DNA of 64,000 nucleotides. Origin: Mangrovicoccus sp. HB161399 (GTDB lineage: Bacteria; Pseudomonadota; Alphaproteobacteria; Rhodobacterales; Rhodobacteraceae). Shown here piece by piece: positions 1-64,000 of this stretch (position 1 is the first letter of the stretch; every line of letters begins with the position of its first letter). The stretch spans positions 1-64,000 of the forward strand of contig NZ_JAATVU010000001.1 in NCBI RefSeq assembly GCF_013184745.1, written 5' to 3'. A program made the translations under genes and the position numbers. The notes below the pieces were generated by a model. That model had not been told where the DNA came from. It saw only the letters and a program-made list of their open reading frames with translations, and made no database searches.

Positions 1-172
1 CTGCGCCGGCCCCGGATGCCCACCATGGCACCTTCGATTCTCCCGGAACAAAGGGCTCCCCCCAACAGGCTCCTCTCCTGACTCAGGGGGCATTAAGAAA
101 TCGTAACGGTCCTCCTTGCTGCTGGCCCGGCGGCTGTCGAGACCGCCGGGATGGTCGAGAGCCCGGCGCGCC

Positions 173-565
173 TTACGGGAAGGTCGCGAGATAGGCGATC
201 ACGTCGGCCCGCTCCTGCTCCTTGCGGAGCCCGGCGAAGGCCATCTTGTTGCCCGGGACGAATGCCTTGGGATCGGCCAGGTAGGCGTCCAGCTCCTCGG
301 GCGTCCAGACATGCCCGTCCGCGCCCTTGGCGATCATGGCATCGGAATACTTGAAGTCCGGCGCCGAAGCGGTGACCCGGCCGACAATGCCGTTCAGTTC
401 CGGTCCGACCTTGTTCTTGGCATCCGGACCGACGGCATGGCAGGCCATGCACTTGCGGAACACCTTCTCGCCCTTTGCCGGGTCGCCGCCTTCCTGCGCG
501 ACGGCCGGCAGGGCCAGGCTCAGGGCTGCGAGGGAAAGGGCGATGATCTTGGCTGTCATGGTCAA
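173..565 (-). CDS. cycI: Isocytochrome c2 (class I c-type cytochrome)
   Basis: This is a 130-residue periplasmic electron carrier. A signal peptide of about 23 residues ends near AVAQ, followed by a CMACH haem-attachment motif. A later NKMAFAGL segment supplies the methionine axial ligand, the arrangement of cytochrome c2/c550. It lies 16 bp downstream of fghA and adhI on the same strand, the gene order that in Rhodobacter sphaeroides links isocytochrome c2 to formaldehyde dehydrogenase. By inference it accepts electrons from a quinoprotein alcohol or methanol dehydrogenase encoded outside the window. The family assignment is secure; the cycI name rests on context. Bases 1-172 downstream show no gene. 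Confidence 0.85.
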
Positions 566-581
566 GTAGTCCTTCTCTGGC

Positions 582-1417
582 TCAAACCGCTCCGAGACGC
601 TCCGCGTGCCACTTCACGTGGTCCTCGGCAAACGTCGAGATGAAGTAGTAGCTATGGTCATAGCCCGGCTGCAAGCGGAGGATGCCGGGCTGGCGGCGGC
701 GGCCCATCGCGGCAGCCAGCGCCTCGGGGCGGAGCAGGTCGAGGAACTGGTCCGAGGCCCCCTGGTCGACCAGAAGCTCGCCCTTCCAGCCGCGCTCCTC
801 CAGGAGGATCGAGCTGTCATGCATCGCCCATCCCGCCTCGTCCTCGCCCAGATAGGCCGAGAGCTGCTTGCGGCCCCAGTCGGACTGGGTCGGGTTGGCA
901 ATCGGCGCGAAGGCCGAAAGCGAGCCGTAGTTGTCGGGGTTCCTCAGCGCCACCGTCAGCGCGCCGTGCCCCCCCATCGAATGCCCGGTGATGCCGTGGC
1001 GGCCATCGACCGGAAAATTCTCCGATACCAGGGAATATAGCTCGTCGGTGACGTAATCCCACATCCGGAAATGCGGCGCCCAGGGCTCGCGCGTGGCGTT
1101 CACGTAGAAGCCCGCGCCCTGGCCCAGGTCATAGGCGTCGTCATTTGCCACGCCCTCGCCGCGCGGCGAGGTGTCGGGAAAGACGACGGCCATGCCGTGT
1201 TTCGCCGCATGTTCCTGGAAGCCGCCCTTGGTCATGGCGTTCTCGTGGGTGCAGGTCAGGCCCGAGAGATACCAAAGGCAGGGCACCTTGCCGTGCGCAG
1301 CCTGCGGCGGCAGGTAGACGGCGAAGGTCATGTCGCAGGAGGTCGAGCTGGCGGCGTGCCTGTACACGCCCTGCACGCCGCCGAAGCTCTTGTTTTCCGA
1401 GAGGATCTCGAAGCTCA

Positions 1418-1418
<1 letters not shown>
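582..1418 (-). CDS. fghA: S-formylglutathione hydrolase
   Basis: The 278-residue protein hydrolyses S-formylglutathione to formate and glutathione, the last step of glutathione-linked formaldehyde oxidation in the cytosol. It is an esterase-D type alpha/beta hydrolase. The nucleophile elbow GHSMGGHGA and the late YDHSYYF segment with the catalytic histidine are visible, as is the family block [11 protein letters not shown] near residue 50. Length is normal. Its ATG overlaps the adhI stop in a TGATG arrangement, so the two are translationally coupled. Confidence 0.95.
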
Positions 1419-2545
<1,127 letters not shown>

Positions 2546-2624
2546 GACCGCTTGCCGCGGCCTTCACTGATTGACCGAGACGGTAGAGCCGCGCCCCGGC
2601 CGGAACAATTCATACCTTCGGATG

Positions 2625-2634
2625 TGCCATGGCA
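2625..2634. promoter_or_regulatory. Palindrome in the divergent adhI promoter region
   Basis: TGCCATGGCA is a perfect 10-bp palindrome between adhI (read left) and the small exported protein gene (read right). It lies about 80 bp upstream of the adhI start, a plausible operator position for the formaldehyde-responsive regulator. No binding consensus is known to me, so the role is inference. Confidence 0.3.
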
Positions 2635-2696
2635 TACAAGCTGCGGATGGACACGACCTGAGGGCTTGGTATCCTGTGGCCGCGGGAGGTAAAAGA

Positions 2697-3314
2697 ATGA
2701 TTGCGAAATATTTTCCGAGCTTTGCGACACTTGCGGCGGTGGCGGTGACGGGCTGCGCGGCGCTTGCGCAGCCGGCCTCCGACCCGGACTGGCCCTGCGT
2801 TCAGCGCAAGGTCAGCCAGCTTTCCCCGGGATTGATGTGGGCCCATCCGATCCCCGAAATGAAGCTCGATGCCGAGACTGCGGCGGCCGCGGACGACGTG
2901 GTCGCGCGGCTGGTCCTGCGGCGCATGCCGCTGGAAGAGGTGCAGCCCGCCCTGGACGGCTTCGCCGATGCGCATGGCGGCGGCGAGGCGATGATGAGCC
3001 ACCTCTTCGGCGAGAGCTTCGACAAGCTCTCCCATCTGCGCACGCGGATCATGAAGGGAATCGAGGAATACGCGCAGAAGCAGATCGCGCTGTCGAAGCG
3101 GATCGACGGCGCGCGCAGCGAGATGGACACGCTGATGGCCGCGGACGATCCCGACTATGACCGGGTCGACGAGCTGGAGGTGCAGATCGACTGGGACGAG
3201 CGCATCTTCACCGACCGGCAGCGCTCGCTGACCTATGTCTGCGAGACCCCGGTGCTGCTGGAGAAGCGGCTCTACGGCATCGCCCAGATGCTCGAGGCCG
3301 AGATCCGGAGCTAG
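2697..3314 (+). CDS. Exported protein of unknown function, possible lipoprotein
   Basis: I do not recognise this 205-residue protein. The start at MIAKYF is preferred because GGGAGGT lies just upstream; longer in-frame extensions lack a ribosome site. Residues 1-27 form an export signal with VTGC, which could be a lipobox, or AQP as a signal peptidase I site. The mature part is helical and charged (residues 110-165) and may form a coiled coil. It is divergent from adhI and followed by a large inverted repeat. A role in C1 metabolism is only suggested by position. Confidence 0.7.
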   Translation: MIAKYFPSFATLAAVAVTGCAALAQPASDPDWPCVQRKVSQLSPGLMWAHPIPEMKLDAETAAAADDVVARLVLRRMPLEEVQPALDGFADAHGGGEAMMSHLFGESFDKLSHLRTRIMKGIEEYAQKQIALSKRIDGARSEMDTLMAADDPDYDRVDELEVQIDWDERIFTDRQRSLTYVCETPVLLEKRLYGIAQMLEAEIRS

Positions 3315-3318
3315 GCGC

Positions 3319-3372
3319 CCGCCTCCGGCCCGCGGGCCGGCCGCCGGGCGGAGACCCCCGGGCCGGAGGCGG
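3319..3372. terminator. Long inverted repeat between convergent genes
   Basis: Positions 3319-3332 (CCGCCTCCGGCCCG) pair perfectly with 3359-3372, giving a 14-bp GC stem around a loop of 26 bases. It sits between the stops of two converging genes and has no T-tract. It is most likely a bidirectional transcription barrier. Confidence 0.6.
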
Positions 3373-3375
3373 CGC

Positions 3376-4407
3376 TCACTCCCATTCCAGCTCGGCATAG
3401 GCGACGGTGGCGTTGCGCGGGTTGTTGAGCTCGAAAAGCTCCCAGTTCCCTGCCTCCGAGGCCGCCACCGCCGCGGTCGCCGAGGACAGGCGCAGCCCGA
3501 TGTCGAGCGCAGCGCGCGTGTCCCCGGCCAGCACGTCGAGATAGCGGCGCAGCGGCTCCGCACCGTCCGGCCAGCCGAGCCGCGCGGCGCCGTGACCCGG
3601 CACAACCCCCGAAAAGGACATCTTCGACAGGGCCGCCAGCACCGACTGCCAGCCCCGGAGCGAGCCGTCGATCACCGGTGCGTGGCGGTCGAAGACCAGG
3701 TCGCCCGCAAAGAGCAGCCCCGAAAGGCTGTCGGCCGCCGTCAGGTCGGTCGGCGTGTGCGCTTCCGGCCAGGTGGCCAGCCACAGGCGGCGGCCGCCCA
3801 GGTCGATCTCCACCGAATCCGATATCTCCGCGTCCACCGCCGGAATCTGCGAGCCGAGGAAGCCCGGGCCGATCTCCTGCCGGAACCGCGTCAGGTAGCT
3901 TTCCGCCCGGTCGGCCATTGCGCGGGCCAGCCTGTGGCTGCCGGCGACGTCCGCCCCCGCCTCGGCCAGGACGGAGGCGCCGAAGACATGGTCGGGATGC
4001 ATGTGGGTCAGGATCACGTGGCTGACCGGCAGGCCGGTGCGCGCCCGGATCGCCCGCCACAGGTCCTCGCCCATCGCCCGGCTGCTGCCGCTGTCGATGG
4101 CCGCGACGCTGTCGGTGCCGATGACGAAGGCCAGGTTCGAGGTGTCGCCGCCATTCTCCGAGTCGGGCTCGGCGATGGCGCCCGTGTGCACGAAGACCCC
4201 GGGCGCGACCTCCTCGACGGACAGCCCGGGGCCGGAGGCGGCGCAGAACGGCGCGCCCTTCGCCTCCAGCCCGGGCAGGGCCGGCGCGGCAGCGGCGGAG
4301 AGCCCCGCCTCGCAGGCCTCCATCGTCGCGGCCTCGTGCCCCGGCACCAGCATGTCGCGGCAGTCGCCGCCTTCCAGCGCGCAGAGCGTCACCAGCACTT
4401 CGAACAT
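3376..4407 (-). CDS. Quinoprotein relay system zinc metallohydrolase (SoxH-like, MBL fold)
   Basis: The 343-residue metallo-beta-lactamase-fold protein carries the zinc motif THMHPDH in its first half and later FAGDLVFD and PGHG metal-binding segments. The start at MFEVLVTL is chosen because GGAGGAGGG lies directly upstream; the longer open frame has no such site. Proteins of this family (quinoprotein relay system zinc metallohydrolase 2) occur next to PQQ-dependent dehydrogenases together with a SoxYZ-like carrier. Here the carrier gene is divergent across 113 bp, which supports the assignment. The substrate is unknown. The N-terminus looks only weakly signal-like, so location is uncertain. 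Confidence 0.8.
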   Translation of the reverse strand: MFEVLVTLCALEGGDCRDMLVPGHEAATMEACEAGLSAAAAPALPGLEAKGAPFCAASGPGLSVEEVAPGVFVHTGAIAEPDSENGGDTSNLAFVIGTDSVAAIDSGSSRAMGEDLWRAIRARTGLPVSHVILTHMHPDHVFGASVLAEAGADVAGSHRLARAMADRAESYLTRFRQEIGPGFLGSQIPAVDAEISDSVEIDLGGRRLWLATWPEAHTPTDLTAADSLSGLLFAGDLVFDRHAPVIDGSLRGWQSVLAALSKMSFSGVVPGHGAARLGWPDGAEPLRRYLDVLAGDTRAALDIGLRLSSATAAVAASEAGNWELFELNNPRNATVAYAELEWE

Positions 4408-4520
4408 CCGTCCCTCCTCCGCCCGCACGGAAAGTTGCGGGCCATTCTCCCGGAATTCCTTCCCCGATTGTCCCGTTCCGTGGCAGGCTTGCAACCTGAG
4501 AGAGCAAGGGAGGAGACCAC

Positions 4521-5321
4521 ATGCTCTGGAGGACCGCCATCCTCGCCGCCGTCATGGCCGCCCCGGCCGTGCTGGCGCTGGCCGACGAGCTGCCCAATCC
4601 GCTGGTCAACGGCCCCACCTGGGACGCGCTGCGCTATGACATCGCCGGGGACGATCCGATTGCCGACGGCGCCGGGCTGTTCGAGGTCGACGCGCCCTAC
4701 CGCGCCCATGACGCGGCCACCGTGCCAGTCCGGATCACCCAGCTCGACCCGTCGCGGACGATCACCAAAGCGACCGTGATCATTGACGAAAACCCGGCTC
4801 CGGTGGCCGGGGAATTCACCTTCGGCACCGCCATGGCGCCGCTCGACTTCGAGTTGCGCGTGCGGGTGAACCAGTATTCCGACCTGCGGGTGATCGCCGA
4901 GACGCCGCAGGGGCTGGCGATGACCGGGCGCTTCGTCAAGGCCTCGGGCGGCTGCGCGGCCCCGGCCTCGCGCGACCCGGAACTGGCGCTGGCCTCGATG
5001 GGGCAGATGAAGCTCAAGACGTTCGGCGGCGATCCCGGCGGGCGCCGCGAGGCGCAGGTGATGATTCGCCATCCGAACTACTCCGGGCTGCAGCGCGACC
5101 AGGTCACCCATCTCTTCATCCCCGCGCATTTCATCTCGGAGCTGGAGGTGCGGCAGGGCGGCGACCTGCTGTTCCGCATGGAGGGCGGCATCTCGATCAG
5201 CGAGAACCCGGCCTTCCGCTTCTCCTATGCCGATGACGGCTCGCCCACGCTGACGGTCACCGCGACCGATACCGAGGGCAACACCTTCCGCCAGGAGCTG
5301 CCCAAGGACAGCGCCAGCTAG
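4521..5321 (+). CDS. Quinoprotein dehydrogenase-associated SoxYZ-like carrier protein
   Basis: This 266-residue periplasmic protein has a signal peptide (about residues 1-21, ending LALA). A SoxY-like domain ends in SGGCAAP near residue 145, whose cysteine corresponds to the substrate-carrying cysteine of SoxY. A SoxZ-like domain follows to the C-terminus. This single-chain SoxY-SoxZ fusion is found beside quinoprotein dehydrogenases rather than in thiosulfate-oxidation operons, and no other sox gene is present. It is likely the partner of the divergent SoxH-like hydrolase. A strong ribosome site (GGGAGGAG) precedes the ATG. The group carried on the cysteine is unknown. Confidence 0.85.
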   Translation: MLWRTAILAAVMAAPAVLALADELPNPLVNGPTWDALRYDIAGDDPIADGAGLFEVDAPYRAHDAATVPVRITQLDPSRTITKATVIIDENPAPVAGEFTFGTAMAPLDFELRVRVNQYSDLRVIAETPQGLAMTGRFVKASGGCAAPASRDPELALASMGQMKLKTFGGDPGGRREAQVMIRHPNYSGLQRDQVTHLFIPAHFISELEVRQGGDLLFRMEGGISISENPAFRFSYADDGSPTLTVTATDTEGNTFRQELPKDSAS

Positions 5322-5395
5322 GGCGACCCTAGCACGGCCGGAGCCCGCCGGCCCCGCCGCGCGCGCCGGACCGCCCGGCGCGCTGCCCGGCAGGA

Positions 5396-5740
5396 TCAGA
5401 AGCAGAGGATCTCCGCCTCGGCCTGGGCGCGGCGGAGATCGGCCACCAGCGCGTCGGCCGAGGGCGAGGAACGGAAGATCGCCATCCGCTCGCCGCCGAC
5501 CTGGCGCATCGACAGCACGGTCTCGGCCTCGACGTATTTGTCGTAGGGCAGCACCGCCGCGATCTGGTCGACCGAGCAGGAACACCGCTCCAGCACATCG
5601 CGCCCCTGCCCGTTCACCGCCATGCAGGCGAAGACGTAATCGGCGCGCGCCGAGGTCGGGTAGTCGTTGAAGCGCTCGTCGAGCCCCTGCGCTCCGGCCG
5701 CGCTCCCGGCCAGCAGGAGCGCCGCGAGGACCGGCCTCAT
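5396..5740 (-). CDS. Small exported cysteine-containing protein, unknown function
   Basis: The 114-residue protein begins with a signal peptide (residues 1-18). The mature part has cysteines in FACMAV, CSCS and at the penultimate residue, which could form disulfides in the periplasm. I do not recognise the family. Its ATG overlaps the stop of the preceding gene by 4 bp (ATGA), so it is translationally coupled to that gene. The pair sits directly behind the sensor kinase gene, suggesting a periplasmic role in C1 or quinoprotein metabolism. Confidence 0.75.
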   Translation of the reverse strand: MRPVLAALLLAGSAAGAQGLDERFNDYPTSARADYVFACMAVNGQGRDVLERCSCSVDQIAAVLPYDKYVEAETVLSMRQVGGERMAIFRSSPSADALVADLRRAQAEAEILCF

Positions 5741-6402
5741 TGCCCGCCCTCCTCGCCTTCGAAGGTGATTTCCGAGCTGTAGAGCACCCCGCCCTGGCCG
5801 TCCGGCACCGTGGCGGAGAGGCGGCTGTACCAGCCGGGGACGGCCTCGCTCATCACCGCGCGGATCTCGAGCGCCGCGAAGCCGGCCATGCGGGCGGAGT
5901 TCGGGTCGCCCTCGAAGGGACGGAACACCACCTCGCGGGCTGGCTGGCCATCGACCTCGACATCCTCGACGCCCGCGGGACGCGACAGCGCGTCCTTCAT
6001 CCGGTTGCGGATGTAGAACTGGCTGCCGCCGGTGATCTGCGCCATGTCGCGGGTCACGGTTTCCATGTGGTACATCGCCAGCGGGCTGCCGACGCTCGCC
6101 GGGAAGGCGCCGACGACATGCGTGCTGTCCCGGTCGGGGCCGAATCCCAGCTGCACCTCGTCGGCATCGTCCCCGGCGAAGGCCAGCCGCAGCACGCCGC
6201 TGTTGCGCGACGCGAAGCCTTCGTCGGCGGGCAGGACGACGGTGCGGGCATAGGTCAGCACCTTGCCGTGCGGCACCGCATCGAGCGTGCCGCCTCGGAA
6301 CATCAGCGCATAGGGCGCCGCGGTCTCGGCGGCCGGTGCCGCGAAAGGCGCGGCGAGCGCCAGCGCGGCGGCCAGCGCCGCAGCCATCAGGCCTGTCTTC
6401 AT
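5737..6402 (-). CDS. Exported protein of unknown function in the formaldehyde-regulator operon
   Basis: This is a 221-residue exported protein. The start is set at MKTGLM because GAGGGAGGA precedes it; an upstream ATG (MREET) lacks one. Residues 1-25 are a clear signal peptide. The rest looks beta-rich and has no motif I recognise. It begins 32 bp after the histidine kinase gene and overlaps the next small gene by 4 bp, so it is probably transcribed with the regulator genes. An extracytoplasmic accessory to sensing or to a quinoprotein is possible but unproven. Confidence 0.75.
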   Translation of the reverse strand: MKTGLMAAALAAALALAAPFAAPAAETAAPYALMFRGGTLDAVPHGKVLTYARTVVLPADEGFASRNSGVLRLAFAGDDADEVQLGFGPDRDSTHVVGAFPASVGSPLAMYHMETVTRDMAQITGGSQFYIRNRMKDALSRPAGVEDVEVDGQPAREVVFRPFEGDPNSARMAGFAALEIRAVMSEAVPGWYSRLSATVPDGQGGVLYSSEITFEGEEGGQ

Positions 6403-6434
6403 GGTTTCCTCCCTCAAGTCTGCTGCGGTGCCGC

Positions 6435-8687
6435 TCAGGAGGCGGTCATCGCGGAAAAGGCATTGCGCTCGCGCATCGCGGCGGCGACGCGGCGGCGCAG
6501 CTTCTGCAGGTCCACGGGCTTGGTCAGCACCTCGGCGCCCATCGAGCGCGCGGTCCAGAGAAGTTCGGTGGAACGGTCCGCCGTCACCATGATCGCCGGG
6601 ATCGAAACGCCCGTGGCACGGCGCACCGCGGCGATCGCGTCGACGCCGGTGGCGCCGTCATCCAGATGGTAATCCGCCAGGATCAGGTCCGGCGGGATGC
6701 CGATATCGGCCGTGACCGCCAGCGCCTCCTCGGCCGAGCAGGTGCCGAAAACCGAGGCGCCCCAGCTTTCCAGCACCTGCACCGTGGCGAAAAGAAGGTC
6801 CGGATCGTTCTCGATCACCAGCACCAGCAGGTCCAGGTCCTCGCCCGACAGATCCGGCGCCGCGGCGGGCGCGGGCTGGCTGACGCGCGGGGCATCGACC
6901 CGCGGCAGCGCGATGGAGAAGACCGATCCCACGCCCGGCGTGGAGCGCACCGACAGGCGGTGCCCCAGCAGGCGGCAGGTGCGGTCGACGATCGACAGGC
7001 CCAGCCCCATCCCCGGCCCGGCCTTGGCCCCGGCGGCGCGGGTGAATTCCTTGAAGATCTTCTGCTGGTCCTCGGGGCTGATCCCCATGCCGGTGTCCCA
7101 GACCTCCAGCACCGTCTCGTCGCCGCGCTGGCGGCAGCCGAGCAGCACCCGGCCCTCGGAAGTGTACTGGATCGCGTTGACCACCAGGTTCTGGATCGAG
7201 CGCAGCAGGTAGCGCTGGTCGCTCATCACCCAGGCGGAGCTGGGCACCACAGAGAGCTTGACCCGCTTCTGCGCGGCCAGCGGCGCCTGGTCCTCGACCA
7301 CGGAGCTCATCAGCGGCCCGAGGCAGACCGGCGACGGGCTGAGATCGGCGCCGGTGGAATCGAGCCGCGAAATGTCGAGGATCGCCTGCAGCAGCGACTC
7401 CATCGAGGCGAAGGAGCCCTGCAGCCGCTCCACCATGCCGATCAGCTCGCTGTCGCGGGCCTTCTCGGCCAGCGACGACAGAAGCAGCTTGGCGGCATTG
7501 GCCGGCTGCAGGAGGTCATGGCTGGCGGCAGCGAGAAATCGGGTCTTGGAGGTCACCGCCTCCTCGGCCAGCTCCTTGGCGCGCTTCAGCTCTTCCTTCA
7601 CCTTGGCCTGGTGCTCGTGCTGCTCCAGCAGCGCCTGGTGCGCGGCTGTCAGCTCGGCGGTGCGCTCCTCGACGCGGCGCTCCAGCAGCTCGGTCGCCTG
7701 CACTTCCAGCGTGATGTCGGCAATGTCGGCCAGGAAGCCGCGGTCGGGCAGCAGGTGGACATGCAGCCCCAGCACGCGGCCCGAGGGATGGCGCAGTCGC
7801 TTGCGCAGACCGCCCTCGTCGCGCAGCACCTGCCGCCAGTTGGAAAAATCCAGCAGGTCCTCGACATGGATGTCATAGCTGGTGCGGATGAAGTCCAGGA
7901 TGTCGGCGAAGGAGGTGCCGGACTGCACCAGCCGCACCGGCAGGCCCAGCAGATCGCGGAACCGGTCGTTGTGGATCAGCAGCGCCCCCTCGCGGGAGAA
8001 GGTGCCCAGGCCGGACGACATGTGATCGAAGGCCGCCTGCATGTAATGGGCGTGCATGTCGATCAGGTGGTCCTTCTCGCGCCGCGCCCGCCGCACGATG
8101 TCGGAAATGTCGGTCTGCAGGATGATCTGGTTGTCGCTGGAGGTCCGCTGCAGCGCGAACTGGAACCAGCGGTCGCCGATCAGCCCGACGACGAAGGTGT
8201 TGACGGTCTGGCCCTTGGGCATGTCGCGGGCGCGCGCCAGCGCCTCGCGGGTCCGGCCGTCCTGGTTCAGCACGTGGCCCGAGGCACGCAGCGCGTCGAA
8301 ATACTCCGGCACGGTCAGCCCGGCGCGGATGCGGTGCGAGACATCCGGCAGCAGCGTCTCGAAGAGGTCGTTGCAGATGTCGAGCCGCCCGTCGGTGAAC
8401 AGCGCGAAGCCGCCCTCCATCACCGAGAGCGCCTCGGTCAGGGTCTTGCGGCTCTTCTCGCGGTCGAAGCGCAGCTGCTCCAGCTCGGTGGAGGCGCGCT
8501 CCAGGTCGCGGGTCTTGGCCCAGACCTGTTCCTGCAGCGTGACGGCCGACTGGAAGGCGGCATAGGCCGACTGCCCGACCGTATGCTGGCGCTGGTTGCG
8601 GCGCAGGAGCGCGTCGATGATGCGCGCCTGCTTCTCCACCTGCACTTCCGGCGGGTCGGCGGGATTGATCAGAGAAGGGTGGTCCAT
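6435..8687 (-). CDS. rfdS: Hybrid sensor histidine kinase, RfdS/FlhS-like
   Basis: The 750-residue protein is soluble. An N-terminal coiled coil is followed by tandem PAS-like domains (about residues 80-330) and a second coiled coil. The phosphoacceptor helix has ASHDLLQP (His about 390). The ATPase domain shows a VVNAIQY N-box and DTGMGIS and GMGLGLS boxes. A C-terminal receiver domain carries LILADYH as phosphorylation site and a TKPVD lysine. The start at MDHPSL overlaps the FIST gene by 19 bp. The architecture and the neighbouring LuxR-type regulator and gfa/adhI genes match RfdS of Rhodobacter and FlhS of Paracoccus, which activate formaldehyde oxidation genes. The signal sensed is not known from sequence. 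Confidence 0.85.
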   Translation of the reverse strand: MDHPSLINPADPPEVQVEKQARIIDALLRRNQRQHTVGQSAYAAFQSAVTLQEQVWAKTRDLERASTELEQLRFDREKSRKTLTEALSVMEGGFALFTDGRLDICNDLFETLLPDVSHRIRAGLTVPEYFDALRASGHVLNQDGRTREALARARDMPKGQTVNTFVVGLIGDRWFQFALQRTSSDNQIILQTDISDIVRRARREKDHLIDMHAHYMQAAFDHMSSGLGTFSREGALLIHNDRFRDLLGLPVRLVQSGTSFADILDFIRTSYDIHVEDLLDFSNWRQVLRDEGGLRKRLRHPSGRVLGLHVHLLPDRGFLADIADITLEVQATELLERRVEERTAELTAAHQALLEQHEHQAKVKEELKRAKELAEEAVTSKTRFLAAASHDLLQPANAAKLLLSSLAEKARDSELIGMVERLQGSFASMESLLQAILDISRLDSTGADLSPSPVCLGPLMSSVVEDQAPLAAQKRVKLSVVPSSAWVMSDQRYLLRSIQNLVVNAIQYTSEGRVLLGCRQRGDETVLEVWDTGMGISPEDQQKIFKEFTRAAGAKAGPGMGLGLSIVDRTCRLLGHRLSVRSTPGVGSVFSIALPRVDAPRVSQPAPAAAPDLSGEDLDLLVLVIENDPDLLFATVQVLESWGASVFGTCSAEEALAVTADIGIPPDLILADYHLDDGATGVDAIAAVRRATGVSIPAIMVTADRSTELLWTARSMGAEVLTKPVDLQKLRRRVAAAMRERNAFSAMTAS

Positions 8688-9853
8688 GACGGTCCGAAAA
8701 AGGCGACGCCGACGAATGTCTGGTTCACATGCACGCCGCAATGCTGTTCGCCATAGGTGTTGAAGCCGATGACACGATGTTCCTGCAGCAGCCGCGAGGC
8801 CGCGCCGGTGAGGGATTTCTGGCCGAGCTCCAGCTTGCGCAGGTAGCAGTCGAAGCCGAGGATGAAATCGGGCCGCCTGCCCTTGGCGTCGGTGACGTCG
8901 AGCCCGGCGCGCAGCTTGGCGATCAGGTCCTGGCCCTCGCCCAGGGTCAGCAGGATGCCGTCCTCGATCGCCGACAGGAAGGACAGCGACCCGTCGGGCA
9001 GCGCCTGCTGGATGCCGCGCACGTGGTACATGGCGTTGTTCCTGACCAGCACCGGGTTCTCGGCGAAGACCTTGGGGGTCAGCTCGCCGACCGACAGTCC
9101 CAGCTGGCGGGCATATTCCTCGGCCGCGGGGGCGCCGTTCAGCTCCTGGACGATGCGCTCCTCGGGAATGGCGCGGGTGACGACCATGTGCTGGTCCGAG
9201 GGCAGGAAATGGTCGAAGCCGAGCCCCGCGAAGTCCATGTCGGTCTCGATCAGCAGCACCACCGCGGCATCGGTCAGGAAGCGCCCGCCATGCAGCACGA
9301 AGGTCTCCGCGAATTCGTGGTCGTCCGCCGCCGATCCGCCGAAGCAGGGCAGATCCTCCAGCGTCGTGACCATGGTGGCGACCAGCATGTCCTCCTGCTT
9401 CGACAGCCCGTCGGCGAAGGTCAGCGCCAGCCGGTTCCAGTTCGCCGTGCGCGGGAAGCGCGAGGCCAGGCGGCGCAGGTCGCGCGAGATCCGGCTGATT
9501 GCCAGCGGCTTCAGCGGCGAGATCAGCAGCGAGGCGCAGCGGAAATGCGCCTTGGTGAAGGCGATCGCCAGCAGCGCGCCGGTCTCGTAGCCCTCCGGCG
9601 TGATCTGTCCCGCCGAGGAACAGCCGAAGACCGGCAGCCCGGCAAAGGCGCGGTTCAGCCCCGCGGCCAGATCCTCGCGGTCGAGCGCGGCCGGGGCGAA
9701 GACCAGCAGGAAGCAGATGTCGGTGCCGGCGAGCTGCTGCGCCAGGTCGACCACGGCGCGCCCGGCATCGGGTTCGCGCGACACGGCGACCGCAATCGGG
9801 TTCGCCGCGGCCCCGGAGGGCCGCGCCACGGGATCGGCGATCAGGTTACCCAT
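8669..9853 (-). CDS. FIST-domain signal transduction protein
   Basis: The 394-residue protein has an N-terminal FIST domain (VFGCSSAGQITPEG and FGGSAADD are typical) and a C-terminal FIST_C domain with IGFNTYGEQ near the end. FIST domains are predicted sensors of small ligands such as amino acids. No signal peptide or membrane helix is seen, so it is cytosolic. It starts 2 bp after the response regulator gene and overlaps the kinase gene. This suggests it is the ligand-binding input for a kinase that has no membrane sensor of its own. That it senses formaldehyde or a glutathione adduct is inference. Confidence 0.85.
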   Translation of the reverse strand: MGNLIADPVARPSGAAANPIAVAVSREPDAGRAVVDLAQQLAGTDICFLLVFAPAALDREDLAAGLNRAFAGLPVFGCSSAGQITPEGYETGALLAIAFTKAHFRCASLLISPLKPLAISRISRDLRRLASRFPRTANWNRLALTFADGLSKQEDMLVATMVTTLEDLPCFGGSAADDHEFAETFVLHGGRFLTDAAVVLLIETDMDFAGLGFDHFLPSDQHMVVTRAIPEERIVQELNGAPAAEEYARQLGLSVGELTPKVFAENPVLVRNNAMYHVRGIQQALPDGSLSFLSAIEDGILLTLGEGQDLIAKLRAGLDVTDAKGRRPDFILGFDCYLRKLELGQKSLTGAASRLLQEHRVIGFNTYGEQHCGVHVNQTFVGVAFFGPSWTTLL

Positions 9854-9855
9854 TG

Positions 9856-10569
9856 CTATCCACGGGCCCTGAGCGTCTCCCCTGCCTCGTCCTCCAGGCT
9901 GACGCTTTCCATCATGACGGCGGCCTGGGTGCGGTTCTGCACGCCGAGACGGCGCAGGAGCGCGGTGACATGCGCCTTGACGGTGGCCTCGGCCAGCGAC
10001 AGCTCGTAGGCGATCTGCTTGTTGGCCTTGCCCGCGCAGATCAGCTTCATGATGCGCATCTGCTGCGGCGAGAGTTCGGCGATCTTGCGGCTGATGTTTT
10101 CCAGGTCGGACGGCGGGGCGGCCCGGCGGCGGAAGGCGTTCTGGTACTCCACCGGCAGGTAGCGGTTGCCGCGCTGCACCTCGCCGAGGGCGGCCTCGAT
10201 CTCGGGCAGCGGCAGGTCCTTCGGCACGAAGCCCGCTGCGCCGAGATCCATCAGCGACTGGACGACATCGGCGGAGGTCTGGGCCGAGATGATCAGGACG
10301 GGCGTGTCGGGCAGCCGCTCCCTCAGCCTGATCAGGCCGGACAGCCCGGAGGCGTCCGGCAGGCGCAGATCCAGCATCACCAGGTCGGGACCGGCACCGC
10401 TTCCGACGGATTTCAGCCCGTCCTTCAGCGTCGTGGCGGTCTCCACCCGGCAGTCATGGAAGACCTGCGTCAGCGCCGTGGTGAGCGCGTAGGCATAGAG
10501 CGGATGGTCGTCGATAACGAGGACAGATCGAATCGACCTGCCCTCCGAAATCAATCGGTCATGCTTCAT
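9856..10569 (-). CDS. rfdR: LuxR/NarL-family response regulator, RfdR/FlhR-like
   Basis: The 237-residue regulator has an N-terminal receiver domain (VIDDHPLY acidic pocket, MLDLRLPD phosphorylation site, PKDL lysine) and a C-terminal helix-turn-helix (KQIAYELSLAEATVKAHV). The start at MKHDRL is supported by GGGAGGAA upstream. It heads an operon with the FIST protein and hybrid kinase and is the counterpart of RfdR/FlhR, the activators of glutathione-dependent formaldehyde oxidation. Likely targets are adhI, gfa and quinoprotein genes. Confidence 0.85.
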   Translation of the reverse strand: MKHDRLISEGRSIRSVLVIDDHPLYAYALTTALTQVFHDCRVETATTLKDGLKSVGSGAGPDLVMLDLRLPDASGLSGLIRLRERLPDTPVLIISAQTSADVVQSLMDLGAAGFVPKDLPLPEIEAALGEVQRGNRYLPVEYQNAFRRRAAPPSDLENISRKIAELSPQQMRIMKLICAGKANKQIAYELSLAEATVKAHVTALLRRLGVQNRTQAAVMMESVSLEDEAGETLRARG

Positions 10570-10642
10570 CGGTAGTTCCTCCCTGAGTCGAAACAAACAA
10601 CAAAGAGTGGCATGACGCAACAACCTGTCGCCTTACCAAACG

Positions 10643-11293
10643 TCAGGACGGCAGGGCCCCGCTCTTCTTCGCCAGATGCGTGGCGATCGCGTCCATCAGC
10701 GGCGGCGACAGGCAGTCATAGGGCTCCAGGCCCAGCTCCTTCAGCCGCGCGCGGATGCCGTCCATCTTCGACGGATCGACGCCCGACTCGATGATCGACG
10801 AGACGAAGGCGGCGAATTCGGCCGGGGACCAGCCGGATTGCGGGCTCAGCTCGGTATGGACGAAATCGAGCCCGTAGAAGGGATGCTCCTGGTTCTCGAT
10901 CCGGCCGTACATGTGCACGCCGCAGCCGGTGCAGGCATAGCGCTGGATGGCGGCGGAGGGATCGACGATCGACAGCTTCTCGGCATGGGCGGTGACGCTC
11001 AGCTGGTCGCGCGGCACGACCGCGACCTGGCTGAAGATCGCGCCGGTGGGCTTCCAGCACTTGGTGCAGCCGCAGACATGGTTGTGCGCGGTCTGGCCGG
11101 TCAGCGTGACCTCGACCTTGTCGGAGCCGCATTTGCAGCTCAGCGTGCCCCCGGCGAATCCGGGCTGCGCGGGCTTCACCCCGTTGTCGACGGCCGGGTG
11201 GATCTTCACCCCGCTGGTCGGCACGGCCGGTTTCGCCGGCGCTGCTGCGGGCGCAGGGTCGTCGCCCCCGAAGAGCTTAGACAAGAATCCCAT
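10643..11293 (-). CDS. gfa: S-(hydroxymethyl)glutathione synthase (glutathione-dependent formaldehyde-activating enzyme)
   Basis: The 216-residue enzyme promotes condensation of formaldehyde with glutathione, feeding AdhI. Zinc-binding cysteines are visible in CKCGS, CGCTKCW and CTGCGVH, and DFVHTEL is conserved in the family. The start MGFLSKLF is chosen for its GGGAGGAA site. This gives a leader of about 27 residues, with a hydrophobic [10 protein letters not shown] and an Ala/Pro linker, before the usual Gfa sequence begins ([10 protein letters not shown]). The gene is 73 bp upstream of the response regulator and may be cotranscribed with it. Confidence 0.93.
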
Positions 11294-11425
11294 TTTTTCC
11301 TCCCAATGCGGCTGTTGAGTATCGTTATGGCCAGCCATCGGGGGGAGTCTGCGGCCGGGTCCGGCCTCGATCAATTCAGTATTTAGTATCGGTGAGCCGC
11401 GCCCGCGCCGTCGGCGCGGCGGCAC

Positions 11426-11914
11426 TCACTCCGGCGCGCAGGCGCCGAGCCAGGCCCTGAGATCGGCATCGAGCCGCGCGCGCAGCTCCGGCGTCAGGTC
11501 CGAAAGGATCCGGTGCTGGTTGGCGACATGCTCGGTCACCGCCCGGTCGATCAGCGCCCGCCCCGCCGGGGTCAGCGCGACGAGCGCCCCGCGCCCGTCG
11601 GCGGGATTGGGGCGCCGCTCGACCAGTCCGGCCCGTTCCAGCTTGTCGAGCCGGTTGGTCATCGTTCCGGAGGTCACCATCGTCCAGTCCACCAGCGCCG
11701 AGGGCGTCAGCGCGAAGGGCGGCCCCGCCCGGCGCAGCGTCGCCAGCACGTCGAACCCGGCCGCGGTCAGCCCGTGTGCCTTGAAGACCCGCGCGGTCTC
11801 CTCGGCCAGATGGTCGTGCAGGCGCTTCATGCGCCCGAGCAGCCCCATCGGCCCGACATCGAGATCCGGGCGCTCGCGGCGCCATTGCTCCAGTATCCGG
11901 TCCACCTGATCCAT
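11426..11914 (-). CDS. MarR-family transcriptional regulator
   Basis: The 162-residue winged-helix repressor has the family segment TSGTMTNRLDKLERAGLVERRP (recognition helix and wing) near residues 80-103. It is divergent from a DMT-type exporter, and the 83-bp gap holds two perfect 12-bp palindromes. The usual logic of such pairs is repression of both genes until a small toxic or signalling ligand binds the regulator. The ligand is unknown. Confidence 0.9.
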   Translation of the reverse strand: MDQVDRILEQWRRERPDLDVGPMGLLGRMKRLHDHLAEETARVFKAHGLTAAGFDVLATLRRAGPPFALTPSALVDWTMVTSGTMTNRLDKLERAGLVERRPNPADGRGALVALTPAGRALIDRAVTEHVANQHRILSDLTPELRARLDADLRAWLGACAPE

Positions 11915-11938
11915 GGCCGCGGGCTAGCCGGATTTTAT

Positions 11939-11950
11939 CTTGACGTCAAG
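11939..11950. promoter_or_regulatory. Operator 1 for the MarR regulator
   Basis: CTTGACGTCAAG is a perfect palindrome preceded by TTTAT. With operator 2 it forms a direct repeat of a TTTATCTyGACGTCrAG element, with centres 27 bp apart. Such symmetric sites between a marR gene and its target are typical MarR operators. Confidence 0.75.
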
Positions 11951-11965
11951 GTTTCCGGAATTTAT

Positions 11966-11977
11966 CTCGACGTCGAG
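11966..11977. promoter_or_regulatory. Operator 2 for the MarR regulator
   Basis: CTCGACGTCGAG is a perfect palindrome, preceded by TTTAT as in operator 1, and lies 20 bp from the exporter start. It would overlap the exporter promoter or transcript start. The two sites differ only by a compensated base pair, which supports selection for dyad symmetry. Confidence 0.75.
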
Positions 11978-11997
11978 ACAAAGCCGGAGACCCGCCC

Positions 11998-12873
11998 ATG
12001 CCGCGCAGCCTCGACATGCTTCTTGCCGCTTCCGCCCCGGCGGTCTGGGGCAGCACCTACATCGTCACCTCCGAGCTCCTGCCGCCGGGCTATCCGCTGA
12101 CCGATGCGGTGCTGCGCGCCCTGCCCGCGGGGCTGCTGCTTCTCGCCCTGACCCGCAGGCTGCCGCCGCGGGACTGGCTCTGGCGGCTGCTGGCGCTGGG
12201 GGCGCTGAACTTCGCCATCTTCTGGGCCGCGCTGTTCGTCGCCGCCTACCGCCTGCCCGGCGGGGTGGCCGCGACGCTGGGCGCGGTGCAGCCGCTCTTC
12301 GTGCTGGGCTTCGCGCACATGGCGCTGGGAACGCCGCTCTCGGCGCGCAGCATCGGCGCGGCCGCCGCGGGCATCCTCGGCGTCGCGCTGCTGGTGCTCG
12401 GCCCCGATGCCGCGCTCGACCTGCCCGGCATCGCCGCGGCGCTGGCCGGGGCGGTGTCCATGGCGCTCGGCACGGTGCTGACCCGCAAGTGGCAGCCGCC
12501 GGTTCCGGCGCTGACCTTCACTGCGTGGCAGCTGACAGCCGGGGGGCTGCTGCTGCTGCCCGCTGCGCTGCTGCTGGAGCCCGCCCTGCCGCCGCTGACC
12601 CCCGCCAACCTGGCAGGCTTCCTCTGGCTCGGCCTGTTCGGCGCGGCGCTGAGCTACATCTTCTGGTTCCGCGGCATCGGGCGGCTGGGTCCGGCCAATG
12701 TCACCGGCTTCGGCTTCCTCAGCCCGCTGACCGCCGTCCTGCTGGGCTGGGCCGTGCTCGGACAGGCGCTGAGCCCGCTGCAGCTGGCGGGCGCCGCCAT
12801 CGTCCTGGCCTGCGTCTGGGCGGGAAGCCGCCCGACGCAGCCGCCCGGACGCCCGCTGGCCGCGCGGGCCTGA
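11998..12873 (+). CDS. DMT-superfamily (EamA) exporter
   Basis: The 291-residue inner-membrane protein shows two EamA repeats and about ten hydrophobic helices, with WGSTYIVTSELLPP near the start as in the YedA/RhaT-like branch. It is divergent from marR and probably exports a metabolite or drug sensed by that regulator. The substrate cannot be predicted. Confidence 0.9.
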   Translation: MPRSLDMLLAASAPAVWGSTYIVTSELLPPGYPLTDAVLRALPAGLLLLALTRRLPPRDWLWRLLALGALNFAIFWAALFVAAYRLPGGVAATLGAVQPLFVLGFAHMALGTPLSARSIGAAAAGILGVALLVLGPDAALDLPGIAAALAGAVSMALGTVLTRKWQPPVPALTFTAWQLTAGGLLLLPAALLLEPALPPLTPANLAGFLWLGLFGAALSYIFWFRGIGRLGPANVTGFGFLSPLTAVLLGWAVLGQALSPLQLAGAAIVLACVWAGSRPTQPPGRPLAARA

Positions 12874-12990
12874 CCCGGCCTGCGGCAGAACGGCGCTTTT
12901 TCCTTGCGCAAATCCCGTCCGCCGGCTATGCGCGCGCTTCATCCGGGCCGACACCCTTGGAGGCGGCCCACTCATTCTAGGAGAAATAAC

Positions 12991-13611
12991 ATGGCTGGTG
13001 AGATTCCTGATCTCGAAGTCCAGGTTCGCGCGGGGACGGGCAAGGGGGCCGCTCGCGAGGCACGCCGCAACGGCATGGTTCCTGGCGTTGTCTATGGCGG
13101 CGAAGCAGAGCCGCAGGCGATCCAGATCCCCTTCAACGTCCTCCTGAAGCGCCTGAAGCAGGGCCGCTTCCTCTCGACGCTCTTCAACATGAAGATCGAG
13201 GGCCAGGAAGACTTCCGCGTGATCTGCCGTTCCGTGCAGCGCGACGTGGTCAAGGACCTGCCGACGCATGTCGACTTCATGCGCCTGCGCCGCGCGTCGA
13301 AGATCAACCTGTTCATCCACGTGGAATACATCAACCACGAGGAATGCCCCGGCCTGAAGCGCGGCGGCGTCCTGACCGAGGTCCGTCCCGAAGTCGAGCT
13401 GGTCGTGACCGCCGGCGACATCCCCGAGAAGATCGTGATCGACCTTGCAGGCCGCAAGATCGGCGACACGATCCACATCTCGGACGCGCAGCTGCCGGAA
13501 GGCGTCAAGCCGAAGATCGAGCGCGACTTCGTGATCGCGAACATCCAGGCGCCTGCCGGGATCGGCGGCAGCTCTGCCGACGAAGAGGAAGAGGCAGCCG
13601 CAGAGGAGTGA
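12991..13611 (+). CDS. rplY: 50S ribosomal protein L25 (Ctc-type)
   Basis: The 206-residue protein binds 5S rRNA in the large ribosomal subunit. It is the long Ctc form: an N-terminal L25 domain ([19 protein letters not shown]) and a C-terminal TL5-like domain, ending in an acidic tail (residues about 196-206). The start at MAGEIPDL follows AGGAGAAATAAC. It is monocistronic and followed by a strong terminator. Confidence 0.95.
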
Positions 13612-13641
13612 TCCTCGGCGCCCTCTCCGGGCAAGTTCCGG

Positions 13642-13666
13642 AAGGCCCCCGCATCGCGGGGGCCTT
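13642..13666 (+). terminator. Rho-independent terminator of rplY
   Basis: AAGGCCCCCGC pairs with GCGGGGGCCTT across a 3-base loop and is followed by TCTGCTTTC. It starts about 30 bp after the rplY stop. It may also serve the convergent VPLPA-CTERM gene on the other strand. Confidence 0.85.
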
Positions 13667-13680
13667 TCTGCTTTCGGGGC

Positions 13681-14214
13681 TCAGCCCCGGCCGCGCACCA
13701 GCACCCCCGCCCCGCCCAGGGCCGCCAGAAGCAGCGGCAGCGAGGCAGGCAGCGGCACCTGCGACTCCGCGGCGCCGCCGGGACTGGCCGCCACCGGTTC
13801 CAGGTCGATCCGCGCGAAGACGCCCGCCCCGATATCCGTTGCCGCCATGTTGAGGAACACGTTGTCCGCGTCGAAGCTCAGCACCGGCGTGCCGGACTGC
13901 ACCGCGGCGCCAAGCGCCGCGAAGGTGATCGGGGCAATCCCGCCGAACACGTCCGAGATCCGGAACCCGTTGAACGGCAGGTCGAGGAAATGCCCGCCGG
14001 TCGGCGCGCTGAGCTCGATCCAGCTGCTGCCCAGCTCCACGACGAAATCCGAGCCCAGCGGCGCGATTCCCGGCGCCGTCACATAGGTCTGCGCCAGCAG
14101 CGGACGGTCGGAGGCGATGTAGGAAATCTCGACGGGCGCGCCGGCCAGCGTGACGGCGGCTGCCGGCAGGCAAGACAGGGCGGAAAGCAGCAAGGCGGGG
14201 AAAAGGAACTTCAT
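13681..14214 (-). CDS. VPLPA-CTERM sorting domain protein 1
   Basis: The 177-residue protein is exported: residues 1-18 form a signal peptide. The C-terminus has VPLPASLPLLLAALGGAG followed by arginines, the tripartite VPLPA-CTERM signal (motif, hydrophobic helix, basic tail). The family is recognised by an exosortase-like system and processed at the cell surface; no exosortase gene is in the window. The central part is beta-rich and not recognised. The start at MKFLFP has GGAGTG upstream. Confidence 0.8.
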   Translation of the reverse strand: MKFLFPALLLSALSCLPAAAVTLAGAPVEISYIASDRPLLAQTYVTAPGIAPLGSDFVVELGSSWIELSAPTGGHFLDLPFNGFRISDVFGGIAPITFAALGAAVQSGTPVLSFDADNVFLNMAATDIGAGVFARIDLEPVAASPGGAAESQVPLPASLPLLLAALGGAGVLVRGRG

Positions 14215-14422
14215 GCGGCACTCCATGAACCACAAAACTGGTCGCGAGGGTGTCACGGCCTTCCGGAGAATCGCAACGACATGCTGCCGCAAGGGCAGCG
14301 CGGGACCGCCCTGCCCGCCGGCAGCTGCAGATTTCCCGGCACGCGGAAAAAAGTCCGCCTCTTTTTGAACCGTTCCCGGCAGCGGCGCGACTTCATGCAA
14401 GACGCACCCACAGGAGGTTCCC

Positions 14423-14794
14423 ATGGCGTTCCACGACAACTTCTACATCAAGGAAAACATCATCGGCTTCACCGGGTCGCTCAACGAGCTCCCGACCGTC
14501 TATTTCCTGACGGACCGCCATTTCGGGCATATCACCCAGCAACATGACGAGCCCGACAATGTCGGCCGCGAAGTGATCGACACGACCAACGGCTATGTCT
14601 ACGGCAACGAGGAGATTGCCGGCGTCGGCGAGGTGCTGTGCGAGTACAAGCACGGCCGCCTGATCCACCGCAGCCGCAACAAGCTGATCCTGCTGGCGCA
14701 CATGAACATCGATGCCGCCAACATCTGCGCCCAGTCGATCTGGCGCCATCCCAGGATCAAGCGGATCTGGCACCGCGGCAGGCGCTTTGCCTGA
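14423..14794 (+). CDS. Hypothetical protein, 123 residues
   Basis: I do not recognise this protein. It has a strong AGGAGG site 6 bp before the ATG, so it is very likely translated. No signal peptide is seen. Residues 1-90 are mixed polar with many Asn and His, and the C-terminus is strongly basic (RHPRIKRIWHRGRRFA). It stands alone between a VPLPA-CTERM gene and a small gene on the opposite strand. Base composition is slightly less GC-rich at the 5' end than the neighbours. It may be lineage-specific. Confidence 0.7.
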   Translation: MAFHDNFYIKENIIGFTGSLNELPTVYFLTDRHFGHITQQHDEPDNVGREVIDTTNGYVYGNEEIAGVGEVLCEYKHGRLIHRSRNKLILLAHMNIDAANICAQSIWRHPRIKRIWHRGRRFA

Positions 14795-14857
14795 GGCTGG
14801 CGGGCGGCTGCGTGCCGCCCGGCCCCGTTTCGCCGTCCTGGTCCGTCCGGCGCCGGC

Positions 14858-15040
14858 TCAGCTTTCGTTGGGTCCGCGCAGCATGCGGATGGTCTTGCGG
14901 ATCGCCTTCCAGTCCTCGGCCTCGGCACTGTCGCCGCGGGCCTCGGCCTCGCGGAACTGGTGCTGGGCCTCGGCCTCGGCGCGGTCGCCATGCGCGCGGT
15001 AGAGCGCATGCGCATGCTGGGAAATCGTCGTCATGTCCAT
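14858..15040 (-). CDS. Small conserved protein, 60 residues
   Basis: The short protein is helical and rich in Ala, Glu and Arg (AHALYRAHGDRAEAEAQ...). It resembles a small family I recall as common in Rhodobacterales. GGGAGG lies 7 bp upstream of the ATG. No signal or membrane segment is present. Function is unknown. Confidence 0.75.
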   Translation of the reverse strand: MDMTTISQHAHALYRAHGDRAEAEAQHQFREAEARGDSAEAEDWKAIRKTIRMLRGPNES

Positions 15041-15138
15041 CTGGCACCTCCCTTGCCTCTGGTTGCCGGGCCGTCACGGAGCCCGGGTCTCGGACCCTAC
15101 ATCACCCGGGCGGCAAAGTCAGCCGCTATCGGCCGGAG

Positions 15139-15167
15139 CGGCAGCCCGCGCTTGCGGCGGGCTGCCG
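15139..15167. terminator. GC hairpin in a 302-bp gene-free stretch
   Basis: CGGCAGCCCGC pairs perfectly with GCGGGCTGCCG across a 7-base loop. It is the only clear structure in the stretch 15041-15342 and lacks a T-tract. It may stop transcripts of the leftward VPLPA-CTERM gene that ends at 15343. Confidence 0.4.
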
Positions 15168-15342
15168 CCGGGACCCGCCGCCACGCCTCTGCGCAGATGG
15201 CGGCAGGCCGGGCATGCCCTCGGCAGGCAGGCCGCGCAAGGCGGACATCGCGGAGCCTGGCGGGGGCGCCGGGGACTTCCCCGGCCCTTCCGCCCGGCTG
15301 CGCGGGCATCCCCTCCGGTCCTGCGTCGGGCCCTGCCGCCAG

Positions 15343-16002
15343 CTACCCGCGGGACGTGCGGCGGCGGCCCGCGGCGGCCAGCAGCCCGACCCCGCCGAAC
15401 AGCAGGGCGGAACTGGCCGGAAGCGGCACGGTCGCGAAGGTATAGGTCACCGAGATGCCCAGCTGCGCATCGGTCAGCTGGGTGATCGAGACATCGCCTC
15501 CCCAGGCACCGCCGCCGAGCGAGGTCGACGTCAGGTAGTCGATGTCGAAGCTGCCGCTGCCGATGAACCCGGCCAGGGCGACCGGATCGGTGATCGACTG
15601 CGAGTAGCTGTTCGATCCGGAGACGGGCACGGTCGTCGAGCCGCCCACGCCCAGCAGGATGAGCCCCGTGGACGCGACGGTATCGAAGCTGTCGGATCCC
15701 AGCAGCGACGAGGCGAAGGAGAACGCCACCGTGCTCGTCGCATACCCCCCGATCGGGTTCGGAGAGAGATTGACTATCCCGAGCGAGCCGTCGACCGTGC
15801 CGGTCAGCTCGTAGGAAACCGAGATCAGCGTGCCGAGCGAGGAATCGAAGAGCGGAATGCTCAGCGGGTCCTGCAGGAGCGCGCCGGAATCCAGTTCGAC
15901 ATCCCGGAGCGCAGTGGTGTCATTGTAGGTTACGGTCAGGGCCAGCGCGGGGGTGGTTGCTGCCGCAAGCAAGACCGAGAAAAGGAACGTGTTCGTTCTC
16001 AA
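15343..16002 (-). CDS. VPLPA-CTERM sorting domain protein 2 (choice-of-anchor E-like)
   Basis: The 219-residue protein has a signal peptide, a Ser/Thr/Gly-rich beta domain, and a C-terminal VPLPASSALLFGGVGLLAAA helix followed by RRRTSR, a VPLPA-CTERM anchor. There is no suitable ATG. A TTG start at 16000-16002 is chosen because AGGAAG lies 5 bp upstream and it gives a clean signal peptide; the longer open frame from 16068 would place about 22 unlikely residues before it. The upstream DNA is markedly AT-rich. The central region resembles choice-of-anchor E domains, but this is a weak call. Confidence 0.75.
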   Translation of the reverse strand: MRTNTFLFSVLLAAATTPALALTVTYNDTTALRDVELDSGALLQDPLSIPLFDSSLGTLISVSYELTGTVDGSLGIVNLSPNPIGGYATSTVAFSFASSLLGSDSFDTVASTGLILLGVGGSTTVPVSGSNSYSQSITDPVALAGFIGSGSFDIDYLTSTSLGGGAWGGDVSITQLTDAQLGISVTYTFATVPLPASSALLFGGVGLLAAAGRRRTSRG

Positions 16003-16189
16003 CTTTCTTCCTTTCGATTTTGATAAATGCCGTCCGCGCCAAAACCACCAAATCGAAAATCGAAACAAACTGCGGACACCCCCGCGCTTAGAAGCCCCTC
16101 CCCCGCAAGGTCAAAAGAAAACCGGCAGTTCGCATGAAAAAATTAACATGTGTCAACCTATGGGAGTCAGGTAGCCCGATACCATCCCG

Positions 16190-18899
<2,710 letters not shown>

Positions 18900-18920
18900 T
18901 CCCGCCAGCCGGGACGCGGC

Positions 18921-19433
18921 CTAGGGCGCGTCCAGCGGCCCGTCCTGCGGCACGTAGCGGCCGCGGGCGGTTCGGAAGAAGGCCAGGCAGTCGGTCAGCT
19001 TCCAGCCCTCCGCGCCATGGACGGCATAGGGATCGAGCTCCAGAACTGCCGGCACCGGGCCGCGCGCGCCGTCCCGCAGGGCCAGGATCCCGTCCAGAAG
19101 CGCCGCCTTCTCCGCCACGTATTCCTGCGCGCCCGGATAGAGCGGATCGGTCCAGGGCATCCGCAGCACGATCCGCGTGCAGCCCGGCGCCGCCACCCCC
19201 GGCAGCGCATCCGGCGCCAGGTAGATCTCGAACATGCCGCCGTCCGACAGCCGGTAGGCCAGCTCGCCGTCGCGCCCCTCGGGCACCGGGCGCAGCATGT
19301 CCGCCGTCAGATCGACCGCAAGATGGTGGTAGTCCTTCCCGGCCGTCCGGTTCGTCCGGACCTGGGCCTCCGCCGCCCCCGCGAGCGCGACGACCAGCAG
19401 GAGCGCCGCCGACCGCAGGAGCCTCAGGGACAT
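18921..19433 (-). CDS. Exported protein of unknown function
   Basis: The 170-residue protein has an N-terminal signal peptide (MSLRLLRSAALLL... ending AEAQ). The mature part contains two cysteines (GCTR and TDCL) likely to pair in the periplasm, and a YPGAQEYVAEKAALLDGI helix. I do not recognise the family. It overlaps the end of the upstream lysozyme-like gene by 10 bp, so the two are coupled and may act together at the envelope. Confidence 0.7.
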   Translation of the reverse strand: MSLRLLRSAALLLVVALAGAAEAQVRTNRTAGKDYHHLAVDLTADMLRPVPEGRDGELAYRLSDGGMFEIYLAPDALPGVAAPGCTRIVLRMPWTDPLYPGAQEYVAEKAALLDGILALRDGARGPVPAVLELDPYAVHGAEGWKLTDCLAFFRTARGRYVPQDGPLDAP

Positions 19434-19963
19434 GAGGACCGGAACGTCACCGCGCCGCCGCCATGCAGGGCATAGTCGTCGAGGTATTTCTTCGGCGTGC
19501 CCTTGCCCAGCGGCGTGTTGTAGTACCTTTTCCAGTAGGTCGCCTGGCCGGTCGTGTTGCCCGCCTTGGGCAGCGCGGCGGGCGCGCGCCAGTAATGCAC
19601 CCGCGCCATCGCGGCGGCATAGTTGTCGTTCGTTTCCAGCTCGGCGACCTTGTCCGCCCCCGGCGCGCTCAGCAGCGCCTCGACCTCCGCCGCCAGCGGC
19701 TTCTTGAAGGCGAGGAAATTCTTCCACAGGTCGTTATGGGTGGCCGGCTCCATCTGGAACAGCCCGCGCGCCGGACCGCTGCCCAGCTGGCGGCGGAACT
19801 TGAGCCCGCCGCTCTCGTGCAGGGCGGTGCCCAGCAGGAGCTGCGCCGCCGCCGCGGAAAAGGGAATCTCGGTCAGCCGGCACAGCACCGGCTCGATCAC
19901 CTGCGTGACGAAGGACTGGGCGGTATGTTTCGGCACGTTTTTCCCGAGCAGCGCGAGCGGCAT
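19424..19963 (-). CDS. Lysozyme-like (transglycosylase-fold) protein
   Basis: The 179-residue protein has GTALHESGG followed 12 residues later by GPARGLFQMEP. The spacing of a Glu in a helix and a GLFQMEP segment resembles the catalytic region of soluble lytic transglycosylases and goose-type lysozymes. Similar domains occur in phage tail proteins. No signal peptide is visible, so delivery is unclear. The start at MPLALLG is backed by GGAGAGG. It overlaps the next gene, which encodes an exported protein. Confidence 0.6.
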   Translation of the reverse strand: MPLALLGKNVPKHTAQSFVTQVIEPVLCRLTEIPFSAAAAQLLLGTALHESGGLKFRRQLGSGPARGLFQMEPATHNDLWKNFLAFKKPLAAEVEALLSAPGADKVAELETNDNYAAAMARVHYWRAPAALPKAGNTTGQATYWKRYYNTPLGKGTPKKYLDDYALHGGGAVTFRSSCP

Positions 19964-20133
19964 GGGTCCTCTCCCGGAAATGACTGTTAAAATTGCCTCC
20001 ATTCTGCCACCGGCCTGCCCCAGCGGCAAGCATTGCGATGACAATCCCGCAACCCCGGCCTTCCGCAGGCGCTGGGTTCTGGACCTCGCGCGCCGCGGCG
20101 CTTATATTCCCGACTGAAACACGAGGAATATGC

Positions 20134-20505
20134 ATGTCCGTGACCGACACCTCCGATCCGCAGCTCGAAGGCGCGCCGCTGATCAAGCCGTCTTCCACCG
20201 ACCACCCGCTGCACGAAGCGGTGGTCGAAGCCTGCCGCAGCGTCTACGACCCCGAGATCCCGGTGAACATCTACGATCTCGGCCTCGTCTACACGGTCGA
20301 GATCAACGACGAGAACGAGGTCAACATCATCATGACCCTGACCGCGCCGGGCTGCCCGGTGGCGGGGGACATGCCCGGCTGGGTCGCCGATGCGGTGGAG
20401 CCCCTGCCCGGCGTGAAGAGCGTCAATGTCGACCTGACCTGGAACCCGCCCTGGGGGATGGAGATGATGTCCGACGAGGCGCGGCTGGAACTGGGCTTCA
20501 TGTGA
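20134..20505 (+). CDS. sufT: Fe-S cluster assembly protein SufT (MIP18/DUF59 family)
   Basis: The 123-residue protein is a single DUF59 domain with DPEIPVNIYDLGLVY near residue 40 and MTLTAPGCPVAGDMP, whose cysteine is the conserved one. It assists Fe-S cluster maturation. The start at MSVTDT follows ACGAGGAA. In related genomes this gene sits close to a HesB/IscA gene; here two genes, a SatD-like and a DUF3307 protein, lie between them. Confidence 0.88.
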   Translation: MSVTDTSDPQLEGAPLIKPSSTDHPLHEAVVEACRSVYDPEIPVNIYDLGLVYTVEINDENEVNIIMTLTAPGCPVAGDMPGWVADAVEPLPGVKSVNVDLTWNPPWGMEMMSDEARLELGFM

Positions 20506-20512
20506 CATCGCC

Positions 20513-21136
20513 ATGACCGGCGGCGCGGTGATTTCCGGCGATCTGGTCGGCTCCGTCCGGGCCGGTCCGGAGGCGGTTGAGGCGGCCTTCGCGGCGCTCG
20601 GCGCGGCCTTCGCCGAAATCGGCCGCTGGAACGGCAGCGATCCCCGGCTGACCCGCTTCCGCGGCGACGGCTGGCAGGCGGCCATCCTGCCCGGCAGCGG
20701 CGCCTTGCGCGCGGGGCTGTTGCTGCGGGCCCGGTTCCGCGCGGCGGAACAGCTGCCCGAGACCCGCATCGCCATCGGCTTCGGCGGCATCGACCGCCCC
20801 GGCAGCCGGGATCTGTCGGATGCCGACGGCGCCGCCTTCCGAAATGCCGGGCACCTGCTCGACTCCCTGCCCCGCCGCCGCCGCCTGGCCGTCGCCGCCC
20901 AGGCCGCCCCCGACGGACTGGCCGCCGCCGCCGCGCTCTGCGACGCGCTGGCCGCGCGCTGGAGCCGGGCCCAGGCCGAGGCCGTCGCGCTGGCCCTGCC
21001 GCCGGACGCGCCCACGCAGGCGGAAATCGGCGCAGCCCTGGGACTTACGCAGCAGGCGGTCCAGGACCGGCTGGACCTGGCCGGCTTCTGGGCGCTAGAA
21101 CAGGCCATGGCCTGGGCGGAAGCGCGCGCAGGCTGA
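20513..21136 (+). CDS. SatD-like protein with C-terminal helix-turn-helix
   Basis: This is a 207-residue protein. The N-terminal two-thirds carries VISGDLVGS, RFRGDGWQ and RIAIGFGGI, the conserved segments of the SatD family. Its C-terminus, TQAEIGAALGLTQQAVQDRLD, is a helix-turn-helix. It starts 7 bp after sufT and is followed by a 89-bp gap with two 18-bp inverted repeats and then a DUF3307 membrane protein. This suggests it is a regulator acting at those sites. The biochemical activity of the N-terminal domain is unknown. Confidence 0.75.
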   Translation: MTGGAVISGDLVGSVRAGPEAVEAAFAALGAAFAEIGRWNGSDPRLTRFRGDGWQAAILPGSGALRAGLLLRARFRAAEQLPETRIAIGFGGIDRPGSRDLSDADGAAFRNAGHLLDSLPRRRRLAVAAQAAPDGLAAAAALCDALAARWSRAQAEAVALALPPDAPTQAEIGAALGLTQQAVQDRLDLAGFWALEQAMAWAEARAG

Positions 21137-21159
21137 CGCCCGGCCCTGTTCTCCGAATT

Positions 21160-21177
21160 ACAAGTCACAGGGCTTGT
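21160..21177. promoter_or_regulatory. Operator A between satD-like and DUF3307 genes
   Basis: ACAAG-N8-CTTGT, an inverted repeat embedded in a locally AT-rich stretch. An almost identical second copy starts 28 bp later. Both continue into TTT and share GGCTTGT. They are the likely binding sites of a dimeric regulator, plausibly the SatD-like protein. Confidence 0.7.
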
Positions 21178-21187
21178 TTTTAGAAAT

Positions 21188-21205
21188 ACAAGTTTAGAGG
21201 CTTGT
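21188..21205. promoter_or_regulatory. Operator B between satD-like and DUF3307 genes
   Basis: The second ACAAG-N8-CTTGT repeat, ending 20 bp before the DUF3307 ATG. The 28-bp spacing corresponds to nearly three helical turns, so both sites could be bound cooperatively on one face of the DNA. Confidence 0.7.
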
Positions 21206-21225
21206 TTTGCGCGCTGCGAGACATC

Positions 21226-21981
21226 ATGCTTGAAACATCCGCGGCGCTGCTCCTGGCGCACGTGCTGGCGGATTACGCCTTCCAGACCGATTGGATCGTC
21301 GAGAACAAGCACCGCTTCAAGGTGCTGGCGCTGCACGGTGCCATTGTCTTCGCGGCCAGCTGGCTGGCGCTGGGACTGGCTCCGGCGACGCTGCCGCTGG
21401 TGGCCGCAGTGACGCTGCTGCACATGGCGACCGATGCGGTGAAGACCCGGCTCGGAACCGGCCAGCTGTGGAGCTATCTCGCCGACCAGGCCCTGCATGT
21501 CGCCGCGGTCTTCGCCCTGCCCGCCGTTTTCGCCGCGGGCTGGGCAGACGGGCTCTGGGCGGGGCTGCTGCCGCCTGCCGCGCCGGCGGTGATGGCGCTG
21601 GCCGCGGGCCTGCTCTTCGCCACCCGGGCGGGCGGGATCGCGGTGCAGCTGCTGATCGCGCCGCTGCTGGCGCGCGACTGGGCGCTGCGGGCGCAGGTCA
21701 ACGGCGGCGGCATCAAGGGCGCGGGCGCGGTCATCGGCCAGATGGAGCGCGGCCTGGCCTATGCCTCGGTGCTGACCGGCAACGTCGCTGGCATCGCCGT
21801 GCTGGTCGCGGCCAAGTCGATCCTGCGCTTCTCGGACGCGCAGAAGAGCCGCAAGGTCGCCGAATACGTGATCATCGGCACCATGGCCTCGGTCGGCTGG
21901 GCGGTGCTGACCGGGATCGCGCTGCGAATCCTGGTGCTGGGGCTGCTTCCCGGCGGAATTCCCGGGCTGCTGCTCCCTTGA
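21226..21981 (+). CDS. DUF3307 membrane protein
   Basis: The 251-residue protein has about six membrane helices. The N-terminal half is the DUF3307 domain with AHVLADYAFQTDW and LLHMATDAVKTRL, conserved polar motifs inside helices. The ATG at 21226 is preferred over a TTG at 21202 that would lie within operator B. Pairing with SatD-like proteins is seen across bacteria; the function of neither is known. Confidence 0.8.
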   Translation: MLETSAALLLAHVLADYAFQTDWIVENKHRFKVLALHGAIVFAASWLALGLAPATLPLVAAVTLLHMATDAVKTRLGTGQLWSYLADQALHVAAVFALPAVFAAGWADGLWAGLLPPAAPAVMALAAGLLFATRAGGIAVQLLIAPLLARDWALRAQVNGGGIKGAGAVIGQMERGLAYASVLTGNVAGIAVLVAAKSILRFSDAQKSRKVAEYVIIGTMASVGWAVLTGIALRILVLGLLPGGIPGLLLP

Positions 21982-22005
21982 GTTGGCGGCGCGTCTCCCT
22001 TATCT

Positions 22006-22020
22006 TGAGTAAGTTAGTCA
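22006..22020 (+). promoter_or_regulatory. Possible iron-responsive (IRO-box-like) site upstream of the A-type carrier
   Basis: TGA-N9-TCA matches the core of the RirA IRO box. It lies only 10 bp before the ATG, partly next to the ribosome site, so it could also act on a very short leader. This short core is expected by chance several times in 64 kb, and only its place before a Fe-S gene gives it weight. Confidence 0.3.
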
Positions 22021-22030
22021 GGAGAGCACC

Positions 22031-22390
22031 ATGTTCGGAATCCCCGGCAAGCAGGCCGTGACCCTCACCCCGGCCGCTGCCAAGCAGATCAACAGCCTGA
22101 TGGCCAAGGACGACCGTCAGGGCCTGCGCATCGGCGTCAAGAAGGGCGGCTGCGCGGGCATGGAATACACCATGGAATACGTGTCCCAGGTGGACCCGAT
22201 GGACGAAGTGGTGGAGCAGGACGGCGCCCGCGTGATGATCGCGCCGATGGCCCAGATGTTCCTCTTCGGCACCGAAATCGACTACGAGGTCTCGCTGCTC
22301 GAGGCCGGGTTCAAGTTCCGCAACCCCAACGTGGTCGATGCCTGCGGCTGCGGCGAGTCGATCAAGTTCGCCGATCCGCAGCAGAGCTGA
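22031..22390 (+). CDS. sufA: A-type iron-sulfur carrier protein (HesB/IscA/SufA family)
   Basis: The 119-residue protein carries the three conserved cysteines in GGCAGMEY and ACGCGES, which hold an Fe-S cluster for delivery to apoproteins. Length is normal. AGGAGAG precedes the ATG. It follows the sufT/SatD-like/DUF3307 genes on the same strand. The exact subtype (SufA, IscA or ErpA) cannot be fixed from this window. Confidence 0.9.
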   Translation: MFGIPGKQAVTLTPAAAKQINSLMAKDDRQGLRIGVKKGGCAGMEYTMEYVSQVDPMDEVVEQDGARVMIAPMAQMFLFGTEIDYEVSLLEAGFKFRNPNVVDACGCGESIKFADPQQS

Positions 22391-22396
22391 GCCCGT

Positions 22397-23152
22397 TCAC
22401 ATCGCGACAAGGCCCCGCGCCCTCGCCATCGCGAGGGCGTCATGGTGCGTGCCGACCTGCAGCTTGGCGCAGATCGTCCGCAGCATCCCCCTGAGCACCT
22501 GCGGCGCCACCCCGGCATCGGCGGCAATCGCCAGCAGGCCCTGCCCGGACGCCATCGCGTCCAGGATGCGCCGCTCGGCCTCCGACAGCGTTCCGAAGCC
22601 CACGCCGAAGGCCGATGAATTGTCGTCCCGGCTTTCCCTGGGCGCGGCCAGCTGCAGCGACAGCATCGCTCCGATCGACGCGAAGGCCTGGGCGGTGCCC
22701 CTGCCGAACAGCGCCTGCGGCTCCTCCCGGCAGGTGATCGCCAGCACCCGGCGCAGCCCGCCCGAGGCGAAGCTCGCCGTCAGGCAGTAGCGCAGCCCGG
22801 CACGCTCGCGCAGGGCGGCCAGCTGCACCCGGCGCTTCGCGTCCCAGCCGAATCCCGGCGTCGCGCGCAGATCGAAAACCGGCGGCAGCCTGCCCGCCCC
22901 CGCCAGCGTCACGGTCGCATCGACCCCCACGAGCCGCGCCTCGCGGTATTCTTCCAGCCAGTCGTCCGGCAGGGTGTTGCGGGTCCAGGCCAGCTGCCCA
23001 GAGCGCTGCAGGAAGCCGCAGGAATTGACGGACGTGGCCCCCAGCGCGGTGCAGATTTCCACCGTCTCGCGCCACCGCGCCTCGTCGTCGGCCGCCGCCG
23101 CCATGCGGTCCGCCGTGTCGATCAGCAGGTTTGCCAGCCTTTCGCGCTTCAT
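22397..23152 (-). CDS. LuxR-family regulator with autoinducer-binding-like domain (solo)
   Basis: The 251-residue protein has an N-terminal domain of the acyl-homoserine-lactone receptor type (WTRNTLPDDWLEEYRE and an aromatic pocket) and a C-terminal helix-turn-helix region. The latter is divergent: LSEAERRILDAMASGQG is kept, but the recognition segment reads GVAPQVLRGMLRTI rather than the usual TVKNHL form. No luxI-type synthase gene is in the window. It is convergent with the Fe-S carrier gene, 6 bp apart. Confidence 0.75.
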   Translation of the reverse strand: MKRERLANLLIDTADRMAAAADDEARWRETVEICTALGATSVNSCGFLQRSGQLAWTRNTLPDDWLEEYREARLVGVDATVTLAGAGRLPPVFDLRATPGFGWDAKRRVQLAALRERAGLRYCLTASFASGGLRRVLAITCREEPQALFGRGTAQAFASIGAMLSLQLAAPRESRDDNSSAFGVGFGTLSEAERRILDAMASGQGLLAIAADAGVAPQVLRGMLRTICAKLQVGTHHDALAMARARGLVAM

Positions 23153-23363
23153 CTCAGGCGCCTCCCCCCGAAGCTGCAGCCCATGAGCGGAATCCCGCCC
23201 ATGGCGAACTATGCTGCAGAACAGCGAAGCGCGGAAGGGGGCATCTGCGGAATCGCCGCTGCCCCCGGCGTCATGTTACCCCGGTTGCCGCCCCCGAGAC
23301 TTGTGCTAAGCCTCCTGACGGGCCGGGCGCCGGTCCGACTGAACTGCGAAAAGGGAAACGGCG

Positions 23364-24098
23364 ATGGCACGCAAGCTCGCGGCGGGAAACTGGAAAATGA
23401 ACGGGCTGAGCGCCGACCTCGCGGAGGTGCGGACGCTGCTGGAAGCCGGAGCGCCGGGATGCGGCGTGCTGCTCTGCCCGGCGGCAACGCTGGTGGCCGC
23501 GATGGCCGAGACCTGCAAGGGCAGCTTCATCGATGTCGGCGGGCAGGACTGCCACGCGGCGGCTTCGGGCGCCCATACCGGCGACATCAGCGCGGCGATG
23601 CTGGCCGATGCCGGCGCAAGCCACGTGATCCTCGGCCATTCCGAGCGCCGCGCCGATCACGGCGAGTCCGATGCGGTGGTGAAGGCCAAGGCAGAGGCCG
23701 CGCTCGAGGCGGGGCTGCTGCCGGTGATCTGCGTCGGCGAGACCGAGGCCGAGCGCGATGCGGGCGAGACGCTGGCCGTGGTGGCCACGCAGCTGGCCGG
23801 TTCGCTGCCGGAGACGGCAGGGCTGGTGATCGCCTACGAACCGGTCTGGGCGATCGGCACCGGCCGCACCCCGACGCTGGAGCAGATTGCCGAGGTGCAT
23901 GATGCGATGCGCGCCACGCTGGCCGAACGCTTCGGCGATGCCGCGGACGGGATCCCGCTGCTCTATGGCGGCTCGGTGAAGCCCGGCAATGCCGCGGAGA
24001 TCTTCGCGGTCTCGAACGTGGACGGCGCGCTGGTCGGCGGCGCCTCGCTGAAGGCCAAGGATTTCGGCGCGATCATCGCCGCACTCGACGCGGCCTGA
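23364..24098 (+). CDS. tpiA: Triosephosphate isomerase
   Basis: The 244-residue enzyme interconverts dihydroxyacetone phosphate and glyceraldehyde 3-phosphate. NWKMNG, GHSERR (catalytic His), [11 protein letters not shown] (catalytic Glu) and GGSVKPGN phosphate loop are all present, and the length is normal. Confidence 0.97.
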
Positions 24099-24144
24099 GC
24101 CGGACGGCCGGCGCGGGGCGGATACTCCGCCTCCGCGCCGCGCG

Positions 24145-24750
24145 TCAGGTGACGATGACCACGTTCGGCGCCCAGTTCGCGGTTGCCTCGACGACCCGGG
24201 TGACCGGATTGCGCGGCGCGTAGGGCTGGAGGATCCCGCCGGTGACCGTCACGTACTGGACCCCGTACCAGGGGTCGAGCACCAGCAGGCGGCCATGCGA
24301 CAGCGGCCCGGCCACCACGACCCAATGCGCGCCGCCGCCGACCCAGCGCACCTCGGTGATCGCGGGCTTGCGCCGCGAGGTCTGCACCAGGATCGGCGAG
24401 GACGAGGCATTGCCCGCGGCGATGGCCTGGACCGTGCCGCCCGCCAGGTCGCCCGAGCTGTAGGTCGCGTAGCTCACCGCCGGACGCAGCGCGTCCAGCC
24501 CCGCCCGGACGTTCCATGTGCCCGCCGCCGCGAAATTGCGGACGCCCTCGACCAGCAGCCCGCCCTGCCCGATATTGCCGTCGGCATTGCCCTCGAAAGC
24601 GGCAATCTGCATCCGCACGTACTGCTCGCCGAGATCGGCGTCGTTGACCAGCTTCTGGACGATCTTGACCGAGGCGGGCCCGCAGGAATTCGGCCTGTGC
24701 TGCCGCTCCATCGCATGCCAGCCACCGTCGATGTCCCGTTCGTACTTCAT
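24145..24750 (-). CDS. Papain-like cysteine peptidase, C39-type fold
   Basis: The 201-residue protein has RPNSCGPASVKIV near residue 22 (Cys in a helix start), GGGAHWVVVAG near residue 155 (His) and VLDPWYG (Asp), the triad order of C39-like papain-fold peptidases. No signal peptide is seen; the ATG at MKYERD gives a soluble protein that begins almost at the catalytic domain. Partner substrates such as leader peptides are not visible nearby. It could process a cytosolic peptide or be exported by a dedicated system. Confidence 0.7.
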   Translation of the reverse strand: MKYERDIDGGWHAMERQHRPNSCGPASVKIVQKLVNDADLGEQYVRMQIAAFEGNADGNIGQGGLLVEGVRNFAAAGTWNVRAGLDALRPAVSYATYSSGDLAGGTVQAIAAGNASSSPILVQTSRRKPAITEVRWVGGGAHWVVVAGPLSHGRLLVLDPWYGVQYVTVTGGILQPYAPRNPVTRVVEATANWAPNVVIVT

Positions 24751-24866
24751 GCCGTCCTCCGTTCTTCCGGTGCGCGCAAAATGGCACGGCCGCCGCGCCG
24801 CGTATGTGTCGGAGGACACGGCGCGGATCATTCCGGAACGGCAATGCGGAACGGCAGGCCCGGCCC

Positions 24867-26381
24867 TCAGGCCTTGTCGGACCAGAGACGGATCAGGTCG
24901 TACTGCATGGCGCGCGACCGCGTCGTCCAGCCATGCGAGCCCGCCGGGCGTTCCTCGTCGCCGGGGGCGATCTTCGCGCGGCGCTCTTCCTCGGCGGTGT
25001 GGATCGCGAAGATCAGCGGCGGCTTGGACGGGCGGCGGATATAGCCGACGAGGCAGCTGACGAAATTCAGCGTGCCGGTCTTGGCGCGCAGCTGGAACGG
25101 CTCCGCCTTGCCCTGCTTGTTGTAGAGGTCGACATGCTTCAGCAGCGGCCAGAGCGGCCCGTCGAGCCCGATATGGTGCAGCATCAGCGACATGTCGCGG
25201 GCGGTGACGCGCGAGTCGGGACCCAGCCCGGAATGGTCTACCAGATGGCTTTCGGTCATGCCGATGCCCTGCGCCCAGGCGGTCATCTCGGCGGCAGAGG
25301 CGGTCAGGTCGGCCGGGGTCGCGCCGGTCCGCGCCTTGGTCGCGGTCAGGCCCAGCACCTCGGCCGTGAGGTTGGTGGAGTATTTCAGCATCTCCCGCGC
25401 CACGTCGGTGAGCGGCGCGCTCTGGTGCAGCCCGACCGGCACCGCGGGCGGCAGTTCGTCGATGTATTCGGGTTCCGGCAGGACCACCGCGGGCGACCGC
25501 ATCGCGGCCAGCGTCCGCATCACCTCGGCGGTGTAGCGCTGGGTGTCGCGCACCGGCAGCCAGCGCGCGCCTGCGCCGCCGAGGGCGGGACGCGCCACGG
25601 TCCAGGCTTCCTGCCCGGGCGGGGCGGCTTCCACCTCGAAGATCGGGCCGCTGCGGTTCGAGGTGCTCATCGTCACCATCCGCACCGGCGGCACCACATG
25701 GTCGGCCCGGGCATCCATGTCGATGTCGTAGCCGCTGCCCTGCTGCTTCCACTGGAAATGCACGCGGTTGAAATTCAGGTTCAGCCCCGAAACCGCGGGG
25801 TTGTAGCCCAGGTGGTCGGGCTGGCCGGGATCGATCTCGGCCACATAGGGCAGCGCGTCGTCCCAGACCTTGAAGCCGCCCGAGATCTCTCGCAGGCCGA
25901 GCGCCGCGAGCTGGTCGAGCAGCGCGTCTATATCGTCCGAGCTCAGCGTCGGATCGCCGCCGCCGGCAAGGATCAGGTCGCCTTCGAGCCGCCCCTGCCG
26001 CAGCGGGCCGGTCGCCAGCAGCCGCGTGCGGAACCGGTAGGCGGGCCCGAGATGGTCGAGCGCATAGGCGGTGGTGATGGTCTTGCAGGTGCTCGCGGGC
26101 ATCATCGGGTCGTCGGCCCCGCGCCCGGCCAGGACTTCGCCGGTAACGGCGTCGCGCAGCTGGAAGGTCACCTCGCCGCCCAGCCGGAAGCTGTCGATCA
26201 GCGCATTGGACGCCGGGCCGACATCATGGCGGACCACCGCGGCCGGGGCGGCGGGACGTGCCGCGCCTGCCATCTGCGGGCGCGGACGGGGCACCGGGGA
26301 GCCGGTCACCTGCGCCTGCAGCGGCGCCGCGGCCAGCGCGCCAAGCCCTGCGAGGACACCGCGCCTTGTGAGGCTCTTCAT
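24867..26381 (-). CDS. dacB: D-alanyl-D-alanine carboxypeptidase/endopeptidase (PBP4 type)
   Basis: The 504-residue penicillin-binding protein trims peptidoglycan stem peptides and cross-links. The active-site triad motifs are visible: PASTCK (SxxK) near residue 80, YSTN (SxN) near 355 and AKTGT (KTG) near 450, with the long insert between the first two that marks PBP4. The N-terminus MKSLTRRGVLAGLG looks like a twin-arginine export signal, which is unusual for this family. The start is chosen to give that signal. Confidence 0.92.
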   Translation of the reverse strand: MKSLTRRGVLAGLGALAAAPLQAQVTGSPVPRPRPQMAGAARPAAPAAVVRHDVGPASNALIDSFRLGGEVTFQLRDAVTGEVLAGRGADDPMMPASTCKTITTAYALDHLGPAYRFRTRLLATGPLRQGRLEGDLILAGGGDPTLSSDDIDALLDQLAALGLREISGGFKVWDDALPYVAEIDPGQPDHLGYNPAVSGLNLNFNRVHFQWKQQGSGYDIDMDARADHVVPPVRMVTMSTSNRSGPIFEVEAAPPGQEAWTVARPALGGAGARWLPVRDTQRYTAEVMRTLAAMRSPAVVLPEPEYIDELPPAVPVGLHQSAPLTDVAREMLKYSTNLTAEVLGLTATKARTGATPADLTASAAEMTAWAQGIGMTESHLVDHSGLGPDSRVTARDMSLMLHHIGLDGPLWPLLKHVDLYNKQGKAEPFQLRAKTGTLNFVSCLVGYIRRPSKPPLIFAIHTAEEERRAKIAPGDEERPAGSHGWTTRSRAMQYDLIRLWSDKA

Positions 26382-26456
26382 CGACGTCTCCTGATCACGT
26401 GGATCTGCGCGGCGAACACTCGCCGGAAAAGGTTGAGATTTCAAGACCTGGGTTGG

Positions 26457-27074
26457 TTAACGCACCCATTGCCCGCTGGCGCGCAGCGCCGTCGAGGAGA
26501 TGCTGCGCAGCGGGATCGGCAGGTGGCACCAGCAGGGCGGCTCGGCACGGCCGAGCAGGCCAGAGGCCGCCACCGACAGCCGGTGGCTGCGGAACACCCG
26601 CGACGCCCGCGCCGTGCGCGCCGAGGCCGGCTGTCCGGGACGGGCCAGCACGCCGACCGGAACGCTGGAGACGATCGCCCGCCAGCGGTCCCAGCGGTGG
26701 AAGCCAGCCAGGTTGTCCTCGCCCATCAGCCAGACGAAGCGCGTGCCCGGATAGGCGCCGATCAGCCCTTCCAGCGTCTCGGCAGTATAGCGCGTGCCGA
26801 GGCGGCTCTCGATGTCGGTGACGACAATGCGGGGATGGCCGCCGACAAGCGCCTGCGCGGCCGCCAGGCGGCGCGGCAGCTCGGCCGGACCCTCGCTTTT
26901 CAGCGGGTTGCCGGGCGAGACCAGCCACCAGACACGGTCGAGCCGGAAGCGCTTCATGGCCTCCAGCGTGATGTGCAAATGGCCCTCGTGCGGCGGATCG
27001 AAGGATCCGCCGAGCAATCCGATTACCTGTCCCGGCCGCGCCTGGGGCCTGCCGGGTCCGATCACATGGCGCAT
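26457..27074 (-). CDS. nadD: Nicotinate-nucleotide adenylyltransferase
   Basis: The 205-residue enzyme makes nicotinate adenine dinucleotide in NAD synthesis. GGSFDPPHEGH near residue 20 and ISSTALR near the C-terminus are the two nucleotidyltransferase signatures. The start at MRHVIG has GGGAGA upstream; the longer open frame to 27434 runs antisense into the parA gene. It is usually near rsfS and rlmH, which are absent here. Confidence 0.93.
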   Translation of the reverse strand: MRHVIGPGRPQARPGQVIGLLGGSFDPPHEGHLHITLEAMKRFRLDRVWWLVSPGNPLKSEGPAELPRRLAAAQALVGGHPRIVVTDIESRLGTRYTAETLEGLIGAYPGTRFVWLMGEDNLAGFHRWDRWRAIVSSVPVGVLARPGQPASARTARASRVFRSHRLSVAASGLLGRAEPPCWCHLPIPLRSISSTALRASGQWVR

Positions 27075-27234
27075 CTTCGTCTCCCGAAAGCCCTCCTTCC
27101 CGGCAACGCCCGACAATGTCAACGGCTTGGCACGCGGCACGCTTCCGTGGCAGGCGCGGCGAAAAGGCGGGTTGCGCTCAATTCTCCGTTGCGTTCCCCC
27201 CGGATGTAGTGTGTTGTAGTTCAGGAGGTACAAG

Positions 27235-27873
27235 ATGGCAGGATTCACGATCACGGTGGCCCAGCAGAAGGGCGGCTCCGGCAAGACCACGCTGGCCGTC
27301 AACCTGGCCGTCGAATTCTGGAAGCGGGGCCATACCGTTGCGGTTCTGGACACGGATCCCCAGGGGTCCCTGGGCCGCTGGTACATGGCCCGCCGCGAAG
27401 CGATGAACGGCGAAGCCGGGCTGGAATTCGCCACGGCCAGCGCCTGGGGCGTCTCCTACGAGCTGGAGAAGCTGCTCAAGCACAACGAGATCGTGGTCGT
27501 GGACACGCCGCCCAAGGTCGACAGCGACCTGCGCCCGGCGATGCGCGCCTCCGACCTCGTGGTGGTGCCGGTCGCAGTCAGCCAGGTCGATGTCTGGGCC
27601 ACCGAGAGCGTGCTGGAAATGGCGCAGCGCGAGCGCCGCAAGACTCTGCTGGTGCTCAACCGCGCCGCGCCGCGCGCCAAGCTGACCGCGGACATCACCG
27701 GCAAGATCCAGGAGCTCGACAGTCCCGCCGCCGAAACCATGCTGAACAACCGCGTGATCTATGCCGAGGTTCTGGGCGAAGGCCAGGGGGTGGTCGAGAA
27801 GGCCGCCAAGGGTCCTGCCGCGGTCGAGATCCGCACGCTCTGCAACGAGATCGCCGACGTCCTGAACAGCTGA
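27235..27873 (+). CDS. Orphan ParA/MinD-family ATPase
   Basis: The 212-residue ATPase has a deviant Walker A (KGGSGKTT), a DTDPQGSLG switch I region and VVDTPP Walker B. It lacks the N-terminal extension and ParB partner of chromosome-partitioning ParA. Such orphans position cytosolic cargo (chemoreceptor clusters, carboxysomes) on the nucleoid. A strong AGGAGG site precedes the ATG. The only gene downstream on this strand encodes a small basic protein, 99 bp away, which could be a partner. Confidence 0.85.
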   Translation: MAGFTITVAQQKGGSGKTTLAVNLAVEFWKRGHTVAVLDTDPQGSLGRWYMARREAMNGEAGLEFATASAWGVSYELEKLLKHNEIVVVDTPPKVDSDLRPAMRASDLVVVPVAVSQVDVWATESVLEMAQRERRKTLLVLNRAAPRAKLTADITGKIQELDSPAAETMLNNRVIYAEVLGEGQGVVEKAAKGPAAVEIRTLCNEIADVLNS

Positions 27874-27972
27874 GGCGGGTTTCCGCCCGCCCCCGCCCCG
27901 TGCCCCCGGCACGGGGAACGCAAGGCGGCCCGGCGCATTGTCCTCCCGATAGCCAGAACGGAGGAAAATACA

Positions 27973-28149
27973 ATGTCGCTGACATCGATGCTGAAATCCG
28001 CTGCCAAATCCTACGCCCGCAGCAAGGGCCATTCGCATGGCCCGGCCCGTCCCGGCAGCTACCGCGCTGGCGCGCGCCGCTCGCCGAAATCCGCCGCCGC
28101 CGAACAGGCCGTGCGCGAGGTCGGGAAATTCCTGCGCAAGTCGCGCTGA
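27973..28149 (+). CDS. Small basic protein, 58 residues
   Basis: A short gene with GGAGGAAAA before the ATG encodes MSLTSMLKSAAKSYARSKG... ending GKFLRKSR. About a quarter of residues are Lys or Arg, with a central GHSHGPARPGSYRAGARR linker between two amphipathic helices. No signal peptide. The family is not recognised; nucleic-acid or membrane binding fits the composition. It lies downstream of parA on the same strand. Confidence 0.65.
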   Translation: MSLTSMLKSAAKSYARSKGHSHGPARPGSYRAGARRSPKSAAAEQAVREVGKFLRKSR

Positions 28150-28172
28150 CCCGCTCTGCCAATGCATGAAAA

Positions 28173-28201
28173 AAGCCGCGCGGCCCTGGGCTGCGCGGCT
28201 T
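28173..28201 (-). terminator. Rho-independent terminator of the cold-shock gene
   Basis: AAGCCGCGC pairs with GCGCGGCTT. On the minus strand the hairpin is followed by a run of six T, 28 bp after the cold-shock gene stop. On the plus strand it can also slow transcripts from the small basic protein gene. Confidence 0.8.
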
Positions 28202-28228
28202 CGTCTGTCCGGGCCCGGAGGCGCCGTA

Positions 28229-28435
28229 TCAGAGGACGGTCAGATCCGTCGCGCTCTCGCGGCCGTCGCGGCCGGTGCGCAGTTCGTATTCGACCTTCTG
28301 GTTGTCATTCAGCCCGGTCAGGCCGGAGCGCTCGACTGCGCTGATGTGGACGAAGACGTCCTTGCCGCCCTCTTCAGGCGCAATGAAGCCGTAGCCCTTG
28401 GTTTGGTTGAACCATTTCACGGTGCCCTTCGGCAT
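28229..28435 (-). CDS. Cold-shock domain protein (CspA family)
   Basis: The 68-residue protein is a single cold-shock domain with RNP1 KGYGFI and RNP2 VFVHIS, binding single-stranded RNA or DNA. Length is typical. A terminator follows directly. Which of several csp paralogues it is cannot be told. Confidence 0.95.
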   Translation of the reverse strand: MPKGTVKWFNQTKGYGFIAPEEGGKDVFVHISAVERSGLTGLNDNQKVEYELRTGRDGRESATDLTVL

Positions 28436-28647
28436 GATCCCGTGTCTCCTGTCGTAGATGCTGCCCGCGGTATTGCGGCAGCCCGGCCGTGGTCAGTGCG
28501 GATCGATGTCTGACAGCCGGAACGGAGCAGCGGGTCGAGTGCAAAAGACGTATGCGTGCCTGAAAATGCCGTGTTTGGCGAGTCGGCGCAAGAGTCTCCT
28601 CGCGGAGGGCCGGACCGGGCGCCGATCAGGCCCCCCGAAAGAGAAAC

Positions 28648-28667
28648 GGAGCGCCGCTGGGCGCTCC
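28648..28667 (-). terminator. Hairpin terminator after the 28-codon gene
   Basis: GGAGCGCC pairs with GGCGCTCC across a 4-base loop, with flanking A/T pairs extending the stem. On the minus strand it is followed by TTTCTCTTTC. It begins 10 bp after the stop of the very small gene at 28677-28763, which supports that gene being a real transcription unit. Confidence 0.7.
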
Positions 28668-28676
28668 GGTTTCTTT

Positions 28677-28763
28677 TCAGATCATGGCCCAGTCAGTGAA
28701 CTGGACGGGCTTCGGACGGCTGTCCGGCTTGGGCTTTCCGCCCTTGGAAGTTGCTTGCGGCAT
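28677..28763 (-). CDS. Very small protein, 28 residues
   Basis: The reading frame starts MPQATSKGGKPKP and ends VQFTDWAMI. Support comes from a GGAGGAG ribosome site about 10 bp before the ATG, a terminator hairpin immediately after the stop, and an otherwise empty surrounding region of 630 bp. The N-terminal two-thirds is Lys/Pro-rich and disordered; the C-terminal FTDWAMI is hydrophobic. Function unknown; it could be a leader peptide, but no gene follows on this strand before the terminator. Confidence 0.55.
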   Translation of the reverse strand: MPQATSKGGKPKPDSRPKPVQFTDWAMI

Positions 28764-28777
28764 CACTCTGCTCTCCT

Positions 28778-28791
28778 CCGCACCGGTGCGG
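28778..28791. promoter_or_regulatory. Perfect 14-bp palindrome at the 5' side of the 28-codon gene
   Basis: CCGCACCGGTGCGG lies directly upstream of the ribosome site of the very small gene. In RNA it could form a hairpin that exposes or hides the site; in DNA it could be an operator. Confidence 0.4.
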
Positions 28792-29064
28792 ATCGGGGAT
28801 GCCCTTTGCACCGGTTTCTCCGGTGTCGCAAGAGCGGATCCGTCTGGGACCCGGCGCTGTAGGCAAGTCTGCGCCCATAAGGCTTAATGCGCGCTTCACG
28901 ACTCCGTAGATTGATTTAACTTTTCGAAACTGAAACCTGTCGTGACTGTCCGCGGGACACGATTCGCCCGATTTCGGCCGGTTCCGGCCCGTTTTCCGCG
29001 GAGGGATCGGGCAGGAGAGGAACGCCGCCGCGACTCACCCAGCGGGAGAGTGGCGGCGCGCCAG

Positions 29065-29343
29065 TCAGATTTCCTGCGTCAGGTGATCGAAGAATTCCTC
29101 CACCTGGTCGATCGTCAGGTGGCTTGCCGCCCAGTTGTAGGCCTCGGTCTCGTCCAGCTCGCGGATGCAGCCCTTTTCGCCCGGGGCCGGGGCGAATTCG
29201 CTGTCCGGCCCGCCCGCGCCCGCCAGAAGGTAGCCGTCGCCGCTGCGGTAGAGCCCGGCCGCCCACCAGCCCGGATCCTCGTGCGGCAGGTCCGCCCGGG
29301 CCTTGCCGATCAGCTGCGGCGCGAAAGTCGGATCTGCGGTCAT
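29065..29343 (-). CDS. Conserved hypothetical protein, 92 residues
   Basis: The small acidic cytosolic protein reads MTADPTFAPQLIGKARA..., with WWAAGLYR and a helical C-terminus HLTIDQVEEFFDHLTQEI. A start five codons earlier is possible (MRNQAM). No signal or known motif. Length and composition suggest a folded single domain. Function unknown. Confidence 0.65.
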   Translation of the reverse strand: MTADPTFAPQLIGKARADLPHEDPGWWAAGLYRSGDGYLLAGAGGPDSEFAPAPGEKGCIRELDETEAYNWAASHLTIDQVEEFFDHLTQEI

Positions 29344-29449
29344 GGCCTGGTTCCTCATGCTGGACGGGACGCCAGCGTCGCACGGTTCCGCACGGCCGCA
29401 AAGCGCGGCGCGGACCTGGCACGCTGCTTGCGCCCGCCCGGCCGGCAGC

Positions 29450-30535
29450 TCAGGCCCCGGGCGCGGAGTCCTCTTCTTCCGGCGCAGGCTCCGCCTCGGC
29501 GGCCGCGACCCACGCGATGACTAGTTCGTAGAACACCGCCAGGATCACCGGCCCGATGAACAGCCCGATCAGCCCGTAGGCAAACATGCCGCCCAGCACG
29601 CCGACCAGGATCACCAGCATCGGCGTCTCCAGCCCGCGCGCCATCAGGATCGGCCGCAGCACGTTGTCGACCACCATCACCGGGACCATCATCACGGTGA
29701 AGAGGATGGCCAGCCCGGTTCCCATGCCGAACCAGGCCCAGATGATGACCGGGATCAGCACCGGCCCCGGACCGATCTGGATGATGCCCAGGAACAGCGC
29801 GACCAGCGTCAGCGGCCCGGCCAGCGGCACGCCGAAGGCCACCATGATCATTCCCGCCAGCAGCGACTGGATCACCGCCACGCCGATCACCCCGCGCGAG
29901 ACGTTGCGCACCGTCGCCCCGGCCAGATCGACGAAGCCCGCGCCGCGCGGCGCGAAGATGCGGTTGGCAAAGCGGCGGGCATGCGCGGCCAGCGCCGGGC
30001 CCGGGCGGAACAGCAGCCCCATGATGACCACCGACACCGACAGCATCGCCAGCGCGATGCCGACCCCGGCGACCTTGGCCAGCACCATCTTGCCGGTGGA
30101 CAGCAGCACCGGCCCGACCTGCGCCAGCAGCTGCGCCAGGTTGCTGCCGAACGAGGTCCAGGCCTGGGCCAGCTTCGCCCCCACCAGCGGGATCCGCGCC
30201 AGCCGCTCCGGCGAGGGCAGCCCGAAGCTGCCGTTCTGCACCGCCGCCATCGCCCAGGTCGCCGCGTCGATCACCTGGCTGGCCAGCACCGCGATCGGAC
30301 CCAGCGTGATTGCCAGGCCCAGCAGCGTGATCAGCACCGCCGACAGCGTCGCCCGTCCGCCGAGCTTCGCCGACAGCCAGGCATGGACCGGATAGACCGC
30401 CACCGCGAGAATCACCGCCCAGAGCATCAGCCCGAAGAGCGGCGCCACGAGATGCAGCGCAATCAGGACGAAGCCGCCGAGAAACAGCAGCCGTATCGCG
30501 GTGTCGATCACCAAAGCGTCGCGGGACTGGGGCAT
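29450..30535 (-). CDS. AI-2E family transporter (PerM/TqsA-like)
   Basis: The 361-residue inner-membrane protein has about eight helices and the family block LGIIQIGPGPVLIPVIIWAW near residue 260. The start at MPQSRDAL follows AAAGGAGG; the C-terminus is an acidic tail. The family contains exporters of signalling molecules and ion antiporters, so substrate is not predictable and a quorum-sensing role should not be assumed. Confidence 0.88.
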   Translation of the reverse strand: MPQSRDALVIDTAIRLLFLGGFVLIALHLVAPLFGLMLWAVILAVAVYPVHAWLSAKLGGRATLSAVLITLLGLAITLGPIAVLASQVIDAATWAMAAVQNGSFGLPSPERLARIPLVGAKLAQAWTSFGSNLAQLLAQVGPVLLSTGKMVLAKVAGVGIALAMLSVSVVIMGLLFRPGPALAAHARRFANRIFAPRGAGFVDLAGATVRNVSRGVIGVAVIQSLLAGMIMVAFGVPLAGPLTLVALFLGIIQIGPGPVLIPVIIWAWFGMGTGLAILFTVMMVPVMVVDNVLRPILMARGLETPMLVILVGVLGGMFAYGLIGLFIGPVILAVFYELVIAWVAAAEAEPAPEEEDSAPGA

Positions 30536-30704
30536 GGAAGGTCCTCCTTTGCGCAGACCCTGCCATCGCCGGGGCAACGGAGCGCGGACGGCGTGGCAGT
30601 CGCGGGGAATTTGAATGGAATTGCCGCAATCCGGCAACGCTTGGGCCATGCCCCGTTAACCGGATTTCGGGCCGCCGCGTGTTTTCTGGGCGCCGAGAGT
30701 CCGA

Positions 30705-33700
30705 GTGTTCCGGGTACTGGTGATGCTGACATATCTGAGCGGTGCAGGCACCGGCCTGTCGCCCCGTGCCGATCGGGGGCAGGAGCTGATCGTGCGCATG
30801 GACGCCGGCGCCGACGCGGAGGCCGTGGCCGCGTTCCGCGAGGCTGTGGGCGCCGAGGTGGTGGAAACCACCATGTCCTGGGGCTTCGAGCTCTGGCGCT
30901 GCGATGCCCCGGTCAGCCAGGAGACGCTGGCCGCCCTCTCCGGCGAGGACTGGTACGGGGCCGCCTCCGCCAGCGTCGGCTACCTGCAGGAAAACCTGGA
31001 ACTCGATGCCCGGGCCTTCTCCTCCGATCCGCGGATCGGCGATCTCTGGGCGCTCGACAACAGCCGCGACACCGATATCGACCTGCCGGAAGCCTGGGAA
31101 ACCAGCCGCGGCGCGGGGGTGCTGGTCGCGGTGATCGATACCGGGGTGGATTACGGCCATCCCGACCTGGCCGAGAACATGTGGATCAATCCCGGCGAGA
31201 TCGCCGGGAACGGCATCGACGACGACGGCAACGGCTTCGTCGACGACATCCATGGCTACGACTTCGCCAACAGCGACGCCCGGCCGATGGACGGCAATTC
31301 CCACGGCACCCATGTGGCCGGCACGATCGCCGCCGTGGCCGGGAACGGCATCGGCATCGCCGGAGTCGCGCCCGAGGCGCGGATCATGGCCGTCCAGATC
31401 ATGTCCGACGGCGGCACCGGCAGCATCTTCGACGCCATCCAGGGCATCGAATACGCCGCTCTGATGGGCGCGCAGATCGCCAATTGCAGCTGGGGCGGCA
31501 GCGCCTATCCCAGCGCGCTGGCCGATGCCGTCCGGATGGCCGGAGAGGCAGGCATGGCCATCGTCGCGGCGGCCGGGAACGACGGCAGGAACACCGATGT
31601 CTCGCCGCACTACCCGTCCAGCATCGACGCGCCGAACGTGATCTCGGTCGCCGCCACCGACCGCGACGACGCCATCGCGGGCTTCTCCAACTACGGCATC
31701 ACCACGGTGGATGTGGCGGCGCCGGGCGTCGGCATCGTCTCGACGGTGCCGGGCGCGGGCTATGCCGGCAAGAGCGGCACCTCGATGGCCGCGCCGCATG
31801 TCACCGGCATTGCCGCGCTGATCCTGGCCAGCGAACCCTGGCTGACCCCGGCCGAGCTGCGCCAGCGGCTGATCGACAGCTCCGATCCGGTGGCCGGGCT
31901 GGCCTCGCGCACGGTCAGCGGCGGCCGCGTGAACGCCGCGGCGGCAACCGAGGGCGGCGGGCTGGCCACGCTTTCCGGCCGGGTCGCGGATGCGACGGGA
32001 CAGGGCATGGCAGGCTGGACGGTCTTCCTCGATGCCGATGGCGACGGGGAGCGGGATGCCGGCGAGGCCGCGACGCTGACCGCTGCGGATGGCAGCTACG
32101 CCTTTTCCGGACTGGCCGCGGGCAGCTACCAGGTCGCGGTCGTTCTCGCCTCGGGCTGGCAGGAGGCCGGGACCCGGGCCGAATGGCGGGTCTCGGAGGA
32201 AACCATCGCCTGGCGCGAACTCGCGGGGCGCGGCGAACTGCTCGATCTCGGCGACGAGGGCAGCCAGCGCATCGCCCTGCCCTTCGAGGTAGAGTTCTTC
32301 GGACGGAGCTTCGGCACGCTGACCGTCACCGCGAATGGGCTGGCGAGCTTCGGCACCCCCGGCGGGACCTTCGACATCCGCGGGATGGAGGGCGCGCCGG
32401 CCTGGTCGATCGCGCCGCTATGGGCGGACCTGACCACGGATTACGGCGGCCAGGTCATGGTCCTCGCCGAGGACGACCGGGTCACGCTGCAATATGCCGG
32501 GGTGCGCAGCTTTTCCGGCGCGATGCGGGCGAGCTTCGAGATGGCCATCCACCGCGACGGCGACATCACTTTCGCCTATGGCGAGATGACCGGGCTGCCC
32601 GCGAGCTATGCCATCGGCCTGCGCGGCGGCAGCGCGGCCGAGAGCCTGGCGGTCGGCGCGCTGCCGGGCAGCGGCGGGCTGCGCTTCTCCTTCCGCCCGC
32701 CCCCCGTTGCCACGGTCGTGGCCGAGGTCGGCCGGGGCAAGGCAGAGGCGCCAGAAATCACCGTCGAGGAAAGCGCGGAGCATGTCGCCGAAATCGGGTC
32801 GATCGGCGGGACCGGCGCACCGGCGCTCTCGGTCAGCTTCGGGCAGGCCTTCTCCGACCCGGTGGTCTTCCTGCTGGCCGAGGGAGGGACGACGGCCGCG
32901 GCGCCGCCGCAGATCGCCTCGGTCAGCCGCGGCGGGTTCTCGCTGTCGCTGCCTGCGGGGACCGCGGAGGACGGGGCGCTGCAGGGCTGGGGCTATCTCG
33001 CGGTGGAGGCCGGGCGCTGGCGCCTTGCCGACGACACGGTGATCGAGGCGGGCCATGCCCGGAACGCGGCGCCGTCCGGGAACGGCCCCGAGGAAATCGC
33101 CTTCGCCCGCAGCTTCGGCGCGGCGCCCGCGGTCTTCGCGCAGGCGCAGGGCGGCGCGGCAGCCGGGACGCTGCTGCTCGGCGGGGCGGATCGGGAAGGT
33201 TTCGCGCTGGGGCTCGAGGACGGTCCGGCGGCCCCTGGCGGCCGCGCGGGCTGGCTCGCGGTCGCGCCGGGCAGCGGCACGACCGCGGGGTGGGAACTCG
33301 CCCGGCTGGCAAGCGCCGACAGCATCGCCTTCCACGATTTCGAGACAGGCTACGACGCCGCGCCGATGGTGCTGGGCCAGGTCACCGGCACCGGCGACGC
33401 CCCGGCCCGCGCGGTGATCAGCGCACTCGATGCCGATGGCGTGACGGTGACCGTCACCGGAGGGGACGACGGCGGAGAGGTCGACCTGCTCGCCCTGCCC
33501 GGTCCCGGCACGGTCACCGGCCAGCGCGCCACCATCCAGGGCATCTCCGGCACGCTCTGGCTCGACGCGGATTCCGACGGGCTGCGCGATCCCGGCGAGG
33601 CGGCGCTGCCGGGCCGCACGGTCTGGCTCGATCTCGACGGCGACGGGCGGCGCGGCGCGGAGGAGCCTGCGGATGTCACCGGCGCGCTTGGCCGCTACAG

Positions 33701-34493
33701 CTTCGACGGTCTCGACCCCGGCAGCTACACCGTCCGGCAGGAGCTGCCGCTGGGCTGGACCGGCAGCGGCGTCACCGGCCGCGACGGCTATGCCGCAGCA
33801 GCCGCCGCGCCCGGCTGGGCGGCTGCACCGGGAGCCGCAACCGAGCTTGCCGGGCTCGGCGACGACGGCAGCCTGGCGGTCGGCCTGCCCTTCCTCTTCC
33901 CGTTCTTCGGCAGCGGCTACAGCGAGGTCACGGTCAGCGCCAACGGCTATCTGACTTTCGGCGGCGCGGGGAATGCCGCCCGGCCCCTGCCGCTGGACGG
34001 GGAGGGCCTGCCCGGCCCGATGATTGCGGCGCTCTGGAGCGATCTCGACGCATCTCCGGGACGGATCAGCACCTGGAGCGATGCCGGCGGCACCCGCATG
34101 GTGATCGAATACCGCGATGTCGCGCTCTATGGCGGCGAAGGGCGGCTGAGCTTCCAGATCCAGCTGGAGGCGGACGGCCGCATCGCCTTGCAGTACCGCA
34201 GCCTCGACGGGATCGGCCCGGAGGCACGGGCCGGACTCTCTGACGGCGCGGGCCATGCCGCGCTGCCGGTGTCGCCCCCGGCCGAAGACGGCGCGCTGGT
34301 TTTCGTGCCGGTGGTCACGGCCGCCGCGGATCCGCAGGTGGCGCTGGGGCCCGGATCGGAGATCGCCGGGCTCGATTTCGGATCGCTGCCGGGCAGCGGC
34401 GTCATCCTTGGCGGTGGCGCCGGCTATGCCAGCGCGCATTTCGGCGCGATGGCCGGCGCGGCCGCCCAGGTCGAGCCCGACCTCTGGCTCTGA
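30705..34493 (+). CDS. Large subtilisin-like serine peptidase with repeated C-terminal modules
   Basis: The 1262-residue protein has an S8 peptidase domain (residues about 120-410) with Asp145 (VIDTGVD), His200 (SHGTHVAGT) and Ser360 (SGTSMAAPH). Two copies of an SdrD-B-like segment follow (FLDADGDGERDAGE near 440, WLDADSDGLRDPGE near 950), each followed by a beta-sandwich ending in a region with LPFEVEFFG or LPFLFPFFG. Between them are three related repeats with AFSDPVVF, SFGAAPAVF and GYDAAPMVL. A GTG start is used (alternative ATG six codons later) and no typical signal peptide is seen. Secretion by a type I system is possible but no transporter gene is near. Confidence 0.85.
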   Translation: MFRVLVMLTYLSGAGTGLSPRADRGQELIVRMDAGADAEAVAAFREAVGAEVVETTMSWGFELWRCDAPVSQETLAALSGEDWYGAASASVGYLQENLELDARAFSSDPRIGDLWALDNSRDTDIDLPEAWETSRGAGVLVAVIDTGVDYGHPDLAENMWINPGEIAGNGIDDDGNGFVDDIHGYDFANSDARPMDGNSHGTHVAGTIAAVAGNGIGIAGVAPEARIMAVQIMSDGGTGSIFDAIQGIEYAALMGAQIANCSWGGSAYPSALADAVRMAGEAGMAIVAAAGNDGRNTDVSPHYPSSIDAPNVISVAATDRDDAIAGFSNYGITTVDVAAPGVGIVSTVPGAGYAGKSGTSMAAPHVTGIAALILASEPWLTPAELRQRLIDSSDPVAGLASRTVSGGRVNAAAATEGGGLATLSGRVADATGQGMAGWTVFLDADGDGERDAGEAATLTAADGSYAFSGLAAGSYQVAVVLASGWQEAGTRAEWRVSEETIAWRELAGRGELLDLGDEGSQRIALPFEVEFFGRSFGTLTVTANGLASFGTPGGTFDIRGMEGAPAWSIAPLWADLTTDYGGQVMVLAEDDRVTLQYAGVRSFSGAMRASFEMAIHRDGDITFAYGEMTGLPASYAIGLRGGSAAESLAVGALPGSGGLRFSFRPPPVATVVAEVGRGKAEAPEITVEESAEHVAEIGSIGGTGAPALSVSFGQAFSDPVVFLLAEGGTTAAAPPQIASVSRGGFSLSLPAGTAEDGALQGWGYLAVEAGRWRLADDTVIEAGHARNAAPSGNGPEEIAFARSFGAAPAVFAQAQGGAAAGTLLLGGADREGFALGLEDGPAAPGGRAGWLAVAPGSGTTAGWELARLASADSIAFHDFETGYDAAPMVLGQVTGTGDAPARAVISALDADGVTVTVTGGDDGGEVDLLALPGPGTVTGQRATIQGISGTLWLDADSDGLRDPGEAALPGRTVWLDLDGDGRRGAEEPADVTGALGRYSFDGLDPGSYTVRQELPLGWTGSGVTGRDGYAAAAAAPGWAAAPGAATELAGLGDDGSLAVGLPFLFPFFGSGYSEVTVSANGYLTFGGAGNAARPLPLDGEGLPGPMIAALWSDLDASPGRISTWSDAGGTRMVIEYRDVALYGGEGRLSFQIQLEADGRIALQYRSLDGIGPEARAGLSDGAGHAALPVSPPAEDGALVFVPVVTAAADPQVALGPGSEIAGLDFGSLPGSGVILGGGAGYASAHFGAMAGAAAQVEPDLWL

Positions 34494-34499
34494 GCGGGC

Positions 34500-35624
34500 T
34501 CAGCCGCCCAGCGGGCCGGTCCGGTAGAAGGTCACCTTGAGGCCGCCCAGCGACACCGGCGGCTCAGGCGGCAGGAAGCTCAGCCCCGTCGCCTTGGCGA
34601 GGCCCGCGTCGCTGGTGACCATGCCCAGCCGCCAGCCACGGAACCGCTCCGACAGCACCCGGCCGAGCGTGCCGTAGAGCGCGAAGAGCAGCTTGCGATC
34701 GCCGATCCGCGCGCCATAGGGCGGGTTCACCATGACGAGGCCCGGCGCCATGCCCTCGGGCGGCTGCAGGTCGCTGATCGCCTGGCGGCGGAAGTCCGTC
34801 CAGTCCGCCACCCCGGCCCGGGCGGCATTTTCCGTGCCCATCCGGATCGCACCGTCATCGCGGTCGAAGCCGAAGAAGCGGGGGCCCGGCGCGGCCTTGC
34901 CCGGCGTTCCCTGCCGCATCCCGGCCCAGGCGGCGGCGTCGAAGCTGGCCAGGTCCTCGAAGGCAAAGCGGCGCGAGCGCCCCGGTGCCAGCCCGGCGGC
35001 AATCTCCGCCGCCTCGATCGGGAAAGTGCCCGAGCCGCACATCGGATCGACCACCGCCTGGCTGCCATCGAATCCCATCCGGCCGAGGAAGGCCGCGGCC
35101 AGGGTCTCGCGCAGCGGCGCCTTGCCGACCGCCTCCTTGTGCCCGCGCCGGTGCAACGGCTCGCCGCTGGTGTCGAGGCTGATGGTGCAGAGGTCGTCCT
35201 CGATCCGCGCCTTGACCACGATCGCCGCCTCGGCGGCCACCGCGACGCCCGCGGTCTCGGAAATCGCGCGCGAGATCCGTTCGCCCGCCGCGCCCTGGTG
35301 GTAGATGCGCGACCGCTTGCAGGTCACCTCGACCCGCACCGGCAGATCCGCGCGCAAGATGCGGTCCCAGGCGACCTTGCGCGCCCGCTTATCGAGTTGC
35401 GCCAGATGCGGCGCGCGGAAGGAGGCGACGCGCACCAGGACGCGCGAAGCGCAACGCAGCTGCAGGTTCGCGCGCCAGATTTCCGGCCAGCCGCCTTCGG
35501 CCGTGACGCCGCCCGGAACGGCAGCCGCACCGCCGAGGCCGAGGGCCTCCGCCTCGCGCGCCAGATCGCCCTCAAGACCCGGCGCGGCCACCAGGAACAG
35601 CTCGTATGTGTCTCTTTCGCTCAT
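34500..35624 (-). CDS. THUMP-domain class I SAM-dependent RNA methyltransferase (RlmL-N/YpsC type)
   Basis: The 374-residue enzyme has an N-terminal THUMP domain and a Rossmann methyltransferase domain with VVDPMCGSGTFPIEAA (SAM-binding) and VNPPYG (base-flipping and catalysis), the signature of N2-guanine methyltransferases of 23S rRNA. The start at MSERDTYE is the usual one. It is convergent with the subtilisin gene, 6 bp apart. Confidence 0.9.
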   Translation of the reverse strand: MSERDTYELFLVAAPGLEGDLAREAEALGLGGAAAVPGGVTAEGGWPEIWRANLQLRCASRVLVRVASFRAPHLAQLDKRARKVAWDRILRADLPVRVEVTCKRSRIYHQGAAGERISRAISETAGVAVAAEAAIVVKARIEDDLCTISLDTSGEPLHRRGHKEAVGKAPLRETLAAAFLGRMGFDGSQAVVDPMCGSGTFPIEAAEIAAGLAPGRSRRFAFEDLASFDAAAWAGMRQGTPGKAAPGPRFFGFDRDDGAIRMGTENAARAGVADWTDFRRQAISDLQPPEGMAPGLVMVNPPYGARIGDRKLLFALYGTLGRVLSERFRGWRLGMVTSDAGLAKATGLSFLPPEPPVSLGGLKVTFYRTGPLGG

Positions 35625-35769
35625 GGCACAGCCGTTACCCCGAAACCTGCCGCCTTGCGAGGGCAAGATTTTGCGGTCCGCCCCCTTGCCCTCGCAGCGG
35701 CGACGCGCGAATAGAGCCCATGGTATCGAGACACCTTGACCCACCGGCATCCCTTAACGGAAGTTCCCC

Positions 35770-36219
35770 ATGCGCCTGCTGATCCAGCGCGTCGCCGAAG
35801 CCCGCGTCGAGGTCGGCGGCGAGGTCAAGGGACGCACCGGCCCCGGCCTACTGGTGCTGGCCTGTGCCATGGCGGGCGACACCGAGGAGGTCGTGGCGCC
35901 GCTCGCCGCGAAAGTGTCGAAGCTGCGGATTTTCGAGGACGCCGCGGGGAAAATGAATCGCTCCGTTCTTGACGTCTCCGGTGGTATCCTAGTTGTCAGC
36001 CAGTTCACCCTGGCCGCAGACACCAGACGGGGCAACCGTCCCGGATTCTCCGCCGCGGCACCGCCGGAGACCGGCCGTCGGCTCTACGAGCAATTCGCCC
36101 GCGAACTGTCTGCGCTCGGCATCCCCGTGGAAACCGGAGTCTTCGGGGCCGACATGCAGGTGCATCTTGTGAATGACGGTCCGGTGACGATCTGGATGGA
36201 TACGGAGGACCGCGGCTAG
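35770..36219 (+). CDS. dtd: D-aminoacyl-tRNA deacylase
   Basis: The 149-residue enzyme removes D-amino acids and glycine mischarged on tRNA. The two signatures [18 protein letters not shown] and [10 protein letters not shown] (cross-subunit Gly-Pro motif) are present. Confidence 0.96.
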
Positions 36220-36263
36220 CGGCCGTCCGCAAGGATGGCCGGACAGGGTCCGCCCCTCAGGAT

Positions 36264-37163
36264 ATGGAAGACAGAAAGCCCATGGATCTCAATGCTCTGA
36301 GAGAGTTCAGCGCCGTGATCGAGCAGGGCTCCTTTGCGGCCGCCGCCCGGAAGCTGAACACGCCGAAATCCACCGTCTCGAAACGGATCCAGGACCTGGA
36401 ACGGGATCTTGGCGTGCGGCTGATCGAACGGACCACGCGGCGGCTGCGGCTGACGGCCGAGGGCGCGCTGGTTCTGGCGCGGGCCGAGCGCATCCTGGCC
36501 GATGCCGAGGACATCTCGCGCTCGCTGGGCGATACCGACGGCATGGTGCGCGGCCATCTGCGGATCGCGGCGCCGCTGCTCTTCGGCCAGACCTTCCTGG
36601 GGCCGCTGGCCGCGGAATGCCGCCGCCGCCATCCCGAGATGACGCTGGAGATCGTGCTGACGGACGGCCAGCCGGATCTGGACGAGGAAGGCTTCGACGC
36701 GGCGATCCGGCTCGGCGGCGGCACCGGGGCCGAAGTCTCCCGGCCGCTCTTCCAGAGCACGCGCATCCTGGTCGGTGCGCCCGGCGTGCTGCAGCAGCCC
36801 CCGGCTTCGCCGCGGCAGCTGGCGGATTACCCGATCGCGCTCTACGGGATCGGGCTGATCCAGACCTGGCACCTGACCGACGGCCAGGAAGACCTGATCG
36901 TGCGCGTGGCAGGGGGGATGAGCTTCTCCTCCTACCCCTGCCTCTACAGCGCGGTCATCTCAGGCGCGGGACTGGCGCTTCTTCCGGAATATCTCGTGGC
37001 GGACGACATTGCCTCCGGCCGGCTGGTCCGCCATCTCCCGCAATGGAGCAGCCTTCCGGTGGAGGTGAGCCTGGTCTATCCCGGAGCGCGGTCGCTGACC
37101 TACCGGCTGCGCGCCTTCATCGATCTGCTGCAGGAGCTGTTCCCGGCGTCGGCTGCAGCCTGA
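36264..37163 (+). CDS. LysR-family transcriptional regulator
   Basis: The 299-residue regulator has an N-terminal winged helix (GSFAAAARKLNTPKSTVSKRIQDLE) and a substrate-binding co-inducer domain. A start at the second ATG, 36282 (MDLNALREF), fits the family better but has a weaker ribosome site. The 3' end overlaps, tail to tail, the last 204 bp of the unknown gene on the other strand. No obvious divergent target is present. Confidence 0.9.
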   Translation: MEDRKPMDLNALREFSAVIEQGSFAAAARKLNTPKSTVSKRIQDLERDLGVRLIERTTRRLRLTAEGALVLARAERILADAEDISRSLGDTDGMVRGHLRIAAPLLFGQTFLGPLAAECRRRHPEMTLEIVLTDGQPDLDEEGFDAAIRLGGGTGAEVSRPLFQSTRILVGAPGVLQQPPASPRQLADYPIALYGIGLIQTWHLTDGQEDLIVRVAGGMSFSSYPCLYSAVISGAGLALLPEYLVADDIASGRLVRHLPQWSSLPVEVSLVYPGARSLTYRLRAFIDLLQELFPASAAA

Positions 37164-38048
37164 GCCGGGACAGAACACCGTTTCGAGCCAGCGCGGCAGC
37201 TCGCGGCGCGACAGCGCCACGGTGGCAAGGCCGGCCGCGGTATAGGCGACCATCGCCTCGCGCGCCTCGTTGCGGTCGAGACCGGCATCCAGCAGCAGCG
37301 GCAGGTCCCGCGGGGAATCCGGGATCTGGTCCATCGGCAGGCCGGACAGCGCCGCCAGCGCGCCGCGCCCGTGGCGGTGCCCTGGCAGGCGGGTCAGCAG
37401 CACGCAATGCGGCAGGAAGGCCCGGTCCGTCACCGATAGTCCGTGCCGCTCGAACCGCTCCAGCAGATGCGCGGCGACCGCGCCGCCGACCGGCGCGCGC
37501 AGATGGGCGCAGACGCCGAGCCGCAGGCATTCCCGCGCCAGCATCGGCAGCGCCCGGCGGTCCATCCGCGAGATGTCGAGGTCATAGGCCGTCGTGGCCG
37601 GATCGGAAATCCGAACCGCGACGTCGCGCGCGGCGAACTGCTGCTGCAGGCGGGCAAGCGCGGAGGGGCTCACATGGCGCATGATCCAGCCGGGCTGGTG
37701 TTCCATCGCGGCGGCGATCTCCGACTCGTCGCAGCCGAGGAAATCCGACAGCATCGGCACCAGCCGAGCGGCAGCACCGGGATGGCGCGGGCAGATCGCG
37801 ACGTCGAGCAGCCGCGCGGCGGCGCGCGCCTCCTCGGCCGCAGCCATGCCGAGCTCAAGGCCGTGGCGGAACCGGTCGGAGCCGCGGGCGTGGGTGCTGA
37901 CATCGCCGGAAGCAGGCGCCATCCAGACGAACCGCTTGCCGCTGCGGGCCTCGAGCCCCGGCCAGACCTTCACCGAAGGACCCGGTGCGCCGGTCGAGTT
38001 CTCGGATGCGCCGCTGCGGCCGGAACCGCGCCAGTAATCTTGTGCCAT
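36960..38048 (-). CDS. Unknown protein, C-terminal end overlapping lysR in antisense
   Basis: The 362-residue open frame is not recognised. Residues about 60-290 look like real protein, with helices of balanced composition (SDFLGCDESEIAAAMEHQPGW region, a LPLLLDAGLDRNEARE segment). From about residue 293 (after CPGSGCS) the sequence is low-complexity, basic and antisense to lysR. The true stop may therefore have been lost by frameshift or read-through, or the genes simply overlap by 204 bp. The ATG has only a weak ribosome site. Confidence 0.5.
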   Translation of the reverse strand: MAQDYWRGSGRSGASENSTGAPGPSVKVWPGLEARSGKRFVWMAPASGDVSTHARGSDRFRHGLELGMAAAEEARAAARLLDVAICPRHPGAAARLVPMLSDFLGCDESEIAAAMEHQPGWIMRHVSPSALARLQQQFAARDVAVRISDPATTAYDLDISRMDRRALPMLARECLRLGVCAHLRAPVGGAVAAHLLERFERHGLSVTDRAFLPHCVLLTRLPGHRHGRGALAALSGLPMDQIPDSPRDLPLLLDAGLDRNEAREAMVAYTAAGLATVALSRRELPRWLETVFCPGSGCSRRREQLLQQIDEGAQPVGQRPRSGIDQAHLHRKAAPLREMADQPAGGNVVRHEIFRKKRQSRA

Positions 38049-38269
38049 ATATTACCCGCGGACCGGCGGTCCGCGTCCTCCCCTGGGCTCCGGCCATCTG
38101 GGTCCCTTGCCGCCCGGTCTGATGCCAGGCTGGCTCCGGCCCCGCCGGAATGTCATGTATCCAATACTGCATGGATTGCAGACTCAGGCAAATCAATTCC
38201 CCCTAAAAATACCTACTTTCGTCGCCGCATCTGCGAACCGCCGGCGCTGCGCCGCAGCCCGCGCGGGAA

Positions 38270-38283
38270 TTGATTAGGATCAA
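38270..38283. promoter_or_regulatory. FNR-type binding site upstream of the Rrf2 regulator
   Basis: TTGAT-TAGG-ATCAA is a perfect match to the FNR/FnrL consensus TTGAT-N4-ATCAA. It lies about 70 bp before the start of the NsrR-like gene. The 304-bp gap between the two divergent genes also contains a CGCGGACC hairpin near 38050 and an AT-rich stretch near 38200. Confidence 0.75.
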
Positions 38284-38352
38284 AGTCTGAATTTCCCGGA
38301 CAGTGCAGAGTGCACGCGGATTTTACCGCCATTCACAGGGAGCAAGGCAGAC

Positions 38353-38814
38353 ATGAGACTGACGCTACGCACGAATCTGGCCATGCGGACGCTTATGTTC
38401 TGCGCCGTCAACGACGATCGCACGGTCCGCAAGGCCGAAGTGGCCCGCGCCTGCAACGCTTCGGAAAACCATCTGGCGCATGTCATCGTGGTCCTGTCGC
38501 AGCTGGGCGTGATCCAGACCACCCGCGGCCGCAACGGCGGGCTCCGCCTCGCCCGCCCGGCAGAGGAAATCGACATCGGCGAAGTGATTCGCGCCCTGGA
38601 AAGCACCGTGCCCTTCGCCGAGTGCTTCGAGGGCGCCGAGAACCACTGCCCGATCGTCGACCACTGCCGCCTGCGCGGCGTGCTCGCCAATGCGGTGGAG
38701 GCCTTCTACGGCGCGCTGGACGGCATCATGCTGTCGGAACTGACCCAGGCCAATCCGGGGCTGATCCACGTGCTGGGCATCCATGCCGAGCAGGCCCTGC
38801 CCCGGGTCTGCTGA
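38353..38814 (+). CDS. nsrR: Rrf2-family Fe-S regulator, NsrR-like
   Basis: The 153-residue regulator has an N-terminal winged helix and three cysteines in AECFEGAENHCPIVDHC near residues 91-107, the NsrR arrangement that ligates a nitric-oxide-sensitive Fe-S cluster. An FNR box lies upstream, which suggests oxygen-dependent expression and a role in nitrosative or low-oxygen response. No nitric oxide or denitrification genes are in the window. The start is MRLTLRTN with GGGAGCAAGG upstream. Confidence 0.85.
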   Translation: MRLTLRTNLAMRTLMFCAVNDDRTVRKAEVARACNASENHLAHVIVVLSQLGVIQTTRGRNGGLRLARPAEEIDIGEVIRALESTVPFAECFEGAENHCPIVDHCRLRGVLANAVEAFYGALDGIMLSELTQANPGLIHVLGIHAEQALPRVC

Positions 38815-38817
38815 CCC

Positions 38818-39723
38818 TCACGCCCCGGCTGGCTCCGAGGGCAGCTCGACCACGTCGACGCTGTGCCCGGTGCCGCCGACCCCCGACATGCGCGTGACGC
38901 CCTTGACCGGCGACACGTCGGAATAGTCGCGCCCGTAGGCGACGACGATATGGTCCTCGCTGGCCATCATCGCATTGGTGGGATCGTACTCGATCCAGCC
39001 GATCTCGCGCCCGCACCAGGCGCGAACCCAGGCATGCATCGCATCCGCGCCCTCCAGCCGCTGCTGGCCCTCCGGCGGGATGGTGCGCAGGAATCCCGAG
39101 ACATAGCCCGCGGGCACGCCCACCGCGCGCAGCCCGGCGATCATGATGTGGGAATAGTCCTGGCAGACCCCCTTGCGCCGCCGGAACGCCTCGGCCGGGG
39201 GCGTGTCGGCATCGGTGGCGCCGGGCAGGAAGTCCATTTCGTCGTGGATCGCCAGCCCCATGCGGGTGACAGCCTCCATGGCCGTCATGTCCGCCGGGAC
39301 GAGATCGCGCGCGAATGCGGTGATCTCGGAGATCGAGCCGACCCGCGGCGAGGGCGCCACGAAATGGTGCGGCGAGCTGCCGTCGAGATCGCGGATCGCC
39401 GCCAGCTCGACCGGAAGCCGTGCCAGCGTCGGGCTGATGTCCAGCCCCGGCCGCTGGCTGCGCCGTTCCACCCAGGCCTTCAGCCGGAACTCGATGCCGG
39501 TCGAGGGACGGCCGCCGAATCCCACGGAAACGACGCGGTTGCCGAAGAAATCGGTGCCCTCGGTGCGCTCCGTCGGGCGCGGCGAGATGTCGAGATGGCG
39601 GATCGAGACCCGCTGGCGCCGCGGCAGCTCCAGCGGCTGCATGCGGATCACGTGATGGCCGAGGCTGGTGGACTGGCCATAGGTATAGAAGATCTTCAGG
39701 CGGATGTCGTAGCGCGTCGGCAT
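38818..39723 (-). CDS. Transglutaminase-like protein with N-terminal Bact_transglu_N domain
   Basis: The 301-residue soluble protein has the triad of transglutaminase-like enzymes: Cys in RRKGVCQDYSHIM (about residue 187), His in DAMHAWVRAW and Asp in GWIEYDPTN. It is the last gene of a three-gene operon after the ATP-grasp/alpha-E fusion, 13 bp away. No signal peptide is seen. Members of this family are predicted cysteine peptidases or ligases acting on peptides. Confidence 0.9.
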   Translation of the reverse strand: MPTRYDIRLKIFYTYGQSTSLGHHVIRMQPLELPRRQRVSIRHLDISPRPTERTEGTDFFGNRVVSVGFGGRPSTGIEFRLKAWVERRSQRPGLDISPTLARLPVELAAIRDLDGSSPHHFVAPSPRVGSISEITAFARDLVPADMTAMEAVTRMGLAIHDEMDFLPGATDADTPPAEAFRRRKGVCQDYSHIMIAGLRAVGVPAGYVSGFLRTIPPEGQQRLEGADAMHAWVRAWCGREIGWIEYDPTNAMMASEDHIVVAYGRDYSDVSPVKGVTRMSGVGGTGHSVDVVELPSEPAGA

Positions 39724-39736
39724 CGCGGTCCTCCCC

Positions 39737-42160
39737 TTACCTGAAATAGTGCTGGGTCAGGAGGTTCGACACCTCCATCAGCTCGCCGCGGGTCTTCCAC
39801 AGCGCCTGGGTGTCCAGCGTGTGCGGGCGCTGCAGCTCGATATCGGTCTGCACCCGAATCACCGCGCGGTAGAAATCGGCCAGCCGCCCGTGCACGTCGG
39901 CGCCGGGCAGCCTTTCGCACAGCGTGCGCATGCGGTTGAGCTGGTAGAGCAGCGCGCGCGGGTTGCGCCCGTCGAGCGCCAGCAGGTCGATCACCGTCTG
40001 CCGGTTGGTCGCGATCGTATAGCGCCGCCGGTGGGTGATGCCGCTGTCGCCCAGCTCCACCGCCAGGTCGAGCCCGCCCTCGGGCGCGGAATGGTCGGCG
40101 AAGCGCGCCAGCATCGCGCAGATGTCCATGGCGCGTTCCAGCGCGCGGCCGATCGACAGGAAGCGCCAGCCGGTGAAGCGGTACATGTTGTCCTGCACCA
40201 GCCCCGAGAAGCCGGTGATCTGGCGCAGCAGGCCGGAAATCTCGCGCGCGATGTCGTCGCCCGAGCGGGGCTCCTCGTCGCTGCGGTGGTTCTCGGCCAG
40301 CAGCATCGCCGCGGCCTGCAGGTCCTTCAGCGCCAGCCAGCCGTCTACGGAGAAGCGGTCGCGCACCTGCGCCGCACTCTGCACCGCGGCATCGAGCATG
40401 TCGGTCAGCGCCAGCGGCACCGGCTGGGACACGTCGACCCCGCCGATGGTCAGCGCCTTGCCGATCTCATGCTGCAGCGGCATGTCGGCCGCGGCGTTCT
40501 CCGCCAGCCGGACATGGTAGGCACGCAGCATCCGCATCGTGCCCTCGGCGCGCTCGACATAGCGGCCGAGCCAGTAGAGGTTGTCGGCGGCGCGGCTGGG
40601 CAGCAGGCTCAGATCCGGCCGGGTGCCGAGCGCCGAGCGCGCCTCGGCGATCGCCGTCTGCGAGCCGGGCGGATCCGACAGCAGCCAGACATCGGCAACC
40701 GAACCGCCCTTCTGCAGCGAGATCGCAGTGGACTCCTGGTTGCGGCCGATGCGGGCATAGCCGCCGGGCATCAGCGCCCAGCCCTTGCTGGTCCGCGCCG
40801 CGAAGATGCGCAGCGACATCGGCCGCGGCACCAGCTTCTCGCCGTCCCAGGCCGGGGTGGTCGACAGCCTCACGGCCTCCTGGCCGACGAGGTTGCCGGC
40901 CTCGTTCTCGATCCAGTCGGAGATCGATTCCTTGGCGGAGCCGCGGAACTTGCCGCCCAGCACGGTCTTGCCGTCGGTGTCGAACGGCAGCCGCGTCGCC
41001 AGCGCCGGCGCGATCATCATCCGGTCGGTATTCGACTGCACGTGCGACCGCTCCGCCCCCTGCCCGCACCACCAGGTGGCGATGTTCGGCATCTTCAGCG
41101 GCTCGCCGGTCAGCGCCTGGCAGATGCGCGGGATGAAGGCCAGCATCGCGCGCGTCTCCAGCACGCCCGAGCCGAGCGCGTTGACCATGGTCAGCGAGCC
41201 CTGCCGGATGGCGCCTGCCAAACCGGGCGTGCCGAGGCGCGAGGCCTCGTTCAGTTCCAGCGGATCGGCCCAAGCGCTGTCGATGCGCCGCCAGATCACG
41301 CTGATCGGCTGCAGCCCGTTGACGGTGCGGACCATGACGCGGCCGTCGCGGACCACCAGATCCTCGCCCTCGAGAAGCATGAAGCCGAGGTAGCGGGCGA
41401 TATAGGCATGCTCGAAATAGCCCTGGTTCAGCATGCCCGGCGTCAGCACGCCGACCCCGCCCTCGGTCTCGTCCGAGAGGCTTTCCAGCGCAGCGCGGAA
41501 ATCCGCGAAGAAGCCGCCGATCTTGGCCACGGTCTTGTCGGCGAAGTATTCCGGGAACATCCGGCTCATCGCGACGCGGTTCTCCACCGAGAATCCCGCC
41601 CCGGTCGGGGCCTGCGTGCGGTCGCCCAGCACCCACCAGCGCCCGTCCGGACCGCGGCCGATCTCGAAGGCGATGAAATGCAGGAAATGGCCCGAGCGCG
41701 GCTCCACCCCGACCATCGGGCGCAGCCATTCGGGCATCGAGGCCACCAGCGCGGCCGGCAGGTGCCCGTCCGCGACCAGATGGTTCGGTCCGTAGAGATC
41801 GGCGAGGATCGACTCCAGCAGGTCGGCGCGCTGCACCAGCGCCTCGGAAATGGAGGTCCAGTCCTCCTCGGAGAGCAGGACCGGGATATGGCTCAGCGGC
41901 CAGGCGCGCTCGCGCGAGAACCCGTGGTCGTATTCGCGGTAGTACACCCCGGCATCGTGCAGGTACTGCTCCGCCCGGTGGAAGCGGCGCTCGATGTCCA
42001 TGCTGGAAAGCCGCCCGAACTGGCCGATGAAATCGCGCCAGGCCGGACGCATCTGTCCGGCCGGGTCAAGCAGTTCGTCAGCAGTGTTCGCGGTCGGCCG
42101 GTAGTCGCGGATGAACGCCGCGAGCCCGCCGCGACGCTCGGATTTTTCATGCGTGCTCAA
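39737..42160 (-). CDS. Fusion of circularly permuted ATP-grasp (type 2) and alpha-E domains
   Basis: This is an 807-residue protein. Residues about 70-480 are a circularly permuted ATP-grasp ligase (DUF404/DUF407), with RRIDSAWADPLELN, LGSGVLETRAMLAFIPRICQ and TWWCGQ segments. Residues about 495-800 are the helical alpha-E domain (DUF403), starting PSRAADNLYWLGRYVERAE. In many bacteria these are separate adjacent genes; here they are fused. The ligase is expected to form a peptide-like bond at the cost of ATP. Substrates are unknown. Confidence 0.9.
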   Translation of the reverse strand: MSTHEKSERRGGLAAFIRDYRPTANTADELLDPAGQMRPAWRDFIGQFGRLSSMDIERRFHRAEQYLHDAGVYYREYDHGFSRERAWPLSHIPVLLSEEDWTSISEALVQRADLLESILADLYGPNHLVADGHLPAALVASMPEWLRPMVGVEPRSGHFLHFIAFEIGRGPDGRWWVLGDRTQAPTGAGFSVENRVAMSRMFPEYFADKTVAKIGGFFADFRAALESLSDETEGGVGVLTPGMLNQGYFEHAYIARYLGFMLLEGEDLVVRDGRVMVRTVNGLQPISVIWRRIDSAWADPLELNEASRLGTPGLAGAIRQGSLTMVNALGSGVLETRAMLAFIPRICQALTGEPLKMPNIATWWCGQGAERSHVQSNTDRMMIAPALATRLPFDTDGKTVLGGKFRGSAKESISDWIENEAGNLVGQEAVRLSTTPAWDGEKLVPRPMSLRIFAARTSKGWALMPGGYARIGRNQESTAISLQKGGSVADVWLLSDPPGSQTAIAEARSALGTRPDLSLLPSRAADNLYWLGRYVERAEGTMRMLRAYHVRLAENAAADMPLQHEIGKALTIGGVDVSQPVPLALTDMLDAAVQSAAQVRDRFSVDGWLALKDLQAAAMLLAENHRSDEEPRSGDDIAREISGLLRQITGFSGLVQDNMYRFTGWRFLSIGRALERAMDICAMLARFADHSAPEGGLDLAVELGDSGITHRRRYTIATNRQTVIDLLALDGRNPRALLYQLNRMRTLCERLPGADVHGRLADFYRAVIRVQTDIELQRPHTLDTQALWKTRGELMEVSNLLTQHYFR

Positions 42161-42163
42161 TCA

Positions 42164-45100
42164 TCACATCCCGGCAAGGCGCCGAAGGTCGAGCGTCATC
42201 GGGAATTCCGGATGCGGCGTCTCGATCGGCGGCACGTAAAGGCCCGGCGTATGCCCATGCGGCTGGAAGCGTGCCAGCCTGCGCGCCTCCGCCTCGTTCG
42301 AGTTGACCGGGAATGTGTCGTAGTTCCGTCCGCCCGGATGCGCAACATGGTAGACGCAGCCCGCGATCGCGCGGTTCGACCAGGTGTCGAACACGTCGAT
42401 GGTCAGCGGCACGTGCAGCGGCACGACCGGATGCATGGCCAGCGGCGCCTGCCAGGCCTTGTAGCGGATCCCGCCCACGGACACGCCGTTCTCCGCCGTC
42501 TTCTGCATCGGCACGATGCGGCCGTTGCAGGCCACGGTATAGCGCGACGGGTCCGAGGTTGTCAGCTTGACCTGGGCACGCTCGGTGGAGCTGTCGGTGT
42601 AGCGCACCGTGCCGCCGATCGCCCCGGTCTCGCCCATCACGTGCCATGGTTCGAGCGCCTGGCGCAGTTCCAGGTGGATGCCGGGCCCCTCGACCTCCCC
42701 GCAGAACGGGAAGCGGAACTCGGCCTGCGCCTTGTACCAGTCGGCCTGCATCGGATAGCCATGCTCGTTCAGATCCGCCAGAACTTCGTTGAAGTCCTCC
42801 CAGAGGTAATGCGGAAGCATGAACCGGTCGTGAAGCGTCGTGCCCCAGCGCGTCAGCTTGCCGGAAAGCGGGCTTTCCCAGAACCGCGCGATCAGCGCCC
42901 GGATCAGGAGCTGCTGCGCCAGCGACATGCGCGCATTGGGGGGCATCTCGAAGCCGCGGAACTCGACCAGGCCGAGCCGGCCGGTCGGGCCGTCGGGCGA
43001 GTAGAGCTTGTCGATGCAGATCTCGGCCCGGTGGGTGTTGCCGGTGACGTCGACCAGAAGGTTCCTGAGCAGCCGGTCGGTCAGCCACGGCAGGGGCGGC
43101 ATGCCCTCCCAAGGCGCCGGGATCTGCTGAAGCGCGATTTCCAGCTCGTAGAGGTGATCCGCGCGGCCCTCGTCGACGCGCGGCGCCTGAGAGGTCGGGC
43201 CGATGAACAGGCCCGAGAACATGTAGCTCAGCGACGGATGCCGCTGCCAGTGCAGGATCAGCGAGCGCAGCAGGTCCGGACGGCGCAGGAAGGGGCTGTC
43301 CATGATGGTCGCGCCGCCGATGACGACATGGTTGCCGCCGCCGGTGCCGGTATGCTTGCCGTCGATCATGAACTTGTCGGCGCCGAGGCGGCTCTGGCGG
43401 GCCTCCTCGTAGATCGTCTCGGTGATCTCGCGCGCCTCGTCCCAGTTCGACGCGGGCTGGATGTTGACCTCCAGCACGCCCGGATCGGGAGTGACCTTGA
43501 TGACGTTCAGGCGCGGGTCGGAGGGCGGCGGATAGCCCTCGATATGCACCGGCATGCCCAGCCGCTTGGCCGCGGCCTCGGAGGCGGCGACCAGCTCCAG
43601 ATAGTCCTCCAGCCAGACGACCGGCGGCAGGAAGACCGTCAGGCGGCCGTCGCGCGGCTCCACCGAGATGGCGGTGCGGACATGGCCGTCGATCTCGTAG
43701 AGGCTCTGCGGGACCGGGCCGTCCTTCTCTGCGGTCTCGTAGGTGACGGTGGCGACCTTCTGGTCGAGCCATTCCTTACCCAGCCGCTCGGCCATCTCCT
43801 TGGAGATGTCGGGCAGCGGCGGCCGTTCCAGCGTGGTGTCCGCCTCGTTGATGTAGGGATACTCGGCCGGGGACAGGTAGGGCAGCGCGCCCAGCGGCAG
43901 GCGGTAGCCCACCGGGCTGTCGCCGGGGACCAGGAACAGCTTGCCGCGGCGGGTCTTCCATTTCTCCGACATCCACTTGCGGCTGGTGGTGTGCTTCACC
44001 TGCCAGGGCTGCACGGGAAGGACGTAGCCCACCGGCTTGGTCAGGCCGCGCTCGAACACCGTCAGCATCCGCTGGCGTTCCTCGGCATCCTCGAGATGCG
44101 AGTTCTCGGGGTCGACATTGTCCGGCAGGCGGCCTTCACGGATCAGCCATTCGGCCGGGTCCTCGTAGGCGGGCATGATGTTGCCGGTCTCGACCGCCAG
44201 CGCCTCGGCGATCGCCGTGGTTAGCTGCGCCGCATCCTCGTAGGTCGGCTCGTCCTCCTTCTCGATCTCGGCGACCGGCAGCTCGCGCGCGATCAGGTCG
44301 GGATCGTTCCAGATCGGCTTGCCGTCGCGGCGCCAGTAGCAGGAGAAGGTCCAGCGCGGCAGGGTCTCGCCCGGATACCACTTGCCCTGCCCGTAATGCA
44401 GGAAGCCGCCGGGCGCGAATTTCTCGCGCAGCCGCCGGATCAGGACATCGGCCAGCGCCCGCTTCTGCGGGCCGACGGCGGCGGAGTTCCATTCGTCGGA
44501 TTCGAAATCGTCGATCGACACGAAGGTCGGCTCGCCGCCCATGGTCAGGCGGACGTCGTTCTCGGCCAGCTTCTTGTCGACATGCGCGCCGAGCGCGTTC
44601 AGCGCGTCCCAGCTGTCATCGGAAAACGGCTTGGTGATGCGCGGGTGCTCGGCGACCCGGGTCACCTGCATGTCGAAGTCGAACTCGGTCTCCAGGTCGT
44701 CCGGCGCCGAGAACCCGCCCGAGATCGGCGCGGCGTTCTTGTAGTGCGGCGTGGCGGCCAGAGGGATGTGGCTCTCGCCGGTCAGGAGGCCGGAGGTCGG
44801 ATCGAATCCGATCCATCCCGCACCCGGCAGGAAGACCTCGCACCAGGCATGCAGGTCGGTGAAGTCGACCTCGGTGCCGGAGGGGCCGTCCAGCGCCTTC
44901 AGGTCGGGCTTCAGCTGGATCAGGTAGCCCGAGACGAAGCGCGCCGCGAGGCCGAGGTTGCGCAGGGCCTGCACCATCAGCCAGGAGCTGTCGCGGCACG
45001 ATCCCTTGCCGTTCTCGAAGGTCTCTTCCGGGGTGTAGACGCCCGGCTCCAGCCGGACGACATATTCGACGGCCTCGTTGATGCGGCGGTTCAGGTCGAC

Positions 45101-45535
45101 GACGAAATCGACCGAGCGCATCTTCTCCGTCGGCACGCCCTCGAGGAATTTCTTCAGGTGAGGCCCGGCCGGCTCGGGCTTCATGTAGATCGACAGATCC
45201 TCGAGCAGCTCCTCGGGATATTCGAACGGATAGAACTCGGCGCGCTCCTCGACGAAGAAGTCGAAGGGGTTGTAGACCGACATGTCGGCGACAAGGTCGA
45301 CCTCGATCTTCAGCTCGCGCACCGGTTCGGGAAACACGAACCGTGCCAGCCAGTTGCCGTAGGGGTCCTGCTGGTGGTTGACGAAATGGGTGGACGGACT
45401 GACCTTGAGCGAATGGGTCAGAACGCGCGTCCTCGAATGCGGGGCCGGCCGCAGGCGGATGACCTGGGGGCCCAGAACCACCGGCTGGTCGTACTTGTAA
45501 TGGGTCAGGTGATAGATGCTGGCCTTGATCGACAT
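42164..45535 (-). CDS. Transglutaminase-DUF2126 large protein
   Basis: This is a 1123-residue protein. Residues 1-90 are a Bact_transglu_N domain. A transglutaminase core spans about 150-280, with Cys in [11 protein letters not shown], His in [10 protein letters not shown] and Asp in [10 protein letters not shown] long DUF2126 region runs from about 300 to the end, with [30 protein letters not shown] and [10 protein letters not shown]. This region has been proposed (from memory) to be a carboxylate-amine ligase of the glutamine-synthetase fold. It ends 3 bp before the ATP-grasp fusion gene and is the first gene of the operon, suggesting coupled expression. Confidence 0.9.
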
Positions 45536-45804
45536 GAGTAACTGCGCCCCTCGTACCCTTCTTTGTCCGGCACGCTTTCACAGAATAATCGATGACGCCA
45601 GTGCCCCCGCCGCCGCGGCCGAGGCGGCGCAGGCAGGCTGCCTAAAATTTAGACCTGTTTTCCTCGGAAAATCGGACCGCCGGGGCCTGAGTGCCGCAGG
45701 GCGGGCGGCAGGCGGCCGACCGTGTCGCGGCGGCCACAGCGCGCCGCCCGGGCGCGCAGGGCGGGCGGCATTGGGAGGGCGGCGTGCCGCCCGTCCCGCC
45801 GGGA

Positions 45805-46500
45805 TCAGGCCGCGGCGCCGGCAGCCGCGCGGATCGCCGCGATATTGGCGCCGTAGGGCGCCGGATCGGCGACCGAGCCGCCCTTGAAGACCGCGGAGCC
45901 CGCGACCAGGACGTCGGCGCCTGCCCCCGCCACCAGGGGCGCGGTTTCCGGAGTCACGCCGCCGTCGATCTCGATATGCACCGGACGGTCGCCGATCATC
46001 GTGCGCAGCGCGCGGACCTTGGCGGTCATGTCGATGAACTTCTGGCCGCCGAAGCCCGGGTTCACGGTCATCACGCAGACGAGGTCCGTCAGGTCCAGCA
46101 GATGGGCGACAGCCTCCGCAGGGGTGCCGGGATTCAGCGCGACGCCCGCCTTCATCCCCGCAGCGCGGATCGCCTGCAGCGTGCGGTGGATATGCGGCCC
46201 GGCCTCGACATGGGCGGTCAGGATGTCGGCGCCCGCCTCGGCGAAGGCGTCGATATAGGGATCGACCGGCTGGATCATCAGGTGGACGTCCATCACCGTC
46301 TCCACATGCGGGCGGAAGGCCTTCACCGCGGGCGGGCCGAAGGTCAGGTTCGGCACGAAGTGGCCGTCCATCACGTCGACATGGACCCAATCGGCGCCCT
46401 GCGCCTCGATGGCGCGGATCTCCGCACCGAAATTGGCGAAATCCGCCGACAGGATCGACGGCGCGATCTTGATGGCGCGCGAGAAGTCCGAATAGGCCAT
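45805..46500 (-). CDS. rpe: Ribulose-phosphate 3-epimerase
   Basis: The 231-residue TIM-barrel enzyme interconverts ribulose 5-phosphate and xylulose 5-phosphate. IAPSILSADF, HVDVMDGHFVPN, NPGFGGQKF and EIDGGV are present. The start at MAYSDFS has GGAGGGAG upstream. Bases 45536-45804 before the next gene carry only GC-rich hairpins. Confidence 0.96.
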   Translation of the reverse strand: MAYSDFSRAIKIAPSILSADFANFGAEIRAIEAQGADWVHVDVMDGHFVPNLTFGPPAVKAFRPHVETVMDVHLMIQPVDPYIDAFAEAGADILTAHVEAGPHIHRTLQAIRAAGMKAGVALNPGTPAEAVAHLLDLTDLVCVMTVNPGFGGQKFIDMTAKVRALRTMIGDRPVHIEIDGGVTPETAPLVAGAGADVLVAGSAVFKGGSVADPAPYGANIAAIRAAAGAAA

Positions 46501-46689
46501 GGGCTCCCTCCGTTTGCAGGCGCTCCCCGTTATCCGGTTCCGCTGCACAAGGCCACTGCAAAAGCGCACAGTCACATTGCCTTGACAATCCCGACCGTTT
46601 TGCTCGACTAGTGGCCGAAATCCACCAAGGCTGCGCCGCAGAGGCGCGCCCAGGCAGATCCCCTCCCCGATCCCACGGAGTTTGCCGAG

Positions 46690-48750
46690 ATGATCCCGAC
46701 CCGCCCTGCCGCGGGCGGCGCTGTCCTGCCGCGCCCGCCCTTCCTGACCACGACCGCCTTCGGACTGCTCTGCAGCGCGCTGCCCGCCGCGGCGCAGGAA
46801 GACGGGCTGACCATGCTCGGCGACATCACCGTCACCGCCGGCGGCTTCGCCCAGAGCGTCGAGGACGCCCCCGCCTCGGTCACCGTGATCCCCGGCGAGG
46901 AACTGGAGCGCCAGAACGTCACCGACCTGACCGACATCCTGACCGGCGTGCAGGGCGTGGCGACCACCGGCACGGCGGACGAATCCGATATCTTCATCCG
47001 CGGCCTGCCCGGCAGCTACACGCTGATCCTGGTCGACGGCCGCCGCCAGGGCACCCGCGAGAGCCGCCCCAACGGCTCCTCGGGCTTCGAGCAGAGCTGG
47101 ATCCCCCCGGTCGCCGCGATCGAGCGGGTGGAGATCGTGCGCGGGCCGATGTCCTCGCTCTACGGCTCCGACGCCATGGGCGGGGTGATCAACATCATCA
47201 CCAAGAAGGTCAGCCCGGTCTGGAGCGGCTCGGTGACCGTCGAGGGCACCATGCCCGAGCACAGCCGCGACGCCGCCTCCGCGCAGCAGAGCTTCTACCT
47301 TGCGGGCCCGCTTGTGCAGGACAAGCTGGGGCTGCAGCTCTGGGGCCGCAACTACTGGCAGGGCGAAAGCGGCGTTCTCGACGGCAATGCCGAATCCGAG
47401 GACGAGGACATGACCGCGCGGCTGACTTGGACGCCGTCGCAGGACCATGAATTCCAGGCCGAGATCGGCCGCACCCGGGTGCAGAACACCACCACCGACG
47501 GCAAGTCCGTGGCCGAGGGCGACGGCGACGCCAAGAACCGCCACACGCGGGAGCACTGGATGCTGGGCTACCGCGGCAGCTGGGGCAGCACGGAGGCCGA
47601 CCTGTCCTTCCAGCGGGAGACCGGAGAGCGCAACACCTGGAGCGCCGATGCGGGCGAAAGCCTGGTCAAGTCGGACCGCCATCCCGAGATCGCCAACTCG
47701 GTCCTCGACGCCAAGTTCACCCAGCCCTTTTCCGGCCTGGGCGAGCACACGCTGGTCTTCGGCGGGCAGTATTTCGATGCCGTGCTCAAGGACCAGAATT
47801 CCGGCACGCAGGACGACTCGCAGCAGGAATTCTCGGCCTGGCAATGGGCGCTCTTCGCCGAGGACGAATGGAAGATCGTCCCCGACTTCGCCCTGACGCT
47901 GGGCGCGCGCTATACCGAGCACGAGAATTTCGGCGGCTACTGGACCCCGCGCATCTACGGCGTCTGGACCGCCACCGACCGGCTGACGGTGAAGGGCGGC
48001 GTCTCCACCGGCTACAAGGCGCCGGAGATCCGCCAGACCACCGAGGGCTACTACTACGCCACCCAGGGCGGCCGCGGCGTGATCGTCGGCGATCCCGACC
48101 TGAAGCCGGAAACCTCCACCAGCTACGAGCTGGGCGCGATCTGGACCGACAGCGTCTGGCAGCTCAGCGCCACCGCCTACCACACCGACTTCAAAGACAA
48201 GATCGAAAGCTACAACACCGGCGACACGATCGAGGTGGACGGCGTCACCCGCAATCTCTGGCAGTACCGCAACGTGCAGGACGCGACCATCGAGGGCGTG
48301 GAACTGGCGGCGACCTGGGACATGAGCGCCGTGCTGTCCTGGCGGGCCACCTACACCTATACGGAAAGCGAGCAGGAGACCGGCGAGTACGAAGGGCTGC
48401 CGCTGGCGCGGACGCCCGAGCACCAGGCCTCGATCCGGGCCGACTGGCAGACGCCGGTCGACGGGCTAGATGCCTGGGGGCGCGCGACCTATCACGGCGA
48501 GGAAATCAATGCGGGCGCGCGGATCGGCGACAACGGCACGGCCTACCGGACCGACAGCGACGGCAACGTGATTGCGTACAAGTACGACGCCTACACCACG
48601 ATCGACATCGGCGCCTCCTACGCGTTCAACGACAACCTGACGCTGAACGCAGCAATCTACAACCTCGCGGACATCGAGATCGAAAGCGGCGACAGCAACA
48701 CCGTCGGCGAAGGCCGCCGCCTCTGGCTGGGCCTGACGGCAAGCTTCTGA
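46690..48750 (+). CDS. TonB-dependent outer-membrane receptor (CirA/FepA type)
   Basis: The 686-residue protein has a signal peptide, a TonB-box-like DITVTA segment, a plug domain (TDILTGVQGV, IFIRGLPGSYTLILVDGRRQG) and a 22-strand barrel ending in LTASF with the terminal Phe needed for assembly. The plug segment SLYGSDAMGGVINIITKK is typical of catecholate siderophore or colicin receptors. No TonB or permease genes are adjacent. It diverges from rpe across 189 bp. Confidence 0.9.
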   Translation: MIPTRPAAGGAVLPRPPFLTTTAFGLLCSALPAAAQEDGLTMLGDITVTAGGFAQSVEDAPASVTVIPGEELERQNVTDLTDILTGVQGVATTGTADESDIFIRGLPGSYTLILVDGRRQGTRESRPNGSSGFEQSWIPPVAAIERVEIVRGPMSSLYGSDAMGGVINIITKKVSPVWSGSVTVEGTMPEHSRDAASAQQSFYLAGPLVQDKLGLQLWGRNYWQGESGVLDGNAESEDEDMTARLTWTPSQDHEFQAEIGRTRVQNTTTDGKSVAEGDGDAKNRHTREHWMLGYRGSWGSTEADLSFQRETGERNTWSADAGESLVKSDRHPEIANSVLDAKFTQPFSGLGEHTLVFGGQYFDAVLKDQNSGTQDDSQQEFSAWQWALFAEDEWKIVPDFALTLGARYTEHENFGGYWTPRIYGVWTATDRLTVKGGVSTGYKAPEIRQTTEGYYYATQGGRGVIVGDPDLKPETSTSYELGAIWTDSVWQLSATAYHTDFKDKIESYNTGDTIEVDGVTRNLWQYRNVQDATIEGVELAATWDMSAVLSWRATYTYTESEQETGEYEGLPLARTPEHQASIRADWQTPVDGLDAWGRATYHGEEINAGARIGDNGTAYRTDSDGNVIAYKYDAYTTIDIGASYAFNDNLTLNAAIYNLADIEIESGDSNTVGEGRRLWLGLTASF

Positions 48751-48789
48751 ACCGCCGCCGGGCCGCCGCCCCTGCCGCGGCCCGGCAGA

Positions 48790-49524
48790 TCACAGGTCGA
48801 GCATGCCCCGCGCCATCGCCAGCGCCAGCGCCTGCTCGCGCGTCGCCGCCCCCATCTTCTTCCGCGCCCGCGACATGTGCATCCGCACCGTCACCTCGGC
48901 GAGCCCCAGCCGGGCGGCGATCTGGTTGTTGTCGAGCCCGGCTGCGAGATAGCTCAGCACGTCCTTCTCCCGCCCGCTCAGCGGCCGGTAGGCCATGCCG
49001 AGGAAGCCTGCGCAGTCCTGCGGCGCGTTGAGCCGCCCGGCCATCATCGCCGAGACCGCGGGAAGGATCGCCAGCGTTTCCGGCGGCAGCACCGCTTCGG
49101 CCGGGTCTTCGGTGCAGAACAGGACTGTCTTGGTGATCGGCCCCTCGACCCATTTGCGGCCCAGCAGGTGGCGGTAGCGGTAGTCCTCCAGCAGATCGGC
49201 CATTTCCGCCGCCTGGCGGCGCGGCGCGGCAGCGCGGACGTCGGCGCAGCAGAACTGCCCGGACAGGCTGTCGGACGCGATCCAGCCGATCACCGGGTCA
49301 ACCTCGTACATCCGCCCGGAGGTGTAGGATTCGACCCAGTCGGCCTGCATGCCGTAGCGGATCCAGACCGGTTCCCCGGAGCGGGTGAAGACCCCGGCCG
49401 CATTGACCGCCGCGAGGCCGAGACGCTCCGCCGCGCGCTGCGTCGCCAGCCAGCCGGCCTCGCCGGTGGCCGCTTCCGCGCCGAACATGTCGGCGATGTC
49501 GATGATCGCATTCACTGCGGACAC
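48790..49524 (-). CDS. LuxR-family regulator (solo)
   Basis: The 244-residue protein has an N-terminal autoinducer-binding-type domain (WIRYGMQADWVESYTSGRMYEVDPV) and a canonical helix-turn-helix (LSGREKDVLSYLAAGLDNNQIAARLGLAEVTVRMHM). A GTG start is used, with AAGGA upstream. No luxI synthase is present, so it is a solo or acts with a distant synthase. A 20-bp lux-box-like site lies 14 bp upstream, suggesting autoregulation. Confidence 0.85.
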   Translation of the reverse strand: MSAVNAIIDIADMFGAEAATGEAGWLATQRAAERLGLAAVNAAGVFTRSGEPVWIRYGMQADWVESYTSGRMYEVDPVIGWIASDSLSGQFCCADVRAAAPRRQAAEMADLLEDYRYRHLLGRKWVEGPITKTVLFCTEDPAEAVLPPETLAILPAVSAMMAGRLNAPQDCAGFLGMAYRPLSGREKDVLSYLAAGLDNNQIAARLGLAEVTVRMHMSRARKKMGAATREQALALAMARGMLDL

Positions 49525-49538
49525 GGCCGGGAATCCTT

Positions 49539-49558
49539 ACCTATCGGAAACGATAGCT
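49539..49558. promoter_or_regulatory. lux-box-like inverted repeat upstream of luxR solo
   Basis: The stretch holds CTATCG-GAAA-CGATAG and fits the general lux-box pattern NNCT-N12-AGNN. It is perfectly symmetric over 16 bp. It begins 14 bp upstream of the GTG start of the adjacent luxR gene. Confidence 0.6.
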
Positions 49559-49608
49559 TACCAGCCGCCTCATCACACGTTAAGAATGTATTTAGTTTAG
49601 GCGTTTGG

Positions 49609-49623
49609 GGAGCCCTAGGCTCC
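49609..49623. repeat. GGAGCC-CTA-GGCTCC inverted repeat
   Basis: A perfect 6-bp stem with a 3-base loop in the gene-free interval 49559-49788. It is the first of three hairpins in this interval. Confidence 0.5.
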
Positions 49624-49661
49624 GCAACATCTTGATAAAATTGTGCTTTGCAGAACCTTCC

Positions 49662-49687
49662 AGCCAGGGAGGTACAGCTCCCTGGCT
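49662..49687. terminator. Strong hairpin, possible terminator or sRNA end
   Basis: AGCCAGGGAG pairs perfectly with CTCCCTGGCT around a 6-base loop, and is followed on the plus strand by AATTTT. No plus-strand gene ends here, so it could close a short untranslated transcript. Confidence 0.5.
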
Positions 49688-49717
49688 AATTTTCCGGCGT
49701 GCCGATTACCAGGAATT

Positions 49718-49739
49718 GCACGGCACTGCGGTGCCGTGC
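49718..49739. terminator. Hairpin downstream of mltG
   Basis: GCACGGCAC pairs with GTGCCGTGC across a 4-base loop, 50 bp after the mltG stop on the minus strand. No T-run follows. Likely the end of the fabF-mltG transcript. Confidence 0.5.
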
Positions 49740-49788
49740 CAGCGAGGCAGCACCTTCCCAGACAGCTGCGCCTTAGGCAGGCCGGGCA

Positions 49789-50948
<1,160 letters not shown>

Positions 50949-50949
<1 letters not shown>

Positions 50950-52211
50950 CAGGCCGCGACCTGGCCGATCACGAGCGACGCGTTGGTGCCGCCGAAGCCG
51001 AAGCTGTTGGACAGCGCGATCTTGATCTCGCGCTCTTCCTTGGCATTGGGCGCCAGGCTGAGCTTCGGCGTCACGGCCGGGTTGTCGAGGTTGATGGTGG
51101 GCGGCGCGACCTGGTCGCGGATCGCGAGGATCGAGAAGATCGCCTCGACCGCGCCCGCGGCGCCCAGAAGGTGGCCGATGGAGGACTTGGTCGAGGACAT
51201 CGTGGCCTTGGAGGCCGCATCGCCCAGGATCGCCTCGACCGCGCCCAGCTCGATCGTGTCGGCCATGGTCGAGGTGCCGTGGGCATTGATGTAGTCGATC
51301 GCCGAGGGCAGGATGCCCGCCCGCTTGATCGCCGCGGTCATGGCGCGCTTGGCGCCGTCGCCGTCCTCGGAGGGCGCGGTGATGTGGTAGGCATCGCCCG
51401 ACAGGCCGTAGCCGAGGATTTCCGCATAGATCTTGGCGCCCCGCGCGACCGCGTGCTCGTATTCCTCCAGCACGACGACCCCCGCGCCTTCGCCCATGAC
51501 GAAGCCGTCGCGGTCGGCGTCATAGGGACGGCTGGCCCGCTCGGGCTCGTTGCCGCGCTTGGTCGACAGCGCCTTGCAGGCGTTGAAGCCCGCGATGCCC
51601 AGTTCGCAGATCGCGGATTCGGCGCCGCCGGCGATCATCACGTCGGCATCGCCGAGCTGGATCAGCCGCGACGCGTCGCCGATCGCATGCGCACCGGTCG
51701 AGCAGGCGGTGACGACCGCGTGGTTCGGGCCCTTGAAGCCGTAGCGGATGGACACCTGGCCCGAGATCAGGTTGATCAGCGAGCCGGGGATGAAGAACGG
51801 CGACACGCGGCGCGGGCCGCGCTCCTTCAGCAGGATCGCGGTGTCGGCGATGGTCGACAGGCCGCCGATGCCCGAGCCGATCAGGACGCCGGTGCGTTCC
51901 CTGCCCTCGTCATCCTCCGGCATCCAGCCGGAATCCTTCACCGCCTGCTCGGCCGCGGCCACCCCGAAGAGGATGAATTCGTCGACCTTGCGGGCCTCCT
52001 TGGCCTGCATCCAGTGGTCGGGATTGAAGGTGCCGTCCGTGCCGTCGCCATAGGGCACCTCGCAGGCATAGGTGGTCGCAAGGTGGCCCGCATCGAACTT
52101 GCCGATCGTGCCTGCCCCCGACTGTCCGGCCAGAAGGCGGGTCCAGGTCTCCTCGACCCCGCAGGCCAGCGGCGACACCATTCCCAATCCCGTCACGACT
52201 ACCCGACGCAT
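50949..52211 (-). CDS. fabF: 3-oxoacyl-[acyl-carrier-protein] synthase II
   Basis: The 420-residue condensing enzyme elongates fatty acids. Cys in VVTACSTGAHA, His in NAHGTST and His in SSIGHLLGAAG form the active site. In relatives it directly follows acpP; here an amine-oxidase-like gene and a long gene-free stretch lie between. Confidence 0.96.
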
Positions 52212-52348
52212 GGTCTGCTCCCGTTCTCATTAGCGCTCCGGCGCCTGATACCCTGTGGCGCGCGATGCGGCAAGCGCAAGACCCTGCGGAACCCGCCCCG
52301 GTGCGGCTTCCCCGCCCCAAACGGGCGGGAAACCGCGGACCGGACGGC

Positions 52349-53881
52349 TCAGGCCGCCGCGGCGCGGGCGCGCAGAAGCCCGTCGACCTCGGCGAGAAAG
52401 CCGCCCCCCGCGCGCGAGACATCGCCCAGGATCGCCTGCACGTAGTCGACGGGCAACTCGTGTTCGGCCGGGAAGTTCCGCAGCGCGCAGGACGACCGGT
52501 TGAAGGCGAGGATCTCGCCCAGATGGCGGTTGAGGAAGCTCTTCGCCATCGTGCCTACATGCTTCACCACCTCGGCCCGCGCCCCGTCGGCGCCGATCTC
52601 CTCCTCGGGGAAGGGCACGGCCGAGAGCACGCCGATCGCCTCGCCGAAGAAGGCCTCGACGCTGTCCAGCGCCGCGAAGCGGGTGACCATCGTGCCCTGC
52701 TGGCGCGACAGCCGCTGGTTCAGGTGGTGGCGGTAGACGTCGAAGGCGGCGGTCTCGCGCGCCTCAAGCCAGCCCGCAAAGCCCATCAGCCCCTCCTCCT
52801 CCGCCGCGGGACGGACCGGCGGCGCCAGCGCGATCTGGCGCAGCACCCGCTCGGCCGACTCCAGAGCGCCCTCCATGTGGCCCGGATCGCGCCCCGCGGT
52901 CTCGGTTCCGGCGAAATAGAGCCGCCCCTGCCAATGCGCGCGGCGCAGGAAGGCCGGGGCGGCGCTGCGGCGGGCCGCCGGATCGGCGAGGTCGCGCGCG
53001 GAACAGGTGAAGGGCTCGGCTGCCCAGTCCCGGAAGAAGGGCATCCCGCCTTCGAGCGCCTTGCCGAAGATCTGGGTCATCTGGCTGGAGATCAGCATCG
53101 GCAGCCCGGCGCCGAACTGCGCCCGCGTGCCGGGGTCGAGCGCAAGGAAGCCGCCGAGCGCGCCCGGGACGCCCTCCGGCGCGCTCAGGTCGAAAGTCTC
53201 GTGCAGCACCGCGCGGTCATGGGTGACGGTGGCGTTGCCCGACTGCCCCTCGGCGCGCCAGGGCGCGCCGGGCCAGGTCACGGCCGCCTTGGCCACCGGT
53301 GCCATCCAGGTCGGCATCTCCGCCAGCCGCTCCAGCGGCATCTCCGGCTCGAAGCGCACCGTCTCGGCGATCAGCCGCGGCGGCAGGGCCAGCACCACGC
53401 GCTGCGCCTCCGCCTCGCTGCCATCCGCGAAGCCCAGCCGCACATGGCCGCCGCAATCCGTCACCGAGGCCAGCACATGGCCCGGCCGGATGCGTTCCGC
53501 CCCGACCCGTGCCGCCAGCCCCGCTACCGCCGCGCCCAGCCCCTCGGCCACGCGCAGCGCGCCGCCATGGACCGGATCCGCGCCGTCGGGCTCCGGTCCG
53601 CCCTCGGCATCGCGCAGGATCAGGTTCGATCCGCCGTCATGCTGCGGCACCGCAGACAGGCCGAGCTTCGCCACCAGCGCCGCCATCAGCGGCTGGTCCG
53701 GCCAGTACCAGGCCGGCCCCATGTCGAGCGCCAGCCCGGTTCCGGGATCGGCAACGGTCAGCACCCGGCCGCCGAGCCTTTCCCGCGCCTCGAAAAGCAG
53801 GACCTCCTGCCCTTCGTCAGCCAGTTCCGCGGCCAGGGCCAGCCCTGCCAGCCCGCCGCCCACGATTGCCGTTCCGATCAT
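52349..53881 (-). CDS. FAD-dependent amine oxidase-like protein
   Basis: The 510-residue flavoprotein starts with a Rossmann dinucleotide fold (VGGGLAGLALAAELADEG, then FEARERLGGR) and has a flavin-contact C-terminal segment (YFAGTETAGRDPGHMEGALESAERV). These are the marks of flavin-containing monoamine oxidases. After about residue 360 there is an extra 150-residue C-terminal region without known motifs. AGGAGG precedes the ATG. It lies between acpP and fabF on the same strand. The substrate is unknown. Confidence 0.8.
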   Translation of the reverse strand: MIGTAIVGGGLAGLALAAELADEGQEVLLFEARERLGGRVLTVADPGTGLALDMGPAWYWPDQPLMAALVAKLGLSAVPQHDGGSNLILRDAEGGPEPDGADPVHGGALRVAEGLGAAVAGLAARVGAERIRPGHVLASVTDCGGHVRLGFADGSEAEAQRVVLALPPRLIAETVRFEPEMPLERLAEMPTWMAPVAKAAVTWPGAPWRAEGQSGNATVTHDRAVLHETFDLSAPEGVPGALGGFLALDPGTRAQFGAGLPMLISSQMTQIFGKALEGGMPFFRDWAAEPFTCSARDLADPAARRSAAPAFLRRAHWQGRLYFAGTETAGRDPGHMEGALESAERVLRQIALAPPVRPAAEEEGLMGFAGWLEARETAAFDVYRHHLNQRLSRQQGTMVTRFAALDSVEAFFGEAIGVLSAVPFPEEEIGADGARAEVVKHVGTMAKSFLNRHLGEILAFNRSSCALRNFPAEHELPVDYVQAILGDVSRAGGGFLAEVDGLLRARAAAA

Positions 53882-54757
53882 GACGCACCTCCTGTTCCAC
53901 GCGCAGAATTGGCCAAGCACGGGCCATGCCGGGTCCGCCTCCACGGGGATCCGGGCCGGGGCGCAGCCGGACAGTGTCGCAAACCGGACAGCCGCCGCCG
54001 GATTCTCCATGCAATGGCGCGCCTCCCGGACCACCCGGATGCCACTGCCAGGATTGCCGCGGCCGGTTGGAGGAGCCATAGGCGAAGACGCTCCCATCAG
54101 GCGGATCCTGCCGGGGCCCGGCGGGCGCATGCGGGGGGCGGAGACCCGGTCTGCGGAGGGCAGGCTGCGTAAGCGGACCTGAGAGGGGGAGGCCGGTCTG
54201 GACGGCTCCGCCTGCGCCGACCGCGCGCCGAACATGGTCCCGGTGGCGGCGCGGGGTGCACGGCGCCCGTCCGCCCGATCCGCAACGTGCTGCGTCGGCA
54301 TGGCGGACCGGCCCGGCCAAGCCATTCCCGGCCCGCCGCCGGTTTTCAGTCGCGGGTCCCGCCGCCATCGCTGCCCGCCTGCGGACTGTGCCCGCCGCAT
54401 TGGCCCGCGGAAAGCGGCCGCAGCCTGTCCCGCTCAAGTCCCGCCGGCGGAGAGCGCCGTTTTCCCGGGCGTGACGGCGGAATGCGGGAAAACACGCTGC
54501 ACGGTGCATGACCTGCCAGCCGCCGTTGGCGGCCATGGGGCCGGGACATGCGCGATGACGCGGTCAGGGAGATTCGCGCATGGCCGCCGGCGGGCCGGGA
54601 CGCGGCGCCGAACCTTGCCTGCAGCCAGGACGGGCCGGAAGCGGGTCTGCTGCCGCCCCTGCAGCGATCGTGCCGCCCCTGCCCCATCCTCATCCAACTC
54701 AGCTGGCGGAAGCGGCGAACCTCGGCCTGCTGGGAACGAGCCCCCCTTGAAACGCAA
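53882..54757. other. Long stretch without a recognisable gene between acpP and the amine oxidase
   Basis: About 0.88 kb is GC-rich and open in several frames, but none has a ribosome site, a known motif or balanced composition; the frames are rich in Arg, Pro and Cys as expected for antisense or random GC-rich sequence. I see no transposon ends or tRNA. It may be the decayed remains of a gene or the leader of the amine oxidase. Confidence 0.6.
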
Positions 54758-54780
54758 AATGGCACCCCGAGGGTGCCATT
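54758..54780 (-). terminator. Rho-independent terminator of acpP
   Basis: AATGGCACCC pairs with GGGTGCCATT across a 3-base loop; on the minus strand TTTGCG follows. It lies 28 bp after the acpP stop, which shows that acpP is not simply read through into fabF. Confidence 0.85.
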
Positions 54781-54807
54781 CGCGACGTCAGCGTCCGATC
54801 GATCGGA

Positions 54808-55044
54808 TCAGGCCTGGGCCTTCTCGATGAAGGAGACGGCATCGCCGAAGGTCTGGATCTTCTCGGCGGCATCGTCCGGAATCTCGATCCCGAACTCTTC
54901 TTCGAACCGCATCACCAGTTCCACCGTGTCGAGGGAGTCGGCACCGAGATCGTCGATGAACGACGCCTGCTCGTTGACCTTCTCTTCTTCAACACCCAGC
55001 TGCTCTACGACGATCGCTTTGACGCGCTCGATGATGTCGCTCAT
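54808..55044 (-). CDS. acpP: Acyl carrier protein
   Basis: The 78-residue protein carries fatty-acyl chains on a phosphopantetheine attached to Ser in [11 protein letters not shown]. Length and acidity are typical. GAGGAA precedes the ATG. Confidence 0.97.
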
Positions 55045-55272
55045 CTTCGGTTCCTCATTTTTCTCTCAGGGCGGGTGCCCGAATACCGTATTCTGCGGGC
55101 CCTCTGACCCTTTTGCGGGACCGGGCGCCAGAGAAGCGCCGCAGCCCCGGACCCCTCCGGAAAGCCGCCCATCTGGACGCCATCCCCGGAAAAATCTTGC
55201 GCGCCTATAGCACAGGAGCCGGGCAAGGCAAACGCTTTCGCCCCCGCCCGGAGCTGCCCCTGCGACAGGTCA

Positions 55273-56010
55273 TCAGAGCATGGCCATGCCGCCGTTCACA
55301 TGCAGCGTCGCGCCGGTCACATAGGCCGCTTCGGGGCTGGCGAGATAGAGCACGGCGGCCGCGATCTCTTCCGGCGTGCCCATGCGGCCCGCCGGGATCT
55401 GGCCCATGATGGCGGCCTTCTGGTCGTCGTTCAGCTTGTCGGTCATCGCGGTCTGGATGAAGCCCGGCGCCACGGCGTTGACGGTGATGCCGCGGCTCGC
55501 CACCTCGTAGGCCAGCGACTTGCCCATGCCGATCATGCCGGCCTTGGCGGCGGCATAGTTGCCCTGGCCCGGATTGCCGGTCGCGCCGACGATGGAGGAG
55601 ATGTTGACGATCCGGCCCCAGCGCGCCTTCATCATGCCGCGCAGCACGCCCTTGCAGAGCCGCATGGTGGAGGTCAGGTTGACCTCGATCACGCTCGCCC
55701 ACTCGTCGTCCGACATCCGCATGAAGAGGTTGTCGCGGGTGATCCCGGCATTGTTGACGAGAATGTCGACCGATCCCATCGCCTCTGCCGCCTGCTTCGG
55801 CAGCGCGGTGACGGCCTCGGCATCCGACAGGTTGCAGGGCAGCACATGCGCGCGCTCGCCCAGTTGCGCCGCCAGCGCCTCCAGCGGTTCGACCCGCGTG
55901 CCCGAGAGGCCGACCGTGGCCCCCGCGCCGTGGAGTGCCCTGGCGATTTCCGCGCCGATGCCGCCCGATGCGCCGGTGATCAGCGCCGTCTTTCCGCTCA
56001 GATCGAACAT
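55273..56010 (-). CDS. fabG: 3-oxoacyl-[acyl-carrier-protein] reductase
   Basis: The 245-residue short-chain dehydrogenase reduces 3-oxoacyl-ACP with NADPH. TGASGGIGAEIA (cofactor), NNAG, Ser in NISSIVG and YAAAK form the active site; the C-terminus HVNGGMAML is typical. It is upstream of acpP on the same strand, 228 bp apart. Confidence 0.96.
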   Translation of the reverse strand: MFDLSGKTALITGASGGIGAEIARALHGAGATVGLSGTRVEPLEALAAQLGERAHVLPCNLSDAEAVTALPKQAAEAMGSVDILVNNAGITRDNLFMRMSDDEWASVIEVNLTSTMRLCKGVLRGMMKARWGRIVNISSIVGATGNPGQGNYAAAKAGMIGMGKSLAYEVASRGITVNAVAPGFIQTAMTDKLNDDQKAAIMGQIPAGRMGTPEEIAAAVLYLASPEAAYVTGATLHVNGGMAML

Positions 56011-56374
56011 GTCGTGTCCTCTGCCCCGTCTTGTCACGTTGCCGACTGCCCTACCCCAGCCGCGGAAGCCGGCGCAATCCCCGGGCCGGCCGGGGCGGAC
56101 AAAAAGCTGCGGCACGCCGGAATTCCTGACCGGCTGGGCCGCCGCGGATCGAATCGTCCGTCGCCGGAGGGCGCAGCCTCCCCGCATCGCAGATGCCTTT
56201 CCCGCGGAAAGATGCATTTCTCCGAAAATTCTTGCTGAATGAACAATTGCGGGTTGAATTGAATCGACGATCCAACCATCCTCGATGTGAATATGTATCT
56301 GGAGATTGTTCTGCGTCTTCCGGTTATGTCCGCATGGTTGCGGAACGTCTCCGAAATCACTTGCGATAGGTGAC
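56011..56374. promoter_or_regulatory. Divergent intergenic region between fabG and the third CTERM gene
   Basis: The 364-bp gap holds no gene. The right half, from about 56210, is AT-rich and probably contains the promoter of the CTERM gene. A CTTTCC-CGC-GGAAAG inverted repeat lies at 56197-56211. Confidence 0.5.
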
Positions 56375-57139
56375 ATGAAGAAACAGAGCAACCTCATTTC
56401 ATGCGGCGTCCTCCTCGCCGCATTCTCCTTCACCGCCCCGGCGACTGCCACGGTGCTAAATGGCGACGACTATTACGCGGCGGGCTCCGTCACCGGGATA
56501 GACGCTGCGATCTCGGCACAGCTTCCCGGGACAGGATTCACCGCGGCCTTCGACGAGAACGCGTTCCGGACCAGCGGAAGCGGCGTGACCCGGTTCCCGG
56601 ATGCCACGGCGGGCGAACGCGAAATCAGCATGGAAATCACCGCGCAGATGACGCTGCAATCGGGCGGATCGACCTGGGGCCCGGCCACCGTCAGCATCGG
56701 CCATCTCAGCACCAACTGGATCTCCAGCCGCGAATTCCAGCTGATCTTCAACCTCTACGGGCCCGACGAACTGGCGCTGAACAACGGCCTGCCGGATCTG
56801 GGACGGAACCTGGAGATCGACATGACGCAGGGCCTGCCGTTCATCGGCATCAAGATGGGGCTCTTCGACATCCCGATGGAGCATGTGGACGAGGTGATCA
56901 CCAGCGTCATCCAGGTGGGCGGACCGACCCTGCCGGACAGCGAGATCCTCTACGCCCAGCAGGCCGCCGCGGTCTATTACAACGACCTGACAACTGCGGA
57001 TCTGACGAACACCACCCTGACCTACCGGATCGCCACGAACTATGCCGCCGTGCCGGTTCCGGCCAGCGCGTGGATGCTGCTTTCCGGGGCGGGGCTGATG
57101 GGCGCGCTGCGCCTGCGCGGGCAACTCAGGAACTGCTGA
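56375..57139 (+). CDS. VPxPA-CTERM sorting domain protein 3
   Basis: The 254-residue protein has a signal peptide (residues about 1-26), a beta-rich body, and a C-terminal VPVPASAWMLLSGAGLMGALRLRGQ sorting signal. The start at MKKQSN has AGGTGA upstream. It lies on the strand opposite to fabG and fabD, between them. Function is unknown; it is probably a surface or matrix protein handled by an exosortase-like enzyme. Confidence 0.8.
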   Translation: MKKQSNLISCGVLLAAFSFTAPATATVLNGDDYYAAGSVTGIDAAISAQLPGTGFTAAFDENAFRTSGSGVTRFPDATAGEREISMEITAQMTLQSGGSTWGPATVSIGHLSTNWISSREFQLIFNLYGPDELALNNGLPDLGRNLEIDMTQGLPFIGIKMGLFDIPMEHVDEVITSVIQVGGPTLPDSEILYAQQAAAVYYNDLTTADLTNTTLTYRIATNYAAVPVPASAWMLLSGAGLMGALRLRGQLRNC

Positions 57140-57205
57140 GCCCCATCCGGACAGGCATGGAGCACGGCAATCGCGGGCCCTTCCGGGCCCGCTGCCTTTT
57201 CCGGC

Positions 57206-58141
57206 TCAGGCCAGCGCCAGAACCGACTTGACGTCTTCGGGCGTGCCGACGGCCTTGCAGGCGATGGAGCGCTCGATCCGGCGGATCATCCCCGACAGCG
57301 CCTTGCCAGCGCCGATTTCCCAGATCTCGTCGACCCCCTGCGCCGCCATCCAGGCGACGCTCTCGCGCCAGCGCACCGAGCCGGTCACCTGCCGCACCAG
57401 CTCGGCCCGGATCGTCTCGGGATCGCTGACCGCCTCGGCCAGGGTGTTCTGGACCACCGGCACGGCCGGCGCGCGAATCTCCACCTCGGACAGCTTGGCA
57501 GCCATCGCCTCGGCCGCGGGCTGCATCAGCGCGCAGTGGAAGGGCGCGGAGACCGGCAGCATCACGGCGCGCTTGGCGCCCTTGCCCTTGGCGATTTCCA
57601 CGGCGCGCTCGACCGCCGCCTTGTGGCCCGAGACCACGACCTGGCCGGGATCGTTGTCATTCGCCGCCTGGCAAACTTCGCCCTGCGCCGCCTCCTCGGC
57701 AACGGCGGCCGCCGCGGCGAAGTCGAGCCCCAGCAGCGCCGCCATGGCACCGGCGCCCACCGGCACCGCCGCCTGCATCGCCGCGCCGCGGGCGCGCAGC
57801 ATCCGCGCGGTATCGGCGACGCTCAGAGCGCCCGACGCGGCCAGCGCGGAATACTCGCCCAAGCTGTGGCCGGCCACATAGGCGCCCGTGCCGATTTCCC
57901 AGCCTTCGGCCTCGAGCGCGCGCACCGCGGCCAGCGAGCAGGCCATCAACGCGGGCTGGGCATTCTGCGTCAGCGTCAGTTCGGCGATGTCGCCGTCCCA
58001 GACGAGCGCGGAGAGCTTTTCGCCCAGGGCCTCGTCCACCTCGTCGAACACGGCCTTCGCGCCGGGATAGGCCTCGGCCAGCGCCTTGCCCATGCCGATG
58101 GTCTGGGCACCCTGCCCGGGAAACACATATGCGCGCGTCAT
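57206..58141 (-). CDS. fabD: Malonyl CoA-acyl carrier protein transacylase
   Basis: The 311-residue enzyme loads malonyl groups onto ACP. FPGQGAQ at the N-terminus, the nucleophile Ser in GHSLGEYSA and His in FHCALM are present. Confidence 0.96.
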   Translation of the reverse strand: MTRAYVFPGQGAQTIGMGKALAEAYPGAKAVFDEVDEALGEKLSALVWDGDIAELTLTQNAQPALMACSLAAVRALEAEGWEIGTGAYVAGHSLGEYSALAASGALSVADTARMLRARGAAMQAAVPVGAGAMAALLGLDFAAAAAVAEEAAQGEVCQAANDNDPGQVVVSGHKAAVERAVEIAKGKGAKRAVMLPVSAPFHCALMQPAAEAMAAKLSEVEIRAPAVPVVQNTLAEAVSDPETIRAELVRQVTGSVRWRESVAWMAAQGVDEIWEIGAGKALSGMIRRIERSIACKAVGTPEDVKSVLALA

Positions 58142-58318
58142 GGCGAGCTCCTCCAGCTGTTCCGTTCTTCCGTTCCGTGGTCTGCGCAGCGGATTAGCCA
58201 ATGCCGCGGCGCGTTGCAATCTCGCGGCGCAACCGGAAACGAGGGCGGCGCCCTGCGACGCGGCGCCCCAAGCCGCCCGCTAGCCGTGCGGCCCCATCGA
58301 CGCGCCGCCCGCAAGGAT

Positions 58319-58330
58319 GTTACCGGTAGC
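58319..58330. promoter_or_regulatory. Near-palindrome between fabD and the AEC transporter
   Basis: GTTACCGGTAGC is a palindrome with one mismatched pair, in the 287-bp divergent gap. It looks like a LacI/GntR-type half-site pair; no regulator gene is nearby. Confidence 0.25.
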
Positions 58331-58428
58331 GCAATGACCGGGGCCGCCGCCCCGCCCTGCCTTGCGAGACCCGATGACCCTGCACCCCTGCCCGGCACGC
58401 GACACCCAGCCGGGGGCGACGGACTGAC

Positions 58429-59370
58429 ATGCTGGACGTCTTCCTGCTGGCCGTGCCGCTCTACCTGCTGATCGCCGCGGGCTTTGCCGTCGTGCGGTCG
58501 GGATACCTGCCGCCCGAGAACCTGGGCGGCGTCGGACAGTTCGCGCTGAAGGTGTGCCTGCCGGTGCTGATCTTCGCCGCGGTGTCGAAGCCGGGCGAGC
58601 TGCTGCTGCTGAACTGGAGCTTCGTGGCGGGCTATTCCGCCGCCTCCTTCCTGGTGATCGCCGCGATGACCCAGGTGATGCGCCGCCTCTACGGCCACCC
58701 GCCGGGGCGCGCGATCATCCTCGGGCTGGGCTGCGGCAGCTCCAACAGCGCCTTCTTCGGCCTGCCGGTGGCGGCGATCGCGCTGGGGCCGGACGCGGCG
58801 GCGACGATCTTCGCCTGGATCCTGCTGGCGGAGAACATGGTGGTCATCCCGCTCTGCGTGTCGCTGGCCGAAAGCGCCGACCAGCGCGCGGGCAGCTTCC
58901 TCGCGTCGCTTCGCGGCGTGCTGGCCGGCATGGCGCGCTCGCCGCTGATGATCGGGCTGGTGGCAGGACTGGCCGTGTCGGTGACCGGGCTGGAGCCGCC
59001 CGCCCCGATCGCGCGCACCATGGGGATGATCGTCTCGGCCGCGCCGGTGATGTCGCTGATGCTGGTCGGCGGCTTCATCGCGCATGAAAGCGTGCGCGGC
59101 GCGGGCGTGCCGGTGGCGGCGATCACCTTCGCCAAGCTGCTGCTGCATCCGCTGGCCGTCTATCTGGTGCTCTCCGCGCTGCCGGGACTGGACCACGAGA
59201 CGGTGATCGGCGGGATGCTGTTCGCCGGGGTGCCGATGTTCACCATCTTCACCCTCTTCGCCGCGCGCCATGGCGGCGAGACCCTGGCCTCGGCGGCCCA
59301 GGTGATGGCGACCGCCGCCTCTCTGGTCACGATCAACTTCCTGCTCTTTCTCGCGATCACCTCTCTCTGA
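58429..59370 (+). CDS. AEC-family (auxin efflux carrier-type) transporter
   Basis: The 313-residue membrane protein has about ten helices and a central GLGCGSSNSAFFGLPVAA block typical of AEC/malonate permeases. It may export a carboxylate or amino-acid derivative. No linked catabolic genes reveal the substrate. Confidence 0.88.
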   Translation: MLDVFLLAVPLYLLIAAGFAVVRSGYLPPENLGGVGQFALKVCLPVLIFAAVSKPGELLLLNWSFVAGYSAASFLVIAAMTQVMRRLYGHPPGRAIILGLGCGSSNSAFFGLPVAAIALGPDAAATIFAWILLAENMVVIPLCVSLAESADQRAGSFLASLRGVLAGMARSPLMIGLVAGLAVSVTGLEPPAPIARTMGMIVSAAPVMSLMLVGGFIAHESVRGAGVPVAAITFAKLLLHPLAVYLVLSALPGLDHETVIGGMLFAGVPMFTIFTLFAARHGGETLASAAQVMATAASLVTINFLLFLAITSL

Positions 59371-59464
59371 CCGGAAATGCAGGGGAGATGTGCGCGCAGC
59401 GCGGATTGGGCCACGGCCCGTTCCGCGGTAGCTGTGGGGCACCTGTTCTTTCCGGGAGTGCCCC

Positions 59465-60679
59465 ATGTCCGATTCTCAGCTCCGCAACACGGGCGAGCGC
59501 TATGGCAGCGTCGCCAAGTCCCTCCACTGGCTCACCGCCCTGCTGATCCTGTCCCTCTGGCCCCTGGGGCTGATCGCCCATGAATGGCCCTACGGCACGT
59601 CGGCGGAGCTGGCGGTCAAGGCGACGCTGTTCTCGGTGCACAAGACGCTCGGCGTGGCGGTGTTCTTCGTGGCGCTGGTCCGCATCCTCTGGGCGCTGGT
59701 CCAGCCGAAGCCCGGACTGCTGCATCCCGAGCGCAAGCTGGAGAGCTTCGCCGCCGAGACCGTGCACTGGGCGCTCTACGGCGCGCTGGTGCTGGCACCG
59801 CTCTCGGGCTGGATCGGCCATGCCGCCACCGAGGGCTTCGCGCCGATCTGGTGGCCTTTCGGACAGTCGCTGCCCTTCGTGCCCAAAAGCCCGGCCGTGG
59901 CGGGGCTGTTCTCCAGCCTGCATTCGGTCTTCGTCTGGGTGCTGGCCGGCGCCGTCGCGCTGCATGTCGCCGGGGCGCTCAAGCACCACCTGATCGACCG
60001 TGACGGCACGCTGCGCCGGATGCTCCCGGGACGGCCCGCAATCGACGTGCCGCCGGCCCGCCATTCCGGCGCCCCGGCCGTGGCCGCGCTGGCCGTCTGG
60101 GTTGCCGCCATCGCCGTCGGCACGCTGCAGGGCCTGCCCCGCGGCGGCGCAGGCACCGCAACGCGGCCCGCGCTGGAACAGCAGGCCAGCGACTGGACGG
60201 TTCAGCAGGGAACACTGTCGATCAGCGTACGACAGTTCGGGTCAGATGTGACCGGCAGCTTCGCCGATTGGACCGCATCGATCGCCTTCGATCCCGATGC
60301 CGGTCCCGGCCCGGCAGGCCATGCGACCGTTCAGATCGCAATACCAAGCCTGACGCTCGGCACCGTCACCGACCAGGCGATGGGTCCGGAATTCTTCGAT
60401 GCGCAGGGCTTTCCCGCGGCCACCTTCGACGCCGGCCTGACCAAGCAGGAAGACGGCAGCTATCTCGCCGAGGGAACGCTCGACCTGAAGGGCGCCACGG
60501 TACCGGTCAGCCTGCCCTTCTCGCTGGACATGCAGGACGGCAAGGCGCACGCCAAGGGCGAGACAGTGATCGACCGCCGCGATTTCGCGATCGGCACGGC
60601 GAGCTACAACGACGAAGGCTCGCTTGGATTTGCGGTGAAGGTCTCCATCGATCTGACGGCCGCCCGGGCCGGGTCCTGA
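59465..60679 (+). CDS. Cytochrome b561-YceI fusion protein
   Basis: This is a 404-residue protein. Residues about 10-190 form a di-haem cytochrome b561 with His ligands in KSLHWLTA, SVHKTLG, ETVHWALYG and SSLHSVF. A fifth membrane helix near 210-225 leads to a periplasmic YceI lipid-binding domain (about 235-400, ending KVSIDLTA). YceI domains bind isoprenoid quinones or similar lipids, so the fusion probably shuttles electrons between a bound lipid and the membrane quinone pool. Confidence 0.9.
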   Translation: MSDSQLRNTGERYGSVAKSLHWLTALLILSLWPLGLIAHEWPYGTSAELAVKATLFSVHKTLGVAVFFVALVRILWALVQPKPGLLHPERKLESFAAETVHWALYGALVLAPLSGWIGHAATEGFAPIWWPFGQSLPFVPKSPAVAGLFSSLHSVFVWVLAGAVALHVAGALKHHLIDRDGTLRRMLPGRPAIDVPPARHSGAPAVAALAVWVAAIAVGTLQGLPRGGAGTATRPALEQQASDWTVQQGTLSISVRQFGSDVTGSFADWTASIAFDPDAGPGPAGHATVQIAIPSLTLGTVTDQAMGPEFFDAQGFPAATFDAGLTKQEDGSYLAEGTLDLKGATVPVSLPFSLDMQDGKAHAKGETVIDRRDFAIGTASYNDEGSLGFAVKVSIDLTAARAGS

Positions 60680-60695
60680 CCGCTCTGCGGAAAGG

Positions 60696-60718
60696 CCCCG
60701 GCTGTGTCCTGGCCGGGG
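60696..60718. terminator. Hairpin between convergent cytochrome and marR genes
   Basis: CCCCGGC pairs with GCCGGGG across a 9-base loop, in the 39-bp gap between two stops. No T-run is present. Confidence 0.45.
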
Positions 60719-61156
60719 TCAGATGCGTTCGAGTTCCTCGAGCAGTTCCATCAGCACCGACAGGCGCTTGCGTCCCAGCCGGGCCTCGATGCGCGCGGAG
60801 AGAACCGCCAGGTCCTCGGCATGTTCATGAACGATGGCCTGGCCCTTGTCCGTGACCGCCAGAGTCTGGCGGCGGCGGTCGCGCAAGTCGCGGCTGCGGC
60901 TCACAAGGCCCTTTTCCAGGAGCGTCTGGATGATCCGGGTCTGGCTCGGCAGCAGAAGCCCGCATTGTTCCGAAAGCCGGGTCGCATCCATGGGCCCCTG
61001 TTCTTCCAGAACGGTGAGGATCCGCCATTGCTGTTCCGTCAGCTGCGACCGCGAAGCAAAGGCACGGATCGGAGAGATCACGCGTTCGCGGGCCCGATGG
61101 ATTCGCATGTGCAGGGAATCGGATGTGCCGCCGAACAGCGGCGTGATTACGTTCAT
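60719..61156 (-). CDS. MarR-family regulator, HpaR-like
   Basis: The 145-residue winged-helix protein has LTEQQWRILTVLEEQG and SQTRIIQTLLEKGLVSRSRDLRDRR, as in the homoprotocatechuate repressor HpaR. The start at MNVITPLFG follows AAGGGAAG. No aromatic catabolism genes are adjacent, so its target is elsewhere or the cytochrome gene. Confidence 0.85.
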   Translation of the reverse strand: MNVITPLFGGTSDSLHMRIHRARERVISPIRAFASRSQLTEQQWRILTVLEEQGPMDATRLSEQCGLLLPSQTRIIQTLLEKGLVSRSRDLRDRRRQTLAVTDKGQAIVHEHAEDLAVLSARIEARLGRKRLSVLMELLEELERI

Positions 61157-61420
61157 ACTGGCTTCCCTTGGTAAACTACCCGTCTTGGTTATCCGGATAA
61201 CAACACGGTAACGCGATGTTAATTTATTGTCTATGAATTCGAAACGAATGAACAGGGCTATCGCGGATTTCCGGGCGGAAACCGCGTACTGATTATTTTT
61301 TCGGCATGGGACTACCGCTGAAGGACAATCACGATTGTAACCTTCTACTTGCGGTTGCATCTTAACTTGAAAGAAACTGGGGCTGAGACCGGATTTGCCG
61401 AATCTCTGCCCTGTCAGGAT

Positions 61421-61507
61421 TGGTGCGGTCGAGAAGACTCGAACTTCCACGGGAGTTACCCCACAGCGACCTCAACGCTGCGCGTCTACCAATTCCGCCA
61501 CGACCGC
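61421..61507 (-). tRNA. tRNA-Leu (anticodon GAG)
   Basis: The 87-nt minus-strand sequence folds into a cloverleaf with acceptor stem GCGGTCG/CGACCGC, anticodon arm CAGCG-TTGAGGT-CGCTG (anticodon GAG), a long variable arm typical of tRNA-Leu, a T-arm with GTTCGAGTC, and an encoded 3' CCA. Confidence 0.95.
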
Positions 61508-61644
61508 ACTGTCCTGACTGGCAGTGGCGGGTATCTACCCAAGCCGCCGGAGGGCCGCAAGAGGGGAAATGCAAGTTTTCCGACAAAAGTGGACAGCCCC
61601 CTGCGCAAGGGGTAATCGCCCCTTGAAAGACAGGAGTCCGCCCA

Positions 61645-62313
61645 ATGTCCCTTACCTGGAAAACCTCTGAATCTCTCGTCCCTTACCCTGAGGCGCTGGC
61701 CGAAATGGAGCGGATCGCCGACGGAATCGCGCGCGGCGAAACGGACGAAACCCTGTGGCTCCTGGAGCATCCGCCGCTCTATACCGCGGGCAGCAGCGCC
61801 AATGTCCGCGACCTCGTCGATCCGGACCGCTTTCCGGTCTACGAGACGCGCCGCGGCGGGCAGTACACCTATCACGGACCGGGCCAGCGGGTGGCATATG
61901 TGATGCTTGACCTGTCCAAGCGCGGCCGCGACGTGCGGCATTTCGTGCACCAGGTCGAGGAGTGGGTGATCGCGACCCTGGCCGAGTTCAATGTCAAGGG
62001 CGAGCGCCGCGAGGGACGGGTCGGCGTCTGGGTGGTGCGGCACGACAAGCCGCTGGGCGCCGACGGACGGCCGCGCGAGGACAAGATCGCCGCGATCGGC
62101 CTGCGCATCCGCAAATGGGTCAGCTTCCACGGCCTGTCGATCAACGTGGAGCCGGACCTGTCGCATTTCTCGGGCATCGTGCCCTGCGGGATCTCCGAGC
62201 ACGGCGTGACGTCGCTGGTCGATCTCGGCCTGCCGGTGACGATGGAGAATGTCGACGTCGCGCTGAAGAAGACCTTCGGCGAGGTCTTCGGCGAAGTTCC
62301 GGCAACCGCCTAG
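61645..62313 (+). CDS. lipB: Octanoyl-[acyl-carrier-protein]-protein N-octanoyltransferase
   Basis: The 222-residue enzyme transfers octanoate from ACP to lipoyl domains. [24 protein letters not shown] (catalytic Lys) and [13 protein letters not shown] (catalytic Cys) are present. AGGAGT precedes the ATG. Its stop overlaps the stop of the next gene on the other strand by 4 bp. Confidence 0.96.
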
Positions 62314-63392
62314 CGCACCGGCATCCAGAGCTCCATCCGGCCGAAGGGCAGGTTGCGGTAGCGGCCGCTGAGATCGATCAGCTTCGGCCGCTCGAAGCCC
62401 TCCACTGCGGCAACATCGGCGGCCAGCCGGTCCGCGCAGGGGGCCTCGTCCGGGTAGTAGAAGCGGATGTCGCCGCCGCTGCTGGCGCCCTCGGCGACCC
62501 GGGCGTCGGCCAGGCTCCAGCCCTTCGCCCTGAGCTCGTCCATGACGGCTGCATCGGCGGCCATCAGATCCCTGGACGCAACATGCGGATAGACCACGGG
62601 GCGCGCGCCCCCGGGCGGGCATGCCTCGGCAGGCCGCTCCGCGACCACCGCCTCATCCGCCGGCGCGGCCGGTTCCGCCGCGCTGTCCTCCGGCACCGGC
62701 TCGGCGGGCACAGCGGCGCCCGGCGGCGGCTGGACCTCCGGGGCCGCTCCGCCCTCTGCCATGCGCAGCCTCTGGCGCAGCTGCGCGCCGCAGGTGGTCT
62801 TCTTGTAGAGGCCCAGCGTTTCCACGCATTCCTCCGGCACGGCATGGTGCAGGAACCGCTCCCGCAGGGGGAGCGCAGCGAACATCGGTTCGAGATCCGC
62901 GTCGCACTGCACCGTGGTCGAGACCCGCGCCGACCAGTTCTCGCCGACCGCCACCTCCTGCGCGAGGGTCTCGGCCTCGGCGTGGATCGCCGCTTCGGTC
63001 AGCCCGGATTCGCGGGCGATGCGGTCGATCTCCCGCGCAAGCGCATCTGCCGCCGCCGCCAGGTCGCCGGTTCCGGCTTCGGCATCCCTGCCGGAGAGCC
63101 CCTGGCAGGAGGGCTGCGTCAGCGGCGACTGGTCCAGCGCGCTGACGCAGGCCTGCACCGCCGAGAGCGCCGCGCAATAGGCGGGCTCGGGATAGGCGTT
63201 CTCGAGATAGGTCAGCATGTAGGCGGGCTGGTTCAGGAACAGCCGCATCTGCCGCTCTGCGGTCTGGATCGCCTTCTCGTTGACGTCGAAGCGCCGCCGG
63301 ATCTCGGCCTCGCGGCTGAACATGAAGCTGGACATGCCCGCGATCAGCGTCAGCATCAGCTGCCAGTTCTTGACGATATCAGCCAGCTTCAC
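62310..63392 (-). CDS. Membrane-anchored protein with LytR_C-like C-terminal domain
   Basis: The 360-residue protein starts at a GTG ([12 protein letters not shown]) with GGAGGAGGG directly upstream; a longer TTG start lacks this. A single N-terminal membrane helix (residues about 10-25) is followed by a helical cysteine-containing region, a Pro/Ala/Glu linker (about 225-265), and a C-terminal domain of about 95 residues ([29 protein letters not shown]) that resembles LytR_C domains. This suggests an envelope protein. Function is unknown. Confidence 0.65.
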
Positions 63393-63432
63393 GGGCCTGC
63401 CCTCCTCCGGCGGAGTCAGGTCCAACCTAGCG

Positions 63433-64000
63433 TCAACCCTGCGTTGCGTCGACCCCAGCCTTGCGGGACCTGACGCCCGCGGTGCCGAGCCAGAGCGACA
63501 GCACGATCAGCGCCGCCCCCGCCGCCTGGCCCGCCGTCACTGCCTCGCCCAGCAGCGCCCAGGCCAGCGCGGCCGAGAAGACCGGGATGAGGTTGATGTA
63601 GAGCCCCGCAGCATCCGGTCCCTTGCGCCGCACGCCGTAGCCCCAGAGCAGGAAGGCCGCGAGCGCCGCGAAGAGCCCCACATAGAGGACCGCCGCCCAG
63701 GCGCGCGGCGGCAGCGCCGCGATCTCGGAATGGCCGCGCCAGAGCGCGAGCAGCGCCAGCACCGGCAGCGCGAAGAGGATAGAGGCCATCAGCGACACGT
63801 CGCCCGGCACGGTCTTGGGCACGGAGCGCAGAAGCTGGGTATAGGCCGTCCAGGCCGCCACCGCCGCCAGCAGCCACAGGTCCCCCGCGCCCAGATGCAG
63901 CCGCAGCACCGCCATCGGGTCGCCCTCGCCCAGGATCACCGCCACGCCGAGGAAGGACACCGCAACGGCCACCGCCTGCCGCGCGCTCAGCCGCGCCTTG
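63433..64000 (-). CDS. DMT-superfamily (EamA) transporter, 5' end beyond the window
   Basis: The frame runs open off the right edge. The visible 188 residues comprise the end of the first EamA repeat and the whole second repeat, with LYINLIPVFSAALAWALLGE typical of the family. The ATG at 63972 is inside the gene, not its start. Substrate unknown. Confidence 0.88.
   Translation of the reverse strand, partial: KARLSARQAVAVAVSFLGVAVILGEGDPMAVLRLHLGAGDLWLLAAVAAWTAYTQLLRSVPKTVPGDVSLMASILFALPVLALLALWRGHSEIAALPPRAWAAVLYVGLFAALAAFLLWGYGVRRKGPDAAGLYINLIPVFSAALAWALLGEAVTAGQAAGAALIVLSLWLGTAGVRSRKAGVDATQG

Follow-up and report, generated by a model that had tools for sequence, protein, structure and literature searches.

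A transglutaminase/DUF2126 operon of Mangrovicoccus sp. HB161399 with an apparently degenerate ATP-grasp fused to alpha-E

Gene content of the operon

In the 64,000-nucleotide stretch of Mangrovicoccus sp. HB161399 DNA analysed here (the window), three genes form an operon on the minus strand, with intergenic gaps of 3 and 13 bp (Table 1). Reading frames and Pfam matches bore out the first-pass annotation on this layout, on its coordinates and on the fusion of a permuted ATP-grasp domain to alpha-E. The operon belongs to the predicted transglutaminase (TG)/ATP-grasp/alpha-E/glutamine-synthetase (GS)-like systems, as all four domain types are encoded in adjacent genes. NCBIfam gave a name to none of the three proteins, and Rfam had no match in the operon at gathering thresholds. 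No sigma70-type promoter was matched at the operon; a single terminator-like match there was on the opposite strand, and shuffled sequences gave more. A role in defence is unsupported, since PADLOC returned no match among six proteins. There was no Anbu match within the 64-kb window, so the operon is not itself an Anbu operon.

Table 1. Positions of the operon genes and of the altered ATP-grasp motif in the window
Feature	Position	Strand	Length and start	Basis
TG1-DUF2126	42164..45535	-	1123 aa, ATG start	Pfam Bact_transglu_N + Transglut_core + DUF2126 (1322 bits)
Circularly permuted ATP-grasp/alpha-E fusion	39737..42160	-	807 aa, TTG start	Pfam CP_ATPgrasp_2 (434 bits) + Alpha-E (175 bits)
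TG2, stand-alone transglutaminase-like cysteine hydrolase	38818..39723	-	301 aa, ATG start	Pfam Bact_transglu_N + Transglut_core
Codons of residues 178-187 of the fused ATP-grasp (LGDRTQAPTG)	41600..41629	-		Profile alignment; coordinates counted from the 42160 start

Both TG-like proteins carry the Cys-His-Asp triad already recognised in the first reading (C180/H229/D245 in TG1; C187/H230/D247 in TG2), and TG2 has sequence relatives in the PDB (3isr and 6g49). Rv2569c may be a homologue of TG2. If it is, a Cys triad is hard to reconcile with one report (PMC11081392), whose available text describes Rv2569c as a serine protease that neither E-64 nor N-ethylmaleimide affects.

The DUF2126 amidoligase domain (residues about 280-1118) lies C-terminal to the TG domain of TG1-DUF2126. 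In the predicted structure of this protein (pLDDT 79, pTM 0.78), DUF2126 matched glutamine synthetases with VIA Z scores of 11-13 over 227-283 residues, and 48 of the 49 rows at VIA ranks 2-50 were named glutamine synthetase or GmaS. Foldseek alone aligned GmaS with the model only at E 7e-3. On the predicted model, DUF2126 is a glutamine-synthetase-fold domain, in agreement with the ligase fold that had been suggested for it. Residues E335, E689, N691, H736, E858 and R860 were invariant in 53/53 aligned sequences. H736 and E858-x-R860 coincide with YbdK motifs, in a comparison for which the DUF2126-YbdK profile match was not significant.

Residue loss in the fused ATP-grasp domain

The fused protein consists of an ATP-grasp domain (about residues 24-495) and alpha-E (520-806), and its predicted structure (pLDDT 87.8, pTM 0.86) has the ATP-grasp fold. 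The nearest solved structure to the ATP-grasp domain, PDB 3n6x from Methylobacillus flagellatus (Z 42.5, 434 residues), is labelled a putative glutathionylspermidine synthase and is of the intact split type, with LEDN and KEV-GSGGYG motifs. The closest characterised folds are small-molecule amide ligases (glutathione synthetases, GspS and Cp1B), and the synthetase fold of E. coli Gss is shared at Z about 21. Cp1B is a fungal ligase whose likeness, judged from the accessible text of its report, is limited to the general glutathione-synthetase fold (PMC12568646). Within the same model, alpha-E had no clear fold among known structures (best VIA Z 10.5, rmsd 6.5); this best match was a membrane complex subunit, with a Z within the range stated for helical proteins. 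Alpha-E also had no convincing sequence relative in the PDB, where one designed bundle matched at E 8.

We compared 134 fused proteins (133 distinct) with 45 split homologues. The fused set was picked by frames >600 aa, so its open frames are not independent evidence against decay. E157, N159, K318, K365 and D425 were each present in 45/45 split homologues and retained in 3, 0, 3, 8 and 0 of the 134 fused proteins, respectively. All three loop glycines occurred together in 0/134, and no fused protein retained more than two of the six key residues. By profile alignment, the window protein has G179, R181, R337, A384 and S449 at the lost positions, reading LGDRTQAPTG where an intact homologue has LEDNCRTPSG (E to G179, N to R181). 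Fused proteins instead tend to share a motif of their own, DRTQAP(S/T)G, with R at position 159 in 121/134 and Q at position 161 in 115/134, and other site residues are still kept (D/E144 and R427 in 134/134, D280 in 133/134). By sequence, the fused protein is missing what an active ATP-grasp ligase should have: its Mg ligands, the lysines that contact the ATP phosphates and the Gly-rich loop.

The lost residues were mapped to GspS numbering by motif match and fold, the GspS profile comparison itself being not significant; the matched GspS positions were invariant in the sequences compared. Presumably, these positions have the Mg- and ATP-ligand roles of the corresponding GspS site residues. 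For glutathione synthetases, the available text assigns residue roles to lysines 305/364 and to acidic Mg ligands (PMC2845819).

Fused and intact types separate with support 1.0. Across four species of the genus, dN/dS was 0.10-0.23 for the fused ATP-grasp, 0.02-0.06 for the intact split ATP-grasp, 0.07-0.11 for DUF2126 and 0.03-0.10 for TG1, so that all four are under purifying selection. Fused-type proteins on plasmids from Actinomycetota (L190) and Acidobacteriota (L191) are both degenerate, phyla beyond Pseudomonadota having been sampled through plasmids only; the Lys at K365 is kept in L191 and in an Enterobacter locus (L192). Judged from these sequences, the fused ATP-grasp appears to be a repurposed, non-catalytic partner that has lost its ATP-using site, and the retained site residues make a non-canonical activity possible. 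In the literature searched, which left most subscription journals outside its scope, no paper matched phrases for an inactive, degenerate or pseudo ATP-grasp.

These results alter one part of the first-pass annotation, which had counted two predicted ligases beside two thiol proteases. The predicted amide-ligase and papain-like thiol-hydrolase parts stand; the second ligase does not, as the fused ATP-grasp is without residues invariant in 45/45 split homologues. A loss of ATP-binding residues, named there as evidence that would count against the idea, is what the sequence of the ATP-grasp domain presents. The tag-on/tag-off role also suggested there is conceivable.

Distribution, paralogous set and nitrogen link

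DUF2126 (PF09899) was found in 63 of the 200 Pseudomonadota genomes sampled, about a third. The three-gene order on one strand occurred in 43/57 DUF2126 loci, window included, which argues that the arrangement is not due to chance, and recurred in 68/107 further loci, most of these drawn by their ATP-grasp. The other 14/57 loci are arranged differently, and in several of them DUF2126 and the fused gene are divergently oriented. Five of the 63 genomes (G095, G108, G123, G135 and G156) had intact-type ATP-grasp matches only; in G108 and G156, DUF2126 sits at a contig end. Conversely, G048, G252 and probably G255, among the matches listed, have a fused ATP-grasp with no DUF2126 match. The two proteins can thus occur apart, in both directions. 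Around the operon, the Rrf2 gene and a 362-codon frame are found in all three genus mates, the genes we take to be rpe and dtd in two, and a presumed TonB receptor gene in one. Outside the genus, none of the six flanking genes tested was shared at the 57 loci, except for distant LysR matches in three.

Elsewhere in this genome there is a second, paralogous set comprising an intact ATP-grasp, alpha-E, TG and Anbu (a full Anbu operon, its Anbu on contig C113). A genome co-occurrence analysis, which the first-pass annotation had proposed, found every DUF2126 genome of two samples to have an intact-type ATP-grasp as well (63/63 and 19/19, the window's genome being in both); such tests ignore relatedness, and a genus-level count from the tallies listed gives P 3e-10. 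An intact-type ATP-grasp or alpha-E adjoins DUF2126 in 24/57 loci. An Enterobacter plasmid carries the run AG, AE, TG-DUF2126, AG-AE, TG2, and Burkholderia arboris has a six-gene run. Intact-type ATP-grasp was present in 67/69 Anbu genomes, one of the two exceptions having a partial match; at E 1e-8, 28/63 DUF2126 genomes had no Anbu match.

The first four genes of the B. arboris run resemble a published NtrC/sigma54 nitrogen-limitation cluster. In B. cenocepacia, I35_5080-83 are described in the main text as DUF404/407, DUF403, TG and a large TG protein, and their log2 changes in an ntrC mutant were -8.2, -9.4, -9.4 and -6.0 (PMC5491218). Going by the B. arboris order, we infer that I35_5083 is TG-DUF2126; I35_5084/5085 are absent from the main text of that paper. 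In P. putida, the available text gives log2 changes on nitrate versus ammonium of +4.4 for PP_2685 (Anbu) and +4.0 for PP_2688 (circularly permuted ATP-grasp) (PMC8050072). Sigma54 boxes with <=2 mismatches preceded 8/19 split-ATP-grasp starts (1.0 expected) and 13/55 TG1 starts (3.3 expected), where the expectations come from simple base shuffles and the start sites are approximate. Upstream of the window operon there was no such box, the best match having 4 mismatches, which is at chance level; sigma54 control of this operon was rejected.

Interpretation and alternatives

As reported in citing papers, Iyer et al. (2009) predicted systems, the M. tuberculosis Rv2566 family, with the same domains and gene neighbourhood as the window. 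In the text available, Rv2566 has a TG-like domain at its N-terminus, joined to a domain of carboxylate-amine ligase type (PMC2588565). Such systems appear in the literature as ones for peptide synthesis or modification, as the first-pass annotation had noted, and no product was found in the literature searched, again as it had stated. The kind of system was already predicted, as far as the citing papers tell; the apparently new twist is the degenerate ATP-grasp, the window protein and the fused homologues examined being without the catalytic residues. The Anbu operon (ATP-grasp, alpha-E, TG, Anbu) shares paralogous ATP-grasp, alpha-E and TG genes with the window operon, but in the latter Anbu is absent, DUF2126 is present, AG and AE are fused and the ATP-grasp is degenerate where the Anbu type is intact. 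In the accessible text on Yersinia bercovieri, the Anbu-operon ATP-grasp releases phosphate from ATP (PMC6376114). The P. aeruginosa rlo operon likewise pairs a TG fold with ATP-grasp, by description a membrane-bound inactive TG (RloB), a RimK-like ATP-grasp (RloC) and a protease (RloA); the text searched makes no mention of alpha-E (PMC12239564).

We consider it about as probable as not (roughly 0.5) that the operon is a nitrogen-stress amide synthetase-amidase system with ATP-grasp/alpha-E as non-catalytic partner and the intact paralogous set as co-worker. Gene content, the predicted GS fold, residue loss, purifying selection and co-occurrence are computed; the enzyme activities, the partnership of the sets and the nitrogen-stress role are read from them. 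TG1-DUF2126 would be the working enzyme, its GS-fold half predicted to form an amide bond between a carboxylate and an amine at the expense of ATP and its thiol-hydrolase half to cut or transfer that bond. This logic would be like that of E. coli glutathionylspermidine synthetase/amidase (Gss), a single chain that combines a cysteine-type amidase with an ATP-dependent amide ligase. The ligase of TG1-DUF2126, however, has a GS fold and its hydrolase is TG-like, making this an analogy of logic, not whole-protein homology. TG2 would be a second hydrolase or transferase. The fusion, its Mg and ATP ligands lost, may be retained as a partner for binding or docking, and ATP-grasp-type ligase activity would be supplied by the intact set, working with the DUF2126 module. 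More tentatively, the fused protein may be a repurposed pseudoligase that senses or shuttles an anionic ligand through its Arg site and gates both the GS-fold ligase and the two amidases, with the Anbu-type ATP-grasp doing the first ligation. Arg in place of Asn, the presumed Mg ligand, is a fixed positive charge that could hold an anionic ligand without metal; candidates would be the product, a nucleotide or a mimic of an acyl-phosphate.

If the operon instead made a small peptide or amide for secretion or storage, serving metabolite production and not turnover under stress, the small-molecule amide ligases around the ATP-grasp domain would be natural relatives, and peptide synthesis is what Iyer et al. 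predicted, as cited in PMC5666114 and PMC3597751. We find this rather unlikely, as none of the six flanking genes tested recurs outside the genus at the 57 loci save for the distant LysR matches. Protein tagging and clearance, with ligases attaching a small tag, TGs removing it and Anbu degrading the tagged proteins, has been proposed in print (PMC6376114) and fits the Anbu of this genome's paralogous operon and the intact-type ATP-grasp of nearly all Anbu genomes. It seems unlikely in view of the many DUF2126 genomes with no Anbu match; moreover, according to the available text of that same work, neither peptidase activity of Anbu nor a stable complex of the operon was found, and a 2008 paper, in its accessible part, reports no Pup-like small conserved ORF beside the ligase family (PMC2588565).

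Two further alternatives concern the fused ATP-grasp. It could be an active ligase alongside DUF2126, with an altered metal and nucleotide site: its fold and its near-universal R427, D/E144 and D280 are retained, and the new conserved motif suggests a site in use. Still, E157, N159, K318, K365, the Gly-rich loop and D425 are lost together and the fused type evolves faster than its intact paralogue, and we regard two active ligases as distinctly unlikely. Mere decay would explain the missing catalytic residues, but is rejected by dN/dS, that is, by purifying selection within the genus, and runs counter to a motif conserved across 134 sequences, including one actinomycete and one acidobacterium; we think it highly improbable.

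With its degenerate ATP-grasp, this operon type is credited with one ligase too many when read from domains. The system is widespread, in 63/200 Pseudomonadota genomes, with no product in the literature searched. As the intact paralogue was its companion throughout both genome samples, the two sets are best studied together, and the link to nitrogen limitation gives a growth condition for the product search.

Operon composition and the predicted fold of DUF2126

The three genes lie where the first-pass annotation placed them, on the minus strand with gaps of 3 and 13 bp, and their Pfam domains are TG (transglutaminase-like cysteine hydrolase) plus DUF2126, CP_ATPgrasp_2 plus Alpha-E, and TG. 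Both TG proteins possess the intact catalytic triad claimed for them: Cys-His-Asp was present in 54/55 TG1 sequences (the remaining one is an alignment gap) and in 56/57 TG2 sequences (the remaining one is a fragment of a broken TG1 frame). We counted 57 DUF2126 loci, covering a subset of the DUF2126 genomes: the window itself, 17 drawn from nearer genomes and 39 phylum-wide. In 43 of them TG1-DUF2126, fused ATP-grasp/alpha-E and TG2 follow one another in this order on a single strand; the remaining 14 show rearranged or divergent genes, have no fused gene within the stretch, or run into a contig edge. Exactly this order recurs in 68 of 107 additional loci, a figure that describes order and not frequency, because these loci were mostly drawn by their ATP-grasp. 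PF09899 itself occurs in 63/200 Pseudomonadota and 19/61 nearer genomes, with the window's genome in both samples. TG1-DUF2126 is broken over several frames in one relative (G015), perhaps by a frameshift or an assembly error. We take the long antisense frame to be a putative mechanical by-product of opposite-strand coding.

Features of the operon and of related loci (window coordinates unless a locus or contig is named)
Feature	Position	Strand	Remark
TG1-DUF2126	42164..45535	minus	
Fused ATP-grasp/alpha-E	39737..42160	minus	
Alpha-E domain	39737-40620	minus	
TG2	38818..39723	minus	
Rrf2-family regulator gene	38353-38814	opposite to operon	ends 3 bp from operon
Antisense open frame	39749-44224	opposite to operon	1491 codons
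Second set	contig C113 of G000 (the window's genome)		one run: ATP-grasp 471 aa, alpha-E 317, TG 287, Anbu 242
Anbu-operon TG	L024:7132-7995 (G000:C113:95131-95994)		outside window
Broken TG1-DUF2126	L040:10374-13403		genome G015
Tsukamurella plasmid set	L190:1482-4864		

The suggestion that DUF2126 possibly has a ligase fold was borne out by structure prediction. In an AlphaFold model of TG1-DUF2126 (53 sequences; pLDDT 79, pTM 0.78), the TG domain dominated the Foldseek results and matches to the glutamine synthetase (GS) family were weak (GmaS, E 7e-3). A second look with VIA gave Z 11-13 for glutamine synthetases and for GmaS over 227-283 residues (rmsd 3.7-4.7), covering mostly model residues near 300-960. 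By prediction, then, DUF2126 is a GS-fold domain, in agreement with an earlier assignment of the Rv2566 family, by sequence, to the carboxylate-amine ligases (PMC2588565). Because the DUF2126 profile matched YbdK below significance, we infer only putative metal or ATP roles for the residues invariant over the 53 sequences, among them E335, E689, N691, H736, E858, R860 and E863.

The ATP-grasp site of the fused protein

We compared 134 fused proteins (133 distinct) with 45 split homologues from this genome and its relatives, one per locus, after excluding split frames <380 aa, fused frames <600 aa and fused matches whose ATP-grasp part was short. Five residues present in 45/45 split proteins were rare or absent in the fused type: E157 (3/134), N159 (0/134; Arg in 121), K318 (3/134), K365 (8/134) and D425 (0/134), the window protein having G179, R181, R337, A384 and S449 instead. 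Loop glycines 371, 372 and 374 occur singly in 19, 7 and 29 fused proteins and all together in none, and no fused protein retains more than two of the six key positions (D144 and the five above). A smaller first set (52 fused, 19 split) gave the same trend. The fused type retains D or E at 144 (134/134), R427 (134/134) and D280 (133/134), and DRTQAP(S/T)G is a motif new to it. In an unrooted tree built from 179 sequences the two types fall apart with support 1.0, and the fused ATP-grasps of an actinomycete (L190) and an acidobacterium (L191) are degenerate too. The Tsukamurella plasmid at L190 encodes the fused protein and a TG without an adjoining DUF2126 gene.

The ATP-grasp domain matches its reference folds strongly (Z 42.5 for 3n6x, which is of the split type by sequence; about 21 for Gss, the E. 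coli glutathionylspermidine synthetase/amidase). Gss and its relatives retain D318, E330, N332, K498, K533 and R598, whose roles we presume, and a local alignment without significance puts E157/N159 of the split type on E330/N332. Glutathione synthetases are described as binding ATP phosphates through two lysines and holding Mg by acidic residues (PMC2845819), and phosphate release from ATP is reported for the ATP-grasp of a Yersinia Anbu operon (PMC6376114). Judged by residue content, the fused ATP-grasp is predicted to have lost its catalytic site. The operon had been credited with two predicted ligases; the ATP-grasp one lacks residues invariant in the split proteins, and in our reading the operon has one ligase, the GS-fold DUF2126.

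The fused ATP-grasp is maintained by selection. Pairwise dN/dS among four species of the genus (Nei-Gojobori, own script) was 0.10-0.23 for it, 0.06-0.16 for its alpha-E, 0.12-0.24 for TG2, 0.07-0.11 for DUF2126 and 0.03-0.10 for TG1; the second set gave 0.02-0.06 (split ATP-grasp), 0.11-0.18 (alpha-E), 0.08-0.11 (Anbu) and 0.17-0.42 (TG).

Company of the intact ATP-grasp set

Intact-type ATP-grasps, called at PF04174 of at least 430 bits (clean gap below, 431 to 381; residues checked in 45), occur in 111/200 genomes, and in every genome with DUF2126 (63/63 in the 200-genome sample, 19/19 among nearer genomes). The hypergeometric probability of this co-occurrence is 9e-22, or 3e-10 at genus level over the tallies listed, both tests ignoring descent. 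Anbu was found in 69/200 genomes, 67 of them with an intact-type ATP-grasp and one more with a partial match, and in only 35/63 DUF2126 genomes; the pattern therefore suggests the intact ATP-grasp as a hub, with DUF2126 and Anbu each joined to it independently. Five of the 63 (G095, G108, G123, G135, G156; two with DUF2126 at a contig end) have intact-type matches alone, and the fused ATP-grasp occurs without a DUF2126 match in G048, G252 and probably G255, whose second match lies outside the matches listed; the five genomes, G048 and G252 count against a tight link between the fused protein and DUF2126. In 24/57 loci the two sets are neighbors, as they are in one Enterobacter plasmid; Burkholderia arboris has the run bAG, bAE, bTG, TG-DUF2126, AG-AE, TG2.

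The Anbu-operon TG of this genome has Ala for its catalytic Cys, and Ser, Pro and Pro stand there in L202-L204; His and Asp are retained in each of these four species examined from the genus, dN/dS is still <1 (0.17-0.42), and Cys is present in the other 19 of 23 examined.

Possible nitrogen regulation and overall reading

Accounts from other organisms point to nitrogen. Under nitrogen limitation, an ntrC mutant of B. cenocepacia H111 shows drops of log2 8.2, 9.4, 9.4 and 6.0 across the cluster I35_5080-83 (DUF404/407, DUF403, TG-like, large TG-like), which is listed among common sigma54/NtrC targets (PMC5491218); going by the B. arboris order, its fourth gene is probably TG-DUF2126. With nitrate in place of ammonium, P. 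putida PP_2685 was up by log2 4.4 and PP_2688 by log2 4.0 (PMC8050072), and domain counts in marine metagenomes connect urea-use domains to DUF403/404/407 and to Bact_transglu_N (PMC3597751). At the window operon itself, a search for a sigma54/NtrC-type promoter found none. The neighboring Rrf2-family gene is RirA/NsrR-like, under naming cut-offs; at E 1e-10 the gene was also found close to the operon in the three genus mates, but at no further locus searched. Among the weak structural matches to the alpha-E domain is NasR, a nitrate-related transcription antiterminator (4akk, Z 9.7, 217 residues, rmsd 6.3), at the level of unrelated helical proteins.

The prediction for this family is a long-standing one, and operons of this type are common. 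This analysis adds two points, the loss of the site in the fused ATP-grasp and the presence of the intact type in every sampled DUF2126 genome; neither was found in the literature searched (Iyer et al. 2009 lay outside the search). Most economically, the operon would encode a nitrogen-stress synthetase/amidase system, in which one GS-fold ligase (DUF2126) and two thiol hydrolases (TG1, TG2) would act with the fused ATP-grasp/alpha-E as a repurposed pseudo-ATP-grasp partner, and the operon would cooperate with the intact ATP-grasp set.
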